From: Neelides folsomi
Taxonomy: Eukaryota; Arthropoda; Collembola; Neelipleona; Neelidae
Assembly (NCBI GenBank): GCA_034687125.1
Contig: JAQGBZ010000122.1
Location: 1-64,000, forward strand
Direction: 5' to 3'
Length of the DNA: 64,000 nt
Shown: piece after piece, positions 1-64,000 of the stretch
Layout: each line of letters starts with the position of its first letter
How positions within the stretch are numbered: position 1 is the first letter of the stretch
Program-made: the position numbers and the translations under genes
Notes under the pieces: generated by a model
Databases searched by the model: none
Seen by the model: only the letters and a program-made list of their open reading frames with translations
What the model was told of the DNA's origin: nothing

Positions 1-696
1 AAAAGGCTGCGATTGACGTTTGGTGATATCGACTCAAGAAGTGCATTTAGGCCAACCTTTGACACCTAACCTTTTTTCCCCTTAAACTACATGATATTTT
101 CCTTATTGGGTTCAAATTTCATGAAAATTGGTTGATTAATAAAAAAGTTATTTAAGTGGTCCCATAAATATGGTTAAGGGATTATATCATGATTTTCATG
201 ATAGGTAAATCAATGAGATTTGCTTCCTTTCTTTATATCTAGTTATTTCGATTTATTTCTCCATATTTTAGAATATCCATTAGAACCGTAATGGATATAA
301 TAAATTAACATCAAATTTCCTTTAGTATATTCATAAATTCACTAAAACTTAATGGATTTATAATTAATTTAAAAGATTACTATGTATTAAGTATAGGTAT
401 TATATAAGGGAATCACAAAGTGAGAAATTAAGGGTATTGTGATACAATGATTTAACATATTACCTATACCTAGGTAATATTATGTATACAAATATGTATT
501 TTTAATGTGTCATTGTATTTATAATACTTCCTTCTAAAAACACAAATCACGAGTTTCTTTCAAGAGAATTCATATCTAATCTATATGTATTAAATATCCA
601 TATTTCTCATATACAAACATATGTACGAACTACTAAAATGAAAAAAATGTAAAATAAAAACAAAGGAAAACTTTCCTTAAAAAGAATTAGTTAACA
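1..696. other. AT-rich intergenic sequence
   Basis: No open frame, RNA gene or repeat can be supported here. It lies downstream (3') of the serine protease on the minus strand and would include that gene's 3' untranslated region. Confidence 0.6.
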
Positions 697-3600
697 TTAT
701 AAATAATATTGCAGTGTTTGTTCTCTATCTAACACTTTGTCAATCCATGATTTAAATTTTTCAACTCTTGTGAAAACGGCATAATAATTGGGATCACATC
801 CTTGATTTCCGGTCCCTTGAACTCCGCCACTTACAATCCCTTGAACGAACCATTTACCATAAATCTCATCTTTGATGACGAGACCGCCACCGCTATCTCC
901 GTCACATGCCGAAGTTCCTATTAACCATCAATGATTTACAATGCTAATAATATAAACAATTTGCTTAAACTTTAATTAATAAATTAACCTTTGAATGTCA
1001 AATCAACATGGAAAATTCCAATGAATAGAAATTATCAAATTATTAATATTAGATTTATTTAATATTTCTCACCATTTTCGTATCCAGCACAAAAGGTAGT
1101 TTTGCTCACAAGAGCCTTAAGGGAATTATGTTTGGCCTTGCACGTGGTGGAGCTGACAATGGGCAAAGTCGTCTCGTGGAGTTCTTCAGGGAATTTACGA
1201 TCTCCGAGTGAACCCCAACCAGCAAGCTGAAAACACAATCAAATCTAAATGATCCTGTAGATATCTTTTCATCTTCTCGTTTCTTTATCAAAGATGCGAA
1301 TAGAATATATAAATTGTAATAGAATTTTAACATACAAATCCTTGGGTTCCGACTTCAAGATCGTCATCTTCATATGGGAGACAAATTGGATGAATAAAAG
1401 GCGTAATATCCGCTTCCTATAGATATATCAAATTATTAAATAAACCATTAAATTGCCAATTATTATTTAAAGATAGTAAAAACCTTATCCAGCCAAATGA
1501 TGGCAATGTCCGAAGAAAGACTGACGTAATTGTAATTTGGATTCACAATGATTTTGGCAGGGCTAATTTGCTGAACATCTCGATCATTGTTGTAAGTCGT
1601 TCGATTGTATTTACCAAGGAAAATTTGAATATCTTCAATATTCTTTGGTTCATTTGTTTGATAGAAAGTGACACAATGAGCAGCTGTAAAAATATATTAT
1701 AATAGTTAATATTAAGAATATTAACTTATATTACATATTTATGTCTGTTATTAACTATTTATTAAAGAAACCTGTTAATATTGCCCTTTGGGAAATAAGA
1801 GTAGCTCCGCAAATATGTTTATAATTATTTGACCCAGGAGGTTCACTTTCGTAAAGTCCAACATGCCATGGCCATTTGCCCTTTAAAGAAGTTGATGACC
1901 CGGTAATAAAAGCGAGTGGTTGATGACCACCTAATTTAAATAAATTATTGTTAAAATTTAATAAAATTTAATATGGGGGCTAAATTAGTAAACCATTAGT
2001 CTATTTTCCCAAAGCTTAGGCTTGAGTTTGAAACAACCGCTTATCTAAATGCATGGAAATTATTTGCGGTTATTCAAATTCAAGCCTAACCTTAGAAAAA
2101 GAAAAAGAAATTACATTTGATCATATTCATATTGCCAATTGGTATTTATTAAGAGTCACTATTAATTGAATTTAAACTACATATACCATCTCCACAGCCC
2201 AAGAAACACTTGAATTTAATTCCTCCTTTCCAACTTCCTTTTTTACAAGTCCTAGAAGTTTTTGAAACTCCATTAAGAGCAGCTTCCCAATATTTGTTGC
2301 ATCTGAAAGGTAAATTTTAAAGGAATGCTTTAACTTTGTATTTCAATCACTTTCTACATATTATTTACACTACAAATGAATTTCATTGGTTAATTTCTAA
2401 CTTATAGAAAATAATCAACCTTTATTTAAAAGAAAATTCAATTTAAAGTAAATATAAAAAAGAAGGGTAATTTACGTGTACAATGCAACAGTTCCGTCAG
2501 GTGAAAGTTCATCAACGCAATCAATTGATTGACTTAGGCGACTATTAAAGCAAGAGATCGTTTGACCTGGTGAAAAGAAATGATTTAATTTAATAAACAT
2601 TTGATATACCAATAGATTCACATTATATATATTATTTACTAAATTATAAATAATTATATAAGTAATTGAGTTATCGTTAACATATTTGTATTTACCTTCT
2701 ATTGGGGCGAGTTTGGGACAATGAGTTCTTCCATTGGATGTTGGATTCACCTCAGTTAGAGATGAAACTTCTGAAGATTGATATCTAGAAGTTGTGGATG
2801 AAACATAAGAAGTCGTCTTTGGTTTAAATGTAGTTGTGCGTCTTGTAGTTGGGGGATATGTGCTACTCGGGATTGTCTGAACTGTCGTTGTTGTTGTCGT
2901 TGTTCTTGGTCGCTTTGTGGTTGTTTCCTTTAATTCTTCCCGACTCGGCGGAGGTCTTCTTGTACTTCTACATTAAAATTAACCATTTATTTTTCCTTAA
3001 TAATTAATAACATTTAATGTTATAGCAAAACATACACTTGACATAATTCAATTGCTTCGTCCGTTCCACCCCAACAATTTGGAGTTCCATCACATTGATT
3101 TGATTCCGGAATGCAACCACCGAACCGACAACGAAATTGGTCGCTTCTAATGAAAATAAATATAATTTAAATATTATGATTGATACATTTAGAGTATTTA
3201 TAAGAAAAAGTGAAATATTCACATTTCTTATTTTATATAAACAATGTACTATGTAACAATTGTATGTAACAATGTAATGTACAGTAAGTAATGTACTGTC
3301 TTAAAATATAAGTTACAACGTTTGGTATATTTTGTAATATTACAGTAAATATGATGTTATATAGGTATATATGAACCCGCATTTGTCGCTTAATGTTATT
3401 CTGCTACAATCGTATTGTTTGTTTCCTTTTTCATCTTCTCCATTTGGGCAATCTTGAACTCCATTGCAGAGTTTTTCAGTCGAAAGACATTTCGAACCTC
3501 CCTCACACCGAAACTGGTTAAACCGGCAGGCATTTTCCAGCTGCTCCCCAGACAAACCTAATTGTTGTCATTATACAATTTTATATAACTAACATACAGA

Positions 3601-3731
3601 ATAGATATTAAACCCTATTTACTTTTATATACTTTTATAATATTACTTTTATAAAAGCCCTTTGTCCAAATTATTCAAATCCTCTCACCTTTAACTCCCA
3701 GAGTGACAAAGAAGAAAAGAAGAATTCTCAT
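697..3731 (-). CDS. Modular serine protease (LDLa-LDLa-Thr linker-sushi-like-S1)
   Basis: Eleven exons in consistent phase (3731-3689, 3557-3377, 3146-3036, 2967-2696, 2566-2476, 2302-2187, 1930-1772, 1683-1484, 1416-1336, 1226-1073, 917-697) encode 542 residues. Order: hydrophobic signal peptide (1-14); two LDL-receptor class A repeats (about 25-65 and 74-110, six Cys each with acidic Ca-binding ends); a Thr/Pro/Ser-rich, mucin-like linker (about 113-190); a Cys-rich sushi-like segment (about 195-267); and a trypsin-fold domain. The catalytic triad is visible: His327 in LTAAHC, Asp383 in SSDIAII and Ser478 in GDSGG. The residue at the specificity position six before the Ser is Ser, as in chymotrypsin, not the Asp of trypsin. 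The layout matches arthropod modular serine proteases (ModSP/HP14), secreted zymogens that start the Toll/melanization cascade. The usual R-IVGG activation site is not evident; the domain begins near LAFITG. The family role is established knowledge; orthology is inferred. Confidence 0.88.
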
Positions 3732-5609
3732 AATTCAATTTCTACTCAAAATCGTCATTTGTATGACCACAAATTATGATTTTATTTTAATAATAAAAGA
3801 ATAATGAAACCACTACAGGGATGAAGGTGAAAAGGGAATGATGAAAATTTCACAATTCATTTTTCCGTTCAGTTCATTAAATATTTTCCCATCATGCAGA
3901 TTGGGGTTTGGGGTTAGATGAGTAATTAAATAGTGAGAAAATGGTAGTTGAATACCTGGAACGCAGACGTAGCTCAATGTAATTCCTCTTAAGTCTTTTC
4001 TTTCTCATTCCACTTACGTAGATTGTAAATACTCCCAACATGTTATCGAGAAGAGCAAAAGAGATAAAGGAGTGTTTTAATTAGGAACCGACGTAAAAAG
4101 ACGTCCGTGTATTTCAGATTGGGAAAATGAGTCTTCTGGTCAAGGCAGGTTTTTCTCATGAATGAATTTTCAAGAACCTTGATATTCCACTTGTATGATG
4201 AACCTCCAATTAATTTCCTCAACTCGTTTCCTTTTCCAACCCCAAGCACCTCTTGGTTGCTGTTGGCAAATATTGGAGGGAATGGCCAATTCTTTATTTT
4301 CTTTTCACTCCAACTTGCAAAAAATATAACAAAGAAACCAAGCCCTTAGACTCAAATTCCTCACCGGCTACTTTTATTTCTCACGCATCTTTGACTCCTT
4401 TGTGATTCTCCCACCCTCAGACATTGCAAATTTGCTTTGTTTACTTTTACTCCTTGAATGCTTTATAATAAATGTAAGCGAAAAATTAGCGTTTAGCGAA
4501 AATGCCCATGTGAGATCTTTCAATATTAATATAAATGTATGCCAATACTCAAATAAAGTGCTTTAAGAACATCAATCATAATTCGAAAGTAGAAATTGTT
4601 TTATTGAACAATGCAAGTATAAAATCTCCGTAACTCAACTCAAGATTTTTAATTTTAAAAACTTTGACTATTTTTTGTAAACCGCGTATCATTTGAAATT
4701 CGACGATCCATTTAATATTTAGAATTCAAATTACATTCATTGCTTGTAATGAAAATTTGCAATGCTAACGTAACATTTTCGTATTAAAATATCGAATATC
4801 ACATCGAATTCAAATGTGAAGAATTTGGTATAGATTTATTTCTACAACTACTGATACAACTACCGAATTTCGACTCCGTTCAAAAAGCGTATATTTTCCA
4901 TTTTTCTCGATTAATGCTCATGGAAGTTGACCTTGGAAATCAATAATTTATACGTGCAAAATAAATTATTTGAATCAAAAAGTCAAATTCCAATCAACGC
5001 ATTGGAAAAAGGTTGGTAAAAAACATCATGTCGAACAACATGCCAATATGTTATAATATTTGTTATTATAATGCAGTTGCAGTTTAAAAAAATATTAATA
5101 GTAGATATATAGTACAATTGGTACTTATAAGCTATATGTATGTAGTGAACGTAGATACATGAACATAATTGAATTAAAATATAAAATATTTAAGTACACC
5201 AACATCCCTCTTAAGCTATTTGTCCATTTCCGGCACATCGTTTAAAATTCGTAGAAAACTACGAAATTATTCGAAACATTACTTAAAATGTGTGTTAAAC
5301 CTCTTTCGTGGACCGTTAGTTATATTGAACTATTAAACGGGTCCCTCCGTAATGAAGTCGTAAACGATGGAATAACTAAAACATGCAAACATAATCAAAA
5401 CAAAGGTGGACTTCATTGCGGAGCCAAAATCGTGTGGGAAATGTATCCACATATACAGATCTCATATACATACTACTTGTTAAAAAAATCTTATAAAATT
5501 ATATTAAAGCATGGCAAGAATCATGGTGAGAGTGTGTGAATGTAATTATAAAAGTAATTTACAGAAGTTCATAAACTTTCGCGAGCACACCACCCGCGTG
5601 AGGTTAAGA
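3732..5609. other. Intergenic stretch, no supported gene
   Basis: The 5' side of the protease and the 3' side of Myb. Small open frames occur at 4043-4249 (minus), 4158-4349 and 5288-5539 (plus), but none shows a domain, a convincing splice partner or a recognisable family. The protease promoter should lie just above 3731, but no TATA box or initiator stands out from the AT-rich background. Confidence 0.5.
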
Positions 5610-7359
5610 TCATAAGAAATCAAGATTTTTGTTAAGTAGCCTTTGGGCGTGAATGGTCATCATAAGCTGGTCGCGGGTCCGGCCCCGAGTTATCATCCAA
5701 CGCTGCTCTAAAGAGAAGAATCATATTTCAATCTATGTCTAAATTTCTAACAAATTGAGTTAGAAATCGGAAATCCCCCTTTCCCAATTAAAACATTAAA
5801 TATATATTAAATATACTTTATTAAATATATTGTATTAAATATGCTGTATTAAATGTACTTAATATAAATTAAATATATATAGAGAAATAATAGTGAGAAA
5901 AATTAACAAGGAATTAAAAGAGGAATAAAAAGGGGATTGAAATGGAAAAAGGAAGATTTCCGTCCCTTTTAGTTTACCTCGAGGTCGTCGCTATAGCCAA
6001 AATCCGGCTCAAACTCGATTCGCTTCGCAGCAGCATTTTTCCGATGTTTTGGTGGACGAACCTCCAACTTGGGACTCACTTCTATAAGAGAGTCCGTAAT
6101 GAAGGAGGGCGGGGAGAAGACGCTCTTGTGGAGGCTTCTGCTTGGGGTCTCCGGACTGATCGGTTGTTTCATGTTCATGTCCAAGTTGATAAAGTCCTGA
6201 ATGTCATTCATTCTCTCTTCGAACCGCGGTGGACTGATGGTGCTTTGTTGGCGACGGATGTCGGACAAAACTTGCTTCAGCGGAGTCGGAGTTTGAGTTG
6301 TGGAACTTCCCAGACTCGCTTCATCGATCAACATCCCTTTGGTGGGAGTGACGGAAAAAGGATCTTCATTTGAGCTCGAGGTCACTGGGGATGAGAAATT
6401 CATGCTTAGTTGACTTCCACACATCCGGGTGGTTTCTCTGACCGGAGTGGAAGACTCGCTGTTAAAGAGATTAAAAAGACTCCGTGAAGGGCTCTTTATT
6501 GAATGGGGGATGGGTGTGGCTTTGGGCCAATATAAAGAACTCGATGGGCCGCTCGACTCTTGAGGAGTTGAAGATAAAAAGGGGCTTTGGTTCTCCGTAT
6601 CGTTCCCTTCAATTATTAAAATTATTAATATAATTAAAATCTACTAATATCCGTCATTTAAAATGGAACATGAACATATTGACATTTACCTGAAAAGCTT
6701 GGGCTGAAAAACCCTGAATCGTTTTTACTCTTTGTTTTCCTCATTCTCCGTGAAGTTTGAGCTCCTTTGGCTCCTACCTGCCTCCGAATTGTTGAATTCC
6801 AATGGTTTTTAATGGCGTTGTCCGTTCTCCCAGGGAGAAGTTTGGCAATTTTGCTCCACTGGTTTCCATACTTAACGTGTGACTGGCATATTAAGGCATC
6901 TTCCTCCGGAGTCCAGGGGGATTTGTTAATCAGCGGGTTTAAATGGTTGTGCCATCTGAATCGTCCAAATGATCATATGATTTTTAATGATCATTTTTAT
7001 TAGCTGGAATTTAAAATTAAAATTAATTTTTACCTTTCTCTACATTGCTTTCCAATTCGCCCCTTAAGGTTCCTCGCAATGACGGTCCATTTCTTAGCTC
7101 CATAACGAGCCACAAGTTCCACAACCTTTTCATCCTCCTCTTTTGTCCATTGACCTTTAACTAAATTTGGGCTTAGAACTTTAGTCCAACGAGTGCTACA
7201 CTGCATTTCTGATCTATCAGAGAACTCACGAGAAATAGAAGCAAATTCCTCTCCGTGCCTAGTAACCAAAGTTTTCAACTTTTCGTCTTCTTCTCTCGTC
7301 CAGCTAGTTCTTTTTATTTTCTTTGTAGTCTTTTTAACCGTGTTCGGAGTCGACTCCAT
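5610..7359 (-). CDS. Myb: Myb transcription factor, three-repeat (B-Myb/c-Myb type)
   Basis: Four exons (7359-7034, 6955-6690, 6606-5978, 5705-5610) give 438 residues in consistent phase. Three tandem SANT/Myb repeats (about 19-67, 69-119 and 120-171) carry the spaced tryptophans. The third ends in the near-invariant block [17 protein letters not shown]. After a Ser/Pro-rich middle, the last exon encodes GRTRDQLMM followed by a short helix, matching the conserved C-terminus through which animal B-Myb and fly Myb bind the LIN9/LIN52 (MuvB) core. The last exon uses the second of two adjacent AGs: splicing at the first would stop after four codons, while the second keeps the conserved block. The protein is a nuclear activator of G2/M genes in Myb-MuvB complexes (family knowledge). 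It is shorter than vertebrate B-Myb (about 700 aa) because the middle is compact. Confidence 0.93.
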
Positions 7360-7548
7360 GTCTTAATTCCTATTGCATTGAGGAGAGCCGTTTCAGCCGT
7401 TACACTTCCGGTCAAACTTAACACAATGACAGTTGGCTCCTGAGAGTCAAAAATAAACCCAAACTCGTTAAAATGTCCAAAACTCCACAATCCCAACTTG
7501 GGGAAATGTTTTTCCAGTGTGAGGAATAATGTTTAACCTTGTTTTGTG

Positions 7549-7780
7549 AGGTCATGACCCAAGTTGTTGGGTTTGTTATGGATGCGAGGAGCTTGGCTCC
7601 ACCATCCTCCTGCTGCTCTGCTCACACTGAAAGAAGGGTTTCTTTTTATCCATTGTCCCATTGTTGATGGCCCAAAGCCCGCTCTTTCCACAGAGCGGGA
7701 CAAGTTGCCGCATTTAGACTCCAGGGTGCGTCTTACAAAATTCCCAGCTTCTGATTGGTCCAATTCCGCCATTGGTCGAA
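7549..7780. promoter_or_regulatory. CCAAT-box cluster and palindromes upstream of Myb
   Basis: Three CCAAT boxes fall within 22 bp: ATTGG at 7754-7758, CCAAT at 7760-7764 and ATTGG at 7771-7775. A hairpin with 8-bp arms (CCCGCTCT 7678-7685, AGAGCGGG 7692-7699) and a perfect 10-bp palindrome, GGTCATGACC (7550-7559), lie between the cluster and the Myb start. Multiple CCAAT boxes bound by NF-Y are typical of cell-cycle promoters. The sites are seen directly; assignment to Myb, about 400 bp away, is inference. Confidence 0.4.
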
Positions 7781-9003
7781 GCTACCATGGCGTTATACGC
7801 AACTTTTCCAGTGTTACTGCATACAACTTTTTTCACAAGAGTTGGAGTAAACCATTTTTATATAGGAGGACTCTTGGCTTAGGGTAGGATTTCAACATGT
7901 AGGGTTCGATTCCTAGCATAGGATTTATACACGGAGGGTTTCTTTGATAAGGTTTGAGCTTGGGGTCATTTTCACATAAACCTCCCCATATAACTTGCCG
8001 CCTAGTTAGATATACAGATGATAAATATAAAAGCTTTTTAATATCTGCATGTACTTCAATGTACACACATTGAACCTCAATGGAAATCATTTATTCAAAT
8101 TTGTATTGAATAAACGGTAGATGATATGTATTTCATGCGTAGATTTATTTCATTTCTAATCTCTTTATATTTCTATAGGAGAAATGAGAACAATCGTAAA
8201 TTACAACTTTGAAACTATTGGTCATTTGAATAAGTTAATTTTACCATAGTTACAATGAATTTCTGATAATTTTTAATAGTGAGATACTCACTTTGGTAAT
8301 GGAAACGTTTGGACATGGAATTATATTTACATTTTGTGTGAAATAAGTGAATTTGGGAATATGTGAATCATAATTTTCTATGAAAGGTGTCTGGGGATTT
8401 GGGCGCATTCCGTCCTAGAATCAGAATCCCGTTCTGTAGGGGATATATATAATAAATATTTGAAATTGGTTGTTGGGAAGATATGGGAAATGGAATTAGG
8501 GTCGAGAGGCCCAGAGAAAAGAAGACCTCCGAAAGTGAACAAAGAACACCCCTTAAACCCTTATCATTGGCTGCCTCTCTCACTCCGCTCAAAATTTATT
8601 TCATCTACAACACGCATACAATAAATACCTAGCCGTATATGTATGGTATAAATAACATGTACACGCATAAATAGGATATTTGAAGATAATTCTAAATATA
8701 TTTATAAATATGATGAACATATAAAAGAATGAGTTAGATATTAATGTAAATAAAATCATTATCAATAAAGGAAATTTAATTTGCTTTTACTATTGATAAA
8801 CTTATTCTAATCGTAAGATAGCATATTGTTTAAATGTTTTTATACTATTTATATAATATGTATATAAATATTACGTATAAAGTATGTATACTACTATTAC
8901 CATTTTGGCAACATATTTCTTTATCGAATGTAAAATATTGAGGCTTGTTTTGAATGGGTTTGAGACTAAAAGCTCATGAGAAACCCCGCATGTTTCAAAA
9001 GAA
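7781..9003. other. Intergenic stretch between Myb and POFUT2
   Basis: This divergent intergenic region contains the promoter of POFUT2 and possibly the distal Myb promoter. Open frames at 7833-8090 and 8368-8592 (both minus) have no recognisable content. A tRNA-like B-box sequence near 7902 does not fold into a complete tRNA. Confidence 0.45.
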
Positions 9004-12000
9004 ATGAGTCAATTGTTGTTGACAATTGTTTTATTATCGTTCCTTTCATTTAATTTTATAGCATTTGGTGAATTTAAGTTTTCGAGGAAAGCTGTTTTAA
9101 GTGTCGAGAAACTTTCGGACACTTTTTGTTTAGAAGGCTTTTGTGGGCTAAGGAGCAAAAGGTGAATAAAAGAATTGAATAAATTTAACAAATTATCAAA
9201 TAAACAAACAATAAGTTTAAATTTAATTTATCATATTAAAATCCTTTGCTGAATAGATATATCCTATATGAAGTGAACCCTGGAGAAGGATTTAATTTGA
9301 GAAGGGACATTTTTCTTAGAATCGCCCCATTAATTCACATTTTGAATAAAAATGATTCGGGAAATTGGGTTTTGGTAAGAGTTTTATTCATTGGACTTTC
9401 AATAATTAATTTGAATTAAATTTATTTTTAATTATTAAATCGGATTTATAATTCGAAATTATAAATTTCAGGTCTTGCCTCCTTGGAGCAGTCCACATTG
9501 GAGGAATACAAAGGGTTATCTTGATTGGAAAACTTTTTTTGATGTTAACAAGATTCAAGAACACGTAGCTTCTATTGAATTCTCTCAATTCCTTGACGGT
9601 AAAATTAATTTAATAATCATTGCATTATTAGTTTAGGAATAAGTCAAGAATATGGGGACTCGCGAAATTAAAGGTGGAATTAAATTAAAATTGTGAATAT
9701 TTAAATTTTTTGCATTTGTATTAGAATACACACAAAAGAATAGGAAATGTTTTAAAGGGTAAAAGTCTATAATATTATTTCAATATTGATAACTTTCTCT
9801 TTATAATTGAAAAAGCCATCGTAAAATTAAAATGGAGAAACGAATTATAATTAAAATAAATCATAAAAATGAAGGCAGGAAAAGGAGAAAAAGAAGGTTT
9901 AATAGGCCGCGCGTTGCGCGGTCTATTTAAAGAGCTTGGACTTTAAATGTTCATAACTTTGTCATTTTACGCGAGCGACGCAAACTAACGTCAGATTCGT
10001 AATTAGTATAGTAAAATTAGTATAAAAACACTCATCTTATATTTAATACCGCGCGTCCCCACGTTCTTGACTTGTACCCATTATTATTAAATTATTTATT
10101 TATTTATCAATGATTAATGAATGAATGAAGGATTTATTTAGGTATAGTTAGAGTAGCAGGCCTGTGGCCCATGTGTAGAATAACATAATATTTTGATAAC
10201 GGATTAATTATTCTTTCCTTAATTCTAAATTTTTTTATTTAAAAACATAATTATTTAATTAAATATTTATTATTAATATCTATTATTACTAATTTTTCCA
10301 TTATATAAAGTTCATTATTAACATTAATATTATATCATGATTATTTCCCATTATAAATGAACAATATTGTGTATTCACTTTTTCCCCTATTCTAATCTTA
10401 TCTAGTTCATCGCGCAATTTATTTGTTTTAACATTTATATTATTTTTTATTACTTATGGTTAGATCACTTTTACATTATTTTCATTATATGGATTATTTA
10501 GCATCACGTAATTATTATTGTTAGCCAATATAAAGGTTAGCGGCGGCTTATAATATTAAATTAAATAAGATATAAATGACTAATGACCTATATTATAATT
10601 TCACATATTGACTGATAAATATTTTGTTTTAGAATATGGAGTGGATAATAGTCTTGATAGTGTTTATCAACTTCAAAACTTCCCATTTGAAGCCAAAGAA
10701 AGTTGGGAAGAAAAGATTGAAATAGTGTCCAATTGCGAAAGACCGTTGGTTTTTAAAAAGTATGTTTTTAAAATGAACACAAATATGTTATTAAATATAC
10801 TTGTTAAAGGTGTATACACTGTGTTTCAGAGTTAGCCCGGTTTGTTAAAAAACAAGCATAACTTTATCAAAATTAAACATTTAATCTTCATACTTGAGGA
10901 ACATGATGGGTAATATGTTAATTTTAATGTCAATCAAACTAAATACTGAAATATTGAGAAATGATAGACTTTTTTTGAGATAGATAGACTTTCACTATTT
11001 CCATTATTGGCATATTCATTTTCCTTTTTCTATAAAATTATGGATAATCGAGGCAGATTAACAAAAGACGAAAAAGTTTTTGTTATTGAGGAGTTCGCTA
11101 GAGTTAATAGTGCAGTTGAGGTTGTTAGAAATTGGCAATTTGAAACAAATGCACCTAATTGTTCTTCAATAAGAGATTTGGTTAGAATGTTTAAAGAGTC
11201 AGGAAGTGTTGAAAATAAAAAGCCAGGAGGAAATCCAAGAACAGTCAGAACGGATACTAACAGGCAAATTCTAAAGGAGAAAATTGAAGAAAATCCCACT
11301 CAAGTGATTTCAACGAGGAGGCTTTCTTTTGAACTCAAAATTCCACACACTTAACTTTCCCGAATGGTAAAGGAGCTTTCATTTAAGCCTTATCATGCAT
11401 CTTATGTGCAAGAATTGAAAGAAGGAGATCCAGAAAACAGGCTCCAATTTGCCGAAAAATCCTTGAAATACCTGGAGGAAAATCCCAACTTTCACGAACT
11501 GATAATAGATGAGGCTACTTTCGGACTAGTCGGAACAGTGAACCGTCATAACGAAGTTTGCTTTTTTGCTTAACTGTCCCTTTAACCCATGTTCCCGCCA
11601 CGCCCGCTTATGCTTCCTTGCTTGTTTTCAGACTTTCTGGGGTATTGAAAATCCAAATGTGATAAGAGCGAGAAAAATGAAATCTCTTAGATTGAACGTA
11701 CTACTCACAATAAAAGGAGTTCTTGGAGTTTTTTGAGGGAACCATCAATGGGAAATCATTTCTCGAAATGATGGAAGATCAAGTTCTACCAACTCTACGA
11801 TTCGACATTTGTCAAATGTGGTTCCAGCCCGATAGTGCTCCTGCACACTTTGAAAAGAGGGTGAGAAGTTTTCTAAATGAGAATTTTTAACCTCATTGGC
11901 GTGGTGGTCCTTGAGCACGGCCTCCACGTTCTGACTTGACCCCTCTCGATTTCTTTTTTTGGGGGTTATATCAAGAATTTAATTTACTCTAAAAGTCCAT

Positions 12001-13243
12001 CAACAATCTCCGAATTAAAAGAGGCTATTATTGTTGCCTTCAAGGAGACACCCGCTGAGATGTGCAGACGAGCTTGTAGAGCAGTAGAACGTAGATTGGA
12101 ACGCTGCATTGAAGTTAACGGGGTTCAATTCGAAAAATAAACTTTATTTATTCAAAATAGGATTTATATAGAATATTTCTGTAGATGTTAAGAAATATTG
12201 AATAAAGATTAAACAAGTTATACTTGTTTTTTTACAAACCGAGCTATCTCTGAAACACACTGTATATTTAATAAAATTATCCGATTTTAGAAAACAGAAC
12301 GAGTCTGTATACGTAGGAAATTTTTGGAACCATAGTCTAATTAGCAAACAAGCAAGTTGTGTTGCCTTGCGTGGAGGAGCCACAACTCTTGCAAAGCTAT
12401 TAATCAACAAAAACTTAAGGTAAATTATTTACAATATGAACTAATAAATTGATCTAAATATATAAATGATCCTTGAATAATACATTCCGATGTGCGTCAA
12501 ACCGGATCATGCTTTATTATTTTAATTTAATTTATACATAGAACTGTGATGATCAACCGAGCTGAAGTCATTTTGTGGAATTCAATGTACGGAAGTCATG
12601 ATTGGTGGACTGTTCGAAAAGCCCTTGTTTTTTCCTCAAAACTTGTCGAGTACGCCAAATTGTTTCTTCAGAGAAATATGGAAGCTTTTCGAAGTTCTGA
12701 AGGACCATGTGAGGAAGGACAAATTCCATTTCTCGCTTTTCATTTAAGAAGGGGAGATTTCCTCAGATCAAGAATTTCAAATCTTCCAACAATCAAAGAA
12801 GCTGTGAATCAAATACTCAAAAAAGCCGATCTCTTTAAAACTTATATTATATTCCTGGCAACCGATGGATCTCAAAAAGGTTTCATTCCCTTAACATTTC
12901 ATCTAACTGTAATTATATAAATATTATTATTAACGATAATTTAAAATGACATCTTTTAGAAATATCCGAACTGATGAAACTGTTAAAAGAAAATCGTGAT
13001 ACGGAAATCAATGTTGTCCAGTTCCCGTGCCAAAATACAGAATTGTCTGAAGGCGAATGTGCAATTGTGGATCAAATTCTTTGTTCTTGGGCTAATTATT
13101 TTATGGGAACAGCCGAATCCACATTTACTTTAAGAATCTTTGAAGAAAGGGAATTGCTACATAAATCACCCGAGTCAACGTTCAATTACTTTTGCGTGAA
13201 TAATCACAATTGCAAAGAAGCTACCAAATGGAGACTTCAATAA
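9004..13243 (+). CDS. POFUT2: GDP-fucose protein O-fucosyltransferase 2
   Basis: Seven exons (9004-9161, 9257-9374, 9472-9598, 10633-10759, 12291-12419, 12542-12879, 12960-13243) give 426 residues in consistent phase. The protein starts with a hydrophobic signal peptide (about 1-22). It keeps the motif [12 protein letters not shown], whose Glu63 corresponds to the catalytic Glu of human POFUT2. Next come VLPPW, the WEEK segment, an SC/GG block and HLRRGDF (287-293), the GDP-fucose-binding motif. The C-terminus contains GTAESTF and RIFEEREL and ends in KWRLQ, as in family members. The enzyme transfers fucose to Ser/Thr of folded thrombospondin type 1 repeats in the ER (family knowledge). Most introns are under 150 bp. 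Intron 3 (about 1.0 kb) and intron 4 (about 1.5 kb) are long; intron 4 is long because it holds a mariner-type insertion and would otherwise be about 85 bp. The coding frame is intact. Confidence 0.93.
9901..9927. repeat. GC-rich hairpin in POFUT2 intron 3
   Basis: A near-perfect inverted repeat with 12-bp arms, one of them a G-T pair, and a three-base GTT loop. The core is CCGCGC/GCGCGG in otherwise very AT-rich sequence. A further GC patch with accgcgcg follows at about 10050. It may belong to an inserted element that lengthens this intron. Confidence 0.6.
10815..12264 (+). mobile_element. Decayed Tc1/mariner-superfamily transposon
   Basis: Terminal inverted repeats of about 47 bp, differing at a few positions, bound a 1446-bp element (10817-12262). 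Each contains GTGTTTCAGAG and CGGTTTGT, and the element is flanked by TA (10815-10816 and 12263-12264), the expected target duplication. The transposase begins at ATG 11040 with a helix-turn-helix region. It reads through a linker typical of the superfamily ([10 protein letters not shown]) to stops at 11352 and 11571. Later pieces in shifted frames include [10 protein letters not shown] and [11 protein letters not shown], recognisable parts of the DDE/D catalytic domain. Frameshifts and stops make it inactive. It lies in POFUT2 intron 4 in the gene's orientation; removing it leaves an 85-bp intron. The exact subfamily is not resolved. Confidence 0.9.
11040..12140 (+). pseudogene. Broken mariner-type transposase
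   Basis: The reading frame of the element at 10815-12264. Two in-frame stops (11352-11354 and 11571-11573) and later frameshifts disrupt it. The N-terminal DNA-binding part (to about 11350) and the start of the catalytic part (11364-11570, with IIDEATF around the first catalytic Asp) stay in one frame. The second catalytic block (near 11818) and the third (near 11935) are in other frames. It cannot make a functional protein. Confidence 0.85.
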
Positions 13244-13938
13244 TTGAAGATGTCAAGTTTGATAGTTAATTGATTTTTAACCAAAGCTAAATGTATGATC
13301 TAATCTATAACCTCCACTTTTATGAAATCAAAGATATATTTTTATGTTATTGCACCTAAAGTATAGTATTTATATTTATTATAATTTTTCTATTCAAAAT
13401 ATGATTTTACCTTTAAGCGAGCTTTAATAGGCTACTTATATGTTATGTAGATATACATATTAATATTAATAATAAATCGCACTGTTTTCGCTATCAAAAT
13501 CAAATTAATAGCATTTATTGTGTATGTTACCCTGTATGTAATTGAAATTGACACCACTAAAAATTGGCTCATATTTTATTGCCATTTGGAACTTTGGAAA
13601 ACGCTATTTTAATAAATGATTTATGCAATCTGAATACCTCTATTACTTACCTATAATAAAAATTGGTTCATTAAAAGTTAAAATTGTAAAGAGTTAATGA
13701 TTATACTTAAATTATGTAATTGAACAATAAATGCTTTTTTGATAAATGTAAAAATAACTATTACTTCAATAAATATATTGATGAATGAAAATATACTATG
13801 ACAAATGACAACACTACTAATTACTAAATATTATGTTCTACTACAAATTTATGAATGAAATACTGTATACATAGTATAAAAGTAAAAATACTAGATAGTG
13901 GCATATTATAGTATGTGTAGTAGTGTACTTTATTCATT
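13244..13938. other. POFUT2 3' region, AT-rich
   Basis: Very AT-rich sequence with several AATAAA-like hexamers (for example near 13459 and 13725) that could serve as POFUT2 polyadenylation signals. No gene is seen. Confidence 0.5.
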
Positions 13939-14169
13939 TTATCCACACTTTTCATTCATATAGCACTCATTCATAAGATCATCCAGAACTTGTGGGTATT
14001 GTGAGATTTTCCATTTTCCTGATTTAAAAAGAAGAACTTTGGAGCGGCAATGTAAAATGAAAGCATTGCATAACATTTCCATTTCCCTCTTGCTTTGTGT
14101 TTTTCGCATGCCATTCGTCCTATGCCGGGTCGCCGCTATATCAGTGGAGGTGGAGAAGTTTATAAACAT
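13939..14169 (-). CDS. Possible small protein, unrecognised
   Basis: A 76-codon frame starts 137 bp from, and divergent to, the Twinkle start, an arrangement often seen for paired promoters. It is rich in Lys, Arg and Met and has four Cys, with an N-terminal Ser/Thr stretch. I do not recognise the family. A possible acceptor (gatatag) lies inside it on the minus strand, so the true first exon could differ. It is more GC-rich than its flanks, which is the main argument that it is coding. It may be spurious. Confidence 0.28.
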   Translation of the reverse strand: MFINFSTSTDIAATRHRTNGMRKTQSKREMEMLCNAFILHCRSKVLLFKSGKWKISQYPQVLDDLMNECYMNEKCG

Positions 14170-14305
14170 AATGGAACCCTTGAATCATAGTAAATTACTT
14201 CACAATTAATTACAGTGAAAAATGAATCTTTTGACATTTGAAGAGTAAAAATGGTGACGTTCGATTTTTTCCCCTCTTCTTTATTTTCTTTACATAAATT
14301 CGGGG

Positions 14306-15879
14306 ATGTTCGGACGACGGATTTTTTCTACTGTTTTGAGAGACGTGGGGAAGAAAGGAGCAAGCGGGATTCCCCTTCCCAAACAAAAATCGCCACAACC
14401 CGCCAAAACAAAACCAATTACTTCAGAAGTCAATAAGACTCACAAAATAGTTCCTCAGCCTACTTATAAAGAAATACGTCTTCGGTGTGGCTCGTGTGAA
14501 AAGTTACTCAAAACGCCTGACCTTCAACCTTTAGATGACAAGTCAATTACTACATTTTCATCCTTGAGATCAGCCGTTTTCTCGGAGTTGAATCAACATG
14601 AGGAGGTAAAATTTATATTATTTATATGGTATTTATGAAATCCATTAAATTATTACAACTATTTAAAAATTAGAAGGTTAAATGCCGAAGCGACGATTTT
14701 TATTAATAATTTGCATAATTTGATTATTTTTAAATCTTTAGGTAGCGGGTATCAAATGGAAGCGATTTCCAGCCTTAAATAAAATACTCAAAGGTCATCG
14801 TTTAGGAGAGTTGACGATTTTCACTGGGCCGACCGGGTCCGGAAAAACAACATTTATGAGCGAATATTCTTTGGATTTGAGTATGCAAGGAGTGAGAAAA
14901 CATTTTTTATTTAAATTCATTTTAATTTTTGATATTTGGACTAAATGTATTTTTGAATAGGTAAATACTTTATGGGGGAGTTTTGAAATTCGTAACGTCA
15001 GACTCGCCAAAACAATGTTGATCCAATTCGCCGAAAAGAACTTGGAAAATCATCTTGATGAATATCAAAAGTGGGCAGATGAATTTGAGAAACTTCCACT
15101 TTACTTTATGACCTTCCACGGCCAACAAAGCGTAAAACATGTATTAGAAGTAAGAAATTATTTGCCATTACCTAACTTATTAATTTTTATTGGATTTAAA
15201 TATACTTATTTTTTAATTTAGTTATATACATTATATCATATATTTTACAATTCATTGAACTAACAAAAAATATAATTTAACAGGCAATGAGTTATTCCGT
15301 GTTGATGTTTGACATTAAACACGTGGTCGTGGACAATTTGCAGTTTATGTTAGGAGTTTCTGAAGAGTCCGGATCTCATATGGACAGATTTTGGAAACAA
15401 GATTTGATAGTAGCTTCATTTAGGAAATTTGCGACCATTAATAACTGTCACGTTAGTTTGGTCATGCACCCAAGAAAAGTAATTTTAAAAAAAATTAAAT
15501 CAAAGCTGTATTAAATTATCTAAATAGTATTAAATTAAATATATTACATTAAGTAGCGTTTTATTTATATCATATTTTAAAATTCCAGGAGCAAGCTGAG
15601 AATGACTTAACAAATAGTTCAATATTTGGTGGGGCGAAAGCCTCTCAAGAGGCTGACAATATTATGATCCTTCAAGACAAAAGACTGACTAGTCCTCGTG
15701 GACGAAAATATCTCCAAGTTACCAAGAATCGCTTCAGTGGGGATTTGGGGATTTTCCCTCTTGAGTTCAATCGAGACGCCCTTTCCTTCGCTTACAGACC
15801 CAAAAAATCCACAACAGGGAAAGAACCAACAGCGAAAGAACCAACGGCGATAGAACCAACGGCAGAAGAAGGAAAATAA
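14306..15879 (+). CDS. Mitochondrial DNA helicase Twinkle, lacking the primase-like domain
   Basis: Five exons, all phase 0 (14306-14605, 14742-14891, 14961-15149, 15284-15478, 15589-15879), encode 374 residues. Residues 1 to about 25 are Arg/Lys-rich with no acidic residue until Asp13, like a mitochondrial targeting sequence. A short linker (about 60-100) matches the Twinkle interdomain linker. The RecA/DnaB-like core follows: Walker A GPTGSGKT (129-136), Walker B HVVVD (Asp230), FHGQQS, HPRK and KNRFSGD. This is the hexameric replicative helicase of mtDNA (family knowledge). Twinkle is usually about 600-700 residues, with a zinc-binding/TOPRIM-like half before the linker; here the transit-peptide-like start leads almost directly into the linker. 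The C-terminus carries three EPTA-type repeats. An upstream alternative first exon cannot be excluded. Confidence 0.9.
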
Positions 15880-16154
15880 AAAATCAACGTCCACATCATA
15901 AACAAATTAACTTCCATTTTATTCCCACTTAAAATTCTTATAATAAGTCAATCAAATTTCCCAGATTCTGTTTATCATATATAGCGAAAAGGGTCTATTT
16001 GAAATGTTATGAAATGTTTATTTATTTAATATACAACATAATTAGTAATTAGTTAAGATCAAGACAAATTGATTTTCACAAAATGGAAACATAAAAGTCA
16101 ATTCAATGTGTAAGATAAAATAAAATGTTAATCCTCAATTGCAAATTTTGCGAA
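15880..16154. other. Convergent 3' region of Twinkle and PEX16
   Basis: The two genes converge across 275 bp. The sequence TTTATTTATT at about 16019-16028 reads as overlapping AATAAA signals on the minus strand and would serve PEX16. Confidence 0.5.
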
Positions 16155-17438
16155 TTACGAGTCATTCCACACGTAGGAGTACGTATCTTGCCATTCTGGG
16201 ATGGCTTGAGCGAGCATTTGACATATTTGACCCACAATGGGAATTCTGCTTCCAAAAGAAGTGAGGAAAGTCAGAACTCGTCGCTTCGTAAAGTTGTCGT
16301 AGAACGGAGACCGAATTAGATAATAAAACAATGCATATGTCCTTCGACTCAGCTCGTTTCGCTCGTTCCAATTCATCCTTGATGGATTTCCATGCATTTG
16401 AAGACTAGAAATGTCAATGGCCAGACTAAGCATCCAAGGCTTCCAACTCTTCATTCCCCAACAACTCAACCCCAAGAGATGGGCCATTGGGCGAAGAACG
16501 TGAATGACCTATGGAATTTATATCCAATTTAGACCCTGTCAAATTAATATAACTATAAAGCATTAATTAATTAAGAATAGTTTTACTTCAGCCATGAGAC
16601 GAGTAGAAGAAAGGTTTTGTGGACCACCAATTTGTTCTTGATTTCCAACTGCAGGTAGTTTCCAATTTCTTTGATTAATCGGAGGAGCTGAGCAAATAAC
16701 CAATTGTAAAAATTTTTAAATTTAATTTAAATAATGTTTAACTCACAAGCATGGATTTTCCGCACAACTCTTCCGGAATGTTTAAGGACAAAGACGAGGT
16801 TTGGGAAAGACCCACTAGTGTGGCCATTTGTATATGAACTATTTTGACCACGTCTTGAGAAAGGTTGCAGGGCAGGGCTTTCAATCATGCCAATTTTAAA
16901 ATGAAAGAGCAAAGCTCCTCGCAAACCAGTCCTATGATAATTATAAAATAAAGGAAATTCATAATAATGTTTCATAATAAAATTAGAATGAAGTATAAAT
17001 GTCAAATCACTTTATAGACTGAACGATGAGAATTATGAGCCATCGGCCAAAATCTCCCCAAAGTGTCCGAGCAGAAACTTCGAGGAAAACTTCAAAATAT
17101 TCAACGATGGTGAGGATTGACTTGATTCGCTTCACTTGAGCGTCTCTTTTCCCTTCTTCTCCAATTTCATCTTTCTTGGCCTTTGTAGTTCGGTCGAGGG
17201 CTTTTCGGAGCAAACTGTCGTGCCAAAATGCCAAGAGGTTCGAGGAGCAATAAAGAAGCTCAGGGAGAATGCTGGAATTCCCTTTAAATTTTCCATGTAG
17301 GAGATAGGAAAACAATTTAACTGAGGTTTCCATGTCGGATGCTCTTTTAGGATTGCTCTCGATCCACTTTACATAATCTATATGAGCATTTCTGATCATC
17401 GTCTCAAATCGCTTCATCGAATTTACAACCGCGTCCAT
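16155..17438 (-). CDS. PEX16: Peroxisomal membrane protein PEX16 (peroxin-16)
   Basis: Four exons (17438-17011, 16931-16747, 16687-16587, 16508-16155) in consistent phase encode 355 residues, close to the human length (336). Family signatures include FSYLLHGKF near the N-terminus, the central FLEVSARTLWGDFGRWL segment followed by a hydrophobic stretch, and the C-terminal blocks SWKPW, RRTYALFYYLIRSPFY and a Trp-rich end. PEX16 is an integral ER/peroxisomal membrane protein that acts with PEX3 to recruit peroxisomal membrane proteins (family knowledge). The middle (about 180-235) is hydrophilic and poorly conserved, as in the family. It is divergent from the dynein heavy chain, less than 1 kb away. 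Confidence 0.94.
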
Positions 17439-18351
17439 CTATCAATTAAATTTACTTTAATTATTGAAACAATCACAAATTTTCCCACTAACAAACTATA
17501 AGAACTATTTAGGAATCAATCCTTAAATGATGAAATATTAAATGATGAAATTGCTATTTAACTAATTATCAAATTATTACTTAACTTAAATGTAGATTTA
17601 ATTTAATATTTGTACCTTTTTAATTATTTCCCCGTGAGGGAGTGATTTGGATATTAAAAGGGAAATTGACTTTCGCTATGACGCTTCAAGTCGTTAATGT
17701 CCAAGAGTTGAAATGCATGAAGTTTGGATATGTTGAATGACTCGTTTGATTCCTCGCCATCCGTCAATCAACAATTGGGACTTGAAGACTTGAGATGAAG
17801 TTAACTGAAGAGAAGACAAGGAGTCGAAACAGGAATTTTTATTTGGATGTTGTTCAAGTTGAATGTATTGGTTTGAGAGCCAAAGCAGAGATTAGCTTTC
17901 GCCACTTCCACAATTCCCTTAATACCTCATCCTACTTAAAATACTTTTAGAACGTAGAAAGGTAATTAATAACAATTGTCATTTATAGTGTAAACAAGTT
18001 GACTAACCAACGAATTATAGTTAATCTTATTTCTTTTTTAGTTTGATGGTTGATGACTTATCTTATTTAGATAAATATATTGGGGCAAAACGTAACTTAT
18101 ATTTTAATTATATATAAATCCTGTGAGTGGATGTGTCTCTATATTCAAAGCGTTATCACACCGAGTTGAGTTTTTACATCTTGTGTATGCAGTTCACCCT
18201 ACGCTAGGCATACATGACTGTGTGCGAATGAAGTCATTTTCCTAATCACCGTCACTTCATTTAAAGACAATGTAATTTTTACATAATTAAATACCTTGTT
18301 TACAATCACGACTTGTAAATTGAACCTGAGAGACGCTGAGTGTCAGCAAAG
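17439..18351. promoter_or_regulatory. Shared PEX16/dynein upstream region
   Basis: A divergent intergenic region of about 0.9 kb with no open frame of note. The segment just above 18351 looks like a non-coding first exon of the dynein gene. No TATA box can be distinguished with confidence from the AT-rich background. Confidence 0.4.
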
Positions 18352-18402
18352 GTAAAACATCCATTTTTATCAATTTTCCCAACTCACCTTTGCCCCTTTT
18401 AG
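18352..18402 (+). other. Probable 5' UTR intron of the dynein gene
   Basis: A donor AAAG|GTAAAA at 18351/18352 and a pyrimidine-rich acceptor, ccccttttag, ending at 18402 enclose 51 bp. The acceptor sits immediately before the start ATG at 18403, so the first exon would be entirely untranslated. Confidence 0.5.
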
Positions 18403-21400
18403 ATGATGACAGAAGGTGAGAGTTCGCTGGACTCTGGGGTGGGGCCGGTGTCATCAGTGAGTTCAGTGACCCCGTCGTTTGCTGACATTGCCACCGTCAT
18501 TAGCTACCTCCGGAGGGTCGGCTGGGCCAATTTGGAAGAAGACGACTCTTCGCCTTCGACACCTAATGCGCTTTTGAACGCTCTCAACGATGCGACAGAA
18601 ATTCTAAACCGATTTATCACAGACCCTCAGCTCACTTCAATATTCCTTCACAAAATTTCGAACAGAGGTTGGATTTTATTAATTTAATAATTTATAATCT
18701 ACATTTTTAAACGATCATTAAAATAATTTTCAATATTTGGATAATAATTTTAGATGAAGAGAGGGAAGATGAATATGCCGTGACGACTGATGTCAAGTTT
18801 GTCGGGGTCAGTGCAGCTGGAGTGATTTTTGTCAAGAGGGGAATGGTGCTTGAGAGCAATAAGGGACTCAATTCTCAATTAAGGGCCATTATCTTGAACG
18901 ATGGGTCGCCGTATGAAACGCTCCATGCATATTTCTCAATGGGAGTTGCCCCTTTTTTCAAATCGTATCTCCAAGCCACGGGTCGATCCGCTGATACTGG
19001 TGGAGACAAATTGGCCTCGGCCGTTGAGAAGAAGATGACCGAGGTTGAAATGGGTTTATTACACCTTCAGCAGAATATCGACATCCCAGAGATTTCCCTT
19101 ACTATCCATCCACAAGTGGCCCAATTTGTAATGCAAGGAAAGAAACCGAAAGACTCGGATTTTGGGGATAAAATCAACGATTCTTCATTTCTCAATTCAC
19201 TTCATCAAGGGGTCAACCGTTGGGTGAAGGAAATGCAAAAAGTGACCAAATTGGAACGAGATCCTGCGAATGGCACAACGCTGCAAGAAGTCAGCTTTTG
19301 GCTCAACCTTGAAAGAGCTTTATTGAACCTCCAAGAGAAAAGAGCTTCCATTGAGGTTGAAATGACTCTGGAGATTTTGCGTCTTGGGAAGCGATTTCAT
19401 GCCACGACGTCTTTCGACACGGACACGAGGCTTCAACAAGCTCTGGCCACCGTCAATGACTACAGTCCTTTAATGAAAGACTTTCCTATTCAAGATCTAT
19501 TGGCGGCTACTGATCTTGAAAAGGTTTAATATTTTTTGGAATATGGTTGAAATTTATAATTAATTTATTTCTTATACAGAATCCCTTTTAATACGTTAAA
19601 TATTAAAAATAACAAACAAATATAATAAATTATTTATAATTTTTAATAGAAATTAATATTTATAGTTTTTAGTTACAATAATTTTATAATTCTAGGTTCG
19701 TTTCTCACTTCAAGGGATTTTTATCCATTTGAGAAAAATTCGTAATACGAAATATCCGATCCAAAGATCGCTTCGCCTTGTTGAGGCAATTTCTCGCGAT
19801 CTTTCGGCCCAACTATTGAAAGTTTTGGGTTCGCGACGACTGATGGTCGTTCCTTATGATGAGTTCGAACGGGTCATGGGCTCCTCCTTTGACATCTTCA
19901 ATACATGGGATGAGGAATACGAAAAGCTCCAAGCGCTCCTTCGTGACATCATGAAGAAAAAGCGCGACGAAATGAAGATGATTTGGCGAGTCAATCCCTC
20001 ACATAAAAAACTTCAATTGCGAATGGAACAAGTAAGGAAATTCAGAAAACAACACGAACAATTGAGGTCGGTCATCGAACGCGTTCTCCGCCCAGATCAA
20101 CAAACAATGGTCCAAGGAAATGCCAATGAGGAAGTTTGTGCAGCATATTTGCTTGTTGAAGATGTGGAGGTATTTTTATACTTAATTTAATTTATTTTAA
20201 CAATCTAACATTAATTTTTATAATTTATTTTAACAATCTAACATTGATTTTTATTATTTATATTAACAATTTACAATGTTAACCCAAGAAATAAATTAAT
20301 GATAATAATGAATTAATATGAATATTGCTTATTTAGTAATTTGTTAAATTTCTAGGTTCTTGAAATGTCTAAAGAAGGACAGGAATCGTGGGAAGACGCT
20401 GTTCGACGCTACAACGAGCGAGTGGACAATGTTGAAGCGCGAATCACTGCAGCTCTTCGTGAACAACTCGCAACTGCAAAGTCTGCTAATGAAATGTTCA
20501 GGATCTTTGCCAGGTTTAACGCTCTGTTTGTTCGTTCACAAATCCGCGGAGCGATTCGGGAATATCAAACACAATTGATCCAAAGGGTCAAAGATGACAT
20601 TGAGACTTTGCATGAGAAGTTCAAGACACAATACGCCCTGAGCAAAGCATATCGAATGAGCGAACTCCGCGATATCCCGCCCGTGTCCGGATCAATTATT
20701 TGGGCAAAGCAAATTGATCGTCAATTGTCAACATATTTGAGACGAGTTGAAGCAATTTTGGGATCGGGATGGGAGAACCACGTGGATGGGCAGCGTCTCA
20801 AAAGTGATGGAGATTCCTTCAGACTCAAACTCAACACTCAGCCAATATTTGAAGAATGGGTCTCGAAAGTTCAAGCGAAGGATGCAACGGTGAGTGGTAG
20901 GATTTTCGACATTGAAACTACAAGAAGTCGATTGCCAGGAGGAAAATCAATTTTGAAATTGAAAGTCAATTTCCTTCCTGAAATCATCACATTGTCGAAG
21001 GAAGTTCGACATTTGAAGAATTTAGGATTTCGAGTTCCGCTGGCAATTATGAATAAAGCACATCAAGCGAATCAAATGTATCCATTTGCTATTTCCCTCA
21101 TTGAAAGCGTCCGAACTTATGAGAGGTCTTGGGAAAAGATTGAGGAAAAAGCGAATGTGACTTTGCTTGTGGCTGGAATTCGCCACGAAGTTCATTTAAT
21201 GATTTCTGAAGGAATGGGCTTAGTGTGGGAATCATACAAATTAGACCCATATGTCAAGAAGCTCTCAGAGGCTGTTTTCCAATTTGCAGAAAAAGTTGAT
21301 GAAGTTTTGTCAGTTGAAATCCAAGTGAGTGTGGACATTAAAAGCCTAGAGACTTGTGCATATAGTGCCAAGACATTTGGAGATATTTTAGCCAAAATCC

Positions 21401-24400
21401 AAAAGGCTGTGGATGATCTTTCATTAAAACAATATTCAAATTTGGCCAAATGGGTTGCACATATTGATGCTGAAGTAGAGAAACGATTGGCTCATAGACT
21501 TGAAGCTGGAATTTCATCTTGGACTTCTTGTCTTGAAGGGCGAGTGGAAACAGAAGACAACGACACTGACACAGATGCTCCTAAAAATCCCCACACATTG
21601 GGCGGAGATCCGGCTATGGGAGAATTGAAATTGGAAATGAGAATGACTCAACAAACCCTATGGGTGTTCCCTGCAGTTGAAGATGTTCGCCAACAATTGT
21701 TCCAAAAATTGGTTTCATGGGAGGCTATTGCCACTTCACATCCTAGGATCCAAAGTTCACGGTATCAAGTTGGACTTGACCGAGGGAGCGCTTCAACTTA
21801 TAAAGATCTTTTGGCCAAGTTGCCGACTGGCTCCGGGTGTCTTGAAAAAGCATATGAAGCCATTGAAGTGAAGATGAGAGAAGTTATCAGCTATGTTGAG
21901 GAATGGCTTTGTTATCAATCCTTATGGGATCTCCAGCCGGATATTCTTTATGGGAAGTTGGGGGAAGATATCACTTTATGGCTCAAATGTCTCACTGACA
22001 TCAAGAAGACTCGAAGGACATTTGACACGGCAGAGGTGAAGAGGTCAATTGGGCCAATTACCATTGAGTACGGGAAAGTTCAATCAAAAGTGTCTTTGAA
22101 ATACGATTCTTGGCACAAAGACGCTTTGGCCAAATTTGCCAATTTGCTCTCTTCGCAAATGACAAGTTTCCATTCGGAAGTGGCACGGTCAAGGACTGAC
22201 CTAGAGCAACAATCAATTGAGACGAGTTCAACTTCTGAAGCTGTTGGTCTCATCACTTATGTCCAAACCCTCAAGCGGAAGATGATGGAATGGGAGGAAC
22301 GAGTTGGAGTTTTTAAAGAAGGTCAACGAATCCTCGAACGTCAACGTTTCCAACTTCCAAATACTTGGCTTCATATTGATTCAGTAGAAGGGGAATGGTC
22401 TTCATTTTCCGATATTTTGAAACGAAAGGACTCGTCAATTCAAACCCAAGTTGCAAGTTTACAAGCGAAAATTATGAGCGAGGACAAAGCTGTTGAAGGC
22501 CGAACTTTAAATTTCCTCATGGAATGGGAAAAGGAAAAACCAGTCAGAGCTGACCTTCGACCTTCGGAAGCCCTTCGTCAACTTTTACTCTTTGAAACTC
22601 GATATGCTAAGTTGAAGGAGGAACGCGGGAATGTGTCAAGAGCCAAAGAAGCATTGGAAATTCAAGGTCTTGGCTCGGAATCAGGCGATCGATTTTCTGT
22701 AGCTTTGGAAGAAATGCAGGACCTTCGTGGAGTTTGGGCTGAACTTGGACGCATTTGGGACCAAATTGATGAAATGAAGGAAAAACCTTGGCTTTCAGTT
22801 CAACCAAGAAAAATCCGATCTCAGATTGATGGGCTTTTGGCTCAACTCAAAGAACTCCCAGTCAAATTGAGACAATATTCCTCATACGCCCATGTGAAGG
22901 GGCTTTTACAAGGATTTGCCCGAGTCAATTCCCTTATAATTGAGTTGAAGTCGGAGGCATTGAAGGAACGTCATTGGAAAGCGCTGATGAGGTCACTGGG
23001 AGTTAATTGGAATTTAGGGGATTTGACCCTTGGACAAGTCTGGGAAGTTGATTTAGGGAGGAATGAGAAAGCTGTGAGGGATGTGATCATCGTCGCACAA
23101 GGAGAAATGGCATTGGAAGAATTTTTGAAACAAGTGAGAGAAAGCTGGCAGGGATATGTTTTGGAACTTGTGGCTTATCAAGGGAAATGCAAATTGATCA
23201 AAGGATGGGACGATTTGTTTAATAAACTTAAAGAACACATTAATTCCGTCGGAGCTATGAAGCTCTCGCCTTATTACAAAGTATTCGAAGAAGATGCAAC
23301 TGCATGGGAAGAAAAACTTAATCGAATCTTGGCACTTTTTGATGTTTGGATTGACGTACAAAGAAGATGGGTTTATCTCGAAGGAATCTTCTTATCTTCT
23401 CAAGATATTAAAGCTCTTCTGCCAATGGAAACTTCAAGGTTTCATTCAATTTCTACAGAGTTCCTAGGACTTATGAAGCGTGTGAGCAAAAGTCCAAAAA
23501 TCCTTGATGTTCTCAATATCCAAGGAGTTCAGAGGTCACTTGAAAGATTGGCCGACCTTTTAGGAAAGATTCAAAAGGCTCTTGGAGAATATTTGGAAAG
23601 GGAGCGATCATCCTTTCCTCGATTTTACTTTGTTGGAGATGAAGATTTGTTGGAGATCATTGGAAACAGTAAAAACATTGCTCGATTGCAGAAACATTTT
23701 AAAAAGATGTTTGCCGGAGTGTCGGCAGTTGTCCTGGGGAATGAAGAAACAATTACTGGAATTTCCTCAAGAGAAGGCGAAGTTGTTCCTTTTCTCAGCC
23801 CTGTAGTTGTAAAAGACCAAAAGGTCAATGAATGGTTGAGTTCTGTAGAGAAGGAAATGAGATTTTCATTGGCGACTTATTTGACCCAAGCTGTGACCCA
23901 AGTGGCTCAATTTAATGAGAAGATCGACGAAGGGAATTTTATGAGTTGGGTTGATCGATTTCCGGCTCAGCTTATTGTTCTGGCCGCTCAGATCTGGTGG
24001 TGTGAAGGAGTTGAGAATTCACTGGGAGTCAAAGGCAAATTGGAAATTGTTCTTAAAAGGGTTGAAAACACACTGAATGTTTTGGCAGACTCCGTTTTGC
24101 ACGAACAGCCCGCACTGAGAAGAAAGAAATTGGAACATTTAATCAATGAGTTTGTACACAAACGGACCATGACACGTCATTTGGTCAATTGTGGTGTGAA
24201 TCAATCAAAGGCATTTGAATGGCTCAGACAAATGAGATTTTACTTTGACCCGAACCAACCTGACGTTCTCAAGAAGCTGAGTATCGTCATGGCAGATGCA
24301 AAGTTCAATTATGGATTTGAATATTTAGGAGTTCAAGAACGTCTGGTTCAAACTCCACTTACAGACAAATGTTATTTGACAATGACTCAGGCTTTAGAAG

Positions 24401-27400
24401 CTCGTCTTGGAGGATCCCCATTTGGACCGGCTGGGACAGGAAAAACGGAGAGTGTGAAAGCTCTTGGACATCAACTTGGACGCTTCGTCCTTGTCTTCAA
24501 CTGCGATGAAACTTTTGATTTTCAAGCCATGGGAAGAATTTTTGTTGGACTTTGCCAAGTTGGTGCTTGGGGTTGTTTTGATGAATTTAACAGATTGGAA
24601 GAACGGATGCTTTCGGCTGTTTCCCAACAAATTCAAACTATCCAAGAAGCTTTGAAATCTCAGAAGGAAGCAAATAAAGAAGGAGTTTTGAATGTGGAAC
24701 TTGTAGGGAAATCTGTGAAAGTGAGCAGCGAAATGGCAATTTTTGTCACAATGAATCCTGGCTATGCTGGACGAAGTAATCTACCTGACAATTTGAAACA
24801 ATTGTTCCGATCATTGGCAATGACCACACCGGATCGTCAACTCATTGCAGAAGTCATGCTCTTTTCACAAGGTTTCCGAACTGCTGAGACTCTTGCAGCC
24901 AAAGTCGTTCCATTTTTCCGATTATGTCAACAACAACTTTCAGCCCAATCCCATTATGATTTTGGCCTTCGTGCTCTTAAGTCTGTTTTGGTCTCGGCTG
25001 GAAATGTGAAGAGAGAACGAATCCAAACCATTAAGGAAGATGCGACAAGACGCGGAGAAACTGTTGAAGAATCAAAAATTGCGGAAAACCTTCCTGAACA
25101 AGAAATTTTGATCCAATCCATTTGTGAAACGATGGTGCCCAAATTGGTGGCAGAAGATATCCCGCTCCTCTTTTCACTCTTGTCAGATGTGTTCCCGGGA
25201 GTTTCTTACACACCGGCCCAGATGGAAGCGTTGAAAGATCACATTAGGGCCATTTGTGGAGAGGAATATCTCGTTTGTGGGGAAAATGCATGGATGGAGA
25301 AAGTAAGACATTTTAATTCTTTTTTTATATTTATCGAATATTTTTCATTCATTGATTATAAATGTAATTTTAACTTTATTTCTTTATTTAAATTGAACTT
25401 TTAAATTTTATTGGTTATTATTATTTTTTATTTATAATTATTCATTAATGAATTAAATATTTTTTCAATATTTATACAAAATCTGTTTTATTGATATAAT
25501 CGGTATTATTTGTGGATATTAAAATTTAAATCAAATATCTAAATTAATTAAATATTTTTCGTGCTGCAAAGGGAATGTATGGAAAATCTTGGTTAGAAAA
25601 GGCAAGAAACACACAAATTGAATGCCACCGAAAGTAATTTTCAAAATGAGATTCTTCCATTCGGATTCAATGAATTCATAATGCCAATACAAATATTGAA
25701 ATTGGACAATATGACTCTCATAAGATTCTTATTTAAAGTCTCAATTATACTGAATATTCCTTATAAATACATTAGAATATTCATTAGAATTGTGGCGTGA
25801 AAATTTCTTTTTGTGGGAAATTGTACTAAGTAACTTGATTATTAATTGAATTTGTTTATTTCCAGGTTCTTCAATTATATCAAATTCAAGCGATCAGTCA
25901 TGGCGTGATGCTCGTGGGGAATTCAGGGTCAGGAAAATCAAGTGCTTGGCGAGTTTTGCTCAAAGCTCTTCAGCGACTTGAAGGAATTGAAGGAGTTTGT
26001 CATGTCATTGATCCTAAGGCCCTTTCCAAAGAAGCCCTTTATGGTTTTATGGACCAAAATACTCGTGAATGGACAGATGGACTTTTCACTCACATCCTTA
26101 GGAAAATCATTGACAATGTGAGGGGCGAAGGAGGAAAACGTCAATGGATTGTTTTTGATGGAGATGTTGACCCAGAATGGGTAGAAAATTTAAATTCCGT
26201 CCTGGACGACAACAAACTTTTAACACTTCCTAATGGAGAACGTCTCGCTCTGCCTTCCAACATTCGACTTTTATTCGAAGTTCAAGATTTGAAACATGCG
26301 ACAATGGCGACAGTCTCACGTTGTGGGATGGTTTGGTTCTCTCATGATGTCTTATCTTCTGACATGCTTTTCCACAATTTCTTAAGTCGATTGTCCAACA
26401 TTTCCTTGGAGGAAAACGAAGAAGCTGACTTTGTTCTTCCCTCATTATCAACAAGAGAAAATGAGAAAGAAACAACGGGGACTTCGATTGCTCTTCGTCT
26501 CCAAAGAGAAATTGCTACTTTGTTGGGACCTTTCTTCGCTTCTGATGGTCTCGTTGAAAAAGCATTGGAATTTACTTCTAAACAAGAACACGTTATGGAT
26601 TTCACCCGAATGAGAGCTTTTTCATCACTATTTTGTATGTTGAACGAGGCTGTGAGACAAGTCCACGCATACAATTCATCTCATGCGGATTTCCCTCTTG
26701 AGCCAGAAGTTGTTGAGAGATTTATGACCAAATCTTTGATTTATTCTTTATTGTGGTCCTTTGCGGGAGATGCGAAATTGAAAGCAAGACACGAATTGGG
26801 TGAATATATTCGAAGCATTACGACAATCCCCCTTCCGCCTCACAATGCCTCAGTTCCAATTGTTGACTATGAAGTAACAATGCAAGGGGAATGGTCTGCA
26901 TGGGCCGTCAAAGTCCCAAGAACTGAAGTAGAAACTCACAAAGTTGCAAGTCCTGATGCTGTCGTTCCGACACTTGATACTGTTAGACATGAATCACTAT
27001 TGGCAACTTGGCTTGCTGAACACAAACCATTGGTCCTTTGTGGCCCGCCGGGATCAGGAAAAACAATGACACTTCTTTCAGCTTTAAGAGCTCTGCCGGA
27101 TATGGAAGTCGTCGGATTGAACTTTTCATCTGCTACAACTCCTGAACTCCTCTTGAAGACATTTGACCATTATTGTGAATATAAGAAAACTCCCAATGGC
27201 ATTGTTTTGTCTCCGATCCAATTGGGCAAATGGCTGATCCTTTTTTGTGATGAAATCAATTTACCTGATATGGACAAATATGGAACTCAGAGGGTCATTT
27301 CTTTCTTGAGACAATTGGTTGAACAGAAATGTTTCTTTAGGAATTCTGATCATGCCATTGTGAGACTTGAACGCATTCAGTTTGTTGGGGCTTGTAATCC

Positions 27401-30400
27401 TCCAACTGACCCTGGACGAAAGCCTTTGTCACATCGATTCCTTCGTCATGTTCCTGTAGTTTATGTGGATTATCCAGGAGAAACATCATTGAAACAAATC
27501 TATGGAACTTTCAATCGAGCCATGTTGAAGCTCGTTCCTTCTCTCGTCACTTATGCCGATCCATTGACCGAAGCCATGGTTGAATTCTTCTTAAAATCCC
27601 AAGAAAAATTTACTCAGGATATGCAGCCTCATTATGTGTATTCTCCGCGTGAGATGACTCGATGGGTTCGGGGGATTTATGAAGCCATTCGTCCCCTTGA
27701 CACTTTGGATGTTGAAGGATTGGTCCGCCTTTGGGCCCATGAAGCTCTACGTCTTTTCCAAGATCGTCTCGTTTATGAAGAAGAACGGGCCTGGACGAAT
27801 GAAAATATTGATGATGTTGCCATAAGACATTTCCCGACCATCACCAGGGATGTTGCGCTCCAGCGACCCATTCTTTATTCCAATTGGTTATCGAAGGATT
27901 ATATGCCAGTGGAACGAGACGAACTTCGCCATTACGTCAAAGCCCGACTTCAAGTATTTTACCAAGAAGAACTCGACGTGCCTTTGGTTCTTTTTGACCA
28001 AGTGCTTGAACATGTTTTGCGAATGGATCGAATTTTCCGACAACCTCAGGGTCATTTGCTCCTCATTGGAGTGGCCGGGTCAGGGAAGACGACGCTTTCA
28101 AGATTCGTAGCTTGGATCAATGGACTCCAAGTATTCCAAATTAAAGTTCATAATAAATACACGGCCATGGAATTTGATGAAGATTTACGGTCTGTATTGA
28201 GGAGAGCTGGATGTAAAGGAGAAAAGATTTGTTTCATCTTGGATGAAAGCAACGTGTTGCAATCGTCATTCCTGGAGAGGATGAATACATTGTTGGCTAA
28301 TGGAGAAGTTCCAGGGTTGTTTGAAGGGGATGAATATACAACGTTGATGACCCAATGCAAGGAAGGAGCAGCAAGAGAGGGTTTAATGCATGATTCCTCT
28401 GAAGAACTCTACAAATGGTTTGCAGGCCAAGTGATGAGGAATCTTCATGTTGTATTCACAATGAATCCTTCAGAAAAAGGACTTAAAGATCGAGCCGCCA
28501 CTTCGCCTGCTTTATTCAATCGATGTGTCTTGGATTGGTTTGGCGATTGGCCCAACACGGCCCTTTTCCAAGTTGCTAAAGAACTCACAATTAAGGTTGA
28601 CCTCGACAATTCAAATTGGAAATTACCACTGGAATTCCCAATGGCTTTTGATGAGCTGAATCCGAGTATTTTGACTCATCGGGACGCGGTGGTGAATGCT
28701 TTTGTTTTTGTTCACTTGACACTTCATAAAGCAAATGCAAGATTGGCGAAACGCGGTGGGAGGACGATGGCAATCACTCCAAGACATTTCCTCGACTTCA
28801 TCTCCCACTTTGTGAAGTTGTACAATGAGAAGAGCAGCGACTTGGAGGAACAACAACTTCATCTCAATATTGGTTTATCCAAAATCCAAGAGACGGTGGA
28901 ACAAGTGGAGGAAATGAAAAAATCACTCGAACTCAAATCTCAAGAACTCAACATGAAGAACGAATTGGCCAACAACAAATTGCAGGAAATGATTAGGAGA
29001 CAGCAAGAGGCCGAACAGGTTAGAAATCTAAATTCAATTCTTATTTTTAGATATTTGATTTAATATACATACATATTGATAAATGTTTAAAATAATAGTT
29101 ATGATTAGATTTGGTTTTAATAAAATTTATTTGTAAATAGAGAAAAGTTCAAAGCCAAGGAATTCAAGAATCTCTCAAAGTTCAGACAATGGCAATTTCC
29201 AAGAAACGTGAAGACGTGACAAAGGATTTGGAACAAGTCGAACCTGCGGTGCGCGAAGCTGAACAAGCCGTCCAGTCTATCAAGAAACCTCAATTAGTTG
29301 AAGTTCGCTCAATGGCGAATCCTCCAGCCGGTGTCAAATTGGCTCTCGAGTCAATTTGTGTTCTTCTTGGGGAAAATGCCTCAGATTGGAAAGCCATCAA
29401 ATCTGTGTTAATGAAGGAGAATTTCATTTCCACCATTGTCAATTTTGAAACGGAGAGCATCAGTGAGGAAGTTCGAGAGAAAATGTATTCAAAATATCTC
29501 TCCAATCCGGATTATAATTTCGAGAAGGTCAATCGAGCATCTTTGGCTTGTGGACCATTGGTGAAATGGGCCATTGCTCAATGTAATTTTGCCGATATGC
29601 TAAAGCGTGTGGAGCCTTTACGCGAAGAACTCCGAAGTTTGGAAAAGGCCGCTGAGAAGAACCAAGGAGAAGGACGTGAAATCATGGAGGACATTTCAAG
29701 ATTAGAGAAACAGATCACAGGCTACAAGGAGGAATACGCTTTACTCATCGCCCAAGCTCAGGCCATCAAATCGGACTTGGAGATGGTGCAAAGCAAAGTT
29801 GAGCGGAGCATGGCGTTGCTAAAATCTCTTGGAATGGAACGAGGGCGATGGGAAGGATCCTCAGAAGCTTTCAAAGGTCAAATGGCCACAATCATCGGAG
29901 ATGTTCTTCTCTCTGCTGGATTCTTATCTTATGCTGGATACTTCGATCAACAGTGAGTCACATTTTACCCTTAAATATACACAAACATATTAATTATTCT
30001 TATATGCATAATAGGTATTAACTTTATTTTAAAATAATCTTAATTTCCCCTCAGATATCGACAGAATCTTTTCTCAACATGGTGTGAACATTTGGGGCAA
30101 GCCGGGATTCCATATCGACTTGATTTGGCCCTCTCGGAGTATTTAAGTCATCCAGATGAGAGATTGAGATGGAAAGACAATTCACTTCCGGATGATGATC
30201 TCTGTACTGAAAATGCAATCATGCTCAAGGTGATTTTTATATGATTGGAATATTTAAAACTATGGTAATTACCTAATTAGAATAGGTCTGATTATTGATC
30301 TTTATTTTTTAGAGGTTCAATCGGTATCCGTTAATCATTGACCCTTCGGGCCAAGCTACGGATTTCCTTATGAGAGAATATGCTGACCGGAAATTGACCA

Positions 30401-33400
30401 AAACTTCTTTTCTCGACGACTCTTTCCGAAAGAATCTCGAATCAGCTCTTCGTTTCGGAAATCCACTTCTCGTCCAAGATGTTGAATCATACGATCCTAT
30501 ATTGAACCCAGTGTTGAATCGAGAAGTTCGTCGTACTGGAGGTCGAGTTCTCATTTCTTTAGGTGAACAAGACATTGACCTTTCACCTTCGTTTGTGATC
30601 TTCCTCTCAACCCGAGATCCAACTGTCGAATTTCCGCCTGATGTTTGTTCTCGTGTGACTTTTGTCAACTTTACCGTCACACGTGCTTCGCTTCAATCTC
30701 AATGTCTCAATCAAGTCCTCAGAGCTGAACGACCCGACATTGACCAAAAGCGATCAGACCTTTTGAAACTCCAAGGAGAATTCCAAGTTCGACTTCGTCA
30801 CCTTGAAAAATCTTTGTTGGGAGCATTGAATGAATCAAAAGGGAAAATCCTTGATAATGATTCCGTCATTACTACACTTGAGAATTTGAAGACCGAAGCA
30901 GCAGAAATTTCAAGGAAGGTTGAAGAAACTGACAAAGTGATTGGAGAGATTGACAGTGTTAGTGGCCAATATTTGCCATTGGCCCAAGCATGCAGTTCTA
31001 TTTACTTCACACTCGATTCACTCCATCAAATGCATTTCTTGTATCAATATTCCCTTCACTTCTTCCTTGATATGTTCAATTCTGTACTGAATGGAAATCC
31101 AAAATTGCAAGGGCTGAAAGATCCAACGGCTCGACTTGAATTAATCACCAAAGACCTATTTCAAGTAAGTTAAGACAAATGCGAGGGAAAGTTTTAATTT
31201 TCTAAATTTTGATTTTACCAAATTAACTAAACTGAATTGTTCATTTCTTTAAAATTATTAAATTGTTTTTTAATTTGGAATTTAATGGAATTATTTTTAT
31301 TCCAGGTTTGTTCTGAACGAGTTTCTCGTGGAATGCTTCACGTTGATCGACTTCCTTTTGCAATTTTACTTGCCAGAATTTTCTCAAAGAACGTTTTCGA
31401 ACCCGCGTTCCAACTCTTTCTAAGATTCAAAGAAGGAGTTCTTCCTCCTTACAAGGTTTTTTTCTATATTTATTTGAGCTAATTAAACTAAAGATAAATT
31501 TTTTTTCTTAAATTATAATGATCATTATATACAATATGTACATTAGTATTCTGATGGATAAATTCTTTTTTTAAAATTTCAGGGTGGACATCCGAATTTC
31601 TTATCAACGGAGCAAGTTGAAGGCATGTTGAGACTTGCCTCTAAAATTCCTGCATTTAAGAATCTTGCATCCAAAGTGAACAGTCAAGAATTCTTAGCTT
31701 GGATTAAACATCCAACTGCTGAAACGAACGTTCCAGCTCTTTGGGACGAAATCGGGAGTGGTGACCTTATCACAACAGTGTATAAACTCCTACTAATCCA
31801 AGGCTTCCGTCCAGACCGAGTTGTAGCAATGAGCACTCTTTTAGCCGATGAGATTCTCGGATCAGAATTCCTCCCATCTGGGGACGTTGACCTGGCAAAG
31901 GTCGTAGAAGAAGAAGTTACAGCTCGAACCCCCGTCCTTCTTTGTGCCGCTCCTGGGTTTGATGCTTCTGGTCGTGTGGACGATTTAGCAGCCCAGAAAA
32001 GTCAACCACTTGTATCAATTGCTATTGGTTCAGCTGAAGGATTCACCCAAGCGGATTCAGCAATTGCTGCTGCTGTCAAAACTGGTCGATGGGTTTTGCT
32101 CAAAAATGTTCATTTGGCCCCTCAATGGTTGCTCCAATTAGAGAAGAAACTTCATTCGCTTCATCCACATCCTGGTTTTAGACTTTTCTTAACGATGGAT
32201 ATCCATCCAAAGATCCCGGTCAATTTGCTCCGTGCTGGACGAGTTTTTGTCTTTGAACCTCCGCCAGGAATTAAAGCGAATCTTCTCCGCACTTTCAACA
32301 CCGTCCCTGCGTCGAGGATGATGAAAGCTCCATCGGAACGTGCAAGACTTTATTTCCTTGTCGCATGGTTCCACGCAGTCATTCAAGAACGACTCCGCTA
32401 TGTTCCATTGGGTTGGGCAAAATATTATGAATTTAATGAGTCGGATCTTCGAGTTGCTTGTGATACATTGGACGCTTGGATTGACTCAACGGCTATGGGA
32501 CGAACAAATCTCCCGCCGGACAAGGTCCCTTGGGATGCTTTGAAAACTCTCTTTTCGGAAACAATCTACGGAGGGAAAGTTGATAATGAATTTGATGCGC
32601 GTTTGTTGTCTTCTTTTGTTCATCGGTTGTTCACACCAAGAAGCTTCGAACCCGACTTTTGTCTTGTGGCTAATGCTGATGGTGGAGATATATCAATGCC
32701 AGACGCCTTAAGACGAGATCAATTTCTTAATTTTGCCAATGCTCTTCCTCAGAGACAAACGCCGGCTTGGCTTGGCCTTCCAACACATGCTGAAAAAGTT
32801 CTTCTTACAAACAGGTTTTTACTAATTGTCTTACCACTTGTCTATTTTCATAATCAATAAGGTTTTCATTTATTTTTATTAAACTAGATTTAATCATATA
32901 ATCATATTATCTTAATATGTGGACTAAATTCTGTATTTGTAATGCAGAGGAGCCGAGATGGTGTCAAAGCTCTTGAAGATGCAACTTATTGAAGACGATG
33001 AAGATTTGCCTGCAAAAGAAGTTGGGATTGCGGTCTCATCAGGAACTCCAGCGTGGATGAGGACTTTGCTCGTATCTGCAGAAGAATGGATGAAACTTAT
33101 TCCAACTCAACTCAAAGCCCTCAAGCGAACGGCTGACAACATCAAACGCCCACTTTATAGATTCTTTGAACGTGAAGTTGCTGCAGGAGTCGCCATGCTT
33201 CAAACCGTTACTTCCGATCTTCAAACAGTCATCCTCATTTGTCAAGTAATTTTTTAATAATAATTGGGATTAAATTAAGATTAAAATTAAATTAAAAAGA
33301 TTAAAATGTGAATGAATGAATTTGAAGGGGGAACGGAAGCAGACGGCTTATCAGCGGAAGTTGATTTCCGAATTGGTTCGCGGTTTGATTCCTCGAAGTT

Positions 33401-34178
33401 GGGGAGGGAAATATCCCGTCCCTCGTGGTTGCACTGTTATCAATTGGATCAATGACTTGGCCCTACGAATCAATCAATTCATTCAAATCTCCCAAGCAGT
33501 GGCCAAAAATGGAGCTGAAACTTTGGATGTAATTTTTTTTACCAAATGTTTGCTTTACTTTTTACTATTGAATTGTTCTTTTATGTAAAATATTATTTTA
33601 TTTTAGTCAATCCCTGTGTGGCTCGGTGGGCTTTTCAACCCAGAGGCTTATTTTACTGCAACACGTCAATGTGTGGCTCAAGCAAATGGATGGTAAGAAA
33701 TGTTTATTTAAATGTATTGGATTTTAATGATAATTTTTAAATTTAGGTCAATTGAGGAGCTTGAACTTGAAGTTGTTGTCGGAGGTCATAAGGGGAATTT
33801 CCTTCTTGTTGGATTGAAACTTCAAGGAGCTGCGTGGAAAGAAGGATTGCAACTCTCAGCCGACGTTCTTTCAGATCTCCCCGAAGTGACTCTCACCTGG
33901 CTTAAGTAATTATATTTCTTTATTTTATTAATTGTTAATTTAATGATAAACTTAGTCTTAGCAAGAAATGAAATTAATAATTTACTCAATTTAATAATTG
34001 ATTTACTAGGAGCGATCCTAAAGTTAATCTGGCTGATGGGAAGATCAATCTCCCTGTATATCTCAACTCCACTCGAGACGATCTCCTCTTCACTGTTGAC
34101 ATGAAAATCCTTAAAGCCCAAGACAAATACAGCTTTTATGAACGCGGGGTGGCCATTTTAGCCTCAACTCTTTCCTAA
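18403..34178 (+). CDS. Dhc64C: Cytoplasmic dynein 1 heavy chain
   Basis: Fifteen exons (18403-18667, 18754-19523, 19696-20169, 20356-25302, 25866-29018, 29141-29952, 30055-30229, 30313-31164, 31306-31455, 31583-32814, 32948-33245, 33328-33528, 33607-33692, 33747-33905, 34010-34178) encode 4580 residues, against 4646 in human DYNC1H1. Order: N-terminal tail with dimerisation and intermediate-chain-binding regions; linker; AAA1 (Walker A GPAGTGKT near 1861, then CFDEFNR); AAA2 (GNSGSGKS near 2170); AAA3 (GPPGSGKT near 2545); AAA4 (GVAGSGKT near 2887); stalk coiled coil with the microtubule-binding domain in exon 6 ([13 protein letters not shown] near 3263); AAA5; AAA6; and a C-terminal domain ending in ERGVAIL. 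It is the minus-end-directed microtubule motor (family knowledge). The symbol is that of the fly orthologue. AAA1, AAA3 and AAA4 keep nucleotide-binding residues. Exon 4 is nearly 5 kb without an intron, and intron 4 is the longest (563 bp). An AATAAA lies near 34346. Confidence 0.97.
20186..20262. repeat. Tandem duplication in dynein intron 3
   Basis: A unit of about 39 bp containing ttatttta-acaatctaacatt occurs twice in tandem, with a third degenerate copy beginning after 20262. It is intronic and has no evident function. Confidence 0.6.
25572..25601 (+). other. Candidate alternative 30-nt microexon in dynein intron 4
   Basis: An acceptor-like ctgcaaag is followed by 30 nt in phase 0 encoding [13 protein letters not shown] donor follows (AAAAG|GCAAGA). 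The end and donor resemble those of exon 4: both contain GGAAAAT, then a Trp codon, a Glu codon and a Lys codon at the splice site. Inclusion would insert ten residues between AAA1 and AAA2 without shifting the frame. This is predicted from sequence only. Confidence 0.4.
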
Positions 34179-37100
34179 TCATTTAAAGTTAACTTGATCC
34201 CTCACTGCAAGTATTACACTTTACCTTATTTATATACATACTAAAACTACCAGTTTAATAATTTGAGTTGCGTGTAAGGAAATATTTAAACAAGTAATTA
34301 ATTTAGAATACTCTACCTTTGTCAATATATTTAAGTGAATTGAATTAAATAAATCTGAATTATTAATCAAAATTAAAAACAAAATTTTCAATTCTTGCTT
34401 TTAGTTACTAGTAGTAGTAGGCACCGGTATGCATATTAAATATAATAATATTTATTATCTTAAATCTCTTAGTTTTTGAAAAGCTTTCAAGAAAATCATA
34501 GGAGGAATTGAGTAAAGCTCACTAATTTCCGTTCAGAATTATGAATAGAAAAGTCTTTCAATGGAAGATTCTCATTTTATACGATACTTACTGTAGAAAG
34601 GAAATGAAATTTTGTGAAAATATTATTTTACTCAATGGGAAAGAAAGTTACTAGGAAGCATATTATTTATTAATTAAGAGCTAAAAGCTTGTTTTAATAG
34701 CTTTTCTAATTAGTTGGCTTTAGTGGAATTGAGTTGAAGTTTCGAACACGTTTTAACCCTTTGAGTAAATAATTAAATACATAAATATTCATTCATATAT
34801 GGCATATCTACTTTTATCACAACCAACTCGAGTGGGCGTCTTTTCGAGTAATTAGGCAAACTTGTTAAGATTTCCTCCATTTAAGTGAATAATTTAATAA
34901 ATAAACTTGGGTATTAAAATGAGCATAATTTCCAGGTAAAACTTAGTTTGAATACATACTTATATGTAAATACAAATTATTAAGTCTATAATAACAGTAG
35001 CAATATCACCAAATATTGGTCTTAGGTATTAGAGTTTAATCAAAATTCTAAACTTTACCAGCGGACTTAGGATAGTTTGCGAATTACTTTGTTGAAAAAA
35101 CAATTCTGTTCAAATAAAAGGATTGTCCATCTTATTGTTCGTAGTTTATTCTAACAGTAATTTAATTATTAAAAATGAATAAAAAGCGTTTAAAAGTTTG
35201 AGTTTAACTCTATTGGTAATCTCAAGAGAGCCGATGACGCTAAGAGTAAACCCTTGAAATGATTAAATAAATTGAATTGAATTGACATGAAAAATCGGTT
35301 GATATCGTGGAGCTCTTAACTGCTTAAATCAAATTACTTTGTACACTATACTTAATGCGATGTAAACACAATTTTCATCCTGGAAGTCTTCTTCACTTTA
35401 CAATGACAATGAGTGAATTTGAAAGAAATACATTTTATGGATATAAAACAACAATCCAATTTAGGAATCTTCACCTAATGTAACTACTGCTGATATAAGT
35501 ATACTACATATGGTACATATTATTAGTATACAGCATGTATGAATTTGGGGTTATTTAATTTTATTTAATGTATATGTGGAAAATAAAAGAAATGAAATTT
35601 TGCTAAAGTCGAATCACAATTCTTAATGGTTATCTGATTATCTTCATATTGGTTTAATATTCTCAAAACATCCTAAAATCCTAATACTCTAACGATATTC
35701 CATATACCTATGTAATTTTGTAAATAAATATATACATATATACATATTTATATCTGTGCAATATGTATCTACATACATAAATAAATAGTCTATAGTATAT
35801 AAGCATAGTATTTCTAATAGTTCATTGGGAAAATATTAATAAAAAATGAACATTATTCTCAACATAATCCATATATATACATATATACAAAATATTGTAT
35901 ATGTTCTAGTATTATGTACATATACATATCTAAAAGGAAAAGCCAATACTAAAAGTAAAATGTATATATTAAAACTGGAAAGTTCTTATTTACATAGTAG
36001 GCATATACCATATATGAATAAAGTAAATATAATATTTACTCAATTTTAATATTACGTGAAAAGTTGACCTTATTCCTGATCCCTACTTTGTACTTTTCTC
36101 CTGATACATCTCTTCCTTCCTTCCCCAAACTTGTTCTTCAATTTTCTTTGGGAAAAAATCAAAATAAGGAAAGTGAAGAATGGGAAAACTGTGAAAGTGA
36201 AAAGTGAAGGAAGTCTTTGGATATTCAAGAAGGAAAATTGACATTTTCTTCTTCAATGGAGTTGGAGAGGAAGATGAGACTTTGCAGGTGGCCGACTCAA
36301 ACAAACTTCATTGATGTCTTCTATCTCATTAATCCCTTCAACCTTCCTCTCACCTTAATAGACCCTTTATTTATCATTTCCACACTAAACTTATGTACCT
36401 TCATATTAAATATATTACATATACCTATTTACATTTGAGTATATACTACATTACCCTTAAAAAGTGTAACGTGCTTTATTGAGTGTGTTCCCAAATAGAA
36501 AATGAGAGATATTATATTAAGTACCAGATATATAACGAATATATATTATGTATATATATATCTTATATGTAGATAAGTAAGATGGATACGATATTACATA
36601 TATGTATACATATGTAAAGATTCTAAAGAAAAGCCATTACTTTTTCATGCGGAAGATTACCAGTAATATTATATGGTAAAGTAGGATATGTACGTAATAA
36701 TATTATAATATGTAGTATTAGTATGGTATGAATTGAATACAAATTTCATTTTATTAAGACTTCTTATTTGAAATTACTTAAGAAATGTAGCCTTGAAGCC
36801 TTCGAAATTCCTTGTTGAAAGAGGGACTTTCAAATAATCAACAAACTTGTCTTTTATTCACTTCAAAAGAAGGTTCAACCTACGAAAAGATGAAAAAAGC
36901 GCAAGAAATTTTAAGCCTTTTTTACCAAAAAGATCTAATCTGATTCGTTTTATGGAATAATAAAAATCATATATTTTTTAATCATATGATATATATAACA
37001 TAACAATTCATCCTAAACCTATATATTTATCAGCTAATATCAATATAAAAATACATATAAATGTATTACTTATAATTTTATAATACATAGTTTACTTATA

Positions 37101-37832
37101 CGTTATTAATAAATACATTATAGTTAGTTATGGAATATATATTAAAGCTCCTGTTTATATGTTAGACTTTACCTTAATATGAAAATTAACCGACTGTACC
37201 AAATTTGTATTTTTGAAACTTTACAATTTGGACTTCATTAATTTAAATAGAATTGTCATGTGAGATCAACGAGAATTTTCCCTTATATGGCTCAGTGAAA
37301 GGTTCTTAGTTGGAAATAAGAAAATTTAAAAACATATTAGCAATTAATGTTTTGAGTCTAATGAAAAGTTTAATCTTGCCCACGTAGTTTTGACTTGGGA
37401 ATTAATTCATGTGAATGCTTTTCGTTTTATGAAATGGAACTCACAGGAAGTATGTATGTATACTGGGTATGTATGTAATACTTTTGTAATATTAGTTATA
37501 TTCTTGTTTCATCTCCTTAATGGTGTGGAAATATAAGACATCGATGTGTTGAGGTTTCATTTTACAAAAGTACTTTACACCAAGACCGCAAGTTTAAATC
37601 TTTGCCTTGGAGCTGTGGGGGATTTATCGCCATCCACGAGCTTCAAATTGTAATTAAAGTAGTCCGGAAGAATCAGAAATGTGAGGGTGGGAGATCTCCT
37701 TTCCGTTTCATATGGATTCCCTTTCAATCATTTTACCAGATTTTGAGGTCAAGGAGGAAGGAAGGCGAAGACAGAACCAAAATGGCATTGTCATCAACGA
37801 ATGTGTTAAAACGGTGGTTCGTCTTCCTTTAG
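34179..37832. other. Dynein 3' region and gene-free AT-rich sequence
   Basis: The dynein 3' UTR probably ends near the AATAAA at about 34346. The rest contains many TATA/TACATA tracts (for example 35730-35910 and 36540-36620) and only short open frames without recognisable content. Confidence 0.5.
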
Positions 37833-38009
37833 CAATCCAATGGTCGGAGGTTTGAGAAAGCGAGTCTTCAGCCTGCGCATGGTGGAAAACGGTGGCAAAG
37901 ATGCCCGGCTCTCGGATTATTCCTTTGATTCGGATTCAAAGTTTGAGGGCCTCTTGAGAAACACCTAAAGAGAGTTGAGGTTCAGCGACTTTTTCACTTC
38001 AGCGAGAAG
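37833..38009 (+). other. Candidate non-coding exon with a 42-codon ORF
   Basis: A good acceptor (cttcctttag) and a strong donor (AGAAG|GTGAGT) bound 177 nt that are more GC-rich than the flanks. All three frames contain stops, so it could only be a 5' UTR exon or the end of a reading frame. An ATG at 37840 opens 42 codons ending at 37968. It could be an untranslated first or second exon of a gene further right. No family is recognised. Confidence 0.25.
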
Positions 38010-41000
38010 GTGAGTCAGTTCAAATATCTTTCATATTACATAATCTACCTGTACTATATCTAAACATTGGGGGAAATGGAAGGTATAGAATCCCATTACC
38101 TATTTACTACTTCAAATCTCATTTTCCCCAACTTTTCCTCTTTGTCGAAACGCTTGAACAATGTTTGCATTCTCATGGAAATTGTTCATACGAAATACGA
38201 CGTTCTTTAAAAGTATAAGTAATTTGAACAAAAGAACAATTTATTTACATTGGGAATAATTAACATACATTTTAATTTAACTACTTTTATACTATTAAAG
38301 TAAGAATTTGCATTCAGAAAATTAATGACATTTTTTAAATCATCAAAAAATATTTTTTGATTTCTTAAATACAAGTATTGTATTATATAGGTAGTATTTG
38401 TATTTAACAAATCTTACATGTTATGAGTATGTTCTAAAAGGGCTAATAATAATTAAATAATAAAAATAGTATTATTAGTATTTATCCATGATGGATACAT
38501 GATGTATAGTATTTGGTTAATGTTAACTTTCATTCAAGGCTCTTTTACTCAATTTCTTTCTTTCAATTCAAATCTCATGAGATTTGAATAACGTAGATTA
38601 GATAGAAATAGTTAGTCTTTTGGATGACTTTCTCCAATTTTAACAATTCTGTTCAAGTTTCCCATTCTCTTCCCAATTCCAACGTGGGAATTTCCTTGGG
38701 AGAATTTCTTCTCTTTTCCTCCCAACAGTGACAATCCCAACAGTCATTAATTATTAATCCTATCGGTCCTCAATGGAATGGTTTGAAAAGAATGGGTCAA
38801 ATTCTCCATCACTTCTCAATCACCTCTCTAATTCTTAATTACACCAATTATATACAAAACGTAATTAAAAACTTATTTTGCAATTTAAGCCTAAAATCGT
38901 AAAATTTTTCACAGTATAAAAATGGTAGGTTTACTAAATACATAAATTATACCAATTGGAGCACAATACTTCCATTAGATCGATATTAAAAGTTTTATTA
39001 CTATTATGTTTATGTATAATGAATACAAATAGTTTCAAACCTAAATGTAACTAGATTTAATATACATTATATTACATACATTATGTATGATAAGTATAAT
39101 GTAATACATGTAGTATTCTAATAGGAAAAAGATGTCCCAATGTTTAAACGAAATGTTTGAGAAAAAGTTGATATCATTTGAGACTTCAAAAGTAACTTTA
39201 TTTTGACCAAGCTACGTTTCTTTTAAAAAAAACTTTGGAACAATTCTTTAAGAATTTGGATTTTTGAATACAAAACTGTCAAGAAACATATTTTGTTGAA
39301 AAAATGACAAAGACTGATTGCGCAATAATTTAATACTTTTTACGTGGGAAGTTGGCTATTATATTTACAATAACAATTTTTTAGTAAAGAAAGAATTAAT
39401 TTGATAACTTTAACAATAACATTGTAGATTTTTGTAAAGTAAACTTTTAAAAACTTGAAATTATCAATGTGTTTAATAAATACTTTGAAAACATGGCAAT
39501 CTGTACATGTACTCATCTGTACAGATCTGTATATGATTAATTTGTATTAAACATACATATACTGAAGAAAATTTAAAATAAAAACTGGAAAGTAATTAAA
39601 GGTAGGAGTGGATGAAAGTTGTTATAGAGATAATTGAGTATATCAATTCCAGATCCTTCTAATGAGTGTGAGATAGGAAATGTATTCTTTTGAACCTTGT
39701 TTAATCCACACTGCAATAAACTGGTTCCCATATCAGAATGTAATTGAAATTAGGGCTTTTCTCTCCAGTGAAATGAAAGAAGATGGGTGGAGAGGAAATG
39801 AGGTGAGGGCTGTGAATGTAAAATTCATGAACCCACAAAGTTCATTTCAGGGTGTCTGGGCGGAATTAGAACTGACTGAGCAGATTTCTCCTTCACAGTT
39901 TTAGCTCAAATCTTCACGAGTTCCACTACAAACCAAACCATCAAATAATGTGTGGGAAAATTTATTTTAGAAAGGTTGTCAAAAAACCATTTTCAAAACT
40001 CTACATTTATTATTTTCATTCTCCCAAGTTGTTTTTGACAAATAATTTGATCACAACATCCTTTTATATTAATAGTTTTATAGTATGTAGGTATTTATAG
40101 GTGTAGGTATATTATAATATATACACTAATACACGCTTAAATCTCTTTCTTGAATATATCTTTAGGTTAGGTATTTATATGTATAAGTGCAATATTGCAT
40201 TCCTTGTTTCATCAAGTTTCAATAATTTGATCAGCTCAAGAATTTTATCAAGAAAAATATTTACACAAAATAACTAAATATTTTTATTTATTATATTAAA
40301 GACGTAAATGATTTTATGGAATCTAATGAATGAAAATTGTAAATAAGTCCAATTGCCAATTAATTGAAGTGATTCATTTTCCCATATGTTGTAGTATATA
40401 GCATTATAATGCTTTGAGACTTTGTAATTGAGACTTTGCAATTCAACACAGTAATTGAGAATTTAAAAGTTTGGATTTCTCCATGTGGAATTGTATTAAA
40501 CGATAAAATAGAGCGTTCGAATTGAATTATTTTTGACTCAATTGTTTTCAAGCCCAAGTACTCAATATTCCCATATTCACCTCGTCTTTGAGGATTGGAA
40601 AGAAATAGATGCTTGTTAGGTTACGATTACGACACTCGAGAGAGTCCCGAACCCAAACTCCATTTCTATTCTTTTAGAACTTGAATACTAAGGAGCTCAA
40701 ACATTACATAGGTACAAATGTAAGTATATAATACACTACAGGGTCCCTCTTAATGTTTTGCTTCTATTCGAATATTTTATTAAGTTTTATTTTGTTAATT
40801 TAGATTTTTGTAAAAAGAAAGGATCCTAAAAAGGTTATCAGTAATTTGGGCTAAAGCTATTAAAACTTGGTTATATTTACTAAAATTAATTTTTATCTTA
40901 GCAATTATAAGTAAACAATATCACCAGTTTTATAAAAAGAACAAATCAAAAACAGGAATAAATAATTTTAATTAATCAATCAATCAATATAAAAAAATTA

Positions 41001-41213
41001 ATATAAAATAAATCCTCGATTATTATATAACAAATAAATAAATTCTTTATACAAACATTGGTCTTTACAGTATAAATGTTAATATAAATGAATATTTTAT
41101 AAGATTAAGGGTTAAACTAAGTATTTTAGCATTTTGTTGGGTCATCAATCATGGGTCAAAAGTCCGCTAAAAATAAATAATGAAGTTATTGTACTTGATA
41201 AAAGTTAATTAAA
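38010..41213. other. Gene-free AT-rich sequence
   Basis: Nothing recognisable was found. Only small open frames occur (for example 39680-39904 plus and 40360-40557 minus), without domain signals. Confidence 0.5.
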
Positions 41214-43713
41214 TATTGTTTATTAATAATAAATTAGAATATACCCCGAGTCACTGTAGAAGTGTTAAGAATGTTCATGTAGGTCAGAGTCGTTCTTTTA
41301 AGTTTGAAGAGCCCGGGATTCTTTTTATATTGTCCAAAGAACATTACAAGTGCAGTAATGTGAGCACAACATCCAAGGATACGATTTCCGATTTGGTAAA
41401 AACAGTAATGCTGAGTAATTGCTTGATATCCGGTTTTCCTGTTATTTATTTGAACGTAAACTTTTCGTGTCTTAGCTCCAAAAAACATGAAGAAATTGTC
41501 GTTAAAAAAGAAGGGCATTCTGTTTGTTCACATCAAAGAATCATCGTCTCCAAGCTTATGTTCAAGACAATCTTTTGCAATTCTTGTTTGGTAAGTGCCA
41601 AGAGTAAAGTCAATCATGTCGTTTGTCGTCATAACCGGAATGACATTCAAATCATCGTTTAATCCAATTCGCCATTCACTGTTTGATCCTTTTATTTTTG
41701 GATTTTGTACTTAATAGATTCCTTTTATTTTGTTGTACGAGAGCCAATTCGACAACACGTTCGATCTTCCGAATCTGCAAAGAGCTTTTTCCCATACATG
41801 TTACGAACAGCTGCAATGATTCGGACAATCTTTGCGAGTTTGCCAGTTTGGACATATGGAAGTTCAACGATAGAGCTCAACATTTGAAACTTTTTGATTG
41901 ATCCATTTGCGGTCTCACCATTGTGCATTTTTGGCTCACGTTAGCCTGTTTGGTAGTGAATTGTTCTTGGGACAATAACTCGGGCATAATAAGTTTGGCT
42001 TCGTGTTCGGCTGCCTCAATCAAGATCTTTGCAATCTTGAAAGCCTAAATAATAATAATAATTTATTAAAAAGATTTCAAATTAATACAGTATTCATTTT
42101 GTTTTAAAGATATTGTCTATTCAAAATGAATTCAATATTAGCATATAAATAATAATTACCGCGATCAACAAGATAAATATCTCCTTTTTGTCTAAATTTT
42201 TCGAATCCTTCACATTCATTCTTTATCTTGTTATAAATGCCAGAATCGTTGTTACTCCCATTGGCCAGCCATACTCCAGCGACATCAACAATTTACTCGT
42301 CAAGTGCAACGACCATCATTGGTTTCAAGAGGTTCCTTTTCTTTTGTCTTGAGTATGTCTCCCTTTGAAGGTTCTGGTTTCTTGATTTTTGAATAAATAT
42401 GTAACTTCCATCAATTACAAGGGCAACTTCTCCTGAAGGAATTCCAAGCAGCGTTTTGACAAATTGAGGAGTGTGCTCTTCAATTATTTGTTCGCGAGAA
42501 ATGTGATGAAATCCTAAGGATTGTTTCACAATGCTTCCAGTAAGAACTTTAATGACTAGAAATTGTGATACTCACAAGGACTTGAGATGAAGTCTTGAAT
42601 AAAAGAGCAAGCAGTTTTTGGGAGAGGTATAATTTAATTTTTATCATGAAGACGGCCAGATCTTCCCGTGAGGATCGATTAAAATTGTTTTGTATATTGG
42701 GTCTCTGCTCAATCCGACAAGTAACTTGTAGTCATCATTATTTAGATTGCTTGACTCCGAAAAGTTGTAGAAACAATCTGAAGATTTTTGATTTTCACTC
42801 AGTAATAACAAAAATGTTTCAATTTCCTCTGCTGATAGTTTGACTTTTGTCTTGAACGCAATGATTCTTTCTAAGGATTCTTTATTAAAACAATTGTCAA
42901 TTGTAAGGTGCTCTTTACATATACGATTTTTCATTGGGACGTATTTCTTGAATGTCCATACTTGTAGAATGGCAGATTTTAAAACTCTCGAACGTCCATT
43001 TTCCGAACAAATGAAACACTTTGACACGAAATGCTTGAATTAGATGAAGATGGATTGTTGATGGATTTGATGTTTGGCAATGGATCCAGTTCAACCTCGT
43101 TCGATTCCGTATCATGGCTTGTCTCGTCACTATCAAAAAATCCTGTCCTGTCAACGATCTCGTATAAATCCGTATCACTTTCAACATCACTCAAATCTTC
43201 TGATGAATATTGAAAAACTCTCATTTGATGTTCAATGAAGTTCCCAGAAGTATATGCTGAATGCCAACTATGCAAGCCATTCAAAACAACTTGACCTTGA
43301 TTGAAGTAGGATTTTTGAAACGATCGGAAAATGTAAGTTACTTGATTCGAGATAAAAAGCTTTATTCTTCTTGGATTCAACCCCAAATAGAAAATCTTCC
43401 GATAGAATGACCTAAAATGGAATTAATTTTATAATTTGAATTATTATTTGATCATAATTTTATATTTATCATTTGAATTGATTATAAGATTAAATTTTAC
43501 GCCATTTTGTTTAAGAATGTGAATCCATCTGACATTTGAACCCATTTCAAATAAGATATCAAAATCAAAATTATATGCTTCAATGCCGGAAGTAATTCGG
43601 ATAAAGATGAATCTTGAGTTTGTCATTTCTAGGTGGGTTTTAAGATTCTCATTGCGATTCCTGGTAATTTCGAGTTTGTTGGCCAATTTTACTATTTCAT
43701 CGTCTCCATTCAT
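41214..43713 (-). pseudogene. Decayed PIF/Harbinger-like transposase relic (DDE_Tnp_4)
   Basis: Fragments on the minus strand line up in the expected order. At the N-terminus are an acidic Ser/Asp-rich segment (about 43240-43050) and a CxxC zinc-binding block (CFICSENG, with CKEH, 43027-42900). The SRDPIYK/DPHGKIWPSS block (near 42690-42650) and the catalytic core with VIDGSYIFIQK (near 42430) and YLVDRG (near 42170) follow. Then comes a segment with NGSIKKF and VRIIAAVRNMYGKK (41900-41790) and a C-terminal SWIM-like CCAHITALVMFFG (near 41360). A stop at 42291-42293 interrupts the core after VVALDE, and several frameshifts separate other parts (for example near 43010 and 41905). Two intron-like gaps keep GT and AG borders (43387-43409 side; 42055-42158). 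No terminal inverted repeats were identified. It is a dead transposon or a dead transposon-derived gene. Confidence 0.78.
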
Positions 43714-43852
43714 GGTGCAATTGTTCTCGTTCAGCTCATTGGTTTCTCCTTCATACTAACGAAATAGGCATTTAAATATCTTTAAATAATGATTAATTTT
43801 AATACAATTATTAAAGTAAATAATAATTACGAAAAATATGAAAATGTTTAAA

Positions 43853-43882
43853 ATACAATGGTGGTTAATACCACCATTGTAT
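43853..43882. repeat. Perfect 13-bp hairpin beside the Harbinger-like relic
   Basis: ATACAATGGTGGT (43853-43865) and its exact complement (43870-43882) flank a TAAT loop. It lies just beyond the 5' end of the relic on the minus strand and could be part of that element's end. Confidence 0.7.
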
Positions 43883-46800
43883 CAATTGTATCATTGATTC
43901 AATCTTCCTCCGTTTTCTACTTTTTGCCAATTTCCCTACTATCGGTTTGACTTTGTTCCTAAAAAATTTAGATTTATTTGATTGTAAATATATATTAAAG
44001 ATTTAAATATTCATAATTTTTAAAATCATTTATATTAAGTCAATTAATCAACTTACCAAATGGACCTGACGTTCATTGAAGTTCTTTGTCCTTGTCTTCT
44101 GAGATTCGTTTCAACGTGATTGAGAAGAACAAATGGCAAGACTTACAGACTTCTCCTTTCCGGTTATTCTCTTTTTGATGAATTTCTGATTAATTCGTCT
44201 TTATTCACATTATTTACTCTATATATTCGACCAGAATCAATAACAAGTGTACACAAACCACAATAGCCTACTGTCATTTTAGTTAAATGGAGTTTAATGA
44301 GGAATCTTTAGAGAAACTTTAAATAAAGTGAAAGGAAAAATTTTTAAGATTTTTAGAACGTGAAAGTTGTCATTTGTAGCTTGTTGCCAATGACTTACCC
44401 TTTTTGAATCTGCAAATTGAATTTTCTTTAAGTAATTCTTAATCATAATTATTTAATTAAAAAAAATGCTTAAAAACAAAGCATGCCATCATTTTGCATT
44501 TACCCAATAATGAAAGATAATGTCTTAATCTATTAAAAAAATTAATAAAACTCACAGAAATTCATTGGGTTATATTTTTCCTATACCGTTACATTTTAAG
44601 TCCTATATATTTACATGCATTTGTATCCCTTGTGTTTATAATTTACGTTTTGGTTTAAGAAATGCCATCAGGCTATAAATTATACAATTTGCGTAATAAT
44701 TCATGAGCAATAAGATGTGTAAATTTTATTAAAATCGTACAATGGTTTCCATTAATAAAATTTGTTAGAAATCAAGCCCGGTTCTCTGGTAAATTTTATA
44801 GATTTATGGAGAAATATTTTTGAAATCATAAATAATTTGTTCAATTGGAAAAAGGATTTTTAACACATTTGAAAAGATATGGAAAGCCACTAAAGGAAGA
44901 AATCCGTATTGTTGAAAGCTGAAACTAAACATTTTATAATATTTATGATTTATCAACATCAATTTTCTCATGTAAATAAACTAACGCTATTCATAATGTA
45001 CATTCTCGTCGATCACTTTGTGTATTTTGATAATGGGAATTTCATAAAGTGTAGAATTCAATACGTATAGGTATATTAAATGTAGTGTCTATAGATTGTT
45101 ATTGGTGGATATTTAAATTAAGCAATTAAGAATTCAATTAAGCTTCATCGAGTGGTCTTTTTAGTGTGTAAAGGAAATGGGGCTTATTTTGTTATTTTAA
45201 AAACTTTGAAGTTGATAGGAAGTTAAAACAATTTTCAATGAAAAATTATTGAGTTGTTAAACACGGCTATTGAAACAGAAGTGATTGAATAAATGAATTC
45301 ACATATGAACCTCTCTGTGTACAATCTTATTATGTCAAGGGAAAAAGTGAATTGAGGTTAGACCTCTCAAATGGAGGAAATTTCTATAAAATTGAATTTC
45401 AGATTCCCCCTAATGGGGTTTGCAAAGTGGAGAACTTTCCTGATTTACTGATCGAAGAAACCCTTCCTCATAACCGCCCAAATATAATGGTTCTTGAGAA
45501 CCCGTAGTTCCCCTGATGAGCTCCAAGGAATAAATAAAATAATTTATTACATGCATCAGATATGACAGTTGTGCAATTTTCGTCCATATAACTCCCACCG
45601 TCTTCACCATGTAGAATATAAATCAATCTGAATGTATTTTGGGAAGTAATAAGTATTACGTATCATGAGAGTTACACAATCCTCACATTACCTAATGCCC
45701 ATGAACAAAGGGATTCAAATGATTGAGTGTGAAAAGGATAAAATATATTTATTAACCAGCACATAAATGACAAATTTTGACTTTCAAGTTCGCATAAGTT
45801 ATTTCTTTCTCTTCAATCTACATTTACTCGTGGTTGAATAAACCCATGGAATAAAAAACAAACATTATCTCCTTAAGTCCACAATGTTGACTCCGCGATG
45901 AAGAAATGGAATTTTTTTTATTTTTATGGAAGGAGATGGGTCAAACTGTGATGTTCTTTATTCAACTTTCCATGAAACCGATTTCTCATTTGTCAAATCG
46001 GGAATGAGAATTGAAGAGGAAAAGTTTTTCTTGTGGAGTTGAAGAGGTTTGTCTTATTTTCATCATCTTTTCACTTCTTCATTCCGCTCTCGGTTTGGAG
46101 ATGGAAACTGAGGTTCTTGGACTTCTCCGCACGTTCACAACTCACCTGATAAATATCTTCATCCATAAATCCCGAAGATCAATCTTCATTTCGACATTGT
46201 TTACTCCGCCATTCAATGGTCGAGGTCTTGATTTAATGTTCAATACATAGAAAGTATTCATGAATTCATATGTGCACCTTTTTTGTAAGAATTTCTCCAT
46301 TCAAGGGCAACTGTCCTTATCGTGTCGCTCAATAGTTTCGGACTTTTCCACTAAACCTCCTTTTGTAACGAGGCTTAAAAGTGGACCGAATTTCTCTTCA
46401 TCCCACATCGAACCGAGTGAGTAATTGAGCTCAGGAGTTTATTACACGGAACCAGAAACCCAAAGGGACCTCGGGTCACTCGGGAGACATGTTTAGTCAA
46501 GAGTGAACCTAAGGGAGTCTTCCGCTAGATGAGCCACTTTTGATTTTCCTCTTCAAATGGGCCGTTCGGAGCTCAGAGAGCTACTTTCTCCCCTTTACAA
46601 CCCCCGTAAAAATTGAGTGAAATTACAGGGGAAATGAGAAGAGTTGTCAACTTATGCACAAACGACCATTATTGATTCAAAATGTTAGATGGGAAAAATG
46701 AATCTAAGGATCCAATTCTGTCACCTCCCCAGTTTGTAGAAATCTGACAAGAGAGAAATGATTTGTAAGTACAAATTGCGAGCCCAATAATTGTCCTTAA

Positions 46801-49800
46801 TTAAAAACCAACCTTGTTCTCATCCAGAGTCAATAGAGCTCCTACGAGTTTGGAATCCAAGTCAAATTGGAGTATATAATTGGTTATAGAGGATCCTCAA
46901 GGAGGAAACGAGTCGTTAGGTGAGAGTCAACATTTCCCAAACCACAAACCTTACTTGAGTTGGATTGAAGTGGGTGGGAATTGGATTACTCCGCCATTGC
47001 TGTTTCATTCCAAATTGGACTCTGGCGTTGTTGGGTGAAGAAAGATTATTACCAAACCTCACCTTGCCCTTTTTTTCGCATTTAAAGCTAAAAGAGGAAG
47101 AAGACAGCCGTCGCCATATGACGGATAGGGAGACATCGGGAAAAGTTTGAAAAAGAAAAATCATCCATTCTTTGACTGTTGCTTCGATTGTAAGCAAACG
47201 AAGAGAGAAAAAAAGTCTTGGTGAGCATAAAAAATAATAGGTTCATACATAGATGAGGAATCTCAACTTTTGGGGATTCATAAGGTCCGAAGATATTCGG
47301 AGCGGTTGGGAACAGCCGACGTTCTTCACCCCGCTCATGTTCAACTCGTTATTACACAATAAAATTTATTAGAGAAATTCTTTTCCAGTCTTCGCCCTCG
47401 CATATGAGGATCTTCCCCCTTGATATAAAACATATAAAATGTACAATATATAGGTCATGAGAAATGTATGCACATTTCCCCACACTTCTTTGTTTATATG
47501 GGAAAGTAAGAAGAATTTGTTTTCAATTTGTTTGCCCCATTTTCCTATTCAAAGTTCTGTCGAATTTAAAAGACATCAATAAACTCATTTCATACATCTT
47601 ACTTAAAAAGGTCAAAGAAGGTCAAATGGGTCAAAAGTGATCCTGAGGAATGATCTACAAAAGATCTTTTTCTTCACAAGGTATCTTTGGGGTGGGGGGA
47701 GGGAGATTAAGAACCGGGTGAAATAAATTCATTTGACAGCGTGTGCTTACTGAGCTTCCGCTTTCTTAAAGCTGCCGTGATCCATGGCTTCTAATCCAAA
47801 CTTACGAATTTAGATGGAGAGATTCGAAAGGGATCTAAACGTTTGATTTGAATGTAAATGGAAAAGGACTCCACTCCTTTTCGTCACCTTTATTTCACCA
47901 TATTTGAGATCTATTTGAAATCTCTTTTCCTTCCCAATGTTGAAGAGAAGGGCAAATAAATTTGGTTTACATAGAAAAGGCTCAAAAGACCCAAAAGAAA
48001 GAATCCGTGTGGTTGGACATGTTGGAGAAAATCTTCCCTGTTTGACTTCTCCTTCAACCACAAAGCGAGAAATAAATAAATAGGGAAAGTTTAGAAAATT
48101 AAAACCCCTTCGATTCCGTCTGGAGTTGGTTTGAGAAGGGGCGACAATGGAGAAATCCGATTAATAATCCTCCTTCAACTTTGAGATAAATAGGGAGAGA
48201 CGCGGGGGAGTCAAGTGGTCTGGGAATTACGGGTTTTATTTGGCCCCGACGTTGTTTGGGGTCGTTCACTCCCCAGGAAGGGTGGGAGTGGGCTTCAATC
48301 TCATTCACGAGCTCATCCACCGAAAGATATGAGATCTCAGTTGGTCTTTGCATATATTAAATCGCCCATTCATAATAATAAAAGAGATAAATCAAGTTAA
48401 ATGACTTCTTTTTCAACGTACGTGAGTTTGGCGAAGGAGGAGCAGATGGATTTTCCAGATGAGGAGCGACGTTGGCGAAACGCCGGCGGCCTCAACAAAT
48501 CCTGTTATCAGCCCTATGTAGACAAAAACGAGGTTTGGTGTATACAAAAGTGTATTCTTCACCAACTGCCCGTCTTCGAGGGATTTCCTTCCTTGGTACA
48601 GAATGAATAATAAAGGTTCAATCTGAGATTTGAGTTGCGTGGGGAAGGAGAAATTCATTAAAGAAGGCCTTCTTAAAGGATCTGTTGGGGACTTAACCTT
48701 CTTCCAAAGGAGTTGTATCTGTTGCCTCTGAGGGTGTCGTCTCATTACACGCCCTCCCACCAAAACCTCCGACACTCTCAAACGTCCTAATCATACAGAT
48801 CTCCTAGGGGACTCGAACCAATCAAAAACTTCACATTAATAATCCCATCTCTCTCTCAATCACTCCCTTTACAATTCTTTTAAGAAAAGATTAATCAAAT
48901 ATCAAGTTATCAATAATTCCAATAACTATTTAAGGTATGTCAAACAATCAGATTAACTCCTGACCTTCAATGAAAATAAAATTACATATTTATGTTCATT
49001 TAACTTAACATTTAATTTAGATTACTTGACATTTCTTTAATGAAAACTTTAATAATTGATATTCGAATTAAAGCCATTGGAGTCAATTTTGAAATAAAGT
49101 TAAACTTCATAAAGATTGAATGAAATAAATTGGTTGTACTAATTTAGTGAAACCTTTGGGATTGGGTCGGAAAAACGTCTTAATGAATCCAAATTACTGA
49201 TTCTTTGTAAGACATGTAAGGAGCATTGGTTAAATGTACTATGTTTATAACTTCATAGAGTACATAGCTATCATATATGGCACATACATTTTGGTCTGTG
49301 CTTTTCCTGTAAGTATACTGATCCTTAGTTCACCTTAAGATACGAGAACATAGAAGTATAGCTAATTGGTTTCATTAAAGGAATAGAGTCTGCTAATGAG
49401 AATTTACTGTCTTGCATTGTGCCATGTCGCATGAGGTCTGAATTGTGTGAAATAATTGAAAGGTGGGTTTAAGTGTAAGAAAGGAATTATTCATTAAACT
49501 TCTAAGTCGTGATATTGTCAAATGGAAGAGAAATAAATACAGTTAAAGCTTTTTTATCTTGAGATTGTAAGCTCCGTGAGAAAGTGTTACTTATTTACTT
49601 ACTTTTTTCCCTTTTAATGTCACTCACTTTCACTTTTAATCTTTATAACAATAACTAAAATAGTAAGTATTTTATCAGTAGGTGGTTATAATATATACGC
49701 AATATTCATATACATAATACATAATATTCTCGTTTGTATCATGTAAGTAATTTAGAGTAGTACTTGTACTTATAATACCAATGTATGTATAATACAAATA

Positions 49801-50101
49801 GAAGAAAAGAAAAAAAATTGCTTTAGAAATCTTAAAATCTTTCATGTACAGTATTGTACACATATAAATTTTTATTTTCTTCCTACGATTCACAATTCTT
49901 TAAAAAAGCATGCGATTATTAATTAATGCGATTGAATATCAAAAGAAATTTAATTGGGGTTTAAGTATATGTATAAATATATTATATTTATAATATACAT
50001 ATATTATATTATTAATTATTACTACCATATACAAATTTAAGCTCTAAGGAGACTAAGGACTAAGTATTATTCAAGTATTTATATTGAGAAAATTGTTATA
50101 A
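43883..50101. other. Gene-free region with GC-richer islands
   Basis: Mostly AT-rich, but about 46.3-48.8 kb is visibly less so and has open frames on both strands (46011-46250, 46916-47197, 48099-48353, 48401-48610 and 48413-48781). None has a recognisable domain or a consistent splice partner. Frames open on both strands together suggest base composition, not coding. These islands could be conserved regulatory DNA or UTRs. Confidence 0.4.
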
Positions 50102-50333
50102 TTAACCCTTTCCAACAAACGCCTTTTTTCCTCATTTATTTATCAACTTGCGAGTGTTAGTAACTAATAATTTCATAAAATGCAAAGAAAATAATTACTA
50201 AAGTTATGGAAAGCATAGTGATCATTTGCAGTTTACATAACATTTCAAAATGGTCACTATGCTGTCCATCTGCGCGTTCCCTGTTTTCTATAAATTGGTC
50301 ACTATGATGCTCACGTGCATCCGGAAGGGTTAA
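50102..50333. mobile_element. Possible short piggyBac-type (TTAA) non-autonomous element
   Basis: TTAA at 50102-50105 followed by CCCTTTCC, and GGAAGGG followed by TTAA at 50330-50333, give the TTAA target duplication and CCC-starting ends typical of piggyBac elements. The 224 bp between hold the motif TGGTCACTATG twice (50251-50261 and 50296-50306) and once inverted with one change (50213-50224), like subterminal repeats. The terminal match is only about 8 bp, so the call is tentative. No transposase is present. Confidence 0.42.
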
Positions 50334-50630
50334 TATCATTCTGAAGAAATGGGGAAATTATGGGAATTTAATTGAAATCGAAATTGAAATATAATTTTCT
50401 CTTTCCATCTAACTTTTGTTGGTTAATGAAAGAGAAAGATAATTAAACGGAGAGTATTTCAGTCACTGGATAAACTTCCATGGTAGACTTCCTTCAAATA
50501 AAATACAAATGATTTGCTTTCGGTCCACTTTCTCCAATTACCCTTTGTATGAGAAGAAGAGGAAATAAATAAAATGGAGCGGAAGATCCTTGAACTGTAG
50601 AACAATAAGACTATTTTACACGGTAATCAC

Positions 50631-50665
50631 TTACGACCACGACGCTATAAACGTCGTGGTCGTAA
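50631..50665. repeat. Perfect 14-bp hairpin
   Basis: TTACGACCACGACG (50631-50644) and its exact complement (50652-50665) flank the seven-base loop CTATAAA. The arms are GC-rich in an AT-rich setting and stand out strongly. Confidence 0.85.
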
Positions 50666-51449
50666 CGGACCCATACAAAGTTTTTATAAATCCTTAAAGC
50701 CTAATAAATGAACAATTTACATTTCCTTCTTTCATTTTACACCAACACGAATCTTCAATCATATTTTTATCATCTTTTTTATTAAAATATCTATTAGACA
50801 ATATTTACAAACTTTGGCACTTTGCTTTTTAAAAAATTAATATAAACATAAAGGTTTGATGTCAATATGTAAATAAGGTGTTTTATTAATAAATAATACT
50901 AATTTAACTCAACATATGATACATACATAACATGTAAATATTTATGATCTATTTACTCCTAGAGACAGGAAATAAAATTTCTTTTTTGTGTATTTTTCCA
51001 GGCTCACTTTCCTCAGTCAGCCATTGAAGACCTAAATTAAGATTTCTAGCAATATATGGTAAAGTTTTAATTTCATTTGAGTATTAAATTAAATTCATAC
51101 ATGTAAATAATCACTTTTACAATTTATATGAATGTTAATTATGCAAATTTAAATATGATTAACTATTATAATATATAATAACTTAATCAAATTGTCAACT
51201 GAATAAAATATCTTAAATTTAGTATTATAGTTTCACTAAATACGAAATCTGTATAAAGTTATAGATGTTGAATGATAATATGCCTTGGATATTTTTATTT
51301 CTCAATCCTTTCATTTAATTTCGACTTGAAGGATTTTGATATTGTTGACAATTAAATTTAATGAAAGGAAACCAGAGAAGCAATTGGCATTTACCACCAA
51401 TAAAGTGAAGCTAAAGGACACTTCAGTGGCTTATTTTTCTTCTGAACAG
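50666..51449. other. AT-rich sequence without a gene
   Basis: Nothing recognisable was found. A polypyrimidine tract and an acceptor-like tctgaacag end the stretch at 51449. Confidence 0.4.
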
Positions 51450-51613
51450 GGGAGAAGAAGATGAAATTAAGCTGTTCAGCCTTTCAGGCTGGGAGCTCCT
51501 ACGCTCAGAAGATATTGAGTGGACACATGCAGAATTACGGGGCGACGAGCTCAACTGCCGCCACTTCAAACACCGGCGAATCCACCCATGGCCTCCTTAT
51601 GCCTACATGGAAG
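51450..51613 (+). other. Candidate isolated coding exon
   Basis: An acceptor (ttcttctgaacag) and a donor (TGGAAG|GTCAGA) bound 164 nt that are much richer in G and C than the surroundings. Two frames are open throughout. One has an ATG at 51461 and reads through a Ser/Thr/Gly-rich stretch to MPTWK at the donor (phase 0). The other is acidic then basic and ends in YAYME (phase 1). I do not recognise either protein. It looks like one exon of a gene with very long introns. Confidence 0.35.
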
Positions 51614-54600
51614 GTCAGAGATCATTTGCTCAAATTACCCTTTAATTCATATACAACCGTGTATTTAATATATATTTATATTGACCCACAGTCAAACATT
51701 TCCTATTACTTTCACTATTGCTAATAATAACTACATACGATTACATATTACGTATTAAGTATTTCACATAAATGTTTCACAGATCATATTTTATGGGTTA
51801 ATTTCGCCTTTTATGAACTCGAAAGGAACTTAGGGCTATTGTTATTTATATTGGTATAAAACTCATGTCCACAGTCATAAAACATAATGGAATTTTAAGA
51901 AATCAATTATTACCTTTTTACTTTAACTTGACACTTTATTAATACATAAACTTTCACATAAGTTTTTTATTTGATAAAATAATATCAATTGATGTCTAAC
52001 ATAAAAGTTGCAATTTAATTTTTTATTAAATTGAAAATGGAGGTGAAATTGTTGAAAATAAAGGAGGAAAATCTTATTTTACTTCCTCTCTAACATTCCA
52101 TCTGAGTGAGTGAGTTGACAGTGAATGAATGATTAATGAGAAATGTGGTGAAGGTGAAACTGATTGTATTAAGACTAATTTACTGGGGTCTTACAAATGT
52201 TGAATTCGCTCCTCTCAGACTTAATTTATTAATTGATATAAGTTTGTATAAGGTTCTTATAAAATATTATATATTAGATGAGTAATGTCGCAGAGGCCAT
52301 ACATAGTCGATCAAAGGAGGAAGTCTTGAGGTTGTGAAGAGAGTGAGATATGGATGAGGCATTCGGGTGGAACGAAGTCACATAAGAACCTTTTATGATT
52401 CCCTCCTTTACTAATGGTCCCTCAACATAAATAACCGATTTAATCTCCATTATAATACCAAACAATTCAATCTATGAAGGAAACTGCCTTACAGCCATTT
52501 TCGAGAGAATGATGAAATGAACCAATCGGCGCCTTGGCCTTTTATCCCCATTATTTATCCATTAAAACGAAGCCACCGTTCTGATTTTTCCAAATTTACC
52601 TTAGGCGTTGATCGTTGATACAAAAATCCAAATCGAAATTGTGATTGGAAATTAAATTCCGAAATTCTGAAACACAATTAATATTTTATTTATCAAATTG
52701 TAAAACACCAATTATTTATGTTATTCAAATATATAAATAATTTTTTATGTATTTGAGTTTTTAACTTTTATACATATTTTTTATTAAGTATTATAGATTT
52801 TAAAACTACAAATTATGTACACATATCATAATTTGTTAATTAAGTTACTAATAAATTATTATACTTATGATTTAAATATTTATAAAATTTAGCTAATAAA
52901 TAAGATTTGCATTAATACATGCTTTCTTATATTGAAGAACATCAATCTAAGTCAGTGGCGATTCTCTTCAAGTGCGGTGTCAGAGATTGTTCACAATATC
53001 TATATTTCACAAGTATATTAGTACCTATCATATGTAATAACTACACATAATGTATGTATACCTATATTATCTTCTAACATTAGGATTAGCAATGATGTCA
53101 CATTCAGAAAATGGGGATTTGCATTTTGAGGTTGAAAGACGCGCGTCCAACTTTGCTAGATAATAAAGGCTGACTCTCATCATTTCCTTTACATAATATA
53201 CATACCGTATATATATACATATAGGTATAGCACGTATATTTTAAATAGACTTTCCACTCCTTTATAAAACCACTTCACAAAGTGTATCAAGCATTCATTA
53301 TCATTGTTATCATGGACAAGACGTTATCAAATTCAGACTCGGCAAAATGACAGAATCCATTTTCCCTTAAACAGATTTATCTTCACCTTGGCAAAGATTT
53401 CCTTAAATCATTTGTTGTTAAGTGTTTGAGTAATTTGATGACCAGAATAACAAAATTTGTGTACCCAAATATGTAAGTACATGGGTACATTGTTTACTAA
53501 TTATAAAGTTAGCATTTTATATGTATAAATTATTATATAAATGTTTTTGAGCTTTCGCTTTGATTTTATACGATTTTTCTATTATTATTATAATACATAG
53601 AAGTAAATATAATGTGTGTATTATATGGATAGCTATGTACTATTATACGTATCAATACAAAAGTACAAAATCATATGTATGTATCTTATATAGAAACATA
53701 TAAAATGTCATTTCATTGGAATGCAATGGAAAAATTTGATCGATTTAAAGTACCGGCGATGGTCCCGAGATTTCCCGTCTCTTTGTATGACCAACGCTTC
53801 ACTTCCTCTTACTTTTTTGTCTATTAAAAAACCCGGGCAAATTTTTTTTCTGTTCCTCCTCGTCTTCGTCTCATTTTTCGAGTGTCAAAAATAAAAAGAA
53901 TTTTCTTCACGTCCAACTGCTCATATTTACCTTATAAATACAATTCGACTTTTATATATTCATTAAAACAACTCAAGTTCTAATACTTCAATATACCAAA
54001 TAAATAGATTATTTTCACCAAACTATGTGAATCTCAGAAACTTGTGCAACAAAGCGTTTCTAATGATTAATAAATTTATATTAATGTAGTTTACATTAAA
54101 TTTGCATGCATTGGTTCACAAGATATCATAACTCTAAAAGGCCCATATTGACCGTTAGGTTGGGTTAGGTTAGGAAACAACCGAGGTCGTTTGGGTGGAG
54201 AAAGTAAACAGAGGAGGAGAAGCATTATGGTTCTTCTCTGGAGGGAGAAAAAGATTTTATTTATAATTAAAGTGGAGGTAATTTATGATTTTATCCTCTT
54301 CAGTGACAATTTAAGTGTGAACCTTAAAACGCCAAACATTCGGGCCATTTGTCAAAGGAGTCGAGGTTGTTTGGAAATTTCAATTAATTTACTCAAAGAA
54401 TATTAATGGGGTCAATTTGTATTGTGTCGTTGAGCAACCCCAGTCTTTGGTCGATTGAGATTGAAAGTTCACGGTAGAAGATTTTCCTTCATCTGCCTCA
54501 AGAAACATCAAAGATGTGACAATAGAATTAAGGAAACAGACCCAGCTGGAAAGAAAATGAAATGATAAAGGTAGGATTCAACATAACTCGACATCTCATC

Positions 54601-55366
54601 TCCCCATTCTCTTCTTTTTACAGAGATTTCAAGTATGAACTGACTGACTGTCAGATCTATAGAAACCAAAAGGTAGGATGGACAATTGGAACTTGTTTTC
54701 ATTCAAAGGATTGATTCCAGTTAGGGAACGTTCGTAAATCAGTTTACACAAAAAAATCGGCATTTTCACTCCCTCCCCCTTTTTCTGGTTAAGGTTCTAC
54801 TTATAGTTGTAAGTACTAATAGAACCCCATTTTAGTAAAGTGTGAGTTGATTTATTTACGTTCCCTTATAGGAATTCCTCCCTCAACGGAGACCAAAGCT
54901 CTTCTTCAATGAGTTCCCAATGAAGAAGCTTAAGAAAGTAATGTGATGTGTAAGCAAAATGAAGAAAGAACCTTTTCCAAGAAGGAAAATATTTGCTGAA
55001 CAAAAAGAGCTTCAACGAAATCAATGAGGTTTCTTATGCAACGGTTTTCCCCTCTTACATTTAATACAGTAAAGGAGTGAAAAGGGTGGAAAAAAATCAC
55101 TGGCTTTTATACATTTAACTATGGTCATGGTAATAATAAGAATCACATTTGTAACTTGTTCATTGTTAATAGAATATTTGGACTGTTTCCAATATATGGA
55201 ATATATGGGATTTATAGATATAAATCCTTCTTTTATTGAAGTGGGAAGGATTAAAAGTTATATTGGTTATAAGCTCCTTTCTCCTATTATTCTCTCTCTT
55301 ATACTTACATTGGATGGTGTGAAGGGTGGGAAGATTAAGGAAGAAGGAGATCAACTTCGCCAGGCG
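51614..55366. other. AT-rich sequence without a supported gene
   Basis: Small open frames occur (52274-52465 minus, 54191-54406 plus, 54508-54702 minus), with no domain or convincing splice partner. A less AT-rich patch at about 53750-53880 has no long frame. Confidence 0.45.
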
Positions 55367-55379
55367 GACAAAACTTGAG

Positions 55380-55533
55380 GACAAAACTTGAAAACTCTCA
55401 GCCAGATGCCCGTCTTCTCCCGCATTTACTCACCGAAAGATCAATACGGCCTTCTAATAATACCCCGTTGCTCAACGTTCCCAAGAGTCAAAATCCTCCT
55501 AACCGGCAAAATCCTCATAATAACAAAATAGTG
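55380..55533 (+). other. Candidate isolated coding exon with Pro/Asn-rich frame
   Basis: After a weak acceptor (acttgag), one frame stays open for 51 codons to a donor (ATAGTG|GTAAAA) and runs in frame to a stop at 55564. It encodes a hydrophilic Pro/Asn/Arg-rich segment including LLPHLLTERS and PNRQNPHNN. The 13-bp unit GGACAAAACTTGA is duplicated in tandem across the acceptor (55367-55392). No family is recognised. Confidence 0.25.
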
Positions 55534-55640
55534 GTAAAAGGATACTCACAATCCTCACCAAACTAATTTTAAATTATTAGTAAATACCAATATATTAATA
55601 AAAAATTCTAAACTTGATGAATAATAAAATACCAATAGTA

Positions 55641-55648
55641 TTTATATT

Positions 55649-55684
<36 letters not shown>
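55641..55684. repeat. AT dinucleotide microsatellite
   Basis: A run of TA repeats interrupted by a few extra T bases, of the kind common in non-coding AT-rich DNA. Confidence 0.85.
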
Positions 55685-58600
55685 GTAACATACCATACAT
55701 ATTAAGTATGTACTTTCTTTAGGTTTGATTGATTTTCAAAAATATTAATTTATTTAAAGAGTAATATATAATAAGTATTAAGATGAAACTTAGCATGCGA
55801 CATAATTAAGTACATAATTTTATAATTAATATCAATTATTTTTGAAACGCATTTGAACACGCGAGAACCACATGTTAATTTCTCAATGACGGTGAAATTC
55901 TTCAACTTTCAACAACTCACGATGTAAAATTGCGATGTTAACATAAAGCTAAAGGGTAACAATCTTCAATGTTAACTTTCTAATTTTCATGATCATTTAA
56001 TACATTATGTTATGTACGTACTTTTAACTTTGACTCAATTATTGGGCAATTAATTATGCAAATTTACCATTTGGCTCTTTGTACAAGTATTTTGGTGAAA
56101 GTGTGACAGCGGTGCAGGCCATGTGACACATTGCAGTGTCTTTATTTTTTAAACAGATTTCACCTCAAAGTCTCATATTGTAAATATGTACATAAAGGGA
56201 ACAGCGTGTTCTCCCAATGCCCCCACAGCACAAGTGGAATCAAGATTTAAATATTGTTTTCAAATTTTTAAAGTGAAAGTAAAGAAAGGTTATATCAATC
56301 TTATGTTAATGATTTTTGATGTAAAACTATAAATAACACATGGGTGTATGAATATGTTGCCTAAAGGGAAAATAAACTTTAGAGTCTTTTTCTGAAATGC
56401 ATACATGAAGTTTGTTAAGGTCTCAGGTCGACATTTGAGAAGGAGTCTCATGAATCATTCGAGCTCAGCTTCCTAATGACAGTAATGACACTTAATCCTC
56501 GTGCACTTCTTCCCCTCTTGGGACCATCACTCACTAACTTAATTCTTCTTTTTGGATCTTCTTCCACTAAACTTTTTAGATCTCTATTAACTAACGACCG
56601 GTCCAACCTAAGTAACTCACAGGCTTCTTTAAATTGTCAAATTTCAAATAAAATGTATCTTATCAAATAACAAATCTCTATTATCTTATTTCGAAAATCC
56701 TTGCTTTTTAATTGTAATGAACGGCAAACGACATTATAATTATTAGTTATTTTAATAAGGAAATTTTCTACCATTCACACTATTTAAATATACCTAATCA
56801 AGGTAATAGAGTGCCAGTTAGTAATATACATGTACTTAGGTAAGTATTATATGTGGATTATATAGGTAGTCAGTTTAAGGGTTAAATATGACCTACTTAT
56901 TTACTCCCTATTAAGCACACTCTGACCCCTATACATATATGTAATATTACACTGATAAGATAAAATAATATTTGATCTATTAAAGTACACAATGTGATAC
57001 TAAAGCGATTGCCTTGTCTTAATTAGCCTAATTGCTTAACAATTTCAAAAATGGGGCCCAAGATTGGCATAACTATTTCCAATGAAATGCAAAGCTCAAC
57101 AAATAAAGAATTAAATCATAAAAATCGAGGAAATTCCAATATCAGGATATCTAGACGCGTACATAAAATCCACAAAGAAAGTATTTCCTTTTCCCTCATT
57201 TATAATCATAACAATTCGGAGAGATAAAAGTGGCTATTATATTTGAGAGTGAATGCGTGTATGGAAATGAAAGGATTGGGAAGAATGCAGAGGTAAATAA
57301 ATTCAAGATAGGGTTGTTATGCAAGCCATAGTTTATGTCGACTATGGACACAATATATTAATATTTCCCATACATATTACATACATAAAGAATGGGGAAT
57401 AATCGGGAGCATAACAAACTTTCTGTTCCCACTTGGTCAATTTCATCACGTTTTTGAGTTCAAATGTAAGGGAAGTATGAAGAGATTCATATGAGATCCA
57501 CACGCTCATCTTTCTTATAAGACTGAGATGAGTCAAGTCTTGAACAAACGCATCTCGTTTCTCGGATGATACTAAATTATTCCGCTCCTAGCCTTTCTAA
57601 TTTGCAAATGTTTGTACTCTTTGGGCTTCGTGGGTTTCTTTCTTCGACGAGTACTTGAGTCGTCATGGAACTAACGAGGCTTTTGTAAAACAGGAAGCTT
57701 TCATAAATGAAAAAGGGCCAATGTTTAAATCACCATCTAAAATAACCCTCAGAGCATTTCATTTCCAAAATTATGTGTATTAAATTATAAGAAAGATATT
57801 ATTGCAACCGAGGAGCTTTAATGTATGTGTTCATGTGAGAACCATTTGAGACACTTCCAATTTCATTTTGGCCTCCTTTTTACAAATGTCGCTCATCTTT
57901 CTCTCTTTGGCCAACGCCAACTATTCATTTTCCCCTTATTTCATAAATGTGACCACATATATCGATTGTTTTCCCGATTTATTCCCAATGATTTAAGATT
58001 GTGGTTTTTCATTCAAAATGTTAAACTCATACAAATACACAAGAATGGGTTTTCATATGGAAACTTTTACAAATCAGAAGTCTCATTAGAAATCTAATTA
58101 GTAGATGTGAATGGTATATGATTTTCATTTAAATTAAAGTATAGAATTTCATTGTACTATTAATATTTAAAATATACAATTTGGAAATTCAAAAACATTA
58201 ATTTTAATTTTTAATCAGATGGCATAGAATTTCGTTTTGAAAGCAAAGATTAATTAATTCTAAAACCATGTTTATGTTTTTACTATTTGCTAATAGTTTA
58301 TTTAGGTAAGTTAATTTTAACTTAAAATAATTTAACAGGGACGTATGTAATGATATCCCAATTTACATACGTATCTACTACCACTTTATGTAGTATCAGT
58401 ATCATATATTAAGATGAAGATTTTTTAAAATCTAATCTATAAATATGGTTGGTATGTAAAGTAGGTATGTAAATGGGAAATAAGCTTATCATAACTATTT
58501 TTGTATCCGGTATGCAGGTACCCTTATTTTTTGAAATTACATCCTTTACAAAGAAGAGAATTAAAATTTCAAATGAGTGTAATGTAATGTACAAAATAAA

Positions 58601-61600
58601 TTCCTCCAAGAAATAAAATTCCTATTGTGTAATCCCTATCTGTATCAGTGTGTTATTGGTTATAAAGGTACAAGGGTTTTAGTTTTAATTAGTAGATGTA
58701 AAGAAAGAATTTAATTATTTTCCCCGTCATTCAGATTCGCACATTCTCAGTTCAATTTATTACATTCGAATGGGAAAAGATGTGAATTTAAAGTAGAAAT
58801 CATTCAGTGGATTTACAAACTCCAAATTATTATATTTGATTCAATTTGTCAAAACGTCATTGTTGGTTATAATTTAGAGAACTGACGGTCGTTTGAATAA
58901 GAAATATGGAAGTGTAAGGAAAGGCAAAATGCATAGAAATTCCAACTGCCATTTAAAACATTTTCCCACATCCCTTTCCTTTCTTCCTGGTTTTGATAAA
59001 TAGAAAAGGTGTATGGGTGGAGTTGGAAATCCAAAGTGCCCACTCGCTCACAATCTTCCCCGAATCTCAAACATGTGAACAAACCCTCGACCCAACTATG
59101 TATGATATATGACTCAAAAAGTTTTGAGAGATGGAAAGTAAGAAAATACAATAAGGTTTACAATTCCATACAATCCATTCTACAAAATCCATTAACTTCA
59201 TTTAAAATTATATTTTTTATAATGGACATCAATATAACATGAACGATGAGTTTAACTTTATGAAACGTCTTTTATCAAAGTGATTGAAAATTCTAGTATA
59301 TTTACATACATATATAATGAATTAATAATATGCAAAGACATTATTAAATATATATTAGTGTATTTATAAGTAATAACAATGACCAATGTATCCTAGTTTA
59401 GTTATTGATTACAATTCGCAGATAATTCTATTTACTTTTTATTATACTCTATATATCTGATCAAACAACATTTCCTAAATCGTATATGTATTTAGGTATT
59501 ACATGATGTATGTATGTACCAATAGGTATGTACAAACTGCTTACAATTATTTGCAATCCATTTATGTATCTTATTTTCAACTTTCATCTATTTTGCGGAT
59601 ATATAAAATACTATGAATATAAGTATGATACGCATGTACTGTATTTCTTATTTCACAGAAGGTGTGTTTATATATCTACCTAGAAACCTAGGAATATAGT
59701 TTTATTTGTATTTCAAGTAAGGTTTTGGATCATAAATCTTGGCAGATTTACGATACACATAAATGGGTGAGAAGTTATAGGCCCTTAAAGACAGAAAAGA
59801 TAGTGAAGAATCAATGTAAATTTTGGTAATTTCAACTTGTATCTTTATTCCCATTTAATCTTGTTTGAACTTTCATTAAACTCTTTGTAAAGACAATGAG
59901 TCCCATAAATCCGTGTCTCAATGAGTGAAGAATCTCAATAGTTATGTAAATGAATAGACAGTGAATGCATCTTACAAGACATGTATATTTATCAAGTATC
60001 CAGTGAACTGATATTGATTTTGTAAGGGGCTAATATGGTCTCAAATGACTTTCAAGTTCCTTTCAACCGATTACATTTCTATTGATTATCCCTTAAATGG
60101 AAATGTAATTTAAGGAGAAAAGTGGAATAAGTAAGATGGGGATTTTGAAACTCTTCCTATGTATAGATCTCCATGAGTATCTTCTTGTACAAATAGAGAG
60201 ATAGTAATATCATTGTACATATTAATGTAATAGCTACATTTACTTACTTTCTCTTCTTCCCTGAGGGTCTTTTGTGAAAGGTTGTTCATTAAGGATGGAT
60301 TCGCCAGCTGGTGGCTCTCCAAACCTCCCAATTCATTGCATATTAAAACTAAAATGATTCCTCAGTTCATCTTAATAGTGTAAAAGGAACTTTACGGGGT
60401 GGAGAAATTAGATAAAAGGAGAAAAGCAAAAAGAAGGTAATATTTCATAAGATAGTGTCATTATGTGGAAGGTCTTATGGGGAACTTCGCCAGAGTGAGG
60501 TCATGACATGCCGCACCCATTATAGCATTATTATAACTCAGGGACCTTTACAGCTATGCAATTTACTATGCCAATCCTGTCTGCATAATTATACTATGTA
60601 GTACTTTTATATAAAAACCTATATGTACAAATAGATACCTAGGTATATTTGTAAAGTATTTGAAAGTGGGATATGGAAAAGTGCAAATGTGAAACCTAAA
60701 AATAATTCACTACCTCGCTTGCATAATTGATGAGATTTTAATATGAACCTCCATTTATGGCTTCTTCTATTTGTCCCCTTTCCAAAATCATCAATTGTCA
60801 CGGGAGACATAATGAATGTACTTGTATATGCATTCTTACCCTTAATTTGTTAATTCTATGAGAGAAAATGAATGAAGAATTAGTAACCGTCATTATTACC
60901 TATTGGATACCACCAATGTATACAGAGACATATCAATAGTTCTCATATATGGTACATGTATTAGTTGTATATGGAGCTATATGAGATAATAAATAAATAA
61001 GCAAGTTCAAGTGGGTTCACTATAGTTGTCTTTAATATTTAGTAGTTAATCAACTTTTCTCACTTTCCGTTTGTCAAAGTAATCATGAGTTGAGTTGTGA
61101 CTCGGAAATATTCCCAGTAGAATCTTCAATGGAGCAGTTCCACTCTTAATTTAAATGGGGGGAATGCTATGCTTTTAATGAATGTTGGGTTGGGAATACC
61201 TACTCATAAAAATTCTTTCAGAGAATTAAATTTCACTAAAACACTAGAACGTTGAAAAGGCTTTCACTCGATCTCAATGTATCCCAAGTTACAATTCAAA
61301 CCTATAACTTCCTAACAGATACTAAATATAAATATAAGTATATTTGATATGCACCTACTGATAATATATTTAACAGTTTGTTAGTTATACGATATGGACT
61401 GGACTTCATTATGGAGTATCTGTAGAGTAAAAGACATATTACATATCAAATCACCAAGAGTTCAATAAAAGAGAACGTTAGCAAAATAATATTATTTTTG
61501 TCATTTGATGTAATTTAGAGTACATTTTGCCGTTGGCCTTGATTGGTTCTTTCCGATTCATTGGAGAAAGCTAAGAGAAATGGCAAATGTTGGAAAATGT

Positions 61601-64000
61601 TTGTTTTTGAAATTGTGGATCGTGTGGGTCGGTTTTGGTATGGAAGGAATCTATAAAGGAATAACAATTAAGTGGCCAATGAGTGTCAAAGAAACTTCCT
61701 TTTGTCTTCTCGTAATTGAAGGGAAAGGAGGAGGAATGAAATCGATGAGGCTCGTGACTTTTAATTTGCTCAAGGATATCCTATTCATTTCCTTCTTGAG
61801 TTAAAGTATTTGAGCCTCACTCGATTCTCTTCCGATTTTCTTCGACAGGAAAATCAATCACGTTAACATTTTACTGCTTCTCATTCTCGCTCTTCCCGCA
61901 CTGAAATCGGCAAACGTGGGGAGATAAGATATCTTATTTCAAATGGGAAAATGCATAAAAACTCTCCACATAAAACTCCGTACACAAATACAGATTGAAT
62001 AAATTTCAAATATTTCCACATGGTTTATGAAATCAATTGTCCATATTTAAATTTATGTCCTGGGTAATTAAAACGTTGTACATATTTAATGAATTCATAA
62101 AGACCAATTAAAAGTTTAGAATCAATCTCTTTTTAATTACATCCATAGCTTGAGTAAATGACAAATCTGATCATTGGGTGTATTTTATTTGTCCTTAAAT
62201 TAAGAGAGAATGAAGAGAAACTTTAATCTGGACAGATTTGATTAAATTGGTCTTGCTCGTAAAAAAGGAGAAAAGAGAAAGCAGCTTGTAATTCATTGGG
62301 AATTATAAAGGAGAAATCTCTTGGAGTGTCTCCAAAAATTTAAATTCAAGAGACCTGGATGAAACTAAAGTTATTTCTTTGTAGGGAAGACTGTTAAAAT
62401 GTTCCTCTATAAATGGGCATTATATGAAATTGATATACCCTATTAGGTCTTTCCAAGAAAATTCCCCACATTTTGAAAGAAAGTGAGCTGAAGGTCTTCT
62501 ACAACTTGAATTACAATCAGTTGGATCGTGAGAGTCTTGGACATTGTTGGTCTTCGCTTCCTACCAATCATCCGTGATCAGACATGCATCAACAATTTGC
62601 GAAGCTTCTTGAAACAAATCCCTTTGGAACTCATTTTCACTTTATTCGCTCTTCCGAACCACTAAAGTGACACTTTCAACTAAACAATCAATGGGGGTCT
62701 TTTCTCCATTGCAAATATTCACTTAAATAAATATATGTATTATACTTTAAGGTATACTTACAGATATTATAAATTTATGTTGTCTATACTAGCTTGTATT
62801 TAACCTCAACTTAATAAACTGTCTTATTTTATAAATATGTTTAAACGGTATTAATACTGTATACTTCATACATATGGATAACTACATATAAACTTCTTAT
62901 GCCTGCTTATTATATTTACATAAACAATGTACTTTACAATGTAGGTTATTTTAAGTGGTTTGTTTTGGTTTTAAATAATCCAACTAATTTACATATGTAA
63001 TTAAATAAATAAATAGATTAATATCTTTGCATCATTGAAATAAGGATGAATGATATTTATAATTACCTAATACCCCAATTTAAATAAAAGCCATTTTGTT
63101 CATTTAATTTCATTTCTTCACTTTTATGTGAATATAATTTATCACTTGTAATTGTTAATATGATAAATGCCTGCTATACCTATACTACCATATGTATAGA
63201 AACTATAGATAGGTAATAACAAACTTATATTAATAGATAAAATACTCTTATAATAATTTTTGAGTATTTTATTGATTTAAAATGAATTCCAATAGTGATT
63301 TTATATCATAAAAAGTAATGTTCTTTTTCTTTTATCTATACCTGTGAATTTATATGGTACAATTTATATTTATCTGTACTAGTACAGTTTAAGTGACAAG
63401 AAACATATGGCTCTCACATATCGAAATTAAAAATTAAAAAAATATTCTTTCACACTAAGGACCAAGGAGATGCTATAAAAGTGTGAAAGGTAAAATGTAA
63501 AAATTGGCAATGGGTCTGAGAAACTTTTCTACTTTGGGATCCTGGGCATTAAATGTGAAAGTGTGAGGGCGGGTGGGGAGGAGGTCAGTTGGGAGACGAA
63601 ACTTCCCATTGCCAGCTGGTCGAGTGGCCAAACAAATCATGTCATTTTGTCAGCCAATTTCCTCGCTCTCTCCGATTCAAATATTCCCAGCCACGATTGT
63701 CCTCAACGACCGGACCGGGCCTTCTTTTTTAATCTTTGTCTGTCTGGAGTGGGAGGAGGGAGTTGTTCCAATGTCGCCCATGAGGAAAATCACATCACAT
63801 CATTCTTGTCATCATTAAAATCACATCATTCTTGTCAGTGTCCCAGGTTTCATTTGGGAAGGACCCTTGTTCCATTTTTTCCTCCCCGAGAGAGGAAAAG
63901 GAGGGAGTTGGGCCGGTTGTTATCAAGTGAGTGAGCCATTACATACATTAGCAGGCGAGGAATTGTTTAAATATTTGATAAGAACGAGGGAAGACGGAGG
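55685..64000. other. Gene-free right end of the window
   Basis: No supported gene. Open frames such as 56476-56670, 59009-59242, 61580-61804 and 63563-63934 show no recognisable domain. The last 450 bp are GC-richer and contain a tandem duplication of a unit with tcacatcattcttgtca at about 63790-63837. This patch could be a promoter or first exon of a gene beyond the window. Confidence 0.4.

Follow-up and report, generated by a model that had tools for sequence, protein, structure and literature searches.

A candidate 30-nt microexon between AAA1 and AAA2 in the cytoplasmic dynein-1 heavy chain gene of the collembolan Neelides folsomi

A single heavy chain gene serves cytoplasmic dynein-1 in its many jobs, and the diversity of the motor is generally attributed to the accessory subunits and adaptors. 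An alternative segment within a cytoplasmic dynein heavy chain is described for DHC1 of Schistosoma mansoni, where mutually exclusive exons of identical lengths, with strong homology and split codons, are used (PMC3228551), whereas the segment considered here is a short phase-0 cassette. Among the matches listed in a literature search, no open-licence title or abstract opening described an arthropod cytoplasmic dynein heavy chain with a microexon; PMC3583065 concerns dynactin, and neither "dynein" nor "dhc-1" is found in PMC7706725.

With regard to splicing signals, the neural exons that depend on the eMIC domain in Drosophila are far shorter than other exons and have long AG exclusion zones, UGC motifs near the 3' splice site and very weak 3' splice sites, along with a CUAAY branch point, a UCUC tract, a strong 5' splice site upstream of the exon and a weak one of their own (PMC8797185); the main text of that paper contains neither "Dynein" nor "Dhc64C". 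In humans, alternative splicing is enriched among the exons that have large AG exclusion zones, such that cassette splicing was reported for 32.5% of the exons with zones of at least 150 nt versus 19.8% overall, with the caution that some large zones have nothing to do with splicing (PMC1431707). GC donors are present in less than 1% of the introns in model organisms (PMC7072748).

The window, by which we mean the whole 64,000-nt stretch of DNA that was analysed (contig JAQGBZ010000122.1), contains the heavy chain gene of cytoplasmic dynein-1 in complete form (Table 1). Its best match among solved structures is human DYNC1H1 (E = 3.4e-115 for a segment of 221 aa that includes the site of interest), and the spliced frame is unbroken across the 14 introns, giving a protein of 4580 aa without the 30 nt studied here and of 4590 aa with them. 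Intron 4 measures 563 nt, against 54-186 nt for the 13 others, and a TACTAAG motif is located at 25824, close to the acceptor of exon 5. We searched the genome of 75.1 Mb in 840 contigs using the AAA2 segment (159 aa). Since this segment matched itself in full, while at least eight further places were only 38-59% identical over shorter stretches, the dynein-1 heavy chain gene appears to be single-copy; the eight further matches presumably represent axonemal dyneins and dynein-2. As expected for an animal gene, none of the pattern-matching stretches in bacterial/archaeal contigs (40) and viral contigs (10) coded for a relative.

Table 1. Locations of the features discussed in the text, given as positions in the window unless another locus is named; a slash marks the exon boundary.
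Feature	Location	Strand	Remarks
Cytoplasmic dynein-1 heavy chain gene	18403..34179	+	With the microexon left out, 15 exons separated by 14 introns; inferred start codon
Exon 4	20356..25302	+	End of AAA1; last bases GGGGAAAATGCATGGATGGAGAAA, donor AAA/GTAAGA
In-phase GT, possible alternative donor	25273..25274	+	CTC/GTTTGT; weak; precedes the exon 4 donor by exactly 30 nt
Upstream half of intron 4	25303..25571	+	269 nt, 14% GC; holds the AG exclusion zone
TGCTGC, two UGC motifs	25562..25567	+	Directly before the microexon acceptor; TGC at 25562 and 25565
Candidate 30-nt microexon	25572..25601	+	Phase 0; weak acceptor GCAAAG/, donor AAG/GCAAGA
Downstream half of intron 4	25602..25865	+	A GC-AG intron if the microexon is used; contains 9 AGs, its own acceptor among them
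Exon 5	25866..29018	+	Starts VLQLYQI, AAA2 P-loop; acceptor TTTCCAG/GTTCTT
Srrm234 3' end with eMIC (SRRM_C)	L013 (G000:C54:135400-145399), about 3680-5180		Distal last exon completes the domain, proximal last exon truncates it

The candidate microexon in intron 4 reads GGAATGTATGGAAAATCTTGGTTAGAAAAG, which corresponds to ten residues in phase 0, and is preceded by an AG at 25570-25571 and followed by GCAAGAAA. A preliminary description of this DNA had reported these 30 nt with an acceptor and a GC donor, an intron 4 by far longer than the others and a reading frame that is kept whether or not the 30 nt are included, and our re-reading agreed with it in each of these respects. No other phase-0 open cassette of the type AG..G(T/C)AAG and 9-60 nt in size is present within intron 4. 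When the intron was shuffled with its dinucleotides preserved, 130 of 5000 shuffles contained some such cassette and none contained one ending in W-x-E-K, as the insert does with W-L-E-K and the end of exon 4 does as well, although the test of the tail was set up after the sequence was known and should be discounted somewhat. A genome-wide search for further copies of the microexon, allowing for up to 3 mismatches, yielded the self-match only, and the RNA structure around the microexon gave no signal (z = -0.44).

The resemblance to the end of exon 4 had been noted before and was taken to suggest that the microexon originated by partial duplication of that exon. We found that 19 of 36 positions are alike in a gapless comparison, with W-x-E-K and GYAAGA common to the two segments. 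The resemblance is present but weak at the level of DNA: counting both strands of the window, 5 other distinct places aligned as well as or better than the best local alignment (score 27, donor included), and 25 other places did so when the donor was left out; the number of equally good alignments expected on one strand of intron 4 was about 0.02 with the donor and about 0.1 without. We consider the DNA likeness suggestive at most, part of it being donor consensus. The duplication is not established by these alignments, since equally good ones occur elsewhere and since constraint on the residues before VLQLYQI, together with the donor consensus, can explain the shared W-x-E-K and GYAAG equally well.

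The most distinctive feature of intron 4 is an interval of 264 nt that is free of AG, from the AG within the exon 4 donor (25306) to that of the microexon acceptor (25570). It is the longest AG interval of the window, in which 3284 intervals were recorded on the plus strand and 3177 on the minus strand. Shuffling the bases of the stretch produced a sequence without AG in 14 of 20,000 trials (5.7 expected), and none of the 261-nt stretches with 10-18% GC was AG-free in the window (0/26) or in a sample from elsewhere (0/24). In a control sample of 200 kb (10 kb from each of 20 other contigs, both strands), one of the 20,085 AG intervals reached 264 nt. This one is a run of 316 nt without AG at L032:7264 on the plus strand, and inspection of the sequence downstream of it revealed no evident exon, indicating that AG-free runs also occur without an exon. 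At the constitutive acceptors, of which the gene has 14, the AG zones measure 19-114 nt. The acceptor of the microexon is the first AG past a zone of more than 150 nt, as in those human exons in which a large AG zone goes with a distant branch point (PMC1431707), but it differs from these in that no strong distant branch point was identified. The weaker YTAAY sites in the upstream half of the intron are located at 25313, 25370, 25445 and 25544.

We also examined the motifs and splice-site strengths around the microexon. The two TGC motifs in front of the acceptor are the only ones in the 269-nt upstream half. A TGC within the last 14 nt was found for 1 of the 14 constitutive acceptors and for 53 of the 1096 AGs in an AT-rich context in the window. 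The window contains 366 AG..GYAAG pairs that are 3-60 nt apart (202 on the plus and 164 on the minus strand), and only two of these combine a TGC with an AG zone of 60 nt or more, namely the microexon and a pair at 31110, within a coding exon. In the control sample from the other contigs, for which pairs with a spacing of 3n and up to 60 nt were selected irrespective of whether the frame was open, 2 of the 507 pairs had a TGC together with an AG zone of 100 nt or more.

Using a position weight matrix, which is rough since it was trained on 14 sites of this gene with one row misplaced by a base, the microexon acceptor scored -4.7, below all of the 14 constitutive rows (-2.1 to 14.8). The microexon donor scored 5.0 as a GC and would score 8.8 were it a GT, above the best constitutive donor (7.9), while the 13 correctly placed constitutive donors ranged from 2.4 to 7.9. 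The donor of exon 4 (6.2) was not clearly strong, falling in the middle of this range; of the 12 remaining donors that were placed correctly, 7 scored higher. GC donors were not found at any of the 14 constitutive sites of the gene; what the microexon has in common with GC-AG introns is a GC donor in an otherwise strong context, AAG/GCAAGA (PMC7072748).

Compared to the eMIC-dependent neural microexons of flies, the dynein microexon is likewise very short and preserves an open frame, and it has in common with them the long AG exclusion zone, the UGC motifs near the 3' splice site (the TGCs at 25562 and 25565) and an extremely weak 3' splice site, but it differs in the absence of CUAAY and UCUC (PMC8797185). 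A scan for the CUAAY branch-point motif was negative in both halves of intron 4, CTAA occurring as CTAAA at 25539 and as CTAAG at 25826, and no TCTC or CTCT indicative of a UCUC-rich polypyrimidine tract was found in the upstream half.

A search of the genome with the cwf21 profile yielded two loci above the cut-off, one of which (L012) we take to resemble U2SURP/SR140. In the other (L011/L013), cwf21 is directly preceded by MYNGIGLTTPRGSGTNGFV, which by itself matches no Pfam family; presumably this is the arrangement of Srrm2/Srrm234. About 3 kb downstream is an RS-rich reading frame ending in RRRGSPSFLDRRRIT, followed by two possible last exons, a proximal one that gives R-SRKRRD-stop and a distal one that gives SARKRPIPYKRR...-stop. 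The RS-rich exon alone scored 24.4 bits against SRRM_C, below the cut-off of 27, whereas the RS-rich exon joined to the distal last exon scored 46.7 bits, the splices being predicted from the sequence and the exons joined by hand before scoring. A frame-by-frame search of the genome with PF15230 gave no match and the controls were equally silent, probably because the domain is interrupted by an intron. An eMIC domain is encoded in the genome, on what appears to be an alternative last exon of Srrm234, and the arrangement of the alternative last exons is similar to the one reported for holometabolous insects including flies.

For comparison, we examined the conserved hinge microexon of ELAV/Hu, whose motif is given in PMC8553928. 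In the same genome it was recovered as MLAINKGLQR, probably 42 nt in size (L020, G000:C97, near 62060, minus strand), and its acceptor, TTTTTAG, follows an AG-free zone of 130 nt and a CU-rich tract. Since the zone is present and no UGC was found in the last 14 nt before the acceptor, this comparison supports the AG zone only.

Taken together, the balance of evidence favours, with slightly better than even confidence, a real and regulated cassette microexon. The likeliest single activator would be the eMIC form of Srrm234, which would yield a neuronal long isoform. Neural eMIC control would be the best single mechanism, albeit an unproven one. Of the alternative microexon proposed in the preliminary description, the cassette itself is supported by the 264-nt AG-free zone, the two UGCs, the weak acceptor, the frame-preserving length and the eMIC domain, and its supposed origin by duplication is not established. 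By default, exon 4 would be spliced to exon 5. Where the activator is present, the weak acceptor, being the first AG past the exon 4 donor and endowed with two UGCs, would be used along with the GC donor, and inclusion would put ten residues between AAA1 and AAA2. As the insert ends in W-L-E-K, it would rebuild the segment before VLQLYQI and restore the start of AAA2 as W-x-E-K-VLQLYQI, and the connecting loop alone would become longer.

Of the alternatives, the one that survives best, although we find it unlikely, is that the 30 nt are intronic, open by luck between an AG and a GCAAG, and that one protein is made. An acceptor that scores lowest of all could simply go unused, the donor is a GC, some in-frame cassette appeared in the 130 shuffles mentioned above, the DNA likeness to exon 4 is weak and a comparable AG-free run exists elsewhere without an evident exon. 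Chance would, however, also have to account for a W-x-E-K tail that was not seen in any of the 5000 shuffles, for the longest AG-free zone of the window terminating precisely at the acceptor AG, for the paired UGC and for the outsized intron.

Alternatively, the microexon could be regulated by something other than eMIC, such as a distant branch point, ELAV or PTB, or be used in the germline or in muscle and not in neurons, a reading that overlaps with eMIC control except for the regulator and to which we assign a rather low probability. Large AG zones mark regulated exons generally (PMC1431707), multiple maternally deposited isoforms of Dhc64C are reported for Drosophila pseudoobscura and D. 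miranda (PMC5147784), and the CUAAY and UCUC elements of the eMIC code are missing from the intron. Yet the UGC, the very weak acceptor and the long AG zone in combination match the eMIC code (PMC8797185), and an eMIC domain is encoded in the genome.

That the microexon is constitutive and the gene has 16 exons would fit with the frame-preserving length and with a loop in human DYNC1H1 that is longer than the skipping form, but an acceptor that scores below all constitutive ones makes this improbable. Least probable of all is a swap of equal length, in which the GT at 25273 would be used along with the microexon so that ten residues replace ten, since its donor scores 0.2 versus 2.4 to 7.9 for the 13 correctly placed constitutive donors and a Val codon at this position is not improbable, despite the exact match in size (30 nt) and phase, the W-x-E-K at the end of both segments and the precedent of mutually exclusive exons in S. 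mansoni DHC1 (PMC3228551).

In the protein, an alignment to DYNC1H1 places the insertion site immediately ahead of the P-loop of AAA2, where human K2206 is followed by V2207. The human loop, YLTYGDGEEVGGMWVEK, is 5 residues longer than the skipping form, and the inclusion form would in turn have a loop 5 residues longer than the human one. The loops of Dictyostelium and yeast are probably close in length to the skipping form since both matches were one residue shorter than the query stretch. The contacts between AAA1 and AAA2 frame the main ATP site of dynein, and an effect of the predicted 10-residue insert on the ATPase or on linker docking is possible.

Under the reading of a regulated cassette, a splice choice within the motor domain would provide a direct route to a cell-type-specific change of the motor. 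We only tentatively suggest a neuron-specific dynein-1 heavy chain in which an eMIC-driven microexon of ten residues, possibly as an exact swap, alters the joint between AAA1 and AAA2 and tunes the mechanics of the ATPase or linker. The combination of an AG zone with UGC motifs also suggests a way to nominate unannotated microexons from genome sequence alone.

Other observations on the window and the genome concern unrelated genes. The reading frames at positions 15000-15876 of the window resemble what we take to be the mitochondrial DNA helicase Twinkle. At least three matches to PF02949, presumably the insect-specific odorant-receptor family, were observed in the 75-Mb genome.
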